DNA from: a virus
Strand: one strand, 5' to 3'
Virus record (IMG/VR): IMGVR_UViG_3300037507_002052
Location: 1 to 42,533 of that record
DNA: 42,533 nt
The notes beneath the pieces are model-generated. The model had not been told where the DNA came from. It did not search any database and saw nothing but the letters and a program-made list of their open reading frames with translations. Every line of letters starts with the position of its first letter. Position 1 is the stretch's first letter. The position numbers and the translations under genes were made by a program. This document shows, piece after piece, positions 1 to 42,533 of the stretch.

Positions 1-96
1 CTGTCGCCAGAGCAACAAGCGTTTGTCATTCACGCCATGCAACAATACATTCCGATTCCTGACGTACTTACAACGGAAGAACAAAATGCATCTTGA
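1..96 (+). CDS. 3' end of a gene cut by the window start, unknown function
   Basis: Frame 1 is open from the first base to a TGA at 94-96. It gives about 31 residues ending in IPIPDVLTTEEQNAS. The stop lies 11 bases inside the next gene, whose ATG is at 86, the same overlapping style seen throughout the window, so this is probably the tail of a real upstream gene. The fragment is too short to assign to a family. It could be the end of a structural or DNA-packaging gene, but nothing here proves it. Confidence 0.45.
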   Translation: MSPEQQAFVIHAMQQYIPIPDVLTTEEQNAS

Positions 97-247
97 ACTA
101 ACCAAAGAAGAACAACAGCAATTGATGGCCTGTCTCGATCTTGCAGTCAAGCAAGGTGGCCTACAAGCCGCAAGTGTGCTACTGCCACTCGCCGCGAAGA
201 TTCAACAGTTGCAGGACGACGCCGAACAAGAGAATGCCGAAGCCTAG
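86..247 (+). CDS. Small acidic/Gln-rich protein, unknown function
   Basis: The product is 53 residues starting at ATG 86, with a GGAAGA ribosome site about 6 bases upstream. A longer reading from ATG 23 is possible but lacks a clear ribosome site. The body looks like one amphipathic helical hairpin: a Lys/Glu/Gln-rich start, a middle containing KQGGLQAASVLLPLAAKI, and a Glu/Asp/Gln-rich tail. It overlaps the small-terminase gene by 14 bases, so the two are probably translated together. No family is recognised. Position just before terminase is common for small phage proteins of unknown role. Confidence 0.55.
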   Translation: MHLELTKEEQQQLMACLDLAVKQGGLQAASVLLPLAAKIQQLQDDAEQENAEA

Positions 248-596
248 AATCACGCAAGACGAATGGATCGAGGCGGTGCGAAATTCTGCCGGTGTGGTCG
301 CATTGGTGGCCGCGAAGCTCTGCCTGAGTCGCCAAACGATTTGGGAGCACCGCAAAAAGCACGCTTGGCTTGATGAGGCGTTCAAAGAGACCACCGAGCA
401 ATCGCTTGATCTAGCCGAGGCCAACATTAGCGCAGCCCTCCAAGCCGGTAATCTCAAGGCCACGATGTGGTACTTGGAGCGCAAAGGTAAGACAAGAGGA
501 TTCGGTCGAGAACTGCAAATCGAAAGCGATTCCCTGTCGAAGCCACAAGTGATTTTGTACCTCCCCGATAACGGAAGAAAACGCAAACCCCAGTAA
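234..596 (+). CDS. Terminase small subunit (HTH DNA-recognition protein), probable
   Basis: The 120-residue product has a helix-turn-helix near residues 15-45: an Ala/Val-rich helix, then CLSRQTIWEHRKKHAWLDEAF. Next comes a helical stretch (about 46-90) of the type seen in small terminases and phBC6A51-like phage proteins (EANISAALQAGNLKATMWYL, then an ERKGKTRGFG segment). Small terminases bind the packaging site and hand viral DNA to the large subunit in the cytoplasm. The large subunit starts 2 kb downstream with three putative virion genes between, an unusual separation. The ATG at 234 was chosen because earlier in-frame residues come from the upstream gene's region and do not look like protein. 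A generic HTH regulator is the main alternative. Confidence 0.65.
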   Translation: MPKPRITQDEWIEAVRNSAGVVALVAAKLCLSRQTIWEHRKKHAWLDEAFKETTEQSLDLAEANISAALQAGNLKATMWYLERKGKTRGFGRELQIESDSLSKPQVILYLPDNGRKRKPQ

Positions 597-605
597 GGAG
601 CAACC

Positions 606-1010
606 ATGGCAATCCAATTTTCAACCACCGTGCGCAACGCGAGACTAGACCAGATTGAAACATCGATCGGTACGGCTCCGACGCTGGAGATTCGCACAGG
701 CTCCCCTCCGGCGAATTGCAGTTCAGCGGACACTGGCACGGTCGTCGCGACTCTCACTCTGCCATCCGACTGGATGGGCGCAGCATCCTCGGGAGCAAAG
801 TCGTTGAGCGGAACGTGGCAGGATCTCAGTGCCGACGCCACCGGAACCGCCGGACACTTCCGAATCAAAGCCGGGGCGACGTGTCACATTCAGGGGACGT
901 GCAGCGCCACGGGTAGCGGTGGTGACATGGAAATCTCACCAAATGCCTCGGTGACTTCTGGCCAGAGTTTTACCGTCAACACGTTCACGCTGACTGACGG
1001 GAACGCATAG
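606..1010 (+). CDS. Putative virion protein, Ser/Thr/Gly-rich
   Basis: The 134-residue product starts at ATG 606 behind an AAGGAG ribosome site at 595-600. It is rich in Ser, Thr, Ala and Gly with few charged residues, and shows alternating hydrophobic stretches (TGTVVATLTLPSDWMG; a C-terminal SGQSFTVNTFTLTDGNA) that suggest all-beta folding. Short proteins of this type are frequent in phage structural blocks, as decoration, stopper or fibre-associated proteins, but I cannot place it in a named family. Its stop codon TAG shares its last base with the GTG start of the next gene, so the two are translationally coupled. Confidence 0.5.
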   Translation: MAIQFSTTVRNARLDQIETSIGTAPTLEIRTGSPPANCSSADTGTVVATLTLPSDWMGAASSGAKSLSGTWQDLSADATGTAGHFRIKAGATCHIQGTCSATGSGGDMEISPNASVTSGQSFTVNTFTLTDGNA

Positions 1011-1741
1011 TGCCTGGGCCCGGTGGTGGTGGTGAATCAGCCGGAGAAGATCCGGGCGCAACGCTCTCGGTCACGCTAGGGGCAGCGACGTGTTCCAGCA
1101 CGGCAACGCTCGGTCTAAGTGGTTCTTCGAGCAAAACCCTTGCATCGACGACGTGTTCAGGAACGGCCACGGTTCCAGGTAATTTAGCGTCGCTTCGAAA
1201 CACCTACGAGTACACTGTCGGACCTCCGTCGGGGTATATCCTTGACGACACCACCGCAACTGGCGCAGCAGCACTAGCCGAAACAATGGTCGGCCAATGT
1301 GTCGCAACGCTTGGAAACGCTAGCCTGCAATCAACCTCGACCTACGGGTCGCAATCGACCGTAAATATCGCACTCGATGGATTGCTCATCCAGGGCGAAG
1401 CAACAGTTGTCGGCAACAACACTGCAACTCTATCCAAGACGCTTGGAGCCGTCACTGCATCGGCCACGGCCACGGTAGCAAGCGATCCAGTGGGCAGAGT
1501 TACCAAGACACTTGGCGCAGCCACGTCGTCGGCTACGGCCACGGTAGCGGCAGGGATGGCGGGTTCAGTCGTCAAAACATTGGCGTCGGTATCGAGAGTG
1601 TCCACGGCGACGGTAACGGCAGGGATGGCGGCAAATCTAGCGCGAACCCTAGCCACAACGGCCTCTGTGGGTGCAGCTTCGACGCCACCTCCTCGGAACT
1701 CACTCTACCTACCATTAGTCATCGGTACAGGGATTGAATAG
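1010..1741 (+). CDS. Repetitive putative virion/fibre-associated protein
   Basis: The 243-residue product starts at GTG 1010, in the overlap TAGTG with the preceding stop. The C-terminal half holds three tandem 23-residue repeats (residues about 143-211), each beginning KTL and carrying the core (A/S)TATV, plus a partial fourth (RTLATTAS). Similar STATL/TATV segments occur near the N-terminus. Such Ser/Thr/Ala-rich beta repeats suit an extended surface or fibre protein. There is no signal peptide or membrane segment. The next gene's ATG follows the stop directly. The function is inferred only from composition and the virion-gene context. Confidence 0.5.
   Translation: MPGPGGGGESAGEDPGATLSVTLGAATCSSTATLGLSGSSSKTLASTTCSGTATVPGNLASLRNTYEYTVGPPSGYILDDTTATGAAALAETMVGQCVATLGNASLQSTSTYGSQSTVNIALDGLLIQGEATVVGNNTATLSKTLGAVTASATATVASDPVGRVTKTLGAATSSATATVAAGMAGSVVKTLASVSRVSTATVTAGMAANLARTLATTASVGAASTPPPRNSLYLPLVIGTGIE
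1436..1642 (+). repeat. Three tandem 69-bp coding repeats
   Basis: Units at 1436-1504, 1505-1573 and 1574-1642 each encode 23 residues starting KTL, with (A/S)TATV in the middle. The DNA copies have diverged but keep exact 69-bp spacing and frame, and a partial fourth copy follows at 1643. This points to expansion of a protein module by internal duplication. Confidence 0.75.
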
Positions 1742-2572
1742 ATGTACAAGAACACCAACGCCACACTCAAGGTTTACGCATTCAACCGCAATACGTCGCA
1801 GCCGGTGCTCGGTGACGCGGACAACATCACATGCAAGGTTTCGGTGAACGGTGGTGCTAGAACCGCTCTCAACGACACAAACCCGGTCGAACTAGAAGAC
1901 GGATACTACCTCTTCGACGTCCAGCAATCGGAGAACAACGGAACGACAGCGGACTTCTTTCCAGAGTCCAGCACGGCGAACGTCCAGGTCATTCCCATCG
2001 AGCACGCTCGTTACACAAGGGACACGCTCCAAAGCCTAAGCACCACGGTATCGCAGGCTATCCTCAGCGAATTAGTGAGTCGGTTCCAGATCAGCACCTC
2101 AACCTCGGGGTCCGTGCAAGCGATCACGCCGGTAGTGACGCGAGAAGAACGCCAATCTCTTGGGCCGTTTTATGTGGCCGATTTCAATCAGTATCTCAAG
2201 ACCGACAACGAGATCGTCATTACCATTCATCCGAGCGCCAAGAACGCCACGGGGCGTTTGGTGTGGACTGCAAAGCCGACGGTGGCGGGAGCACAGAACA
2301 CGATTGCGGTACAGGTCGATTCGTCTTCCGGCTTGGTGACTCCAACGGGCGGGAGCATCGTAGCCGGAGACGGGTCGATCGTCGGACTCGTCAACGGCAC
2401 CGATCCCGTTCGCCAAGTCCGACTGACCATGAAGGCACGCGGTCTATCGACCATCGCAGCCGGTCGATTCTATTGGGATCTGAGACGGTACGACACATCT
2501 CCCAACGCGGTGTGGCAACTAGCGGCAGGCGTTATCGATTTTGCGACACCAGTTAATCAGGCGATTGCGTGA
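1742..2572 (+). CDS. Putative virion protein, beta-rich
   Basis: The 276-residue product's ATG directly follows the upstream TAG. The N-terminal ~100 residues look like an all-beta domain with 'property of a tail/fibre adaptor' features (ATLKVYAFNRNTSQPVLG, then EDGYYLFDVQQSE). Residues about 130-276 form a second beta-rich domain with many Thr/Val and a closing RFYWDLRRYD segment. The arrangement resembles small baseplate or receptor-binding accessory proteins, and the 122-residue protein at 40894 has a similar look. I could not assign a family. Its stop overlaps the large-terminase start (GTGA), so it belongs to the same transcript. Confidence 0.5.
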   Translation: MYKNTNATLKVYAFNRNTSQPVLGDADNITCKVSVNGGARTALNDTNPVELEDGYYLFDVQQSENNGTTADFFPESSTANVQVIPIEHARYTRDTLQSLSTTVSQAILSELVSRFQISTSTSGSVQAITPVVTREERQSLGPFYVADFNQYLKTDNEIVITIHPSAKNATGRLVWTAKPTVAGAQNTIAVQVDSSSGLVTPTGGSIVAGDGSIVGLVNGTDPVRQVRLTMKARGLSTIAAGRFYWDLRRYDTSPNAVWQLAAGVIDFATPVNQAIA

Positions 2573-4032
2573 CCGAGCAAGCGATTATCGAGATTGGTCC
2601 CCAGGAAGGCCCGCAAGAGTCGATCTTGCGTACCAACGCGGATATTGCGATCTACGGCGGTGCGGCGGGCGGGGGTAAGACCTACGCTCTTCTGCTCGAT
2701 GCACTTCGAGGGATCGACGAACGCGAATGGTCGCCGGTGTTGTTCAGGAGAACGTACAAGCAGATCACGGCCGCGCAGGGTCTTTGGGACAAGGCGTGCG
2801 AACTGTACCCCATGTTCGGCGGTCGGATGCGACAGGCCAGCATGGACGCGGTGTTCCCGAGCGGTTGCCGAATCATGTTCAGTCACATGGAGAACGAGGC
2901 GGATAAACTCAACTGGCAAGGGACCGCGATCGCCCTCATTGGCTGGGATGAACTGACTCACTTTTCGGAGGGTCAATTTTGGTATCTGGTATCCCGAGCC
3001 CGATCGACCGGGAGCATCGAACCCTACGTCCGCGCGACGTGCAACCCGGAGCCGGGCTCCTGGGTCGCGAAGATGCTCGAATGGTGGATCGATCCCATGG
3101 CGGGCACTCCGATCCCGGAACGCGCGGGCAAGATTCGTTGGATGGTCCGAGGCGGTGACGATCAGCTAGTGTGGGCCGATACGCGGGAAGAGTTGTCGGG
3201 CTACGAAGGAAAACCTTTATCGTTCACGTTCATCCCGGCTACCTTGGCCGACAACCCCGCGTTGCTAGAGCGGGATCCCGATTACGCCAACCGATTGCGA
3301 GCACTTCCGAGAGCCGAGCGGGAATCGCTCCTTGGTGGCAACTGGCTCTTCCAAGCAGCGGGCGTCTTCGATCGGGAGTGGTTCAAGACTTACACGGTCC
3401 TGCCTGATGGCGGTCTTCAATGGCTCCACCACGGCGAAGTCTGCGAGGCAGCAAAGCACCAGCTACGTCGGTTTGCGGTGATCGACACGGCGGGGACATC
3501 GCGCGATCGCGCGGACCAAGATCGAGGCAAGCCCGCGTCTTGGAGCGTCTGCGAAGTGTGGGACTACTATCGGCCTCGGCACACTCTTTTTCTTCGGTCG
3601 ATATGCCGGATCCAAGTTGAATGGCCAGACCTAAAGTCCCGGTTCAACGACCACATGGAGTCGATGGATGTGCCGATCGCCTACATCGAGAACGCACACT
3701 TCGGGCCCGCACTGGCGAAAGAGATCAAAGGCCGAAAGACACGGCTCATCGGCCCCAAACTTCCTGGCATGGCAGAGAGCCATAGAGGGGCGAAACTTGA
3801 ACGCGCGGTCGCAGCCGGGGCAATTTCTCGGGTCGAGGATGGCTTGGTCCGAGTCCCCGACTCAATGGACCTTTGGGTGCGAACCTACATTGGCGAACAC
3901 TCGGCATGGCAGGGGAGGCCCGATGAAGTTGCGGATCAGATTGACGGTACGTCTTACGCTTGTTTCGTTTCGAAGGAATTGCAGGCCGCACAATGGGGCG
4001 GCGTTGTTGTTGGGAGGCACGGTTCACTATGA
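2569..4032 (+). CDS. terL: Terminase large subunit (ATPase and nuclease)
   Basis: The 487-residue product is the DNA-packaging motor. It has an N-terminal ATPase with Walker A GGAAGGGKT at residues 30-38 (Lys37) and Walker B ending in Asp127-Glu128 in the segment IGWDELTHF. The C-terminal RNase H-like nuclease carries an acidic residue at about Asp306 (AVIDTAGTSRD) and a second at about Glu374 (AYIENAHFG). Length and order match phage large terminases of the Terminase_6 type. It uses the portal at the capsid vertex to translocate DNA and then cut it. Start GTG 2569 overlaps the previous stop. The stop overlaps the ATG of the following small HTH gene. The portal gene is not next door but 10 kb away. 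Confidence 0.93.
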   Translation: MTEQAIIEIGPQEGPQESILRTNADIAIYGGAAGGGKTYALLLDALRGIDEREWSPVLFRRTYKQITAAQGLWDKACELYPMFGGRMRQASMDAVFPSGCRIMFSHMENEADKLNWQGTAIALIGWDELTHFSEGQFWYLVSRARSTGSIEPYVRATCNPEPGSWVAKMLEWWIDPMAGTPIPERAGKIRWMVRGGDDQLVWADTREELSGYEGKPLSFTFIPATLADNPALLERDPDYANRLRALPRAERESLLGGNWLFQAAGVFDREWFKTYTVLPDGGLQWLHHGEVCEAAKHQLRRFAVIDTAGTSRDRADQDRGKPASWSVCEVWDYYRPRHTLFLRSICRIQVEWPDLKSRFNDHMESMDVPIAYIENAHFGPALAKEIKGRKTRLIGPKLPGMAESHRGAKLERAVAAGAISRVEDGLVRVPDSMDLWVRTYIGEHSAWQGRPDEVADQIDGTSYACFVSKELQAAQWGGVVVGRHGSL

Positions 4033-4274
4033 CAGACAAAGAACGCAAGATTCGATCGTTGAAGACTCACTCGGAGGATCCACTGTTGTCATTCTCGGAG
4101 GTAGGGCAGCAGCTTGGAGTGACGAGAACGGCGGTGGCTCAATGGGCCGAGACAGGGCGATTAGCGTATTGCCGTCTGCCCGGCGGTCGAAGGCGCGTCC
4201 GCCAAAGCGTCGTCGATCGCATTCGCGAAGAGATCGTTGCTAACGGCGAACCGGAATATCTGAGAGAAGATTGA
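4029..4274 (+). CDS. Small MerR/excisionase-type HTH protein
   Basis: The 81-residue product starts at ATG 4029, inside the terL stop (ATGA). Residues 20-60 form a helix-turn-helix of the helix_turn_helix_17/excisionase class: SFSEVGQQLGVTRTAVAQW followed by a short wing containing RLPGGRRRV. It is predicted to bind DNA in the cytoplasm. Its place inside the packaging block is odd for a regulator. It may regulate the late operon or take part in packaging-site recognition. Similar HTH proteins occur at 29313 and 38012, so the phage carries three. The specific target is unknown. Confidence 0.65.
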   Translation: MTDKERKIRSLKTHSEDPLLSFSEVGQQLGVTRTAVAQWAETGRLAYCRLPGGRRRVRQSVVDRIREEIVANGEPEYLRED

Positions 4275-4277
4275 GAA

Positions 4278-4307
4278 AGTTTCGCAAGTAGCGTAAGCAG
4301 CGAAACT
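4278..4307 (+). terminator. Hairpin between the packaging and capsid genes
   Basis: AGTTTCGC at 4278-4285 pairs perfectly with GCGAAACT at 4300-4307 around a 14-base loop. A short TTTT follows at 4312-4315 after a GC-containing gap. The T-run is weak, so this may be a partial terminator, an RNA-processing site or an operator rather than a full stop. Confidence 0.4.
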
Positions 4308-4348
4308 AGCGGTTTTGAGACGGCGAAGCACCACTCTAGCCTGCACTC

Positions 4349-5512
4349 ATGGGCAAGGTGTTTCGCAAAGCGGTTCTATCGGTCAACGAGTACCAAAGCG
4401 GTGACGGAAGCGTCACTGTCACTCCTGATCGATTGAAGCACTGGGAGCAAGAGTTTCGGCGACTGTCCGACGCGGGCTATGTCGTTCCGATGCACTTCAA
4501 CCACGCAGAACTCGACGACTTGGAGATGCTCAGTCCGATCACCATGGACAGCCTCTCCAAACGCGATACGCGCGGAGCGCACAACACCGAAGGCCGGATG
4601 GTGGACTTCCAAGTGACTCCCGACGGGCAATCCGCAGAGATCACGGTGGAGGTTCTGACGCCAAGCGCCATCGAGAAGGTGGAGCACAACTCCATCTTCG
4701 TCAGCCCTGTGATATTCCCTGAATTTCGCGACGGGCACGGGCACACCTACGCGGACGTGATTACCTCGGTAGACCTCGTTGATTACCCGGTCGATCACAG
4801 CCAAGGGCCGTTTGTACCCGCCGAGCCGATCACCATGGGATGCGTCATCCGCATGGGCGTTTCCCCTAACTACTACACACCGAGGATTAAGCGTATGGAC
4901 ATGGCAGCAGGCCAAGACGCAGGCATGGACATGGCTCCACCGTCTGACGGCGGGAACGATCAAGGAAGCGATGTTGTTGCCTTGATTGTGGACGCGCTCC
5001 AAGAGTGCGGCATTGCACTTCCCGAGGGAACCGACGCATCCAACATCGTCGATAACATCAAACAAGTCATGGGCAACGGAGGCCAGGGCGCAGCGGGTAG
5101 CGGTGCAGGGTCTCCCATGGTGACTTCTCCCGAGATTCAAACCATGTCGGCCCAAGTCCGATCGGCAAGAGCGTTTGCCGAGACAGCCTACCATCGCGAT
5201 CTACTTGGGCGACTGGAGTCCCTTCGAGATAGCGGTCGCATCATGGACGAAGAGTTCGCACGCTACAGCGCTCGCATCGCAGCCCAGCGGCTTTCCCTCG
5301 ATGCCTACAACAAGCCCCGAGAAGGGGAAACCGAAAAGTTCATGCGATCGCGCGAAGTGATCCCCGAGGGCACGTTCAAGACAGCCACCTTCCGCAAGGG
5401 AGGCGGGTCCAAACTCGCTCGTATGTCGGTGGCCGAACCACCAAACTCCGAAGACGCCGAAGCCAAGGAAAAGTATTGGGTCGGACTCATCAACGGCAAG
5501 AAAACCAACTAA
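4349..5512 (+). CDS. Mu-I-like head maturation protease/scaffold
   Basis: The 387-residue product is in two parts. Residues 1-180 read as a Mu gpI-type prohead protease: FRKAVLSVNEYQSG, then VPMHFNHAELDD, a conserved acidic beta region, and HNSIFVSPVIFPEFRDGHG leading to DVITSVDLVDYPVD. After about residue 185 a Met/Gly/Asp-rich linker precedes a helical, charged C-terminal half (about 240-387), which fits a scaffold. In this family the protease assembles inside the prohead and then digests itself and the scaffold. Decoration and major capsid genes follow immediately, as expected. The ATG at 4349 has no strong ribosome site. The phage I-like assignment is by motif memory, not by search. Confidence 0.8.
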   Translation: MGKVFRKAVLSVNEYQSGDGSVTVTPDRLKHWEQEFRRLSDAGYVVPMHFNHAELDDLEMLSPITMDSLSKRDTRGAHNTEGRMVDFQVTPDGQSAEITVEVLTPSAIEKVEHNSIFVSPVIFPEFRDGHGHTYADVITSVDLVDYPVDHSQGPFVPAEPITMGCVIRMGVSPNYYTPRIKRMDMAAGQDAGMDMAPPSDGGNDQGSDVVALIVDALQECGIALPEGTDASNIVDNIKQVMGNGGQGAAGSGAGSPMVTSPEIQTMSAQVRSARAFAETAYHRDLLGRLESLRDSGRIMDEEFARYSARIAAQRLSLDAYNKPREGETEKFMRSREVIPEGTFKTATFRKGGGSKLARMSVAEPPNSEDAEAKEKYWVGLINGKKTN

Positions 5513-5530
5513 CCCCAGTCATCGTTTCTA

Positions 5531-5547
5531 AGGGTGGCACCAGAGGA
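5531..5547 (+). promoter_or_regulatory. Shared leader motif before the decoration gene
   Basis: AGGGTGGCAC at 5531-5540 followed by an AGAGGA ribosome site recurs almost unchanged before the major capsid gene at 6034-6049. It is either a duplicated translation leader for two highly expressed genes or part of a late promoter or processing site. Confidence 0.4.
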
Positions 5548-5555
5548 ACGAAATC

Positions 5556-6002
5556 ATGCCATTAGGCGTAGGAACCAGAGCAGACGCACTCGCAACCCGT
5601 CCCATTCTGTTCGTGTCGGATGGTCGCGTTCGCGCAACCATTGTGACGCGGATCCTGAGCGGAGCGGCTCGCGATGCGGTCAATACACCGACAACGACTC
5701 TTCGCGCTGGGATGGTGCTCGGACAGATCACCGCCAGCAAGAAGCTGGTCCAGTATGACGCTGGGGCATCCGATGGCTCGCAAACGATTGTCGGGATCCT
5801 GCTCGATGATACGCGAGTCGTCAACGAGAACGGTGAGGACCAAGACCAACCCGTGCGAGTGCTGATGAGCGGTGACGTTCGAGCTAGCCAACTGCTTATC
5901 AAGGGTGCAGCCTTTGTCGGCCACACCAACGAAGCCGCAGCGCGAACGGCACTCAAGGCCGTTGGCAAGTGCTTCCTGTTTGACGACGAGATTGCAGCCT
6001 AA
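5556..6002 (+). CDS. Head decoration protein (lambda gpD-like)
   Basis: The 148-residue product fits the lambda-D head-decoration family. It opens with a flexible N-terminus, then has a beta-rich core (TTTLRAGMVLGQITASKK, SDGSQTIVGILLDDTRV) and ends with an RALMSGDV-like strand (RVLMSGDVRASQLL). The long loop and trailing segment are as in phage homologues. Such trimers clamp the expanded capsid from outside. It lies between the protease/scaffold and the major capsid gene, the classical order in Mu-like and lambda-like heads. The ribosome site is AGAGGA at 5542-5547, about 8 bases before the ATG. Confidence 0.82.
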   Translation: MPLGVGTRADALATRPILFVSDGRVRATIVTRILSGAARDAVNTPTTTLRAGMVLGQITASKKLVQYDAGASDGSQTIVGILLDDTRVVNENGEDQDQPVRVLMSGDVRASQLLIKGAAFVGHTNEAAARTALKAVGKCFLFDDEIAA

Positions 6003-6033
6003 GCGGCTCGCAAACAAACCAATTTCAATTCCG

Positions 6034-6049
6034 AGGGTGGCACTGAGGA
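6034..6049 (+). promoter_or_regulatory. Shared leader motif before the capsid gene
   Basis: AGGGTGGCAC at 6034-6043 is identical to the copy at 5531 and is followed by TGAGGA, the likely ribosome site of the major capsid gene whose ATG is at 6059. GGTGGCAC also occurs just before the small gene at 21452. The repetition suggests a conserved leader rather than chance. Confidence 0.4.
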
Positions 6050-6058
6050 TTTGAAGAG

Positions 6059-7210
6059 ATGCCAAATTTATTCCAGGACGTATTCAAGCCGCAGGTACTT
6101 ACCAAGGTTATCAGCGAGCGAGTCGAGGCCACTGGCTCTCTACTCAAGGAGTTTGGATTGCAACCCGGCGGAAACAACGAAACCAACATGGGGCATGGTC
6201 GCCTCGGAGCCTACCACGTTTTCAACAACACGTTGAAGACGGCGCAAGGTCGCGCTCCTGGTACGGCAGCGGGTCGAATGCAGATGCAGATCGCCTCCCG
6301 CATCCCCTTCGAGTATCCGCGAATGCACAGTTCGATTCCGCTCCTAGCCGAGCAAGTCAACAACATCGGTCGCATCGACGATCCAGCCACGCGCGACAAA
6401 GCCGGGGCGAAGATGATTGCCATGCAGACCGGATACCTCGCACAACTCGCAGCCAACTGGCGAACAGCAATGCTCGTCGGGCTGATGCGAGACTCCTTAT
6501 ACTACAAGATCGTGGGCGATTCTTGGTACTGGACCTACAGTTCGTCTGGTGCGGCGGGGCAACTCCCAACGCGCGTTCCGGCTGGCAACAAGAGCCAGTT
6601 GAACATGACGGGAGGCGGGAACATTCTCTCGACATCGTGGGCCACCACCGCGTCGGCGGACATCCCATCCAACCTCTACGCGATTCATGCAGCCTTCCAG
6701 CGCCTCACAGGCTCGGGGCTGTCGAAGATCGTCACCAAGTCGTCGATTTGGTCTCTGGTCATCAAGAACGACGCAGTGCAAGAGGCACACGGTACGGCGA
6801 ACACTCCTTACGAGATCATCAGCAAGGATAGCGGATCCGGGCCTGACGGACGACCCATTCAGAACTTTAAGGCGAGACTCTCGTTCATGCCTTGGGTCGA
6901 GTGGTGCATCAACGATGAAGGCTTGGAGATCGGCGAGCCCGGCTCCGAAACCTGGACGCCACACGTCCCCGACAACACGGCGTTCTTCATTGCGTCCGAC
7001 GCAGTGTCGAACGGATCGGACATCGAGTGCTACATCGGTGGCGAACCGATCGCCGAATACGATGGCGGTCCCAAGAGCGAGAAGTTCGGCTTGAATGCTT
7101 GGTCTCGGGAGATCGCGAACCCAACCTCGACCGAACTGTTTGTTCTCGACAACGCGCTGATGGTCCATCAAGTTCCTTCGAACTTGGCCATCGGCACTTG
7201 CGTGTTCTAG
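6059..7210 (+). CDS. Major capsid protein (lambda E-like family)
   Basis: The 383-residue product is the probable shell-forming subunit. The start (NLFQDVFKPQVLTKVISERV), the central helical part with IGRIDDPATRDKAGAKM, and the C-terminal part (FNLNAWSREIANPTSTELFVL-like segment near residues 345-370) match the length and layout of the E-type capsid family used with gpD decoration. It directly follows the decoration gene and precedes neck genes, as expected. It should assemble on the scaffold from 4349 and be held by the decoration protein. There is no obvious cleavage site or insertion. The call rests on gene order and general resemblance more than on a single diagnostic motif. Confidence 0.8.
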   Translation: MPNLFQDVFKPQVLTKVISERVEATGSLLKEFGLQPGGNNETNMGHGRLGAYHVFNNTLKTAQGRAPGTAAGRMQMQIASRIPFEYPRMHSSIPLLAEQVNNIGRIDDPATRDKAGAKMIAMQTGYLAQLAANWRTAMLVGLMRDSLYYKIVGDSWYWTYSSSGAAGQLPTRVPAGNKSQLNMTGGGNILSTSWATTASADIPSNLYAIHAAFQRLTGSGLSKIVTKSSIWSLVIKNDAVQEAHGTANTPYEIISKDSGSGPDGRPIQNFKARLSFMPWVEWCINDEGLEIGEPGSETWTPHVPDNTAFFIASDAVSNGSDIECYIGGEPIAEYDGGPKSEKFGLNAWSREIANPTSTELFVLDNALMVHQVPSNLAIGTCVF

Positions 7211-7227
7211 CATCATGCGGGGTGGAC

Positions 7228-7719
7228 GTGGCAATTACCTGGACTTACTGCACAGCCGAAGACGTAGAGAACTTCTTCGGAGCTACGGGTGTTGCGGCGT
7301 TCGCGTCTCACGATCTGCGAGGGTCCGAGGCTACCGTAGACGACTGTATCGCGCAGGCAACGGACGAGATCAATCTGTACGTTCTGAGGCGGTATGACGA
7401 GGCTGGGGTAAAAACCTCCAGAATGCTCCGTCAATGGTGCGTTGTCATGGCCACCGTCTACTTGTGCGAACGTCGAGGGAACCCGGTCCCTGAGTCTCTC
7501 GTCGCAGAGTATCAGCGGATTGCGGAAAAACTCCCGCTCATCATGCGAGACGAAATGCGGATCCCCGGCGTCCCACTCAAGGGGCTCAACGTCCCGATGT
7601 TCTCGAACATGCACATCGATCGGCGATACGTTCGACGCCAACAACGGGTCGCGATCAATTCGACCAACATGCCAAAGCAGCGGCCTCAAGACTCGGAGTT
7701 GACCCAGTTTGACTACTAG
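7228..7719 (+). CDS. Mu gp36-like head-tail connector protein (DUF1320-like)
   Basis: The 163-residue product starts at GTG 7228; GTG 7222 is a close alternative, since GGGG at 7218-7221 could serve either. It opens MAITWTYCTAEDVENFFG and continues with a helical region ending in LYVLRRYDEAGVK and a helix with Cys/Ala-rich VVMATVYLCERRGNP. This is the pattern of DUF1320/gp36-like adaptor proteins, which form a ring between portal and tail. The downstream virion morphogenesis gene overlaps its stop. The C-terminal 60 residues are basic and probably disordered. Confidence 0.7.
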   Translation: MAITWTYCTAEDVENFFGATGVAAFASHDLRGSEATVDDCIAQATDEINLYVLRRYDEAGVKTSRMLRQWCVVMATVYLCERRGNPVPESLVAEYQRIAEKLPLIMRDEMRIPGVPLKGLNVPMFSNMHIDRRYVRRQQRVAINSTNMPKQRPQDSELTQFDY

Positions 7720-8536
7720 AGTTTATTTTCGAGGCACGCGCGATCAAGCGAGGGAAGTGATTAACCAAGTCCGGTTGTCGCTCACCGGCAAGGCTGTTGA
7801 CATGACTGGCGTTGCCAAGGGTGTTTTCCTGTCTCTTGGGTTTGCGGCGCTAACGGACATCCATGCGGACTTCGTTCGTAAGGCCCGAGGCGGAACCGGC
7901 GAAGACGGCGTGAAGTGGCCACCGCTATCCCCCAAGACGCTAGCCTACTCGCGGCGATTTGGGCCAGGGGAGCAGACACGGCTCAAGCGGGCTCACGGGC
8001 TCGGCAGAGGTCACAAGTACGCACCCGTCGGAACGGGATTGCTATCGGCGGCACAGTTGCGGCAATGGCGACTTTACTTTCGTCGCAACCTCGCATGGCT
8101 CATCACCAAGTACGATCCAGAAACCGCCAAGTCGATTGCGGCAGGCATGGCGTGGAATCGCATCAAAGCCGAAGGTGGAAAGACCAAACTCCAAGTCTAC
8201 GGCAACCGACCGCATGAAATTCTCCGAGACACGGGCGTCCTCCTCAACTCCCTCTCTCCCGGCGAACTTGGGGGCGATGGGGTTTCCTATCGCAAGCCGA
8301 CAGGGGACGGAGGCGACAACCAAATCTTTGCGGCACTCGCAAACGGCGTGATCGTCGGAACGAACGTCAAGTACGCGGCAACGCACCAATACGGCGATTC
8401 GAAACGCAGGATACCGGCCAGACCCTATTTGCCAGCCAAAGTCCCCGATCTTTGGTGGGGGCGCTGGAGCAACGCATTAAGCAACGCATTGGAAATTGGA
8501 CTCTCTCGAATGATCCAAGGGGGGGCCAGTGCTTAA
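7709..8536 (+). CDS. Phage virion morphogenesis protein (gpG/tail-S-like)
   Basis: The 275-residue product starts at TTG 7709, overlapping the previous gene by 11 bases, with GGAG at 7694-7697 as ribosome site. It is a typical Mu-G/P2-S-like protein. A segment rich in Trp/Pro-Ser (GVKWPPLSPKTLAYSRRFG) sits near residues 70-90. The closing part has GVIVGTNVKYAATHQYGDSK and RRIPARPYLP, the family's hallmark end. These proteins act in tail completion or head-tail joining. It is longer than the usual ~150-180 residues because of an insert around residues 95-165. Confidence 0.8.
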   Translation: MTTRVYFRGTRDQAREVINQVRLSLTGKAVDMTGVAKGVFLSLGFAALTDIHADFVRKARGGTGEDGVKWPPLSPKTLAYSRRFGPGEQTRLKRAHGLGRGHKYAPVGTGLLSAAQLRQWRLYFRRNLAWLITKYDPETAKSIAAGMAWNRIKAEGGKTKLQVYGNRPHEILRDTGVLLNSLSPGELGGDGVSYRKPTGDGGDNQIFAALANGVIVGTNVKYAATHQYGDSKRRIPARPYLPAKVPDLWWGRWSNALSNALEIGLSRMIQGGASA

Positions 8537-9086
8537 CGCTGAACCCTACCTTCTCGAAACCGTTCTCGATGCGGTGCAGACCGCCATGGGACTGACCGAT
8601 CAGCAATGCTCGATCGAGTCCGACGACGACTTTGTTCCTCAATGGGCTGGCGATCTGTACGTTACGGTCACTCCTGCATCGCTCAACCTTGGGCCCGTGC
8701 ATCAAACGTCAGGAACTACCAGAGACATGGAGTTCGGATGCCGAGTTGCGGCGTTCTTGCGGTCTCGCAGCGTCCCACGCGATTTGAGACGGACTCTCTT
8801 TTTGGATCAAGTCAAAGGCATCAACGCGCATCTCGACAAGATCATCAAGGCAGTGGACTGGAACCCCTCCATCACCGTATCAACCAACACGGCGCTGAAG
8901 GTTCAGGAACCCAACGCCAAGGGCTTCATTGGGTATCTGCGATTGGTTTCCGTCGATGCCAAGCCGAGAGGCGTCGTCTCAGACGTGTACGGAGCCGCAA
9001 ACCAAGGCGGGACTGGCGTCGATGTCTACGCGGGAATCACTCGCGGCGCGGTCTTTGGTCGATTGCGGAGGATGGAAACGCTATGA
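8529..9086 (+). CDS. Tail terminator/tail-end protein, probable
   Basis: The 185-residue product starts at GTG 8529, 8 bases inside the previous gene. It has an N-terminal helix (PYLLETVLDAVQTAMGL) followed by strands (DLYVTVTPASLNLGP) and a helix-loop region (SVPRDLRRTLFLDQVKGINAH). This is the size and secondary-structure pattern of phage tail-terminator proteins, which cap the tail tube and join it to the neck. The position, after the morphogenesis gene and before the tail-tube gene, agrees. The assignment is from context and fold pattern only. Confidence 0.55.
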   Translation: MLNAEPYLLETVLDAVQTAMGLTDQQCSIESDDDFVPQWAGDLYVTVTPASLNLGPVHQTSGTTRDMEFGCRVAAFLRSRSVPRDLRRTLFLDQVKGINAHLDKIIKAVDWNPSITVSTNTALKVQEPNAKGFIGYLRLVSVDAKPRGVVSDVYGAANQGGTGVDVYAGITRGAVFGRLRRMETL

Positions 9087-9469
9087 GCGGCATCGTCATT
9101 CCTCGGGACCGAACGGACAAACAACCACCTACTGGTTACTGCCTCAACCCAGAATGCGCAGTGGACAACCAGCGTTATGAGTTCGAGGTCAAGCACGATC
9201 GATTCGCGTGTCCGAAGTGCGGAGCCAGCAAGCCACCGATTGTCGGACTATTGGTCCTGACGCATTGGTTTGTACCGGCAAAGAACGGTCCCATTGAAGA
9301 CGGAGGCGGTTTGCGGTTCAAACTCGCTTGCGATGACAAACGTGCGTATTTGGCCACGTTTACGAATCTTGAAGCGGCAACCAAAGTCCTGGACCTTGTG
9401 AACTGCCCAGGGTGTTTGAAGTGGGACGAAGATCAACGCCGAAAGGCGGGAACTTTTTTTAGGAGATAG
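9083..9469 (+). CDS. Zinc-ribbon protein in the neck/tail block, unknown role
   Basis: The 128-residue product starts at ATG 9083 (ATGA overlap with the previous stop). Three cysteine pairs are visible: CLNPEC near residues 19-24, CPKC near 45-48, and CPGC near 110-113. They probably form one or two zinc-binding knuckles. Between them is a hydrophobic stretch (IVGLLVLTHWFV) and a charged beta region. A zinc-binding protein between tail-end and tail-tube genes is unusual. It might be a tail assembly factor or a protein that binds packaged DNA. No family is recognised. Confidence 0.55.
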   Translation: MSGIVIPRDRTDKQPPTGYCLNPECAVDNQRYEFEVKHDRFACPKCGASKPPIVGLLVLTHWFVPAKNGPIEDGGGLRFKLACDDKRAYLATFTNLEAATKVLDLVNCPGCLKWDEDQRRKAGTFFRR

Positions 9470-9474
9470 GAACT

Positions 9475-9954
9475 ATGGGATTCACAAGCGGTGCCTATTC
9501 GGCGACGTGGAACAATTTGGCTTGCGGACAGTCGAAAGACGGATACCGGATCAGCCATCAATTCATGAAACGCCTCATCACTGGCGACAAGTGGGGCGAC
9601 ACCCCGCAAGACGCGATCGTTCGCGGGATCGATGTGACCATCGAGTTCACGCTGATTGAGTTCGACGGCGCAGCGGTACAGACCCTAATGAACCCTTACG
9701 GGACGGGTTACACCGCAGGCCAGATCGGACGCCTTGATGTCGGCGCTGGCGGTGCGGGTGCTTTCTGCAAGCAGTTGGTGCTGACCGCACTGCAAACGAA
9801 CCCTGGGCCGCTCCCTGCGACGATCACATTCCCTCGCACCATCTTGCATGAAAACTTCCCGGTCACGCTGTTGCAAGCGCCAGACCTCCGCGAAGTTCCA
9901 ATTCGCTTGCGAGCGTATCCCGATCTGAGTACCGGAGCGTTCCAGTCGGCATAA
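9475..9954 (+). CDS. Major tail tube protein, probable
   Basis: The 159-residue product starts at ATG 9475 with an AGGAG ribosome site at 9461-9465. It is beta-rich: FTSGAYSATWNNLACGQSK, then TPQDAIVRGIDVTIEFTLIE, with a helix-like middle, and a closing VPIRLRAYPDLSTGAF. This pattern (a bulk polymer subunit with long strands, 'IRGIDVTIEFTL...' followed by a final strand pair) fits tail-tube proteins. It sits immediately before the long tape-measure candidate. Alternatives are another tail structural subunit. Confidence 0.7.
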   Translation: MGFTSGAYSATWNNLACGQSKDGYRISHQFMKRLITGDKWGDTPQDAIVRGIDVTIEFTLIEFDGAAVQTLMNPYGTGYTAGQIGRLDVGAGGAGAFCKQLVLTALQTNPGPLPATITFPRTILHENFPVTLLQAPDLREVPIRLRAYPDLSTGAFQSA

Positions 9955-9963
9955 GCGACAGCG

Positions 9964-12150
9964 ATGGATGGCGCACAGTTTCACATCGTCCTCGTTGACG
10001 ACACAAACGCGAGTGTAGCGAATCCGGCCAAGCCGGAAGCAACTACCTCCGCGCCTCCACCGACCGCGAAGCCAGACACGCAACCCACTGGTGCAACGAA
10101 AAAAGCCGATCGGCCCACTGACGGAGCCGATACCCGTGCCACCCCGGCAAAATCAGGGGCCGATCGGACGCACAAAACCGAAAAGAGCGATGCGGACAAA
10201 ATCAAACATGCTGCGCTCGAAATCGTAGACTTGGCACATTTCACTCGCGCGATAAACACTCTATCTGACGTGATTGCGCGATCCAAGACGATTGTGGAGG
10301 GTGGCGTTTCTCTCTACAAGATGCTGTTTGCTAGACCAGCAGAGAAAGCAACACCGCAAAAACAAGAGACGCCCAAAAAGACCGAAGCGGAGCCAGTTGC
10401 GAAGCCGGAGCCCGTTGCCGAGACTCCACCACCAGAGCCAGTTGCGAAGCCGGAGCCCGTTGCCGAGACTCCACCACCAGAGCCAGTTGCGAAGCCGGAG
10501 CCCGTTGCCGAGACTCCACCACCAGAGCCAGCCGCGAAGCCGGAACCTGTTGCCGAGACTGAGCCTGTAAGTGAATCGCCTGAATCTAAGCCGGTTCGAA
10601 CGGAAGATATATTTGGCTATTCCGCGCCAGACGAATGGCTTGCAAAAAGGGCGCAAAAACGCAAGCTGGATGCAGAGTCTCTACCGCCACCGCTACCATC
10701 TCCCAACTCTTCACCGCCACCACCGCTACCGCAACCAAAAGTCTCTTCGCCACCATTGGCAGCTAAGCCGGAAGATCGCGTTGATACGCTGTTCGATCGT
10801 ATCACCGATGGTATTGCACAGTTATTTGACCCTCCAACGGCCAAGCCAGAACCACCATCGAAACCAGCAACACCGCCACCCGCGAAGCCGACTGAAACCA
10901 CCAGAGCAGAGCCGGGAGTGCTAGAGAAGTCGTTGGAGTGGATGCGATCGCTTTTCCGTTCGTTGCAGCCAGCGAGAACAGAAGCGACAAAGCTAACCGC
11001 AACGCCAAAGACTGACGCAAAGCCGGACAGACACCAAGTTGCGGCCAGCAGTGAAACAAAAGCAAAACCCACATCGACTAAAGACGAATCGCTAGTTAGT
11101 GCAGTAACGACCAGCGCCAACGCAACCGTAGCCGCAATCGAGGACGCAGCGGTTCAGATTGTTGCCGCGATCGAAAGATCGCAGCCGCACGGGAAAGAGG
11201 AAAACAAAATCGGCAAAGCTGACGAATCGCAACACCGATTGCAGCGAATGCAGCAAGTGTCCAAAGAAACGGGATTTGCTAAAGAAACCTCCAGAAAACA
11301 AAAAGCATCGAATGACTCAATTGACTATTCTGGGGCACCAAAAAAATCTCCCCCTCCAATTGAACCGGCAGCAAGCGTTGCAACCACCGAGGCAGTTGCA
11401 ACAGAAGCCGCAGTGACCGAAGGTGCGGCGGTCGCCGAGGGGGCCGCAGTCGCCGAAGCGTCTACCGCAGCCGCAGCAGGCATGACCGAAGCGGCTGTCG
11501 CAGCAGGCGCAGCAGCCGCACCATTGCTTATCGTCGCAGCAGCAGCAGTGGGAGCCGCTATGGCAATCGACGCACTATACAAAGCGTCGATACGCCAAGC
11601 GGATGAACTAGAACAGTATTCCGCAGCCATCGCCATTCAACGCTCGCAAACCGACGTGCGTCGGCAAATGCGATTGGTCGATCGAGCAGAGGAGCGAGGC
11701 GACAAGCTGGCCAAGCTAGGAGAAGCACAGGACAAAGTAGAGGAGGCAATCGCAAAGCTAGGGGATGCCGTTACCGATTTGTTCGTTGACCGAGCGGACC
11801 AAATCATTATGGTCCTCACCGGGGCGACGTGGGCAATCGAAAAAAGCGGCCAATCTATCGACGTGATAGGTGCCGTATTGAACGTCATCGACGCCATGAT
11901 TCGAGACTACATCAGTTGGAATGAGAACGAAGCAGCGGAGGATGCAGCGGTCGCGAAAGCGCAACAACAACTCCAGGAACGCATGACGAAATTGTTGACG
12001 TTCCAGACCGAGTTGATGAAGGAAGACCATACCGACACCTCTAGGGATCCAATGTTCCAAATGCTGACTCAGGCGTTTGGACCGAACGCGGGTGGCCAGA
12101 TCAACCCGGCGGACGTGCAGAACTGGATCGCAGCGATGAGGAACCTGTAA
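9964..12150 (+). CDS. Tape measure protein, probable (Pro-rich N-terminal half)
   Basis: The 728-residue product is the longest pure tail protein here. Residues 1-400 are low-complexity, rich in Pro, Ala, Lys, Glu and Thr, with a 15-residue repeat EPVAKPEPVAETPPP present three times plus a degenerate fourth (residues 143-202). Residues about 480-540 form an Ala-rich hydrophobic region (AAPLLIVAAAAVGAAMAIDAL) that may be a membrane segment. Residues 540-728 are helical and charged, possibly coiled coil. Tape measures set tail length and help DNA enter through the inner membrane, and hydrophobic segments fit this. The Pro-rich half is not typical. No muralytic domain is visible. Confidence 0.62.
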   Translation: MDGAQFHIVLVDDTNASVANPAKPEATTSAPPPTAKPDTQPTGATKKADRPTDGADTRATPAKSGADRTHKTEKSDADKIKHAALEIVDLAHFTRAINTLSDVIARSKTIVEGGVSLYKMLFARPAEKATPQKQETPKKTEAEPVAKPEPVAETPPPEPVAKPEPVAETPPPEPVAKPEPVAETPPPEPAAKPEPVAETEPVSESPESKPVRTEDIFGYSAPDEWLAKRAQKRKLDAESLPPPLPSPNSSPPPPLPQPKVSSPPLAAKPEDRVDTLFDRITDGIAQLFDPPTAKPEPPSKPATPPPAKPTETTRAEPGVLEKSLEWMRSLFRSLQPARTEATKLTATPKTDAKPDRHQVAASSETKAKPTSTKDESLVSAVTTSANATVAAIEDAAVQIVAAIERSQPHGKEENKIGKADESQHRLQRMQQVSKETGFAKETSRKQKASNDSIDYSGAPKKSPPPIEPAASVATTEAVATEAAVTEGAAVAEGAAVAEASTAAAAGMTEAAVAAGAAAAPLLIVAAAAVGAAMAIDALYKASIRQADELEQYSAAIAIQRSQTDVRRQMRLVDRAEERGDKLAKLGEAQDKVEEAIAKLGDAVTDLFVDRADQIIMVLTGATWAIEKSGQSIDVIGAVLNVIDAMIRDYISWNENEAAEDAAVAKAQQQLQERMTKLLTFQTELMKEDHTDTSRDPMFQMLTQAFGPNAGGQINPADVQNWIAAMRNL
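10390..10569 (+). repeat. 45-bp tandem coding repeat, 3 exact + 1 diverged
   Basis: Units start at 10390, 10435 and 10480 and each encodes EPVAKPEPVAETPPP. A fourth at 10525-10569 has several changes, ending in PEPVAETEPV. The first three copies are nearly identical at the base level, which indicates recent expansion. Confidence 0.85.
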
Positions 12151-13820
12151 TGCCAGCCGCATTCGATGAACTTACCTACGAAGGAATCTCGCTCGGCATG
12201 GGGCAAAAACGCACCGTCGAGATTGAGGTTGTTCCAACACCCGACCGTAGGCAAACACAATACCATCGAATCAAGATCGAGGTAGATGCCGTCGTTGTTC
12301 CAAGCGTCGGCGACACGATCGAAGACATACGACGCATATTGACCCGCAACGGTGGCAACCTCAAAGCAACAGGGATCGGGATCGGGTTTGATTTGAATGT
12401 AGGCGGCAGCGCCAGCATGACGGACGTGGAGGGAGGCCCGTTCCCAAAACTTCTCGCATTGCGGCCCATGGCAGCGGCAAACGCACCCACCGCCGTCGAG
12501 GTTCGTTGGTCGGTAGAGGTTTGCATTTTTATTGCCGAAAGTTCGGGATCGGAACTGGAGCATATTGGCTCGTTTAGTTACTCCCAATCCTACTCGTTGG
12601 ATCCAGGTGGATGGACCACTCGCACCATATCCGGGCAGTTGACGGTAGCTAAGACGTTTGATGGACCAAACAAAATAGACCATAACGCCGACTTCTATCG
12701 AGACAAGCTTGATTTTACCAAACCTGTTGGCTACGAGCGGTCGCAGCGATACGAACTCAGTGCGGACAAGGCGACGTTGGGATTCACTGTCACCGACACG
12801 CAAATTCCGACCCGGAACCCCTACCCGCCCGGCGTGGTGCATATCGAGGCATCGCATCGAGTTACAAAATCTCGCTCTCAAATGGCGACTACCAAGCACT
12901 CGCTGTCGATGCGAGTAGAGATTGCAGCCGATCAACCCATGTCGTATGCGTGGTTTATTTTTCAGCAAATTGCACTACGCAGAATTGAGTACGCTCGCGG
13001 GAGCGGATCACAAATACTGGTCGATCAGATTGATGTGGAGGAAGACATCTTCGGCACAGGAGTGTCGGCATCGATTTCTTACCGCACCCTGGGCGATATG
13101 TCGAACTGGCTCGGGGCGTCGGGTTTATTTAGTCAATTATGGGTGACATGGGACGAGTGGGAAGACTCGATGCACGGCATGGAGCATTGCCGAGGTATCT
13201 CGCAACTCACTCCCGACCCAGTAAATCAGGACCGATTGGTAAATCACGAACACCCTGAAATCCCAGAGGTGAAAGATTTGCAAATCGTCTACGACCGAAC
13301 GACGCCATTGGCTGGAGCCCTTTGCAATCCGCTACCGCCACCAAACGCTAGTTGGGCGCACTTTGAGGCGTACTTCGACATCAAACAATCCGCCTTAGAG
13401 AAAGACCAATGGATCCCCTTGGGACCAGAAGTGGTAGAAGATGGCGTGATTAACCTGAACGAACTGCAACAGGCCGGACGCGGTAGCCGCGCGGAGATCC
13501 CATCGATCCTCCCCGTGTACCCAGGAGCCGCGACCAAGATTATCTACCGAGGCATGGCTGTGCGCGTCGGGTACGAGATCCCGATGCCGAAGCTCGTCAT
13601 TGGCAACGTGCAGTTGAAGATGATTGAAAAAAGTTTCAAGCCTGCCTACCTCGGCACGTTCTATTGCCAACCCGTATTCGCAGCGAAATGGGAAATCGAA
13701 TACGTTTGCCGGGATTTGGCCGAAAGTCATTCGGCAGGCATTTTGACCGACGGAACTGGAAAAGGCGGTTCATCGAGTTACTCGGGCAGTCCGGGTAATC
13801 AACCGCCAAACAACCCCTAG
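12150..13820 (+). CDS. Large tail/baseplate protein, unknown
   Basis: The 556-residue product starts at ATG 12150, overlapping the tape-measure stop by one base (TAATG). It is beta-rich with little low complexity until a Gly/Ser/Pro-rich tail (GKGGSSSYSGSPGN). No family is recognised. Position directly after the tape measure suggests a distal-tail or hub-type component. The N-terminal ~140 residues (TYEGISLGMGQKRTVEIEV, then strands) could be a domain for polymer assembly. A Trp/Glu-rich stretch (WVTWDEWEDSMHGMEH) lies near residue 335. Confidence 0.5.
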   Translation: MPAAFDELTYEGISLGMGQKRTVEIEVVPTPDRRQTQYHRIKIEVDAVVVPSVGDTIEDIRRILTRNGGNLKATGIGIGFDLNVGGSASMTDVEGGPFPKLLALRPMAAANAPTAVEVRWSVEVCIFIAESSGSELEHIGSFSYSQSYSLDPGGWTTRTISGQLTVAKTFDGPNKIDHNADFYRDKLDFTKPVGYERSQRYELSADKATLGFTVTDTQIPTRNPYPPGVVHIEASHRVTKSRSQMATTKHSLSMRVEIAADQPMSYAWFIFQQIALRRIEYARGSGSQILVDQIDVEEDIFGTGVSASISYRTLGDMSNWLGASGLFSQLWVTWDEWEDSMHGMEHCRGISQLTPDPVNQDRLVNHEHPEIPEVKDLQIVYDRTTPLAGALCNPLPPPNASWAHFEAYFDIKQSALEKDQWIPLGPEVVEDGVINLNELQQAGRGSRAEIPSILPVYPGAATKIIYRGMAVRVGYEIPMPKLVIGNVQLKMIEKSFKPAYLGTFYCQPVFAAKWEIEYVCRDLAESHSAGILTDGTGKGGSSSYSGSPGNQPPNNP

Positions 13821-13838
13821 TGAAAGGATCGAATCGAA

Positions 13839-14165
13839 GTGGCACACATCGACCTGAAAGACGAATCGTTTTCAGTCGTCATCCAAAAGACGGGAGCCGA
13901 GCCGGTGACGGTGGCGGTCGATCTCTTGGAGACGCGGTTAATGTTCGAAGACATGGAGAAGCGGTTCCCGCTCGAACGGCGTGACGGACTGGTCTACGCA
14001 TCGCGCGATTTCCTTCGCGCAGCCGCAAACGAACTTAAAGAGATGGGAGTCACCGACGCGACTCCGACCATGGCGTTCCAACTGTGGAGCCGACTCGGTG
14101 AAGTTGCCGAAGCGGTAAAAAAAAATACGAACGAAGGATCCGAGTCGGATGGGAGTACGGGCTAA
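13839..14165 (+). CDS. Tail assembly chaperone, short (gpG-like) form
   Basis: The 108-residue product starts at GTG 13839, after a GAAAGG ribosome-like site at 13820-13825. It is acidic and mixed alpha/beta (SFSVVIQKTGAEPVTVAVDL, then RRDGLVYASRDFLRAAANEL). Its reading frame carries a run of nine A residues (14117-14125) just before its end, and the alternative frame after it remains open for another 86 codons. This is the organisation of the lambda G/GT chaperones that bind the tape measure. Here the gene follows the tape-measure gene rather than preceding it, which is unusual. The short form is made when no frameshift occurs. Confidence 0.6.
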   Translation: MAHIDLKDESFSVVIQKTGAEPVTVAVDLLETRLMFEDMEKRFPLERRDGLVYASRDFLRAAANELKEMGVTDATPTMAFQLWSRLGEVAEAVKKNTNEGSESDGSTG

Positions 14166-14386
14166 ACCCGTTCGATCTGCACGCCGAGCAAATCGTGGCG
14201 CTGCAGGAGATGCTTCCAGCGCTCCAAGCCAAGCGGAAGATTGACGAGGGGAACTACGACGCGACCAACTACCAACAAGTGTACGAACTTTGGCTCCGAG
14301 CCTACGGTGACGAAGAACTAGCACAACAAGCGAAATCCAAGGCCGTGCAACTCTACGTTGACAAGGCTTGCGGAGGAAAAATATGA
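13839..14386 (+). CDS. Tail assembly chaperone, -1 frameshift form (gpGT-like)
   Basis: If ribosomes slip back one base on A AAA AAA at 14117-14123, translation passes from frame 0 into the -1 frame and ends at TGA 14384-14386. This gives a 182-residue fusion. The -1 frame has a stop at 14099-14101, 16 bases before the slip site, is then open to 14386, and has no good start codon until GTG 14195. So slippage is the simplest way to express it. The extension is helical and charged (LHAEQIVALQEMLPALQAK; YQQVYELWLRAYGDEELAQQ), as expected for a T-domain. The stop overlaps the portal-fusion start (ATGA). Confidence 0.6.
14117..14123 (+). other. Slippery heptamer A AAA AAA (-1 frameshift site)
   Basis: The frame-0 codons are GTA AAA AAA AAT at 14115-14126. 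The nine-A run at 14117-14125 lets both tRNA-Lys re-pair one base upstream. No clear downstream stem-loop was seen by eye. Confidence 0.6.
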
Positions 14387-17300
14387 ACCAAATCAACGAC
14401 GCACTGAAACGACCGACCGCTAAGACCAAAGGCTACGCGCCGATCCAAACATGGTGGCTGCGACGGCACCAAAAGCTACCACCGCTTACGTTTCAGATCA
14501 TCGAGCAAATGCTTCTCGATGAGACGATTCAGATCGGACTAGCAGCCCGGCGGGCGATTGTTCAGGGCGTCGAGTTTGGCTATGAGGTCAACGGCCAATG
14601 GCAAGTGGGCGTGATGTGCGGGGACGAGGCCGTTGGCGCTTGGGTGATGCGTCAGATTCGCAAGCTATGGGACTGTGCCATCGAGCATCTCGCGTCCGCT
14701 CAAATCTATGGCTGGGCCGGGTGCGAAGTCATCTGGGAGCGTTCTGACGAATTTGGGACGTGGGAAATCTCCACCATCGAACAGCGACACGCAAACGATG
14801 TTCGAATGCTGCTCGATCCCGACACCGGGCGATCCTGTGGCATTCGGTTTCAACGAGTGAAGGGAGCCCCCGAAGGCTACTTGGATTTGCGGCATCCCGA
14901 GTGTCTGTTCCATTCCTACAACGCTTTTCCTGGCGAACACTACGGCACAACCGTACTGCAAGGCTCGTATCGCGCTTGGGCCGACAAGCACCTCGATGGC
15001 GGTGCTGTGGATGTTCGGCGATTGTTCATGCACAAAGACGCGTATGGTGGGGCCGACCTGCGCTACCCCGAGGGATCGACCGACATCGGGACCGTAGACA
15101 ACCCGCACGAAGTCGCCAACCGGGAACTGGCCCGCGAAATCGTCGAGCAGATTGAAGCCGGAGGGGTAACGACCACTCCAGCCCAGTACGACGACAAAGG
15201 CAACCCGATGTGGAACCTCACACGCGCCACCGTCCCGGCGAACCCGTCGCACATCCTCCAGTACCCTGGGGATCTCGATGGGGAGATGCTACGCGGGATG
15301 TTCGTTCCCGATGGCGTTCTCAAGGCCGACGACGCAGGCTCTTGGCAAGGCCGATTGATTCCCATGGGGATCCTCTACGCGAACCTCGACCCGTGGGTGC
15401 GGACGATCATCAACGACATGCGAGAGCAGCTACTAGAGCCCGGCATCATCAATAACTTCGGACGCATGATCCCGTTCGACGTGAAGCACAAGCCACTAGC
15501 CAAGCAGGCGCTCGAAGCTCAGCGTCAACCGCAAGCGATGGGCATGGATCCCGGCATGGGAGGCATGGACGGCGGAATGGGCATGGATCCCGGTATGGAT
15601 CCCATGGGAGGCATGGACGATGGTGGAGACGATCCAAATGCGGGACCAGACCCTAATGGGCCGTCCATGATGGGTGTCAAGTTCGATGCAGTGCAAGCCG
15701 TTGGAGAGGGAGTGTTGTCGGCTGCGAATGTTGTGAAAGCAGCGATGATTGCGCTCGGAGAAAGCGATCCGCAACTAATGGCTGCGATGCGAGCCCCCAA
15801 AGGATACACCAAAGACAAACCTCTAGTCATCGCCGGAAACGAATACCATGGAGGCATGTTTGTTCCTTCGGATGTTGTTGAGAAAGCTACTCCAGAACAA
15901 CGCAGAGAGCTTGAGAGCGGAGAAAAAGCGACTGACGAGGAGGAACCAAAGTCCGACCCGAAACCGTTACCTGTAAAAGCTCCCTCGCTTAGAGAGAAAA
16001 GCAAGTTCCATGACAAATGGTCGATGACATTGCAGGCCGGGCACAAGCTGACACTCAAGAGCGGTCACAAAGCCCAAATCATTAGCCAACGCAAAGGCGG
16101 TAAGCTGTTTTACACGGTTCGGCATTACGACCCATCTCGCAAGCGGACTGATTACGATCGAACCTTTACACACATTGCCGATGCGGCGGACTTTGCTTCG
16201 ATGGTATTGCACCATCACTCCAGCCAGACCGCACCAAAAGCGACAAAACCAGCGCAGACGAGCGCAGCACCCAAGCCCAAGCGAGGAAGCCTAAACGAGC
16301 GGAACTACTCATACAAGTCCACCAAGTTCTTTTCAAGCGGCGTGAAATCTAAGTTCAAGGATAACCTGGAGGCTTTGCGTACTCTCAAGTTGATCGAAGA
16401 CGAGGATCGCGAAGCAACCCCGGAGGAAAAAGAAAAGATTTCTAAGTTCGTTGGGTGGGGACAGATGCCAGGACTGTTCAACGATTACCACGAACGTCTT
16501 TATTACGATCGCGACGACCTATCCGAAGAACTTCGGAGGATCGCAACCAACTCCAAGGAACAGGACAAATGGGACAAGGAGCGGAAGGAACTCAAAACCC
16601 TGTTGGGCCAGGATGGCTACGAAGCGGCTAGAGCATCCGTAATCAACGGGCATTACACCCACCCCGAAGTTGTCAAGAAGCAATGGGAGATGGCAAAGCG
16701 GCTAGGCTTCACAGGCGGAAAAATGCTGGAGCCCGCCGTTGGTGGAGGTTACTACCTTGGGTTCATGCCGGAAGACGTAAAAAGCAATACGGCCATTACG
16801 GCGGTTGAGATGGATCCAGGATCGGCGACGATCGCGAAAGCACTCTACCCGGATGCTAATGTCGTTGTTTCTCCGTTCGAGCAATACAAGACACCAGACA
16901 ACTACTTCGATCTTGTTGCGACCAATGTTCCATTCGATGAATCGCAAATCATACGGGATTCCAAGTTAGGCAATTTGCGCCCCAACCTCCACGATTACTA
17001 TTTCCTTCGCTCAGCCCAAACTACCAAGCCGGGTGGGTTGGCAATGCTTATTACGAGCGCTGGGACGATGGACAAGATTTCCCCCGATGTTCGGAAGGCG
17101 ATCGACGCAGACATGGAGTTTGTGTCCGCCGTTCGATTCCCAGGGACCATGCACAAAGAGAATGCTGGAACCGAAGTCGTTACCGATTTAGTGATTCTTC
17201 GCAAGAAGGGAGCGGTTCCAGAGGATACTCCTGATGAAGTGCCACCGGAAGCATTGCCATCCTACGGGATTGCAAAGCGGCGCATAGTTGGTGTGCAGAA

Positions 17301-20300
17301 GTCCGTAGAGGGAATTTACGACAAACACGGAGGCGGGGGTGAATCCAATCGCGATCGAAAAAAGATTGATGAGGAAGTCAAGAAGTCTATCAGAGAAGCG
17401 AGCGATGCAGGACTCGATGAAGCAGCACATTTCACAGGAATAACGGTGGACTCACTAGGACGGCTCTACCACTGGAAAGATGGCAAGAGAGTCCCTGCGC
17501 CGCAATGGGATGACACGGTGGAAGTCCCCGATCCGCTGGGAGGAGATCCGATTCGAGTCAACCGTTACTTTGCAGAGCATCCAGAACAGATCCTCGGAAC
17601 GCTGGATCGATCTGGAACCATGTACACGGGCGGAATGAAAAACGTCCAAGCAACCGACGACTTTGAGACCCTGTTCCAAGATGCTATCGATCGTCTCCCG
17701 GAAAACATCGTTCGAACCAGCCAAGCTAGCGTTCGCGGACCATCGATACCAGACGAGCCGGAACGAATTTTGACGGCTACCAAGCACAACGAAGGAGAAA
17801 CGGTCATTCACGAAGGCGGGCTCTACACCTACGTCAACGGAGCCCTGGAGCCACATCGATTCAAGAACGAAAAGAAACAGGTCCTAATGTCCATGATCGG
17901 TATTCGCGACAAAGTTCGAGAACTCGTCGCAGCCGAGCGAGCCGGGAAAGATGGTGCCGCAATCCGGTCGGAACTCAACGCGATGTACGATTCTTTCCGG
18001 GACAAGTACGGGCTACTCCATGACCATGCGGCGGAACTCAAGGGCGACCTGGACCGCCCGATGATTATGTCTTTGGAGTCCTACGATAAGAAATCCAAGG
18101 AGTTCCGCAAAGCAGATGTGTTTGAGAAGAGCACGGCACGCCGCGCTACCAAAGTCTCCGAGGCTAAAACCATCGAGGATGCCGTTGGCGTGTCCATGCA
18201 CGATGCAGCATCAATCGATGTCGCTCGGATTTCATCTCTGCTTGGCAAGACTGTGGAAGATGTAGAACAGGAACTTACCAAGAAGGGATTGGCCTATCTA
18301 AACCCGAACGGTGACAAGTGGGAATCTCGGGACGAATACCTATCAGGAAACACCAGAGAAAAACTTGCCCAGGCAATCGAGGTTGCAAAGACAGACGATC
18401 GATACCTACCCAACGTGGAAGCATTGCGAGCAGCGCAGCCAGAAGACGTTCCGATCCAAGACATATCGGTGCGTATGGGATCCCCCTGGGTTCACCATGA
18501 AGTTTACGAAGCGTTTGTGGCAAGTGCGGTAGGTATTAACCGATATGGATCCTCGGGAATCAAATTTCGGTACAGCGACAGCGCAGCATCCTGGCTGATG
18601 GAGTTGCCATCCAGCGTAAACTCGGGTAGAGCAGCGGAGGCTTGGTCGATCTATGACTCCGAAGGCGATCTTCGCGTAAAGTTCAGTGAGATCGTCGAGG
18701 CAGCGATGACGCAACGAGCGATCAACGTCTGGGAGTACGATGGCGACACCAAATTTCTTAATCGCGAGTTGACCGACGCGGCACAGTCAAAAGTAGAAGA
18801 ACTGCAAGAGAGGTTCAACGAGTGGGCTCTGAGTCTGCCGCAAGTATCGCAGTTTCTCGAAAAGTCCTACAACGAAAAGAACAACAATATCAAAGAGCGG
18901 ACATTCGATGGGAGTCACCAAACATTCCCAGGAATGGACGAAAAGTACGCAGCCCGCCTGTATGACATCCAAAAGAATTTCGTCTGGCGCGTAGTGACGA
19001 CAGGCGTTGGGCTTGCGGCACACGAAGTCGGAACAGGTAAAACTACCAGCATGGTCGCAGCGGCGATGGAGTGTCGTCGTTTAGGGCTTGCGAAAAAACC
19101 CGCGTTTGCCGTTCTCAAATCCACCATAGAGCAATTCACGCGCGAAGCCCAAGAGCTTTACCCGGAAGCCAGGATTCTTTCCCTGAGCGACATGTTCGAC
19201 AAGGAATCGCGAAGAGAGACACTGCATCGAATTGCGACCGGCGATTATGACATGATTATCATGACGCACGAAAACCTTGAAGGGATGCGGCTGCGACCAG
19301 AGAGCGAACAAGCGTTCATCCAAGAGGAAGTTGCAGACCTAGAATCGGCCATCATCGATGCACATGCAGAGAAGGCAGCCGCAAAGGGTAAATCGGATTC
19401 CAAGATTGGCGACAAGATCGTCAAAGAATTGGAGAAACGGAAAAACAAGTTGCTTGAGCGATTGCAGAAGTCGCAAAACCCTGACGACAAAGACCCGATT
19501 TTCTTCGAGGATTCCGGGATCGATATGCTGTTTGTGGACGAGGCTCATAAGTTCAAGTCGCTCCCGGCCAATACCTCGCGAAACTACGCTGGCATCTCCA
19601 AGCAGGAAGCGAACCGAGCGATGGACATGCTATTCAAGTGCCGTTGGTTGCAAAAGAACAACAATGGACGCGGAGTGGTATTTGCGACCGGAACACCGAT
19701 TAGCAACTCCATGACCGAATTGTTCAACATGCAGCGGTATTTGCAGTACGATGAACTCAAGAAGCGAGGGCTACACAAGTTCGACGCATGGGCGGATACG
19801 TTTGGAGTTCTAACTAACGATCTTGAGTTCAAGCCGAGCGGAGAAATCGCACGCAAGCAACGCTTCGCAAAATTTGTGAATGTTCCTGAATTGAGGTTAC
19901 TAGCCTCGCAATTCATGGACGTTCAGATGGCAGACAACCTCCGCAAGCCGGACGGGTCGCCAGTAGTGAAGCGACCGCGAAAACATATACGTTTGATCGT
20001 TTCCGAAGAGACCGACCGCGTAAAGGAGATGCAGGCAGAAATCGCAGCCCGAGCCGCCGCGATTAAAGGGCAACGCAAGTTTGAGAAAGGCGAAGACAAC
20101 CCCTTGAAAATCATGGGCGATGCCAAAATGGGATCGATGGATCCACGGCTCGTCCACAAAGATGTCGAAGATGACCCACAGAGCAAGGCGAACAAAGCAC
20201 TCGCCGAAGTCATTCGAATGTATCACGAACATCCAGGCACAGTGCAGGCTGTCTTTAGCGATCTGGGAGTTCACGCAAAGGAAAACAGGATCAGCCTGTT

Positions 20301-21444
20301 CGACGACATGCGATCCAAGTTAATTGCACAAGGCATCCCCGCAAACGAAATAGCGGTGTTGTCGGATCCCGACATGAAAGACGCGGAAAAAGACCGGATA
20401 GCTACCAAGCTTCGCACGGGAGACGTTCGCATCGCGTTTGGTTCGACGCAGACATTGGGAACCGGGATGAATATCCAGGACAAGCTCAAGGCGGTCCACC
20501 ACTTGGACATACCTTACAACCCAGCGGCAATCGAGCAGCGCAACGGACGTGCATACAGGTCAGGAAATACCAACGAAGACATAGACGAGTTCCGTTACAC
20601 AACACTTGGCTCGTCCGACCCAATGTTCTGGCAGATCAACGCTCGAAAAACCAATTTCAAAGACCAGTTCATGCTTGGCAAGGCTGGGCGCGAAATGGAA
20701 GACCTGCGGTCGGACGAAATGACACCTGAACAGCTCGTTGCGATTTCGACGGGCGATCCGCGACGATTGGAACGCATCGAAGTGGACCAGCAGTACAACA
20801 AGCTCAAACGCGCCAAGAGTCGCCACGCTACCGATGTCGCTCGCATGAGGACATTAGTAGAGAAATCGGACAGCAGGCAAGAACGCTTGGTTCAAGACAT
20901 TCAGGAGCACGCCAAAGATTTGGCAAAACTGGACTCCCAAGAAGACTTCGTTTACGAAGCCCCGTATTTGCGAGGGTACAACGAAAGCCAATGGACAGCG
21001 CCTAAGCCGTGGGAAAAAACGACCTCCATTAAGGAGCGAAAGAAGGCAGAGGAATCGCTCAAGGCAGCAATCGAACACTACAACGAAGAAGGGGAAAACA
21101 AGACCTACTACTCTGGCTATGATCGGAGTAAAGGATTGCCGATTGCCAAGATTAAGGGATTCGAAGTGAAGATCCTCGATGACGGTCGCGTTTCCGTTCA
21201 GGGTCCAAGCGGAAGAGTCCAGTTTGCGCAGCCTTCGTTGCAGTCCATCGAAGCGGCAATAAAGAAAGTCAAAAAGCGACACGAAGAGGCGGTGGAAGCC
21301 TTGAAACAACATGAATCGGAAATTGAGCACTTTAAGCGGGAAGTGGAGAAACCGTTCCAGTTGCAGGGTAAACTAGATTCGGTACGCAAGAGGCTGATCG
21401 AACTGCGTGAAGCCCTTGGCGAAACCGTAAGACCCGAAGAATAG
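14383..21444 (+). CDS. Portal protein fused to DarB-like adenine methyltransferase and Snf2-type helicase
   Basis: The 2353-residue product starts at ATG 14383, with GGAGGA at 14372-14377; a TTG at 14368 would add five residues. Residues 1-380 read as a DUF935/Mu gp29-like portal (LTFQIIEQMLLDETIQIG, QIYGWAGCEVIWE, QGSYRAWADKH). A Met/Gly/Asp linker spans 385-430, and YHGGMFVP near 487-494 is typical of polyvalent phage proteins. Residues 655-955 are an N6-adenine methyltransferase with FVGWGQMPGLF (689), SAM motif LEPAVGGG (782) and catalytic NVPF (848-851, the NPPY equivalent). Residues 1530-2150 are a helicase with Walker A AHEVGTGKT (Lys1553), DEAH (1719), ATGTPISNS and QRNGRAYRSG (2052). 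The C-terminus is coiled coil. No other portal exists in the window. The methyltransferase-helicase pair resembles P1 DarB, an anti-restriction virion protein. The fusion is continuous and in frame. Confidence 0.85.
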   Translation: MNQINDALKRPTAKTKGYAPIQTWWLRRHQKLPPLTFQIIEQMLLDETIQIGLAARRAIVQGVEFGYEVNGQWQVGVMCGDEAVGAWVMRQIRKLWDCAIEHLASAQIYGWAGCEVIWERSDEFGTWEISTIEQRHANDVRMLLDPDTGRSCGIRFQRVKGAPEGYLDLRHPECLFHSYNAFPGEHYGTTVLQGSYRAWADKHLDGGAVDVRRLFMHKDAYGGADLRYPEGSTDIGTVDNPHEVANRELAREIVEQIEAGGVTTTPAQYDDKGNPMWNLTRATVPANPSHILQYPGDLDGEMLRGMFVPDGVLKADDAGSWQGRLIPMGILYANLDPWVRTIINDMREQLLEPGIINNFGRMIPFDVKHKPLAKQALEAQRQPQAMGMDPGMGGMDGGMGMDPGMDPMGGMDDGGDDPNAGPDPNGPSMMGVKFDAVQAVGEGVLSAANVVKAAMIALGESDPQLMAAMRAPKGYTKDKPLVIAGNEYHGGMFVPSDVVEKATPEQRRELESGEKATDEEEPKSDPKPLPVKAPSLREKSKFHDKWSMTLQAGHKLTLKSGHKAQIISQRKGGKLFYTVRHYDPSRKRTDYDRTFTHIADAADFASMVLHHHSSQTAPKATKPAQTSAAPKPKRGSLNERNYSYKSTKFFSSGVKSKFKDNLEALRTLKLIEDEDREATPEEKEKISKFVGWGQMPGLFNDYHERLYYDRDDLSEELRRIATNSKEQDKWDKERKELKTLLGQDGYEAARASVINGHYTHPEVVKKQWEMAKRLGFTGGKMLEPAVGGGYYLGFMPEDVKSNTAITAVEMDPGSATIAKALYPDANVVVSPFEQYKTPDNYFDLVATNVPFDESQIIRDSKLGNLRPNLHDYYFLRSAQTTKPGGLAMLITSAGTMDKISPDVRKAIDADMEFVSAVRFPGTMHKENAGTEVVTDLVILRKKGAVPEDTPDEVPPEALPSYGIAKRRIVGVQKSVEGIYDKHGGGGESNRDRKKIDEEVKKSIREASDAGLDEAAHFTGITVDSLGRLYHWKDGKRVPAPQWDDTVEVPDPLGGDPIRVNRYFAEHPEQILGTLDRSGTMYTGGMKNVQATDDFETLFQDAIDRLPENIVRTSQASVRGPSIPDEPERILTATKHNEGETVIHEGGLYTYVNGALEPHRFKNEKKQVLMSMIGIRDKVRELVAAERAGKDGAAIRSELNAMYDSFRDKYGLLHDHAAELKGDLDRPMIMSLESYDKKSKEFRKADVFEKSTARRATKVSEAKTIEDAVGVSMHDAASIDVARISSLLGKTVEDVEQELTKKGLAYLNPNGDKWESRDEYLSGNTREKLAQAIEVAKTDDRYLPNVEALRAAQPEDVPIQDISVRMGSPWVHHEVYEAFVASAVGINRYGSSGIKFRYSDSAASWLMELPSSVNSGRAAEAWSIYDSEGDLRVKFSEIVEAAMTQRAINVWEYDGDTKFLNRELTDAAQSKVEELQERFNEWALSLPQVSQFLEKSYNEKNNNIKERTFDGSHQTFPGMDEKYAARLYDIQKNFVWRVVTTGVGLAAHEVGTGKTTSMVAAAMECRRLGLAKKPAFAVLKSTIEQFTREAQELYPEARILSLSDMFDKESRRETLHRIATGDYDMIIMTHENLEGMRLRPESEQAFIQEEVADLESAIIDAHAEKAAAKGKSDSKIGDKIVKELEKRKNKLLERLQKSQNPDDKDPIFFEDSGIDMLFVDEAHKFKSLPANTSRNYAGISKQEANRAMDMLFKCRWLQKNNNGRGVVFATGTPISNSMTELFNMQRYLQYDELKKRGLHKFDAWADTFGVLTNDLEFKPSGEIARKQRFAKFVNVPELRLLASQFMDVQMADNLRKPDGSPVVKRPRKHIRLIVSEETDRVKEMQAEIAARAAAIKGQRKFEKGEDNPLKIMGDAKMGSMDPRLVHKDVEDDPQSKANKALAEVIRMYHEHPGTVQAVFSDLGVHAKENRISLFDDMRSKLIAQGIPANEIAVLSDPDMKDAEKDRIATKLRTGDVRIAFGSTQTLGTGMNIQDKLKAVHHLDIPYNPAAIEQRNGRAYRSGNTNEDIDEFRYTTLGSSDPMFWQINARKTNFKDQFMLGKAGREMEDLRSDEMTPEQLVAISTGDPRRLERIEVDQQYNKLKRAKSRHATDVARMRTLVEKSDSRQERLVQDIQEHAKDLAKLDSQEDFVYEAPYLRGYNESQWTAPKPWEKTTSIKERKKAEESLKAAIEHYNEEGENKTYYSGYDRSKGLPIAKIKGFEVKILDDGRVSVQGPSGRVQFAQPSLQSIEAAIKKVKKRHEEAVEALKQHESEIEHFKREVEKPFQLQGKLDSVRKRLIELREALGETVRPEE

Positions 21445-21451
21445 GTGGCAC

Positions 21452-21826
21452 ATGGCAAGCGAATTTAGTTGGTACAGGTCTCAGGCTAAGTTGGTCGATC
21501 CTTCGCTCAACAAGCATCCCTTCCTTTCACTCTTTATCGACACACTTGAGCGAGTGAACCCAGATTGGCTGGAAGAGATGCGACAGGAACACGTTCTGCA
21601 CGATTGGGCGCTCGTCAAGACTGCGCAAACGGTCGAATTAGCCGAGCGGCTCGTAGCGTCTGGATACACCGAAGAGGATGCCGACTCTCAGGCGTTGTCC
21701 GACATGCTCCCAAAAACCATCGACGACGAATTGCAGTACACGGATGAAGAAGACCAAGCAGCCGAAGAAGAGACCGCGATGGAAGCTCTCGATTTCTTTA
21801 TGCGTAACCCCCCTCCGAAGGATTAA
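21452..21826 (+). CDS. Small acidic protein after the portal fusion, unknown
   Basis: The 124-residue product's ATG is 8 bases after the portal-fusion stop, with AGGTGG just upstream. It is helical and strongly acidic in its last third (TDEEDQAAEEETAMEALDFF). The middle has LHDWALVKTAQTVELAERL and SGYTEEDADSQALSDMLPK. It may be a partner or chaperone of the huge portal fusion, given tight linkage and the acidic end, but that is inference. No family is recognised. Confidence 0.5.
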   Translation: MASEFSWYRSQAKLVDPSLNKHPFLSLFIDTLERVNPDWLEEMRQEHVLHDWALVKTAQTVELAERLVASGYTEEDADSQALSDMLPKTIDDELQYTDEEDQAAEEETAMEALDFFMRNPPPKD

Positions 21827-21828
21827 CT

Positions 21829-23241
21829 ATGCCACTACAACCCGGAAAGACAATTACCAAAAACGGGAAGACCTACATCCTTAACGAGCACCATCGATGG
21901 ACGCTCAAGGACAAGCCCGATGCTAATCCTCGTCAGGCCGCACAGAAAACGCCGCAACAAACGCAACAAAGGGCTCAACCGCAATCGCCGGGTGGGCGAA
22001 CGGTAGACAGAAAAACTTTTGACGACAGCTACGCCAAGCAGTCGCAGCCGAAGTTCGATCCGTCCACAGGTTTGAAGATGCCAGGAGCCGGGACAGGCAC
22101 TTCTCCAGGTTACGACGGGAAAGTCCGCAACCTTGAAAAACAGGGTATGACAACAAGCGACGCGCAGGGCATCTCCGACATGGAGGAACTGCGCAACGAT
22201 CCCAATTCTCCGATTGGAAAGCCGAAACCGCAGCCATCACAGCCGCAGCGCAAGCCGAAGGCGTCGCCCAAGCTCGTTAAGAGCGGCGTTGAGGATGATC
22301 CAAATCACGATGGCGTTGCGGATCAGGCCCGCGTAGGTGTCCCCGCATTCGAGGTTCCACCGCCACCGAAGGAAATTCGCCGTCTTGCCAATTTGACCGG
22401 AAAGGCAAAAGCCGCAGAGTCGCATTTCGCGGACGAGTTCGAGCAAGACCCAGACGGCATGGCTGAAAAGGCCCACATCCTGTTTACAGCATCGCTCAAG
22501 GAAGGGGACGCACCTGTTTTCGAAACCGATGCCTGCAAGAAGTTGTCGCCGTACTGGCAAAGCACTGACCTGGAGCAGAACCTAGACAAGCGATCAAAGA
22601 ACCGAGCAACCCTCAACACTGCGTTACACCAGACCGCGAACGCTATCTGCAAGAAAGCATTCTTACATCACTTAGACACGATGGAACGCGGGCAGGAAAT
22701 ACTTGTGACGGTCGGTGGGTGCGGCGCGGGCAAGGGGTTCGCGCTCAAGAATGTCCCGCAAGCGTTGGAACTGAAAAACCGCGCCAATGTTGTCTGGGAT
22801 TCGGCGGGCGATCAAAATGCTACCGAAAACCCTTGGATTCTCCAGGAAGCAAGAAAACGCGGGCTGCGTGTCGCATTCGTGTTCGTGCATTCCGATCCAA
22901 AGGTTTCCTGGGCTGATCCTGGTCGGGGTGTGGTGAAACGAGCCCAGGACCAGAACGACGGGCGCATGGTGGACGCAAAGGTGTTTGCGGACTCTTACGC
23001 CCTTGGCGCAAGGCATCACGCTGCGTTCATCGCGAGGCATGGTCACGATCCCGATGTAACTAGCGTGATTCTCAAGAACGGAAATCCGCCGATGCTGCTT
23101 CCTGGTATGCCAGAGGAAGCTCTACAATACGATCGTCAAGAGTTAGCACAGTTTGCGATCGACACCATCAACAATGATCCTAATGTCCCAGAGCATATTC
23201 GCCGAGGTGCATTAGGTGGAACACAAATATGGGAGGATTGA
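21829..23241 (+). CDS. Zeta-toxin-like P-loop kinase domain protein (polyvalent-protein type)
   Basis: The 470-residue product starts at ATG 21829, 2 bases after the upstream stop. The N-terminus carries NGKTYILNEHHRWTLKDK (residues about 11-28), a short motif I associate with polyvalent virion proteins, and then a Pro/Gln-rich linker to about 180. Residues about 285-470 resemble zeta toxins: Walker A GGCGAGKG at 296-303 (Lys302), a catalytic-Asp-like position in WDSAGDQNAT (Asp324), and an Arg-rich lid region (PGRGVVKRAQDQNDGRMVD). Zeta enzymes phosphorylate UDP-N-acetylglucosamine and block wall synthesis; whether this one does is unknown. Its place between portal and MuF suggests packaging into the virion. 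No antitoxin-like partner is evident. Confidence 0.65.
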   Translation: MPLQPGKTITKNGKTYILNEHHRWTLKDKPDANPRQAAQKTPQQTQQRAQPQSPGGRTVDRKTFDDSYAKQSQPKFDPSTGLKMPGAGTGTSPGYDGKVRNLEKQGMTTSDAQGISDMEELRNDPNSPIGKPKPQPSQPQRKPKASPKLVKSGVEDDPNHDGVADQARVGVPAFEVPPPPKEIRRLANLTGKAKAAESHFADEFEQDPDGMAEKAHILFTASLKEGDAPVFETDACKKLSPYWQSTDLEQNLDKRSKNRATLNTALHQTANAICKKAFLHHLDTMERGQEILVTVGGCGAGKGFALKNVPQALELKNRANVVWDSAGDQNATENPWILQEARKRGLRVAFVFVHSDPKVSWADPGRGVVKRAQDQNDGRMVDAKVFADSYALGARHHAAFIARHGHDPDVTSVILKNGNPPMLLPGMPEEALQYDRQELAQFAIDTINNDPNVPEHIRRGALGGTQIWED

Positions 23242-23242
23242 T

Positions 23243-23470
23243 ATGAGTCAAGCACCAGATTCCAAGCCGAGCGGACCAAGCGCAGAAGAGTTTTGGGCAG
23301 AGGAGAACGAACGATCGAAGTCCATGGATGATTTTCTGCGGGAAAACAAAATGGGCGGATTTGATCCCAAATACGCGGGATTAGACACGGATGACGAGGA
23401 CGAAGACGATGAATCCGACGACGACACGGACGAAGACGAAGACCCAAAACGGAAAGACCTACCGTCTTAG
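23243..23470 (+). CDS. Short Asp/Glu-rich protein overlapping the MuF gene
   Basis: The 75-residue product starts at ATG 23243, with GGGAGG at 23231-23236. The first 50 residues are mixed (PSAEEFWAEENERSKSMDDF), and residues 51-70 are almost entirely Asp and Glu. Its last 80 bases overlap the MuF gene in another frame. Acidic short proteins often act as DNA mimics or chaperones, but no function can be claimed. The good ribosome site supports it as real. Confidence 0.5.
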   Translation: MSQAPDSKPSGPSAEEFWAEENERSKSMDDFLRENKMGGFDPKYAGLDTDDEDEDDESDDDTDEDEDPKRKDLPS

Positions 23471-24506
23471 TACCGCACCACGCCAAACCAAGGGCAGCAT
23501 CCTCGACCGCATCATCGGACGCAGCCTGATCGCCTCCGAGGGAGCCGCACAGACCGTCCGAACGCGGATCATGGACTCGCTCTGGAAGAAGCGATCCTTC
23601 CCGATCCCGCAAATCCTGGCGTGGCTACCAACACCACTCGGGCGATTCCGCACCTTTGTCTACCGCCATATCCGCGACTCGTTCCTGTACTCCTGGACGG
23701 CGGGGATGGATTACCTCTACCGCAACTTCCCGCCATGGCTGGCGAAAGAGTTCGAAACCACGATCCGGCAAACACCGCCCCAAAAGCCACCACAGCCACC
23801 ATTCCCGCGATTCACGTTCTTCGACGAGTCAGACGACGCATTGCGGTTCCCGCTCATTGAGATAGCAGCCAAGCGACTTGCCGAGCGAAACATTATGACC
23901 CGCCAGCAATGGGAGGCGGTGGACAAATACGCGCAGGAGCGAGCGTTCTTCATCACGGCTCCGATTTCGACCGACACCATCGACCGCATCCGAAACGTCC
24001 TGGTCTACGACGTGGACGAGGGGACGAGCCGCAAGGGATTCGAGAAGGCCGTCACCGAGGCTCTCGATGGCTCCCCCATCGGACGAGCCCACTTGGAGAA
24101 CGTCTACAGAACCAACCTCCAAGCAGCATTCCGCGATGGGAGGGAGACCTTGGCATCAAACCCGATCGTCGCAGCCGCGTTTCCGTATCAAGCCTATGAC
24201 GCGATCCGAGACACGCGAGTCCGCCACGATCACCTAGAGATGGAATCTCTCGGGCTCGATGGGACCAACGTCTACCGGCGGGACGATCCCGTATGGGACT
24301 ACTTCACCCCCCCATGGGACTACAACTGTCGCTGTGGAGTCAATCCCATGACCGTGGAGGCAGCAGCCCGCGCGGGAGTTCGCGAAGCCAAGGTGTGGCT
24401 CCGAACAGGCAAGCCACCGTTTCAGCCTGAGTGGCGAATCAACGAGGTCTTAAAGCAAGTGACCCCCAACCCAACCTTCGGCCAACGCGGGGTGGTTCAT
24501 GCCTGA
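23391..24506 (+). CDS. MuF-type head morphogenesis protein
   Basis: The 371-residue product starts at ATG 23391 (or ATG 23409), in a +1 frame relative to the acidic gene it overlaps. The N-terminal NGKTYRLSTAPR matches the NGKTY motif of the 21829 protein, so coding begins within the overlap. The middle is helical. Residues about 230-340 are the MuF domain: HLENVYRTNLQAAFRDGRE, AFPYQAYDAIRDTRVRHDH, and a Cys-containing PPWDYNCRCGVNPMTVE. MuF/SPP1 gp7-like proteins bind the portal and are needed for head assembly or DNA ejection. Placement near the portal fusion is as expected, but the module lies after the tail genes. Confidence 0.88.
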   Translation: MTRTKTMNPTTTRTKTKTQNGKTYRLSTAPRQTKGSILDRIIGRSLIASEGAAQTVRTRIMDSLWKKRSFPIPQILAWLPTPLGRFRTFVYRHIRDSFLYSWTAGMDYLYRNFPPWLAKEFETTIRQTPPQKPPQPPFPRFTFFDESDDALRFPLIEIAAKRLAERNIMTRQQWEAVDKYAQERAFFITAPISTDTIDRIRNVLVYDVDEGTSRKGFEKAVTEALDGSPIGRAHLENVYRTNLQAAFRDGRETLASNPIVAAAFPYQAYDAIRDTRVRHDHLEMESLGLDGTNVYRRDDPVWDYFTPPWDYNCRCGVNPMTVEAAARAGVREAKVWLRTGKPPFQPEWRINEVLKQVTPNPTFGQRGVVHA

Positions 24507-26034
24507 TCCAGCACAGCAACGCATCATCATTCGCGAATCGGGGGGAGCCAAGAAAGAATACCCTGTCTTTTCAGCGGCAGGAAAATCGGCCCACAACCAA
24601 GTAATTCTCAAGCGTCACGGTTTCCACGAAGTGCATGTGTGCATGAAAAAGGAAGACGCGAAGAAGATCCTCAAACGCCAATTTACAAGTGGTTCTCTGG
24701 AGTGCATTATTCGCGACACTTCCCGAGCCAATGATGGTGGTCCAGACACCGAGATTCGCTTGTTTCCGCTTATCCCGCGAAGAGTCGATTTCCTCGGCAC
24801 CCAAGACCTACAAATCGTCAAGATAGAGTTCATTCTTGGCACGTTGTCGTTTGCGGACATTCGCAACCCGCCGTCTACTTGGTCGTCCGTTACAGACGCC
24901 GAATCTATTTACGAGAACGAAGGCATCACAAACCAAGAGCAAGACGAAAACTTGCTAGCGGAATACCACGTCGCCGAAACCATCGACCCGACGATACAGT
25001 ATTTTGATAATCCATTCCAGATTGGCGAGTTTCGACTACATGCTGACGTTCCTGCCTTTGTCCGACAAGCGGCCTCTGTTGGTTTTCACCAGTACACTCG
25101 CAACAGCCACATCCCCAACCGGCTCCGCACTCTGGCAGCGATGACCGGGACGGTTATCTGGGCAGACTTAGAGACTCAGAGGTGGCGCATGGAGTTGGCA
25201 GGGGAGCCGCAAGCCAATCTCCCAGCAGCCCTCAACGTCGGCGCGCCTCCAAAGCGGTACATCATCAAGCGACATGAGGATTTGGAATGGACGTGGACTG
25301 TTCCATATCTTGATAGCTTCGGCTTCCGAATGCGACCCGATTACGTTTCTTCGTTCGTGCAATTTCCTCAAAACAGCATCGGCAACCTGGGCCTGACGCA
25401 ACCGGCGTTTTACCAGCCATCGCAATCTGGATCCGGCGGAATGATGCACTTCTCGTCGTTAGTGATGCCTCCCATCGTGATTCGATCGCTCGTTGGTCTC
25501 GGTCTATCAGCCGCTCAATCTGCACTGGACAACCAAGCAGCCACCTACGAGCGATGCGTCAGGGCCGTAGAGAGAACCATAAAAGGCTACTTTCGCGCAT
25601 CGCGCAGGACCGATCGAATTGAGATGGCTGGCTACTTTGCGATCCCACTTGGATCCGAGGTGGCAACAGTCACCTACAAGCAAGGGCGCACCTTTATCGC
25701 TTTTCGCGATGAGTCGGTTCCCATGTGGCCACGCGTGCCATCGGCATCGAGCCCGCAATGGGGGGCTATGCTAGTTCAGATCACAGACAAAACGAACACA
25801 GCCGGACTGTACATCGGATCGTTCTCTGCGCCTCACGGCGGGCGATGGCAAGCCGCACACTACCTTAACGCGTTTGGAGGATGGAGTGGTAGCCTACAGC
25901 GCCCTGTCCTCGTCGAAGACAAACTAGGCTTGTTCCCTTGGCTCGACGTTGGTGACTTCGTTCTGGCGTTGCATGACGGAGATCGCGCGGTGATCCTGCA
26001 AACCACCCTTAGCGCAGACGTGGAGTTGATATGA
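24499..26034 (+). CDS. Large putative virion protein, unknown
   Basis: The 511-residue product starts at ATG 24499, 8 bases inside the MuF gene. It is beta/alpha mixed with no signal peptide. Landmarks are an N-terminal VILKRHGFHEVHVCMKKED region, a Trp-rich centre (KRHEDLEWTWTVPYLDSFG), a Gly/Ser-rich GSGGMMHFSSLVMPP near residue 310, and a C-terminal beta region with a WLDVGDFVLALHDGDRAV segment typical of a baseplate or hub beta-barrel. It may be a tail hub or adaptor. It overlaps the next gene by 4 bases (ATGA). The family is not recognised. Confidence 0.5.
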   Translation: MPDPAQQRIIIRESGGAKKEYPVFSAAGKSAHNQVILKRHGFHEVHVCMKKEDAKKILKRQFTSGSLECIIRDTSRANDGGPDTEIRLFPLIPRRVDFLGTQDLQIVKIEFILGTLSFADIRNPPSTWSSVTDAESIYENEGITNQEQDENLLAEYHVAETIDPTIQYFDNPFQIGEFRLHADVPAFVRQAASVGFHQYTRNSHIPNRLRTLAAMTGTVIWADLETQRWRMELAGEPQANLPAALNVGAPPKRYIIKRHEDLEWTWTVPYLDSFGFRMRPDYVSSFVQFPQNSIGNLGLTQPAFYQPSQSGSGGMMHFSSLVMPPIVIRSLVGLGLSAAQSALDNQAATYERCVRAVERTIKGYFRASRRTDRIEMAGYFAIPLGSEVATVTYKQGRTFIAFRDESVPMWPRVPSASSPQWGAMLVQITDKTNTAGLYIGSFSAPHGGRWQAAHYLNAFGGWSGSLQRPVLVEDKLGLFPWLDVGDFVLALHDGDRAVILQTTLSADVELI

Positions 26035-28196
26035 CGCGAATTGGTCTCAATCTGTCGAAAGACATATACGACGTTTCGCCGTTGGAGTACGACGAAGAAG
26101 CAAAAACCAATCGCCAGCACCTTCGAGTTCCTATATCTGCTCGGGGCATTCGGTTCGGTACACTCAACCTACCGCGACCACACAATCGCCTCCCCATGGC
26201 GCATGGGTATTATCGTGGCAACAATCTTCCTCAAGTGTACGCTACTGACAGCATCTCGCCTGCATTTGAATCTCCAGAGCCATGGGAGTTACCCGGTCGG
26301 ACGCCGGACGGTCTTTGCGGTAACATCAGATCCGGTGTCTCCAATAGGGCTTTGGATGCGCACCGATGGGATACGCAGACGGTATCGTGGAAACCGGCAC
26401 CTTACCAACAACCCCTGGCCGTGTCGGGGCTTTATTTCGATTATCTGAAACCAGACGGGACCGCCCAAACTTTTGTCAACCAATTTCAATCGACGTCCGC
26501 AGCAGTCGTCCGAGATGACCTCATTGGCGTGGCGACACTTGGAGTTTTTCATAACAATATCCAAGGGTTCAACCTCAACAACTTTTTTTCGCCAAACATC
26601 CAACGAGACAAACCATGGTCCGCGCTGATAAACGTCACCGTGGCAAATTTTTCGCCGGGTTCACAATTTGCAGAAGTTTTACGCAGGACTGGCCGGTATT
26701 GGATACATCGCGTCTTCGATCACTTTGGACCGTGGGTGAACGAGACTGAAACTCGGTGGTATCAGTTTTTCGTGGAGCGCGAAGCCGAACCTAGTTATGT
26801 TCGCAATCGATGGGCTTGGGTGGACAGCCTTGGCGGGGTTAAAGAACAGCGGATGATGGCTCGGCGAAAACCGTGTCGGTTCTCTACGTTTGTGGTGCAA
26901 ACACAGCGCAGGCAGTGGCTTGACAACGGCGCAGGAGCCGCAATGGCGATTCCAAACGGTGCATTCGCAGTTCAACATCGAACGAGCAGCACAGACAGTT
27001 TTGGTGGCGACACAAACACATCACTACCGCTCGTAAATTGGGTGGCTGGCGAGTACCCAGGGCATCCATCCGTCAACCTAACCGCGTTTGAAACGGCGGT
27101 GGACGCAGAAGATGCCACTACAATCGCAAACATGGTCGAGAACTGGCCTGGGGTTTGGTACACGCTCCCCACGCAGTCGCATTACAAGTGGCACCGTTTT
27201 CGATGGTTGCTCAACGCTCCAACCTTTGGTGCTGCCAAACCACGCATGGTTGCCAGTTCTCACAGAATCACTTCCTACCACCCCAATGCTTGGGGCAACG
27301 AAAGAATGCTTCCTCCTTGCCCTGGTTGCGGACCAGGAGACAACCCCATTATTCACAATACCTCTGTGTCCGACGATCACGAAGTCACTTACACGCCCTC
27401 GGGCTCGGTGCAATGCGACGAGCGAGAGCTTATCACCGACACGCACTTCGGGGATTTCGTTCGGCTAAACGCTACCTTCACCTCGCAAGTAGAAAACTAT
27501 ACTTATCATCCACTGTCCGACGTTCCTTACATCAACACCACCGAGGTTCGCGATCGCTACAGAAAACGAACCACAACACAAACGGTCAGTCCGCGAATAA
27601 CGATTACAAGCATTGCGGCGACGGATCCGCTCTGGCAATGGAAAGCGTATCAGTTCCGAGACCCCAGTTGGAGTTTTGGGTATCAAACAGTGCAGCCGCA
27701 AGTCAGGTTGTCGCGAGTGTACGGCCCGCTAGGACAGGCAGACGTCGAGAAAGCTTTTCCCTACAAGCATGTCGCTTGGGGGGGTCCAGGTGCTTGCCTC
27801 GTCCCGCAATTCGAGAACGCCGTTGGCGTCGAAGGTTTCGATCCGCACATCAAGCCAATTGTAATTCCGAATCCAATCACTATCACTCTCACCAACCCAG
27901 CGACTTATGCGTTCGTTCCATTGACTATATCGTATTCGGCTTTCCTGAACCCCGCAAATGAGAGATCCGATTGGTTTATATCGCAGCGAGTCGTAGCGTC
28001 CGATGGGTTCTTTGCAGCCAACCTTCGATTGGAATTTGCGCAACAGTTTGGTGGTGGCGCTTTCGGCCTTTCTGCCGAGCATCATGCCGTCTGGTCGCCA
28101 GGGTCGTTCAGTTTCACCATCCGGGTTTACGCCAACAACACCTACAGCGATCCCGTGGCCGTCACGGTGAACGTCTTGCCACCACCACCCCCCTAA
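26031..28196 (+). CDS. Very large putative tail/baseplate protein with C-terminal Ig-like region
   Basis: The 721-residue product overlaps the previous stop by 4 bases. It is rich in Trp, Tyr, Asn and Pro. The C-terminal ~100 residues are Ig-like beta (NPITITLTNPATYAFVPLTI, then strands, closing VAVTVNVLPPPP), as in many phage adhesion proteins that bind cell surfaces. The middle contains CPGCG, a possible metal-binding Cys pair, near residue 430. Its end runs into the integrase, whose stop overlaps on the other strand by 4 bases, so transcription is convergent. A receptor-binding or host-contact role is inferred. Confidence 0.5.
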   Translation: MTRIGLNLSKDIYDVSPLEYDEEAKTNRQHLRVPISARGIRFGTLNLPRPHNRLPMAHGYYRGNNLPQVYATDSISPAFESPEPWELPGRTPDGLCGNIRSGVSNRALDAHRWDTQTVSWKPAPYQQPLAVSGLYFDYLKPDGTAQTFVNQFQSTSAAVVRDDLIGVATLGVFHNNIQGFNLNNFFSPNIQRDKPWSALINVTVANFSPGSQFAEVLRRTGRYWIHRVFDHFGPWVNETETRWYQFFVEREAEPSYVRNRWAWVDSLGGVKEQRMMARRKPCRFSTFVVQTQRRQWLDNGAGAAMAIPNGAFAVQHRTSSTDSFGGDTNTSLPLVNWVAGEYPGHPSVNLTAFETAVDAEDATTIANMVENWPGVWYTLPTQSHYKWHRFRWLLNAPTFGAAKPRMVASSHRITSYHPNAWGNERMLPPCPGCGPGDNPIIHNTSVSDDHEVTYTPSGSVQCDERELITDTHFGDFVRLNATFTSQVENYTYHPLSDVPYINTTEVRDRYRKRTTTQTVSPRITITSIAATDPLWQWKAYQFRDPSWSFGYQTVQPQVRLSRVYGPLGQADVEKAFPYKHVAWGGPGACLVPQFENAVGVEGFDPHIKPIVIPNPITITLTNPATYAFVPLTISYSAFLNPANERSDWFISQRVVASDGFFAANLRLEFAQQFGGGAFGLSAEHHAVWSPGSFSFTIRVYANNTYSDPVAVTVNVLPPPPP

Positions 28197-29125
28197 GCCG
28201 CAGGCGGTTCAGGTGGCAACCTACCCGACTTGATCGACCTTGAGTCGATGTAGTGCCTCCTGACCGTCCGCGTGCCCGAAACATGCCCTAGCGACTCCGC
28301 AGCCGCAGATTCGCCTTCCGTTGCGTAGACCTGGGTGGCGTGGCTCTTGCGAAGCACGCCGAGCCCCTGGCCACGCATGCGCCGGAATCCGAGTTTTGCG
28401 GCGGTGGAAAACAGGATCAACTCAATCCTTCGCACCCCCGATTTGCTCAGTGGGAAAACCTTCTCCCGAGGTGGTCGCTCAATATCCGCCAACAGTGCGA
28501 TTGCCGCTGGTGACAGCCGAGCCGTGTGCGCCCGTTTGGTCTTGTGCTGGGTTAGCGTGACCGTCCCGTCGTAGAAATCCACATCGGCCCATCGCAGCAG
28601 CCGCAAATCCGAAGGTCTTAACCCGGTGTCGTATCCAACACGAACCCAGGCCGCAAGAAACGCCCCTGTCGCAATTCCGCATTGCAAGCGACCCGGAACC
28701 CGAGCACACGCATCGATCAGGATCTTGATCTGCGACAGAGACCACGATCGAACGACCCGCTGCTCCTGCTTCGGTCGTTTAAGTTTTCTTGGGTTGAAAG
28801 GCTGGCACAGATCGCGAGCCACGGCGTAATGCCAAACAACTGTCAAGGCGACCCGGTAATTGATGATGGTCGTCGCCGACTTGCCAGAGTCCTTCAAGCT
28901 GGACAAAAACGCGTTGACGTTTTCCTCGGACATGTCAGTTACCTCAGGAATTTTCCCAAGGAATGATCCGAGCTTTTGGCAAGCGCGGTGGTATTGGCCG
29001 ATCGTGGCGGATTCGAGGTCGCGTTCCGTCGCGATCTTTTGGACGAGATCGCTGAGGTTCATGGCTGGGCGATTGGGCTGAGTGCTGGCGTTGAAGATAG
29101 GTAGGTCGTTTCCAATGAAACGCAA
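28193..29125 (-). CDS. Tyrosine integrase
   Basis: The product is 310 residues from TTG 29125, or about 289 from the internal ATG at 29062. The N-terminal core-binding domain (about 25-105) is followed by a catalytic domain: Arg170 in TGLRPSDLRLL, Lys195 in QHKTKRAH, Arg259 in VLRKSHAT, His281 in SLGHVSGT and nucleophile Tyr292 in RRHYID. The first His of the usual HxxR box is Gly256, a variation seen in other integrases. It catalyses recombination between attP and a host attB, and its probable target is the tRNA-Ser fragment 22 bases upstream of its start. It is the only - strand gene here and ends against the structural block. Confidence 0.92.
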   Translation of the reverse strand: MRFIGNDLPIFNASTQPNRPAMNLSDLVQKIATERDLESATIGQYHRACQKLGSFLGKIPEVTDMSEENVNAFLSSLKDSGKSATTIINYRVALTVVWHYAVARDLCQPFNPRKLKRPKQEQRVVRSWSLSQIKILIDACARVPGRLQCGIATGAFLAAWVRVGYDTGLRPSDLRLLRWADVDFYDGTVTLTQHKTKRAHTARLSPAAIALLADIERPPREKVFPLSKSGVRRIELILFSTAAKLGFRRMRGQGLGVLRKSHATQVYATEGESAAAESLGHVSGTRTVRRHYIDSRSIKSGRLPPEPPAA

Positions 29126-29146
29126 GGCGAAAGTGTAAAAAAAGCA

Positions 29147-29208
29147 CCGGATTGCTAATTCGGCGTAGGGTTAATTCCTTACCGCAGGTTCGAATCCTGT
29201 CCTCTCCG
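29147..29208 (+). other. Probable attP core: 3' half of tRNA-Ser(GCU)
   Basis: The bases fold as the 3' half of a serine tRNA. The anticodon arm is 29147-29163 (stem CCGGA/TTCGG, loop TTGCTAA, anticodon GCT at 29154-29156). The long variable arm is GTAGGG/CCTTAC (29165-29182). The T-arm is GCAGG/CCTGT with loop TTCGAAT (29184-29200). The acceptor 3' strand is CCTCTCC with discriminator G (29201-29208). No matching 5' half (GGAGAGG) lies upstream, so it cannot be a working tRNA here. Next to the integrase it is best read as the phage copy of the tRNA 3' end that restores the host gene on integration. Confidence 0.8.
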
Positions 29209-29278
29209 TTAAGAAAGCCTGAGTGCGGTTGGTCCTCCGTTGTGGATCAGTCTTACCCGCACTTAGGTTTTCTTTGCG

Positions 29279-29306
29279 TTGTAAATGTATCAACACAAGC
29301 TACAAT
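29279..29306 (+). promoter_or_regulatory. Sigma70-like promoter for the excisionase-type gene
   Basis: TTGTAA at 29279-29284, a 16-base spacer and TACAAT at 29301-29306. Transcription would start near 29313, which is also the likely ATG, so the mRNA may be leaderless or begin at the second ATG at 29319. Confidence 0.5.
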
Positions 29307-29312
29307 ACGAGC

Positions 29313-29528
29313 ATGGTCATGACACTTCAAGGAAAATCTGACGTTCTTTTTTCAACTGCCGAGGCCGCGCAGTTTCTTGGTTTATCGGAAAGAACCATTC
29401 GCACCTATGTGCAAAGGGGGAAGTTGCATCCGATGCGAGTAGGCCAAACACTCGTTTTTCCCAAGAAAGAGTGTGAACGCTACAACCTCGAAAAGCTGCC
29501 TAAAGGCAAACCGAAAAAAATTCGATAG
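29313..29528 (+). CDS. Excisionase-type HTH protein (MerR-like)
   Basis: The 71-residue product starts at ATG 29313, or ATG 29319. Residues 12-60 are a helix_turn_helix_17/excisionase domain: FSTAEAAQFLGLSERTIRTY, then a short wing with HPMRVGQTLVFPKKE. The basic tail ends KPKKIR. Such proteins bind DNA beside att sites to direct excision, or act as simple repressors. It is read away from the integrase, with its own promoter, right beside the att core. Whether it is Xis or a repressor cannot be told from sequence. Confidence 0.7.
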   Translation: MVMTLQGKSDVLFSTAEAAQFLGLSERTIRTYVQRGKLHPMRVGQTLVFPKKECERYNLEKLPKGKPKKIR

Positions 29529-29674
29529 ATGACTTGCATAATGTAGCTGACGTTGCTACATTTACCCCGGTCAGGCGAGAAGTAAGACGCGAGCCTGATC
29601 GGTAGTAACAACGGCTTCTTGAGGGGTGCTCCCTCGACGAGCCATAGGTGGTGGCTTTAACCAGGAGCAATGAA
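29529..29674 (+). promoter_or_regulatory. Structured leader upstream of csrA
   Basis: A perfect 8-bp palindrome, AATGTAGC/GCTACATT (29540-29562, 7-base loop), is followed by TCAGGC/GCCTGA (29571-29598) and GAGGG/CCCTC (29621-29635). The first may be an operator or weak terminator; the others could fold in the csrA leader. The ribosome site AGGAG contains the GGA core that CsrA proteins bind, so self-regulation is possible but unproven. Confidence 0.4.
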
Positions 29675-29998
29675 ATGCTTGTACTTACTCGCAAGTGCGG
29701 GGAGAGTGTGCGCGTAGGCGACAACGTGGAAATCACGCTGTTGAATACTCGCAGGGACAAGGCTCGGATCGGGATTACCGCGCCGGGTCAAGTGATCTTG
29801 AGGGCCGATGCAGTCGATCGTGACGCTTCGCCTCGAAATGTCAGTGTGATGCGCATGGATCGAACCATGTGCGAAGTAGACGCCAAGTTCATGGCGGACT
29901 ACGCCGAGGTGTTGATGTTTGCTCGGGCAAAGGATGGCGTCTATGTGCCGTCCTGCGATCTGGCTCAGTACGAGGCCGGAAAGCGAGGTGTGGCATGA
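29675..29998 (+). CDS. csrA: CsrA-like translational regulator with C-terminal extension
   Basis: The 107-residue product starts at ATG 29675, with AGGAG at 29663-29667. Residues 1-46 are a clear CsrA/RsmA fold (MLVLTRKCGESVRVGDNVEI, then LLNTRRDKARIGITAPGQV). CsrA binds GGA in mRNA leaders to block or stabilise translation. Ordinary CsrA is about 60-70 residues; this one has an extra ~55-residue tail (CEVDAKFMADYAEVLMFARA) with no known domain. Its stop overlaps the YqaJ start (ATGA). A phage CsrA could reprogramme host translation or control the phage's own genes. Confidence 0.87.
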   Translation: MLVLTRKCGESVRVGDNVEITLLNTRRDKARIGITAPGQVILRADAVDRDASPRNVSVMRMDRTMCEVDAKFMADYAEVLMFARAKDGVYVPSCDLAQYEAGKRGVA

Positions 29999-30882
29999 GT
30001 GTCGCATCGATTGGACTGTCAGACGAAGCGTTGGATGAACGTCGCAAGGGGATTGGAGCCTCGGACGTGGCCGGGATCCTCGGTGTCGATCCATGGCGTT
30101 CCCCATGGGATGTGTGGGCCGACAAGCGGGGGCTCGTCGAACCCTGGAAGGGGAATGAGGCGACCAAGATTGGTCAGTACCTCGAACGGGCAGTGATCGA
30201 TTACGCGGAAGCGGAGTTGGGATCGCTCGCCCGCAATGTGCGAGTGCCCTATCTCGGTGGGCATCCGGTTGTGGCAACGCTCGATGCGTTGACTGAGGAT
30301 GGGAATCCCGTCGAAATCAAGACGGCGGGAATGACGGGACCGTTGGCACCTTACTGGGGTGACGCGGGAACGGACCAGATCCCCGAGCACTATCTTTGCC
30401 AAGTGCATACGCAACTGCTTTGCACTGGGGCCGATATGGCGTTTCTTTACGCTCTGCTCGGTGGTCGCGGGATTGTCCGCTACGAGATCCCACGCGATGA
30501 CGATCTGTGCGAGACGCTAGCCAACACGCTGTTGGAATGGTGGGATCGCCATATTGTCCACGGCGAAGAACCGTCGCGGGAGAAGGCCAGTCTGGACATC
30601 GTGAAGCGGTTCCGGCGTGTGCCTGAGAAGGTCGTCGATCTTGGCGACGATCTGAATGTCTTGCTGGCCACGCGGGAGAGTCTCGCAGCCGAAGCCAAGG
30701 CCATCAAGGAGCGTCAGGAGGAATGCGATAAGCAACTCCTGTTGGCTCTCGGTGATGCCGAGGTTGGCATGTTCGCCGATGGCACCAAGGTGTCGTACCT
30801 CGAACAGCATCGGAAGGGCTACACGGTGGAGCCGTCCAGTTACCGAGTCCTGCGAATTGCGAAGGCGAAGGTGAAGAAATGA
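29995..30882 (+). CDS. YqaJ-family recombination exonuclease
   Basis: The 295-residue product starts at ATG 29995 (ATGA overlap with csrA). It matches YqaJ/lambda-exo-type nucleases: RRKGIGASDVAGILGVDPW, then KIGQYLERAVIDY, the metal-binding strand ATLDALTEDGNPVEIKTAG with Asp/Glu-x-Lys, and YLCQVHTQLLCTG. These 5'-3' exonucleases process double-strand ends to leave 3' single strands for the annealing protein. The C-terminal part is helical. It is followed directly by Bet with a 4-base overlap, a classic SSAP/exonuclease pair. Confidence 0.9.
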   Translation: MSVASIGLSDEALDERRKGIGASDVAGILGVDPWRSPWDVWADKRGLVEPWKGNEATKIGQYLERAVIDYAEAELGSLARNVRVPYLGGHPVVATLDALTEDGNPVEIKTAGMTGPLAPYWGDAGTDQIPEHYLCQVHTQLLCTGADMAFLYALLGGRGIVRYEIPRDDDLCETLANTLLEWWDRHIVHGEEPSREKASLDIVKRFRRVPEKVVDLGDDLNVLLATRESLAAEAKAIKERQEECDKQLLLALGDAEVGMFADGTKVSYLEQHRKGYTVEPSSYRVLRIAKAKVKK

Positions 30883-31577
30883 GTGCAGTTGAAGAAGTCG
30901 GAATTGCCAAGAGCACCGAACGCAAAAGCGTTCTGAGGGATTTGGCTCACCAGTACGGCATGGAGCCAGAGGCGTTCGAGGCGACGATCCGGGCGACGGT
31001 GGTCCCCAAGGAATGCACTCGGGAGCAACTAGCGGCGTTTATGCTTGTGGCTAAGGAGTACAACCTGAACCCATTGACGAAGGAAATCTACGCTTTCCCT
31101 ACCAAGGGTGGCGGGATCCAACCCATAGTTAGCGTGGACGGCTGGCTTAACTTGGCGAACTCCCATCCGATGATGGACGGCATGGAGTTCGAGGACCACT
31201 TTGACGCCGGGACGTTGATCGCGGTAACAGCGGTGATCTACCGCAAGGATCGCAGGCACGCAAGCAAGGTGACGGAGTACCTTGCTGAGTGCAAGCGGAA
31301 TACCGACGTGTGGCGTCAGTGGCCTGCCAGGATGCTACGCCACAAGGCCGCGATCCAGTGCATCCGCTATGCGTTCGGCTTTGCGGGCATCATGGAGCCT
31401 GACGAGTACGAGCGCATGATCGCGGTCGAGACGACGTTGACTGTGGACGCGGTGGCTCCGTCATCACGAACGGAATCGCTCAAGCAGAAGATCGGCGTGA
31501 TAACTCCGGCCCCGGTGGTCTTCGAGGCGGATCCAGATTTGGTGGAAACCGAGCCGCAAGCGGAGGCCCAGGAATGA
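30879..31577 (+). CDS. bet: Bet/RecT-type single-strand annealing protein
   Basis: The 232-residue product overlaps the exonuclease by 4 bases. Landmarks of phage Bet proteins are present: EYNLNPLTKEIYAFPTKGGG, IQPIVSVDGWLNLANSHP, and RQWPARMLRHKAAIQCIRYA. It binds the single strands made by YqaJ and anneals them, driving circularisation or recombination. The C-terminal ~40 residues are acidic and probably disordered, and it shares a 4-base overlap with the next gene. Confidence 0.92.
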   Translation: MSAVEEVGIAKSTERKSVLRDLAHQYGMEPEAFEATIRATVVPKECTREQLAAFMLVAKEYNLNPLTKEIYAFPTKGGGIQPIVSVDGWLNLANSHPMMDGMEFEDHFDAGTLIAVTAVIYRKDRRHASKVTEYLAECKRNTDVWRQWPARMLRHKAAIQCIRYAFGFAGIMEPDEYERMIAVETTLTVDAVAPSSRTESLKQKIGVITPAPVVFEADPDLVETEPQAEAQE

Positions 31578-31969
31578 GCACTGGCGATCTGTTTGACTGG
31601 GCTAAACGTGCTAGGGCTTCGGATCCCGAGACATCCAAGGAAGCGGCGATCGAGACGAGAGTTTCGGTTGCGATTCGCAGATCACAGTTTCTTGAGGGTT
31701 TGACGCGGTGTGGTGGATTGGCCACGGCGCGAGAGGCAGCATCACAGATCGCCGACGGCAATATCACGCTGCACGATTCGATTCGCAAGCGTGCGAAGGA
31801 ACTGGAAAAGCTCGGTCTGATCCGGGCTGTGGGATCGCGACTGTGTTCCGTCAGTGGCCACAGCGCGACCGTGTATGAGCATGGTGGAACATTAGGAGTA
31901 CAGACACCTACAACGACAACTCCCGGCCCCGTGGGAAGCGGGGCATTTTTACAACAACCAACAACGTAA
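31574..31969 (+). CDS. Small winged-helix-like protein, unknown
   Basis: The 131-residue product starts at ATG 31574 inside the bet stop. Residues 15-105 look like a winged helix: DPETSKEAAIETRVSVAIRR, ATAREAASQIADGNITL, then SIRKRAKELEKLGLIRAVGS, ending SGHSATVYEHGG. This is common in small phage proteins of the recombination block. The last ~20 residues are Thr/Pro/Gly-rich. The role (DNA binding or replication accessory) is inferred from the fold only. Confidence 0.55.
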   Translation: MSTGDLFDWAKRARASDPETSKEAAIETRVSVAIRRSQFLEGLTRCGGLATAREAASQIADGNITLHDSIRKRAKELEKLGLIRAVGSRLCSVSGHSATVYEHGGTLGVQTPTTTTPGPVGSGAFLQQPTT

Positions 31970-31979
31970 GGGGATGATG

Positions 31980-32303
31980 ATGAAACGAGAAGAATTGGTA
32001 GTGGCATTGCGGACTTTGGCAGATGCCGTTGAGGCTTGGCCAGACGAGATAGCCAATCGCTTGCGTGTGGAGGCGAATTGGTTCAAGGCTTCAAGTGTCG
32101 ATGATTTGCGTTCCGTGTGCGAGGTGTTCACCGGCAAGCGAGAGATTTTGAAACTCTCGTCTCCTGAATTTGGGGGCGTAGAAACCTCGATTGGTCCTAT
32201 CCGCGCGGTGATTTACTACAACCGAGGGATCCTCGGCGACAAGGTAACGGTGACAGAAGCCGATTTGTCACTTCTCGACGCGCCGCATCCGGTCGAGGTG
32301 TGA
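31980..32303 (+). CDS. Hypothetical protein after the recombination genes
   Basis: The 107-residue product starts at the third ATG at 31980, placed 7 bases after AAGGGG (31968-31973); earlier ATGs at 31974 and 31977 are too close to that site. It is a helical half (EELVVALRTLADAVEAW, IANRLRVEANWFK) and a beta half (VETSIGPIRAVIYYNRGIL, VTEADLSLLDAP). No family is recognised. It is followed by the structured element at 32309. Confidence 0.5.
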   Translation: MKREELVVALRTLADAVEAWPDEIANRLRVEANWFKASSVDDLRSVCEVFTGKREILKLSSPEFGGVETSIGPIRAVIYYNRGILGDKVTVTEADLSLLDAPHPVEV

Positions 32304-32308
32304 CGGCA

Positions 32309-32388
32309 AGACCGACTCACAGTGGGGTGCGACTGGGCCTCTCATAGCCCGACTGCGCGCAGGTGCAAGTCCTGCTCGGTTTTTTTTG
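32309..32388 (+). terminator. tRNA-like hairpin array ending in a T-run terminator
   Basis: The outer stem AGACCGA (32309-32315) pairs with TCGGTTT (32376-32382). Inside are a small stem-loop GGGC/GCCC (32335-32350) and GCAGG/CCTGC with a 7-base loop (32359-32375), then eight T residues (32380-32387). It acts like a factor-independent terminator after the recombination operon. The cloverleaf look is suggestive, but the anticodon loop has eight bases and the T-loop lacks the usual T54-T55, so it is not called a tRNA. Confidence 0.6.
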
Positions 32389-32443
32389 AATCGCCGAAAG
32401 GCAACGGTTAGCTAGCGTGAGGATGGGAGTTGGAGATAACGCA

Positions 32444-34210
32444 ATGAGAAATTTTACAGAAGAACAAAAGATTGCGGCGTCATTGGTTTCTGATCGACAA
32501 GGTGAAGCGGATCACATCGACCCCTATTCACATGGCGGGCAAACCACCATTGAAAATTGCCAAATTTTGGATGTGGCGGCTAATCGAAAAAAAGGTGCGT
32601 TTCAGTTTATTCCACGGAAGTGGCAAACGGAGTTTTTCCGTAAGTGGGACGAGCGAGAGCCACATGCTCCATTCATGTTGGTTGCCATACCAGGGGGCGG
32701 CAAGACGATGGCGGCATTGGAAGTATGTCGGCGATGGATGGCTGCTGGGTCGGATCGTCGCGTAATTTTTGTGGTTCCAACCGATAATCTTCGCGAGCAA
32801 TGGAAAGACGAAGCTGCGCATTTTGGAATTGCGTTGCAGACGAAAGAGTTTGGAACGAACTTTAAGCACGGATTTCAAGGTGCGGTTGTCACCTACCATC
32901 TTGTTGCCAACCAGCCACTAGTATTTCGCAAACTATGCAGCGTCGCCCCGACAATGGTTGTATTTGATGAGATTCACCATTGCGGCGACGAGGCCCATTT
33001 TGGGGTTGGAATCACAACTGCGTTCGAGTTAGCGAAAGAACGTCTGTTAATGTCCGGCACGCCGTGGAAGTCTGATGGGCGAGCCATTCCGTTTGTTAAA
33101 TATGACGGCAACGGATTTGCAGTTGGAAACTTTTTCTACGATTATCCAAGAGCTCTCAACGAAGATGTCGTTAGGTATCTTGTGTTCGATCATGCGAAGG
33201 GGATCATTCGCAACGACTGCACAGGTGAGACCGAAACGCTTTCTCAAGAGATCAGCGACAATGACGCGGCCCAGCGTCTAAAGAAACTGCTTGACCCGAA
33301 CGGTGATTATGTTCGAGAGCAAGTTTTGTCGGCGCATCGCAAGTTAATCGAGGTTCGCAAGTCGATCCCAGATGCCGCAGCATTAGCTGCGTGCATTGAC
33401 CAATTCCATGCAGTTAAAGTGGCGGCGTTGATCCGCGAAGTCACGGGATGTGATCCAAGCGTAATTGTTAGCGATACCGACATTGAAAACGATAGCGTTA
33501 AAGAGTTTCGCAAGAGCCGCAAAGAGTGGTTGGTTGCCGTTCGTAAGGTCAGCGAAGGGACCGACATTAAGCGGTTGCAAGTTCTCTGTTATCTCACCAA
33601 CACGACCTCGGAGTTATTTTTTCGTCAATTGGTTGGGCGTGTTTCTCGGGTTCGTGGCTTGGAAGATTTCGAGGCATACGTTTACCTTCCCGCCGATCCT
33701 CGTTTGATTCGATGCGCTCAAAACATCGAGAACGCACAGGTGCAGGCGTTACGAGATTTGAGCGAAAAGGAATCTCGACAATTGAATGAACGCCAACAAG
33801 GTGCATTGCAATTTGATTCGTATTCTACACAGCACGACGGAACCGAAGTGGTGTTGATCGGAAGCGAGCGTATCCCCATCGCCCAAGCAAAAAAAATCGA
33901 GCGAGTGGCCGAATCGGTCGGTGTCTCAATGCAAAAGGTCATGCAAATCATGGCATTGACTGGCGGCATATCGATTGAGCATACGGAATACATCGCCAAC
34001 GAGCCATGCAAAGAAGATCGCATGGACGCGATGCGAAAGAAATGTAATTCAGCGGCGTTTTGGCTGTCCAAGTTGCTCGACGTAGATGTGAAAGAAGTTC
34101 ACGGGAATTTCAAGCCTCAGCGTGAGATGACAGAATCGGAACTGCAAAGCAAGTTGGATCAGTTGGTACGCGAATGCAACAAAAGGTTGACGAATGAAAA
34201 TAGAAATTGA
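32444..34210 (+). CDS. HNH nuclease-SF2 helicase fusion
   Basis: The 588-residue product starts at ATG 32444, with GGAGA about 8 bases upstream. Residues 20-52 are an HNH-type motif: EADHIDPYSHGGQ with Asp23-His24, then Asn38 and NRKKG (Asn47). The upstream zinc ribbon usual for HNH is absent. Residues 60-420 are an SF2 helicase: Walker A PGGGKT (83-88), DEIHH (175-179), SGTPWKSD, and QLVGRVSRVRG (Q395, R399, R402). The C-terminal 180 residues are helical. Such fusions probably unwind and cut DNA. The gene is richer in A/T than its neighbours, suggesting separate origin. Confidence 0.85.
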   Translation: MRNFTEEQKIAASLVSDRQGEADHIDPYSHGGQTTIENCQILDVAANRKKGAFQFIPRKWQTEFFRKWDEREPHAPFMLVAIPGGGKTMAALEVCRRWMAAGSDRRVIFVVPTDNLREQWKDEAAHFGIALQTKEFGTNFKHGFQGAVVTYHLVANQPLVFRKLCSVAPTMVVFDEIHHCGDEAHFGVGITTAFELAKERLLMSGTPWKSDGRAIPFVKYDGNGFAVGNFFYDYPRALNEDVVRYLVFDHAKGIIRNDCTGETETLSQEISDNDAAQRLKKLLDPNGDYVREQVLSAHRKLIEVRKSIPDAAALAACIDQFHAVKVAALIREVTGCDPSVIVSDTDIENDSVKEFRKSRKEWLVAVRKVSEGTDIKRLQVLCYLTNTTSELFFRQLVGRVSRVRGLEDFEAYVYLPADPRLIRCAQNIENAQVQALRDLSEKESRQLNERQQGALQFDSYSTQHDGTEVVLIGSERIPIAQAKKIERVAESVGVSMQKVMQIMALTGGISIEHTEYIANEPCKEDRMDAMRKKCNSAAFWLSKLLDVDVKEVHGNFKPQREMTESELQSKLDQLVRECNKRLTNENRN

Positions 34211-34844
34211 CGCAACCGACGACAAAGAAAAGGGGCGGGTGATTCAACAAGCCGCAGTAGCTATTCACAGCGCAGACGCATCACTCCGCAATTTCCCTGG
34301 GCTGCTCAAGCAAATCATCTGGGCGAAAGCGTGGGAAAGATGGGAGGTTAAGGGGCGGACGTTCGAACTATCTAGCCTACGCGAACTGATTACCGAAAAG
34401 CCAATTCGTGGTTGGGGCGAAGATCCCAAGAAGGTTGAAGCCGTCATCAAGGACGACCCCGAATGCTTGGCGTTGTATCGTGAGGCGATGAAGTGCGTCA
34501 ACCAATACGATTTGCCCAGTAACAATGTAACAGGGCAGGAAGCTAAGACAGGCAACAGCAAAGCCTACACATGCGAGCGATTGAAGCGGGTTGCTCCTGA
34601 GCTATTTGAGGAAGTCGTAGCCGGTCGCATGTCGGCCAACGCTGCCGCAATCCAAGCGGGCATCCGCAAGAAGCCGACACCAGAGGAGCAGTGTGTTAAA
34701 GCGTTCAGGAAGTCGCAAAGTCGATTGGTTCCGCTGAAGGTGATCGTGTTGGACTTGGAGCCGCACGAACTCAGCGTCATCGCAGACTGGGTCAAGGAGA
34801 GACTAGATGGCTGGCGAATGGTCTCTGACGGAGGAACAACATGA
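34194..34844 (+). CDS. Hypothetical phage protein with ParB-like helical region
   Basis: The 216-residue product starts at ATG 34194, overlapping the helicase gene by 17 bases. The central region (NSKAYTCERLKRVAPELFEE, VVAGRMSANAAAIQAGIRKK) resembles a helix-turn-helix class common in phage replication regions. The N-terminal half is mixed alpha/beta. The C-terminus is charged and helical. A DNA-binding accessory in replication is a reasonable inference, but no family was identified. Its stop overlaps the next gene's start (ATGA). Confidence 0.5.
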   Translation: MKIEIDATDDKEKGRVIQQAAVAIHSADASLRNFPGLLKQIIWAKAWERWEVKGRTFELSSLRELITEKPIRGWGEDPKKVEAVIKDDPECLALYREAMKCVNQYDLPSNNVTGQEAKTGNSKAYTCERLKRVAPELFEEVVAGRMSANAAAIQAGIRKKPTPEEQCVKAFRKSQSRLVPLKVIVLDLEPHELSVIADWVKERLDGWRMVSDGGTT

Positions 34845-35713
34845 AAGTTGGCACGATGGATCTGTTGAAGTTCAAGCGATTGGTGCGACGTCTCAAGGAG
34901 TCGAACCGAGGCGTCGTTGGACTGCTTGAAATGCTCTGGGCGGGCGTGGCGAAGAATTGCCCTCGGGGCGATATAGGACGCTTCTGTAACGAAGACATCG
35001 CGGTCATGGTGGACTGGGACGGGGACGCGGACGATCTGGTCGCAGCCCTCGTCGAATGTCGTTGGCTCGACGAGGACGACGAGTGCCGTCTGGTTGTCCA
35101 CGATTGGGCCGACCATTGCCCGAACTACCTCAAGGCCAACATCAACCGATTGGGGGGGTTCTTTGGAAGGTGCTCGGACGTTTCGACTATTTCGACTGCT
35201 GAGCCTGAGACCCCCTCTAAGACCACCTCTAAGACCCACCCTGAGACCGGGCCTATGGGGGGGGCTATGGGGGAGTCTTCGCGCGCGCGGATCTTACCAA
35301 GTCTATCCTTACCTATCCAAGTCTATCCACATCTAACCACATCTAACCACATCCAACCAAGCCAAGCCAAGCCAAGCCAAGCTGAGTGGTTGGTGAAGTG
35401 GGGGGTGGTGGTGGATGAGGATTTCATCGAACGGGTGAGAGCCGAAGCGAATCGCTTCGCGAAATTGCCAAGACCGCCTGAAAACCGCGATGCAGTGTGG
35501 AGGGCGTGTTTTGTGGCTACTGTGCTCGATTGTCGCGAAGTAGTGGCTGATTCTTGCGATGCGATTAGGAACGGCACGGCGAAGAAACCGATTGCGTACC
35601 TGGAAGGTGCAATGCGCAAAGCCTGCGAACTTCATGGCGAGGAGTACGACGCGATCAAGAAGCTGGTATCTCCGACGCCACCACCTAAACCTCTGACGAT
35701 GATCCATGGCTGA
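34841..35713 (+). CDS. Replication initiation-like protein with repeat-rich linker
   Basis: The 290-residue product has an N-terminal winged-helix-like part (about 1-90: LKFKRLVRRLKESNRG, VVGLLEMLWAGVAK, VHDWADHCPNYLK) typical of phage replisome organisers such as DnaD/O types. A low-complexity linker (about 115-185, Ser/Thr/Pro/Gln) separates it from a helical C-terminal domain (FIERVRAEANRFAKLP, KPIAYLEGAMRKACELHG). The linker DNA contains phased repeats (35297-35382), as in lambda O where the origin lies inside the gene. It would bind the origin and load the helicase. The assignment is by analogy, so moderate confidence. Confidence 0.6.
   Translation: MKVGTMDLLKFKRLVRRLKESNRGVVGLLEMLWAGVAKNCPRGDIGRFCNEDIAVMVDWDGDADDLVAALVECRWLDEDDECRLVVHDWADHCPNYLKANINRLGGFFGRCSDVSTISTAEPETPSKTTSKTHPETGPMGGAMGESSRARILPSLSLPIQVYPHLTTSNHIQPSQAKPSQAEWLVKWGVVVDEDFIERVRAEANRFAKLPRPPENRDAVWRACFVATVLDCREVVADSCDAIRNGTAKKPIAYLEGAMRKACELHGEEYDAIKKLVSPTPPPKPLTMIHG
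35297..35382 (+). repeat. Iteron-like phased repeats inside the replication gene
   Basis: CCAAGTCTATCC occurs at 35297-35308 and 35317-35328 (20-bp spacing). ATCTAACCAC occurs at 35331 and 35341, a variant at 35351, then GCCAA four times at 35361-35380. All sit in 5- or 10-base phase in the linker of the replication gene. This could be the replication origin. Confidence 0.6.
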
Positions 35714-35909
35714 CCCGCAAGACATCATCGAAAAATTTGAAGAGCGTATTGCGTTGATGACGATCGACGGCGAGCAGCCGGTGCATGTGGCCGTGCGTCA
35801 TGCGTACAACGTGCAGCGAGAGTTGCACGGTCGAAGCAATCTACCGCAGCATCTCGTAGATGCGTGGGCGAAAGTGATGAAAGAGTTTCAGTGCAATCAA
35901 TTGTTATGA
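35706..35909 (+). CDS. Small hypothetical protein
   Basis: The 67-residue product starts at ATG 35706, inside the end of the previous gene (8-base overlap). It is mostly helical (PQDIIEKFEERIALMTIDG, HVAVRHAYNVQRELHG) with no signal or membrane part. No family is recognised. It may be a small partner of the replication gene. Confidence 0.45.
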   Translation: MADPQDIIEKFEERIALMTIDGEQPVHVAVRHAYNVQRELHGRSNLPQHLVDAWAKVMKEFQCNQLL

Positions 35910-35918
35910 GAGGTTTTT

Positions 35919-36242
35919 ATGTCGGCGGTACAAGAAACTTTTCCAGTTGGGTATTTCGAGTCATTGGCCAAATTGAGAAAACCTGACGATTGGGATACTA
36001 GCGGTTTAATTGAGGATGCGCGAGCGATTGTTAAAAGAGAAGATGAATGTTCACTCGGCATGGGGCATGTGTTGGCGGTGATCGACCATTTACGCGACAG
36101 CCAGTCGAGGGACATGATTCGAGAATTGGTTGTCGCGTGTAAAGTTGGATTGTCATCGTTGCGTCATGGCGGCATTGTGGGTAGGTCGCCAGAAACGGAC
36201 ACGCTCGAAGCTGCGATAAGGAGAGCAGAACAGTACGCATAA
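35919..36242 (+). CDS. Small hypothetical protein
   Basis: The 107-residue product starts at ATG 35919, with AGAGG about 8 bases upstream. It is charged and helical (FESLAKLRKPDDWDTSGLI, DSQSRDMIRELVVACKVG, TLEAAIRRAEQYA). No family is recognised. It is the last gene before the strong terminator at 36250, so probably the end of that operon. Confidence 0.45.
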   Translation: MSAVQETFPVGYFESLAKLRKPDDWDTSGLIEDARAIVKREDECSLGMGHVLAVIDHLRDSQSRDMIRELVVACKVGLSSLRHGGIVGRSPETDTLEAAIRRAEQYA

Positions 36243-36249
36243 CGCACAA

Positions 36250-36318
36250 AATCACCGGGTTGCCGCCGGTGAGTATCAATGAGGCAACAGCCGGACGGCA
36301 ACTCCGGTGCATTTTTTT
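36250..36318 (+). terminator. Strong factor-independent terminator, possibly bidirectional
   Basis: ACCGG, TTGCCG and CCGG (36254-36269) pair with CCGG, CGGCAA and CCGGT (36291-36308), giving about 15 base pairs with short bulges. Seven T residues follow (36312-36318). A-run ends on the other side (36248-36251) make it look usable in both directions. The loop contains GGCAAC, which could pair with the upstream GTTGCC and so offer an alternative fold. Confidence 0.8.
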
Positions 36319-36363
36319 GTTCCCCGTTCTGAACCGCCGAAAGATTTTCCAGGAAAGCGTGGG

Positions 36364-36392
36364 CATAGTTCTTGTCGCTGCCGATAACTATG
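36364..36392 (+). promoter_or_regulatory. Inverted repeat, possible operator or leader hairpin
   Basis: CATAGTT (36364-36370) and AACTATG (36386-36392) are perfect complements with 15 bases between. It lies in the 201-base gap between 36243 and 36443, before the small gene at 36444. No good promoter was seen with it. The rest of the gap holds the terminator and the shared GAACCGCCGAAAG motif. Confidence 0.35.
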
Positions 36393-36443
36393 GGTATGGT
36401 TAAGGCGTGGTTACTCTATGTCGCTTAAATTGAGGGTTAAAAA

Positions 36444-36608
36444 ATGGTTGTTTTTAGGATGGAAGGTTGCTCTGTAGAGCGTCGTGGTTCTGTAGCAGGT
36501 CGCGACCTACGCTTCGTTGTTTTGCACGATCAAAGCGGTCAGGTGCAGCAATGCTATGCAACGCTGGCAGACGCCAAAAAGTGGTTTTTTGGGATTGGCC
36601 TGCAATGA
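36444..36608 (+). CDS. 54-residue small protein, unknown
   Basis: ATG 36444 to TGA 36606-36608 encodes 54 residues. It starts MVVFRMEGCSVERRGSVAGR and ends AKKWFFGIGLQ. Its stop shares bases with the next ATG (ATGA), the coupling used across this genome, and the body reads as a compact protein (RFVVLHDQSGQV, CYATLADAKKW). It is a short gene easily missed by a length cut-off. Weak ribosome site. Confidence 0.5.
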   Translation: MVVFRMEGCSVERRGSVAGRDLRFVVLHDQSGQVQQCYATLADAKKWFFGIGLQ

Positions 36609-36796
36609 CCAACGAACGCAAACATATCACGCAGCCCGCCGACTGGTGGGCTGCATTCGAAGCCCAGGCCAAGGCCGAAGGCTTGACGCTCGCGGCTTGG
36701 CTAGGCGAAGCTGCCAAAGCGAAGTTGCCGCCGAAGGTGGCAAAGAAACTGACGGAACGACCGCCAGCGAACAGACCACCGAAGGCGAAAGACTAG
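36605..36796 (+). CDS. Small ribbon-helix-helix-like protein, unknown
   Basis: The 63-residue product starts at ATG 36605. After a short strand (HITQPAD) come two helices (DWWAAFEAQAKAEGL and TLAAWLGEAAKAKLP), a layout like Arc/CopG ribbon-helix-helix repressors. The basic Pro/Lys-rich tail ends RPPKAKD. DNA binding is thus inferred. It could be a regulator of the early block. Confidence 0.5.
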   Translation: MTNERKHITQPADWWAAFEAQAKAEGLTLAAWLGEAAKAKLPPKVAKKLTERPPANRPPKAKD

Positions 36797-36798
36797 AT

Positions 36799-36835
36799 AC
36801 GGGGAACGTTTCCATTCACCGAGTCCCCGTCGGTG
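36799..36835 (+). promoter_or_regulatory. Two mutually exclusive hairpins before the next gene
   Basis: ACGGGGA (36799-36805) can pair with TCCCCGT (36824-36830), while CACCG (36817-36821) can pair with CGGTG (36831-36835). The arms interleave and no bases lie between the last two, so both cannot form easily together. It might be an RNA switch for the gene starting at 36889, or chance. Confidence 0.3.
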
Positions 36836-36888
36836 GATGTTCACAAGTCAAATAACCGATGTCGGGGGCTTCGGTGGAATGGGTTGTT

Positions 36889-37218
36889 ATGAATACATAC
36901 AAGCTGAGGCTGATCCATACAATAGCAGACGCAAAAGGATACTTTTCGATTATTTGGAAAGACTACGAACTGCCTTTTGTCCCCTGGGTTGGGTTGTCGA
37001 TTGCGGATTGGAACGCGGGCTTTAACGGCGGTGGCCTTGAGATCGAGACGTTGCTTTGGTCAACGACGCTCGGATCGTTCGTTGGACAGACGAGCGGAGA
37101 TAAGTGGGGTAATCAGCAAAACAGCAAAGAAGTAACAAAGGAAGTCGATGCGAGACGAGAAGAGTATCTTCGGTCGATGCTTGCTGATGGATGGTCGGAT
37201 ACGGATTTAGATGAGTAG
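36889..37218 (+). CDS. Hypothetical protein
   Basis: The 109-residue product is taken from ATG 36889; an upstream start at 36859 is possible. Its first half has many aromatic residues (YFSIIWKDYELPFVPWVG, LSIADWNAGFNGG), then a charged helical end (KEVTKEVDARREEYLRSM). No family is recognised. It sits before RusA across an AT-rich gap with repeats. Confidence 0.45.
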   Translation: MNTYKLRLIHTIADAKGYFSIIWKDYELPFVPWVGLSIADWNAGFNGGGLEIETLLWSTTLGSFVGQTSGDKWGNQQNSKEVTKEVDARREEYLRSMLADGWSDTDLDE

Positions 37219-37234
37219 ATATTCATAACAAGTA

Positions 37235-37270
37235 TTATATGGAATTGACCATAATACGGCGTTATATGGA
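37235..37270 (+). promoter_or_regulatory. AT-rich direct repeats before rusA
   Basis: TTATATGGA occurs at 37235-37243 and 37262-37270, and TATGG/CCATA forms an inverted repeat at 37238-37253. This is the most A/T-rich gap in the region and sits just before the RusA gene at 37283. It may be an operator or promoter; no convincing -35/-10 pair was found. Confidence 0.4.
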
Positions 37271-37282
37271 AATCAACATATC

Positions 37283-37702
37283 ATGACCCCGATTGAACTC
37301 TACATCCCAGGGATCCCGATCGCGCAGCCGCGAACGAAGGGCCGCAAGCAAGGAGCGTTTGTCCGGGTCTACACTCCCTCGGACGCGGAGCCATTCAAAC
37401 AGTGCATTCGTTTAGTGGCTTCGCAAGCGTACTCGGGACCACCCTTGGAAGGCGCATTGCGTGTCGAAATGATGTTTGTGTTTCCAAGGCCGAAGAGCAT
37501 GGTCTGGAAAACCAAGCCGATGCCGAGATGTCCCAAGGCAACGAAACCGGATGCAGACAACGTAGCAAAGGCCGCGCTAGACGCCCTCAAAGCGATCTGG
37601 CACGATGACGGGCAGGCGGCTCAGGTTCTTATCGAGAAATGGATTGCGAGCGGACATGAACAACCACACACCACCATCAGAATCCTCGAAGCTCTACTTT
37701 GA
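37283..37702 (+). CDS. rusA: RusA-type Holliday junction resolvase
   Basis: The 139-residue product starts at ATG 37283. It matches RusA: N-terminal IELYIPGIPIAQPRTKGRK, the catalytic acidic pair in KPDADNVAKAALDALKAIWH and a further pair in WHDDGQ. RusA dimers cut four-way DNA junctions, here probably finishing recombination started by YqaJ and Bet. Length is typical. It overlaps the next gene by 47 bases. Confidence 0.92.
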   Translation: MTPIELYIPGIPIAQPRTKGRKQGAFVRVYTPSDAEPFKQCIRLVASQAYSGPPLEGALRVEMMFVFPRPKSMVWKTKPMPRCPKATKPDADNVAKAALDALKAIWHDDGQAAQVLIEKWIASGHEQPHTTIRILEALL

Positions 37703-38039
37703 CGCTGAGATTCTTAAAGCGATCGAGTGGGCGATCCGTTACGACGAGCATGACTCCGACCTCGGTGGCATGTTTGCGACTTGGTGGTGCCACAGAAAAC
37801 ACACCCCGCAATGGTTGGTGCTCGGGAAGGAGGGTTGGAAAGAACGATGGGACGCTTACGTTCGCCAAGCCCGCCAGCGAGTCAACAGCCGATCGGCGAC
37901 ACAAAGGTGCCCAGATTGCGGAGCGAAGATCAAAACGCGGCGTTGCTTGGCCTGTGACATTCGACGCGGCATGGTGGCAAGGATTGAGTTTTCGGGACCA
38001 AAGGTGAAGGGATGCAAGAGCCAAAACTATTCGACCTGA
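37656..38039 (+). CDS. Zinc-ribbon protein, unknown role
   Basis: The 127-residue product starts at ATG 37656, inside rusA. The front is helical with many aromatic residues (LYFDAEILKAIEWAIRYDE, ATWWCHRKHTPQWLVLG). The end has a zinc ribbon CPDCGAKIKTRRCLAC. It might be a DNA- or RNA-binding accessory. No family is recognised. It overlaps the HTH gene at 38012. Confidence 0.5.
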   Translation: MNNHTPPSESSKLYFDAEILKAIEWAIRYDEHDSDLGGMFATWWCHRKHTPQWLVLGKEGWKERWDAYVRQARQRVNSRSATQRCPDCGAKIKTRRCLACDIRRGMVARIEFSGPKVKGCKSQNYST

Positions 38040-38212
38040 AACAGATTGCCCGAGTTACCGGCATGTCCTATCGCACGATCCGAAAATGGCACAAGGACGG
38101 CGTGTTGCCTCGCCCGTCCATTGTTAGGCCCAACAATCGCCGATATTGGACCAGTGCTCAAATCTCCAAATGGTGGAGGCAGTTGGAGGCAGTTGGTGAC
38201 GCGGAGCGATAA
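38012..38212 (+). CDS. Small MerR/AlpA-like HTH protein
   Basis: The 66-residue product starts at ATG 38012. It is a helix-turn-helix domain: DLKQIARVTGMSYRTIRKWH, then a short wing with RPNNRRYWTSAQISKWW. It is similar to small excisionase/AlpA proteins and the two others here (4029, 29313). It probably regulates the block that follows. Its stop is followed by a 95-base gap with a weak stem (GAGCGAG/CTCGC) but no clear T-run. Confidence 0.65.
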   Translation: MQEPKLFDLKQIARVTGMSYRTIRKWHKDGVLPRPSIVRPNNRRYWTSAQISKWWRQLEAVGDAER

Positions 38213-38307
38213 TCGGAGGCAGGGTTAGCGTTTTCATCCAGTAGGATCCCATAGACGTAGGCGAATCGAGCGAGCCTGACTCGCGCGCGTGTCGTAAGGG
38301 GATCTAA

Positions 38308-38601
38308 ATGCTGGACAAAGAGACGGTTTGGTGTGTTGCGTGCGATGCGTTTGCCCGCGCTGTGGGATCGCCAGACATCTTCGAGCACGAAGTGCGTTGC
38401 GACGAACGGGTCAAAGTGCTCCAGCCGTGGCAAATCGAGTTGATTGTCAAGCTGTGTCTGATGCTCTTCCAAATCTGGATGGCGACCGGCGTGAATGACC
38501 CTCACGCTATCAAGGATCCGAAGTTCTCGGATGAGTTTGAGTTCGAGTTTTCCGAGGCACAGGTGTACGGGCTCGATCATCCCAAAGAGGAGGATGAGTA
38601 A
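38308..38601 (+). CDS. Small hypothetical protein
   Basis: The 97-residue product starts at ATG 38308 after AAGGGG. It is helical with a hydrophobic patch (WQIELIVKLCLMLFQIWMATG), possibly membrane-contacting, and a Glu-rich tail (DEFEFEFSEAQVYGLDHPKE). It opens the likely lysis/late block. No family is recognised. Confidence 0.5.
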   Translation: MLDKETVWCVACDAFARAVGSPDIFEHEVRCDERVKVLQPWQIELIVKLCLMLFQIWMATGVNDPHAIKDPKFSDEFEFEFSEAQVYGLDHPKEEDE

Positions 38602-38897
38602 TGCTTACGGTGTTGACCTCGGTCTTTGGTGTTCTGGTTTTCGTCGGCGGGTTGGTTTGGACGGTGCTTCAATGGACCGCGAAGCCAGCAAGCAGGCAGA
38701 TCATTCGCACGTTGGACCAACTGACTCCGGGAGACCTGGAAAAGTATCTAAGCCCCATGGAGACGCCGAGTCGCTTGGAGGCGTTGCAGCATGTCGATGC
38801 CTTGATGGTCTACTTTGAAAAGACGAAGAACGCTACGGGGCAATCCGCAATCACATCGGTGGTTGCGGCGGTGTTCTCGCAAGGTGACAGCAAATGA
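38601..38897 (+). CDS. Small membrane protein, possible holin-like
   Basis: The 98-residue product has one N-terminal membrane segment (residues 3-24: TVLTSVFGVLVFVGGLVW) and a helical cytoplasmic part (TLDQLTPGDLEKYLSPME, ALQHVDALMVYFEKTK). Size and topology suit a holin or holin-like accessory, but no family can be claimed. It overlaps the previous stop by one base (TAATG) and the next gene by 4 bases. Confidence 0.5.
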   Translation: MLTVLTSVFGVLVFVGGLVWTVLQWTAKPASRQIIRTLDQLTPGDLEKYLSPMETPSRLEALQHVDALMVYFEKTKNATGQSAITSVVAAVFSQGDSK

Positions 38898-39298
38898 TTG
38901 GCCGATCGCCATGGCCCGCCGTTCTCATGTTGATCGGTGGAGCCCTCATTGCGATCGGTCCATGGGTCGGCAGGCTAATCCCCTTGCCTGTCGGCCCGTT
39001 TGAGCCAGTGGAAGGCGCTTGGGTGGTGGTCGTCGAAGAGACCGCAGCGCGGAATCCAGCGGTGGCGCGGGTGTTGGCAGACGGGGAATTTTGGCTGGGC
39101 TTGGAATCGCGGAATACAAAGTGGCGGTTTTACGACATTGACAGCGCAGACGCCAAGCCGTTTCGAGTGGAGGCCGAGAAGGTCGGCATCCCGGCAGTTT
39201 TGATTGTCGGTCCCAAGGGAGAGATCCTCAAGTCGGCCCCCCTCCCGGCAACAACAGCCGGGATTGGGGCTTTCGTCATGGAGGCGACCGGCCAATGA
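38894..39298 (+). CDS. Membrane-anchored thioredoxin-fold protein without CxxC
   Basis: The 134-residue product has an N-terminal membrane segment or uncleaved signal (residues 8-28: PAVLMLIGGALIAIGPWVG) and a thioredoxin-like fold: WVVVVEETAARN, a helix, WRFYDIDSADAKPF, then a cis-Pro loop in VGIPAVLIVGPKG (Pro100). The usual CxxC is absent, so it is probably not redox-active by itself. It overlaps the protease gene by 4 bases. Confidence 0.6.
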   Translation: MIGRSPWPAVLMLIGGALIAIGPWVGRLIPLPVGPFEPVEGAWVVVVEETAARNPAVARVLADGEFWLGLESRNTKWRFYDIDSADAKPFRVEAEKVGIPAVLIVGPKGEILKSAPLPATTAGIGAFVMEATGQ

Positions 39299-40131
39299 GT
39301 CTCCCATATATCGAGATCGATGGGTTGGAGTTTCCGTTAGGGACGCTGGTTCCAGACCATCGTCCAGAGTCGTTCCCAGCCTATGCGGACTCGGGAATGC
39401 CGATGTTCACGAAGGAGCAGAAGATCGAGATCCTCAAGGATCCTCGACGGATGGCTGCAAGATTGTGGTTTCCGGCCTCCCAATGGATCAAGAGCCAGGG
39501 GCAGCGGGGAAGCTGCAACGGCTACGCGGGAGCCAAGGCGCTAGAGCGAGCGCGAGTGAAACGCGGTCTTCGGCATATACCGCTCTCAGGTGAAGGGCTA
39601 TACGCACAAATCAACGGCGGGCGGGATGTTGGCTCGATGCTCGATGACGGCATGAAAGCGATTACCGAACGCGGTGTGCCTCCTGAGTCGATGGTGCCCC
39701 ATCAAGAGTACCTGTGGAAAAACATTTCCCAGGAAGCCCGCGAAGCTATGGCGCGGTTTAAGGCGATCGAGTGCTACCGGGTGGACACTGCCGACGAACT
39801 GGAAAGCGGACTAGCAGCCGGGTTCGTGGGTGTGGTGGCGGTCCATGCGACGAACGCATTTACCGCCCTCGATGCCGAAGGCCGAGTCTATCCGACCGAT
39901 GGGCCCGGAAATCACGCTGTAGGCGTAGACGACTTGCGATGGTCGGGCACTGAGTTCGAGTTCGATATGTTCAACTCCTGGGGTCTTCGATACGGGCAAC
40001 AGGGGCGCGGGTGGATCTCCTGGTCGCGGCATCTCCGATCCCCGTCGCGGCACCATGCGTTTTATTTGGTGCGATCGACGAGCGACGATCCCCAAGGGGA
40101 CAACCCTCCCGTTGCGGAGGCATCGGCATGA
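39295..40131 (+). CDS. Papain-like (C1-type) cysteine protease
   Basis: The 278-residue product has papain-family active-site features: an oxyanion Gln (Q68 or Q70) before the nucleophile Cys74 in GQRGSCNGYAGAKAL, His207 in GPGNHAVGVDDL and Asn227 in FNSWG. No signal peptide is evident, but the N-terminal ~60 residues could be a pro-region. Papain proteases in phage are uncommon. It lies between two thioredoxin-fold membrane proteins and small membrane proteins, where endolysin and holin genes often occur. It may thus degrade surface protein for release or entry. It might also process virion proteins. Confidence 0.8.
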   Translation: MSLPYIEIDGLEFPLGTLVPDHRPESFPAYADSGMPMFTKEQKIEILKDPRRMAARLWFPASQWIKSQGQRGSCNGYAGAKALERARVKRGLRHIPLSGEGLYAQINGGRDVGSMLDDGMKAITERGVPPESMVPHQEYLWKNISQEAREAMARFKAIECYRVDTADELESGLAAGFVGVVAVHATNAFTALDAEGRVYPTDGPGNHAVGVDDLRWSGTEFEFDMFNSWGLRYGQQGRGWISWSRHLRSPSRHHAFYLVRSTSDDPQGDNPPVAEASA

Positions 40132-40610
40132 TTGCCAAGTTCCTGTCCGCGATCCAAACACTCGTACTGGTTGCCGTTCTCATCGCAGGCGCGTTTGTGA
40201 CGTACCAGGGCTACCGAGTCTATCGGGCCGTCTTCGACCGATTGGAGCAAGTGGACGCTTGGATCAAGCGATTCAGCGATCAAGAACGTCAATGGTTTCG
40301 TCTTGGGTCTCGTATTGAGAAGCTCGAAGTCGAGCGTGATCTAGCGAAACAAAAGAAGGAGAAGATCGAAGCAGCAAAATTGCCCATGAAGCCGACCGTC
40401 ATCATGTACTCGCTGGACGGATGCGGACCGTGCGAAACGTGGTGGCGAGAACAGGCCGAGCCGTGGCGGTTGGCCGGATGGGCAGTGAGACGCGAAACAA
40501 GCACAACGTCGGAGCCGACGCCCTATTGGGACGTTTGGGACGGCGAAAAGTGGTTCAGGGTGGCTGGCAAGTTAAACCTCGAATCCTATCGGAGTGCTGG
40601 CGGAAAATGA
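40128..40610 (+). CDS. Membrane-anchored thioredoxin with CGPC
   Basis: The 160-residue product starts at ATG 40128 (ATGA overlap with the protease). Residues 6-25 are a membrane segment (LSAIQTLVLVAVLIAGAFVT). Residues 35-85 are coiled-coil, and residues 88-160 carry a thioredoxin motif MYSLDGCGPCETWW with Cys99 and Cys102. The classical CGPC suggests it can reduce or exchange disulfides. Next to a Cys-dependent protease, it might keep that enzyme active or time its action. Confidence 0.75.
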   Translation: MIAKFLSAIQTLVLVAVLIAGAFVTYQGYRVYRAVFDRLEQVDAWIKRFSDQERQWFRLGSRIEKLEVERDLAKQKKEKIEAAKLPMKPTVIMYSLDGCGPCETWWREQAEPWRLAGWAVRRETSTTSEPTPYWDVWDGEKWFRVAGKLNLESYRSAGGK

Positions 40611-40897
40611 CAGAATTGACTCAATGGGTTGCAAACAACGGGTTGGCCGTAGCGATCGTCGTTGCGGGCGGTATCGGGCTCTGGAAGACGGCTGGTTGGC
40701 TGGCGGTCAACGTCATTACGCCTCTCAAGGATGCGTTTGTCGATCACTTGCACGGCATCAGTGCTTTTATGACCGCGACAAGCGAGAGTTTGGAAAGCAC
40801 TGCTAAGTCCATCGAGGTAATCAGCGAGCAGATGAAGGGAATCCGCGACGACGTGGACCAGATGTCACGATCCATGGAGGAACGCAAAGTCCCATGA
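40607..40897 (+). CDS. Small membrane protein with helical tail, holin candidate
   Basis: The 96-residue product starts at ATG 40607, overlapping the previous stop by 4 bases. It has one or two membrane segments (residues 11-39: NGLAVAIVVAGGIGLWKTAG, then WLAVNVITPL) and a helical, charged tail (SLESTAKSIEVISEQMKGIR). Size and topology are holin-like, but similar small membrane proteins can be accessory tail or spanin parts. Confidence 0.5.
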   Translation: MTELTQWVANNGLAVAIVVAGGIGLWKTAGWLAVNVITPLKDAFVDHLHGISAFMTATSESLESTAKSIEVISEQMKGIRDDVDQMSRSMEERKVP

Positions 40898-41262
40898 TCG
40901 GCTCCAAGGCGTCAAAGGTGGCAATCTACGTCAAGCAGGGTTCGGACTGGGCCGCAGAGTTTCAGATCAAGGACGCGACTGGCGCAGTGGTAGCTCTGAC
41001 GGGATCCTCGTTCAGCGGGCAAATCCGAAAGACCAAAAGCACCACCGTAGTCGCAGCTTCGTTCACGTTTGTCGTGAACACCACAACGAACACTGTGCAG
41101 TATTCGCTGGCTCGGGCCGTCTCCAGTGCCATGCAAGCAGGAGAGACGGAAGTTGATCCAGCCAGCCAGTACGTTTACGACATTGAATGGACCAAGCCAA
41201 GTGGCATGGTGGATCGCATCCAGGAGGGTGCGTTGGTTTTGTCTCGGGAAGTTACTCGATAA
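40894..41262 (+). CDS. Putative virion accessory protein, beta-rich
   Basis: The 122-residue product starts at ATG 40894, 4 bases inside the previous gene. It reads as a beta-rich domain: IYVKQGSDWAAEFQIKDATG, SFSGQIRKTKSTTVVAAS, then VYDIEWTKPSGMVDRIQEGA. It is like small tail adaptor (BppU-N-type) proteins preceding fibres, and the fibre gene follows. The role is inferred from context. Confidence 0.5.
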   Translation: MIGSKASKVAIYVKQGSDWAAEFQIKDATGAVVALTGSSFSGQIRKTKSTTVVAASFTFVVNTTTNTVQYSLARAVSSAMQAGETEVDPASQYVYDIEWTKPSGMVDRIQEGALVLSREVTR

Positions 41263-41278
41263 GGATTGTGCAATTGCG

Positions 41279-42533
41279 ATGTCGATGATTGATTCGTATT
41301 CGATAGTCGTACAAAGCCCGGCACCGTATTCGGTGAACGTAGTGTCTGGGCCGATCGTGCAGTCGAGTTTCGACGGGCAGTATTTGTCGTTGCTCGGCAT
41401 CCCGGCGACGTTTGCTCCGTCTGCTCACTCGCACAGCATGCTCGACGTGACCGGACTTCAAGCGGCTCTCGATGGCAAGGCAACGCCCGCCAGTGTGTCG
41501 GCAGCGGTGGCGGCTTTAGTTAATTCGGCTCCCTCAACGCTGGACACGCTCAAGGAACTTGCCGACGCCTTAGGAAGCGATCCAAATTTTGCGACGACGA
41601 TGGCCACGGCATTAGCCGGAAAGGCTCCCCTGTCGCACACGCACAACGTATCCGACGTTACCGGGCTCGGTACGCTTGCAACGCAATCCGGCACGTTTAG
41701 CGGCACTTCAAGCGGCACGAACACCGGCGACCAGGACTTGAGCGGTCTGTTGGTCAAGGCGAGCAACCTGAGCGACCTAACCGACGCAGCAACGGCACGC
41801 ACAAATCTTGGGTTGGGGTCTGGCAATACGCCGACGTTCCTTGCTCTCGCTCTTTCTGGTCAATCGCTGACTGGATCGCAAGCTACATCTTTAATTGATG
41901 CATCGGCTACCTGGAACACAACCGGCATTCCGACGCTCATCAAGGCGAATGTGGTTGACACTGCTTCGTCGTCCAGTTCGCTGCTGATGGATTTGCAGGT
42001 GGGTGGAAGTAGTGTATTTAGAGTTGGTAAAAACGGTAGGGTCAATTTTCTTTCTAACGCAGGGCTAGGGTCCGCCCCAACGATAGCAATTGGAACAAGT
42101 GGATTTTACGGAGAAGCAAACAATTCTATTTTTATCACAGTTGGCGGAACCTACCGAGGCAAGTTAGGTGCAACAGGATTTGCATTAGGTAGTTCCAATT
42201 CGCTTCAATGGGAAAACAGTACACCAGATAGCTCATCCGATTTGTTTTTGCTTAGGGACGCAGCAGATACCTTGGCCCAGAGACGTTCCACAAACGCCCA
42301 GACGTTCCGCATCTACAACACTTTTAGCGATGCCTCGAACTACGAACGCGGCAAGCTCGAATGGTCTAGCAACGTCTTCAGGATTGGCACAGAGAAGGCA
42401 GGCACTGGCAGTGCTAGGGCACTTGAGTTGCAGACGGATGGGACGACGCGGCTGACGATAGATACAAGCGGTAAAATGCTCGTCAATGTCGCTTCTAGCT
42501 TTGCACACACGCACATAAAAGCTAATTCCGGCG
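41279..42533 (+). CDS. Tail fibre-like protein, cut by the window end
   Basis: From ATG 41279 the frame stays open to the last base (418 codons seen), with AAGGA at 41261-41265. The N-terminal ~190 residues show fibre motifs: HSHSMLDVTGLQAALDGKAT, SHTHNVSDVTGLGTLATQSG and SNLSDLTDAATARTNLGLGS, typical of tail-fibre shafts. Further on are repeated beta-rich stretches (GTEKAGTGSARALELQTDGT). Such fibres bind host receptors. The 3' end, and perhaps a chaperone or peptidase tip, lie outside the window. Confidence 0.8.
   Translation, partial: MSMIDSYSIVVQSPAPYSVNVVSGPIVQSSFDGQYLSLLGIPATFAPSAHSHSMLDVTGLQAALDGKATPASVSAAVAALVNSAPSTLDTLKELADALGSDPNFATTMATALAGKAPLSHTHNVSDVTGLGTLATQSGTFSGTSSGTNTGDQDLSGLLVKASNLSDLTDAATARTNLGLGSGNTPTFLALALSGQSLTGSQATSLIDASATWNTTGIPTLIKANVVDTASSSSSLLMDLQVGGSSVFRVGKNGRVNFLSNAGLGSAPTIAIGTSGFYGEANNSIFITVGGTYRGKLGATGFALGSSNSLQWENSTPDSSSDLFLLRDAADTLAQRRSTNAQTFRIYNTFSDASNYERGKLEWSSNVFRIGTEKAGTGSARALELQTDGTTRLTIDTSGKMLVNVASSFAHTHIKANSG

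Follow-up and report, generated by a model that had tools for sequence, protein, structure and literature searches.

A papain-family protease and a cysteine-free thioredoxin-fold partner in a candidate phage lysis cassette

Host lysis by tailed phages is usually described as the degradation of peptidoglycan. The stretch of DNA studied here (the window), which is the whole 42,533-base linear IMG/VR virus record IMGVR_UViG_3300037507_002052, raises the question of whether a cysteine protease could take the place of the endolysin. A sequence-only reading had picked out a papain-like protease with two membrane-anchored thioredoxin-fold proteins, set between two small holin-like proteins, and proposed an alternative lysis or envelope-breaching set in which a reducing partner switches the protease on. 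The envelope-breaching part of this proposal gains from the co-conservation of the genes, from the lack of a recognisable endolysin and from a cassette swap in a relative, but redox control does not belong to its core. On balance, we lean modestly towards the reading that positions 38308-40897 form a host-lysis (envelope-breaching) cassette with a C1A protease in place of an endolysin.

Gene order and the protease

The five open reading frames first recognised, spanning 38601-40897, exist as described and are chained by 4-base (ATGA) overlaps. Such overlaps join 11 of the 39 neighbouring gene pairs of the window, and being common in this genome they were rejected as a sign of special coupling. 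A sixth member, g0 (38308-38601; this and all other cassette genes lie on the + strand), had been missed; it encodes 97 residues with one hydrophobic or amphipathic segment and adjoins the protease region in all close relatives. Downstream follow g1 (38601-38897; 98 residues, N-terminal transmembrane (TM) segment), g2 (38894-39298; a thioredoxin-fold protein), g3 (39295-40131; the protease), g4 (40128-40610; a putative thioredoxin-like protein, whose start is an internal ATG inside a longer GTG frame) and g5 (40607-40897; 96 residues, a helical TM/coiled-coil protein). The cassette's downstream boundary is g6 (40894-41262, +), encoding an LtfC-like/phrog_1084 tail-fibre-associated protein. In comparison with the relative G003, all cassette genes are under purifying selection (pN 0.14-0.33, pS 0.66-0.89). 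The description of the g1 and g5 products as holin-like stands in so far as both are small with one hydrophobic segment each, although neither matches a holin family; g1 is holin-like by size and topology only, and g5 has a putatively holin-like or i-spanin-like topology.

The g3 product is a C1A papain-family cysteine protease of the xylellain type (278 residues), as identified by Pfam, by profile comparison with the PDB and by alignment. It scores 21.1 bits against Peptidase_C1 (PF00112; cut-off 20.7), its homologue in L005 scores 35.6 bits, and the family profile retrieves xylellain (3ois, E 1.2e-22) and cathepsin K (1e-15) from the PDB. The catalytic residues first proposed, Cys74, His207 and Asn227, are all present. 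Across 17 divergent relatives, Gln68, Cys74, His207, Ser228 and Trp229 are invariant and position 227 is Asn or Gln; the invariance of C74, H207 and Q68 in these sequences points to an active enzyme. The protein has no signal peptide, no TM segment and no N-terminal SAR segment. Its only other cysteine, C160, is kept in 14 of the 17 relatives and, by hand alignment to papain, would lie away from the active site.

Other parts of the window, at 28193-29125 (- strand) and elsewhere, encode an integrase, RecE/RecT, a Zeta-toxin-like domain and a CsrA-family regulator. A 2358-aa frame at 14368-21444 combines a Mu-type portal domain (PF06074) with a methyltransferase-like region and an SNF2/helicase region; the last matches the DarB-like antirestriction family phrog_10089 very strongly, giving a portal-DarB fusion.

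A constant pair with changing neighbours

The g2 product had been described as a TM-anchored thioredoxin fold lacking CxxC, and AlphaFold2 and Foldseek confirm the fold. The model has pLDDT >90 over residues ~40-130, its Foldseek matches are thioredoxins, and it shows the beta-alpha-beta-alpha-beta-beta-alpha order of that fold. The CxxC motif for redox activity is absent, and the protein, which is exported or membrane-anchored, contains no cysteine at all.

Our last scan of viral contigs for the protease returned 34 loci, which we group into ~18 divergent lineages; to these the 595-kb phage LR756511 is added. Of 21 records with the protease, 18, LR756511 among them, have a single match to the g2-family profile, and it lies directly before the protease gene; in the remaining three, the TM protein upstream of the protease aligns to the g2 family. 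Since this holds across the records, the constant unit of these cassettes, judged by profile and alignment, is an exported, redox-dead thioredoxin-fold protein plus the protease, with g2 near-obligate. Phages that carry the pair range from about 30 to 595 kb in size. In every case the neighbours of the protease are exported or TM proteins, and the position of the module varies between the neighbourhood of tail fibres and that of the terminase.

Within the window's own lineage, a check for co-conservation found all five genes and g0 kept in four further members at 27-100% identity. The six genes are 98-100% identical in L002/G001, 48-81% in L003/L004 and 27-64% in L070, where g0 keeps its position; the cassette is also kept in L007. 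A g0 profile matches the equivalent gene in L059, L008, L012 and L020 (hhalign E 4e-8) and is too variable for scanning the whole collection.

Several observations around these loci stand apart from the main comparison. A phage lipid desaturase gene (PF10520, TMEM189/CarF type) lies in or near the cassette in two distant lineages (L070:2515-3048 and L026:5256-5840). Downstream of the C1 protease of L030, an exported protein (6010-6702) resembles, on visual inspection, a trypsin-type serine protease (GMSGG motif), so that this cassette would hold two proteases. In the 595-kb phage there is another, divergent C1 protease (L075; LR756511.1, 449310-449897) close to a gene resembling CTP synthase by eye. 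Two unrelated phages have phrog_1128 near C1 proteases (L017:6296-6823 and L073:2224-2730); this family is named enoyl-CoA hydratase-like, but by eye the L017 sequence resembles a permuted NlpC/P60 enzyme and the PHROG name may be wrong.

L026 (9354-9635), L030 (6702-6929) and L033 (6218-6475) encode, two genes after the protease, small proteins with lipobox-like starts, possibly outer-membrane spanin-like lipoproteins. L002, after 9968 (the reversed end of G001), and L005, at 8810-9061, encode a small exported protein whose mature part has two cysteines early on and whose tail is basic and aromatic (RVFQRLRCR / RGFFKRIFCR); G001 has this protein, but the corresponding place in the window does not.

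The case for lysis and its alternatives

The strongest single result for the lysis reading comes from L059, whose terminase and head genes are 100% identical to those of the window and which carries a different cassette in the same place. There the order is a holin-like TM protein, a g0-like protein, a TM protein, a divergent C1 protease and an Rz-spanin-like TM/coiled-coil protein, with no thioredoxin partner. The L059 protease shows 29% identity by BLAST and is recognised by the family profile (E 1.2e-9) and by hhalign (E 1.1e-7). From the composition of this cassette it follows that the protease, g0 and small membrane proteins survive the swap, in lysis-cassette order. Points against the lysis reading are that the L059 matches to a PHROG holin (E 2.9e-4) and to an Rz-like spanin (E 8e-4) are weak, and that Pfam and PHROG searches gave no holin family match for g0, g1 or g5. 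It also counts against this reading that C1A enzymes normally cut proteins, whereas in most bacteria protein is not what holds the wall together. Two candidate relationships were rejected: g5 is not a homologue of the Rz-like protein of L059, being similar in topology only, which likewise weighs against the lysis reading, and the record G026 is no mate for L059, as its fragment does not cover the cassette region.

A Pfam scan and family searches support the earlier observation that the window encodes no muramidase or amidase. A normal endolysin elsewhere in the genome, which the sequence-only reading had held to be fatal to its proposal, was not recognised in the two relatives that close the genome map, G001 (a 98% relative of 44.6 kb) and G003, both of which span the tail-fibre-to-terminase gap absent from the window. 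Pfam scans of the window, G003 and G014 revealed no peptidoglycan hydrolase, and none was among the best 25 of 33 Pfam families in G004 or the best 25 of 26 in G017; G004, G014 and G017 carry structural genes different from those of the window. With positive controls detected, there were zero matches to Amidase_2 and Phage_lysozyme in 21 records, to CHAP (PF05257) and Peptidase_M23 in 27, and to NlpC/P60 (PF00877) and SLT in 20. Every IMG/VR record used is linear and possibly incomplete, a novel lysin could escape PHROG and Pfam, and there are large virion proteins without annotation; on these terms, the absence of a conventional lysin from the protease-bearing phages is suggestive rather than conclusive.

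If the cassette lyses the host, small membrane proteins (g1 and/or g0 and g5) would permeabilise the inner membrane at a programmed time, and the signal-less g3 would pass into the envelope and cut its structural proteins or else protein links within the wall. Envelope protein is the probable target, since proteins are what C1A enzymes cleave and the searches turned up no enzyme that would cut glycans or stem peptides. With a tether outside the inner membrane, g2 could act as a non-catalytic docking partner, adaptor or inhibitor of g3. In some clades, including that of the window, g4 might add thiol chemistry, for instance to open disulfide-linked wall proteins or to keep the catalytic cysteine of g3 reduced. 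The data show the genes, their folds, the conserved active site, the near-obligate pairing of g2 with the protease, the absence of any recognised peptidoglycan hydrolase and the L059 swap; we infer the timing of lysis, holin action, the substrate, these roles of g2 and g4, and the host.

The same genes could serve the envelope without lysing the cell, the protease and the membrane-anchored thioredoxin-fold proteins acting in superinfection exclusion, in the removal of surface or defence proteins, or in envelope remodelling. Several partners are exported, the desaturase genes co-localised in L070 and L026 suggest membrane modification, and the window phage, with its integrase, is probably temperate. 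However, the protease lacks an export signal, late tail and terminase genes surround the cassette, the protease of the L059 swap is flanked by holin-like and spanin-like proteins, and no conventional lysin was found elsewhere. We therefore regard a non-lytic module as unlikely, while giving it real weight.

A stricter version of the lysis idea, in which lysis is gated by a CGPC thioredoxin that reduces and so switches on the protease, turns on g4. Of the earlier description of this protein, the CGPC motif, the TM helix and the overlap with the protease gene hold; the thioredoxin-like fold of its C-terminal domain, which follows the TM segment and a long helix, is only moderately supported, by a weaker model. 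Both cysteines are invariant in the family alignment and CGPC recurs in L070, but matches to thioredoxin families are weak (PHROG thioredoxin domain, E 0.0021; best Foldseek match, E 4.9e-3; no Pfam match) and homologues are limited to the window clade of five close lineages. A second clade (L020-L024/L034) has an independent Pfam thioredoxin with CGPC (E 3.6e-8) downstream of the protease, and this recurrence, like the retention of C160, speaks for gating. In other lineages the same place holds a CPTC protein (L019), multi-cysteine exported proteins instead of a CxxC thioredoxin (L005, L025, L026, L028, L033, L037) or only a TM/coiled-coil protein (L008, L009, L012).

The proposed redox switch is thus not supported as a core feature: a CxxC thioredoxin stands beside the protease only in some clades and is lacking there in L005, L059, L008, L009, L012 and most of the distant clades, the distant marine ones included, and the constant partner, g2, is incapable of redox chemistry. 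C160 lies, by the hand alignment, away from the active site. The topology of g4 is ambiguous, with positive charges after the TM segment that allow a cytosolic (C-in) domain, and the cytosol is already reducing. We consider redox gating doubtful, and g4 an accessory to the protease cassette.

In L005 and the window clade the cassette abuts tail-fibre genes, as might be expected of a virion-associated protease that acts at entry, at the tail tip or by digesting surface-layer protein; yet partners anchored in a membrane are unlike virion components, L025, L028, L030, L032 and L033 have the module beside terminase genes, and no fusion to tail proteins was seen, which makes such a role very unlikely. 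A cytosolic processing protease that serves maturation or host takeover and lies next to membrane genes by chance would suit the missing signal peptide and the general protease activity of C1A enzymes, but it leaves the pairing with an exported thioredoxin-fold gene in ~18 lineages unexplained and can hardly be credited.

Hosts and known systems

We suspect Planctomycetota as hosts because of the exported, cysteine-rich style of the proteins together with published planctomycete wall biology: cysteine-rich YTV wall proteins have been reported in Planctomycetes (PMC8567305), and Planctopirus can do without most of its peptidoglycan genes (PMC10632474). Phage-ZRK32 of a planctomycete is reported to be released chronically without lysis, and the words 'protease' and 'thioredoxin' are absent from the main text of that report. 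Two scans of genome contigs gave no cellular relatives of the protease, and the C1 matches in plasmids are distant only (Leptospira, Persicobacter). The planctomycete cytochrome family PF07635 gave no match, but its controls were also silent and the result is uninformative on the host.

It is possible, though less likely than not, that proteolytic lysis is widespread and crosses phage lineages: a holin would deliver the C1A protease, a thioredoxin-fold protein without redox activity would be its dedicated partner, some clades would add a protein that reduces thiols, and the hosts would be those whose envelopes rely on cysteine-rich proteins instead of peptidoglycan, such as Planctomycetota. 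A genuine papain-family protease in the endolysin slot of unrelated phages in which no peptidoglycan hydrolase is recognised would make protein the load-bearing target in their hosts, and if the host link holds, the finding would matter to the long-running argument about Planctomycetes walls. The protease and the redox-dead thioredoxin fold form a testable partner pair. Xylellain-type C1A genes in phages were known already, their acquisition by Myoviridae and Siphoviridae having been reported in a survey (PMC10380794). We consider the cassette context and the near-obligate redox-dead partner to be new; a limited literature search found no earlier report of this cassette.

P1 Lyz, invoked earlier as a precedent for disulfide control, is a weak parallel. 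In both systems a cysteine would be central to lysis control, but Lyz belongs to the T4-lysozyme family and is of the SAR endolysin type (PMC3556154), whereas g3 belongs to the C1 family and shows neither a SAR segment nor a muramidase fold nor a disulfide lock. Xylellain of Xylella fastidiosa (3ois) and g3 are both short bacterial C1A proteases with an N-terminal extension and a QGxxGSC / H / NSW active site; unlike xylellain, g3 stands in the middle of a phage cassette, next to an exported thioredoxin-fold partner that is redox-dead. The annotated endolysin of the isolate Alicyclobacillus phage MMB025 (XXN61434.1) has a xylellain-type C1 domain fused to a peptidoglycan-binding domain and offers, by analogy, a domain-fusion precedent for a C1 domain in lysis, although it has 753 residues with further domains in one protein, a Gram-positive host and ~26% identity to the L020 protease. 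Against the canonical lysis cassette of holin, endolysin and spanins, the difference lies in the enzyme, a C1A protease rather than a muramidase, amidase, CHAP or NlpC/P60 enzyme, and in the extra thioredoxin-fold proteins; the likeness lies in the position of the module, in the small TM proteins around one soluble, signal-less enzyme and, in the L059 version, in holin-like and Rz-like neighbours.
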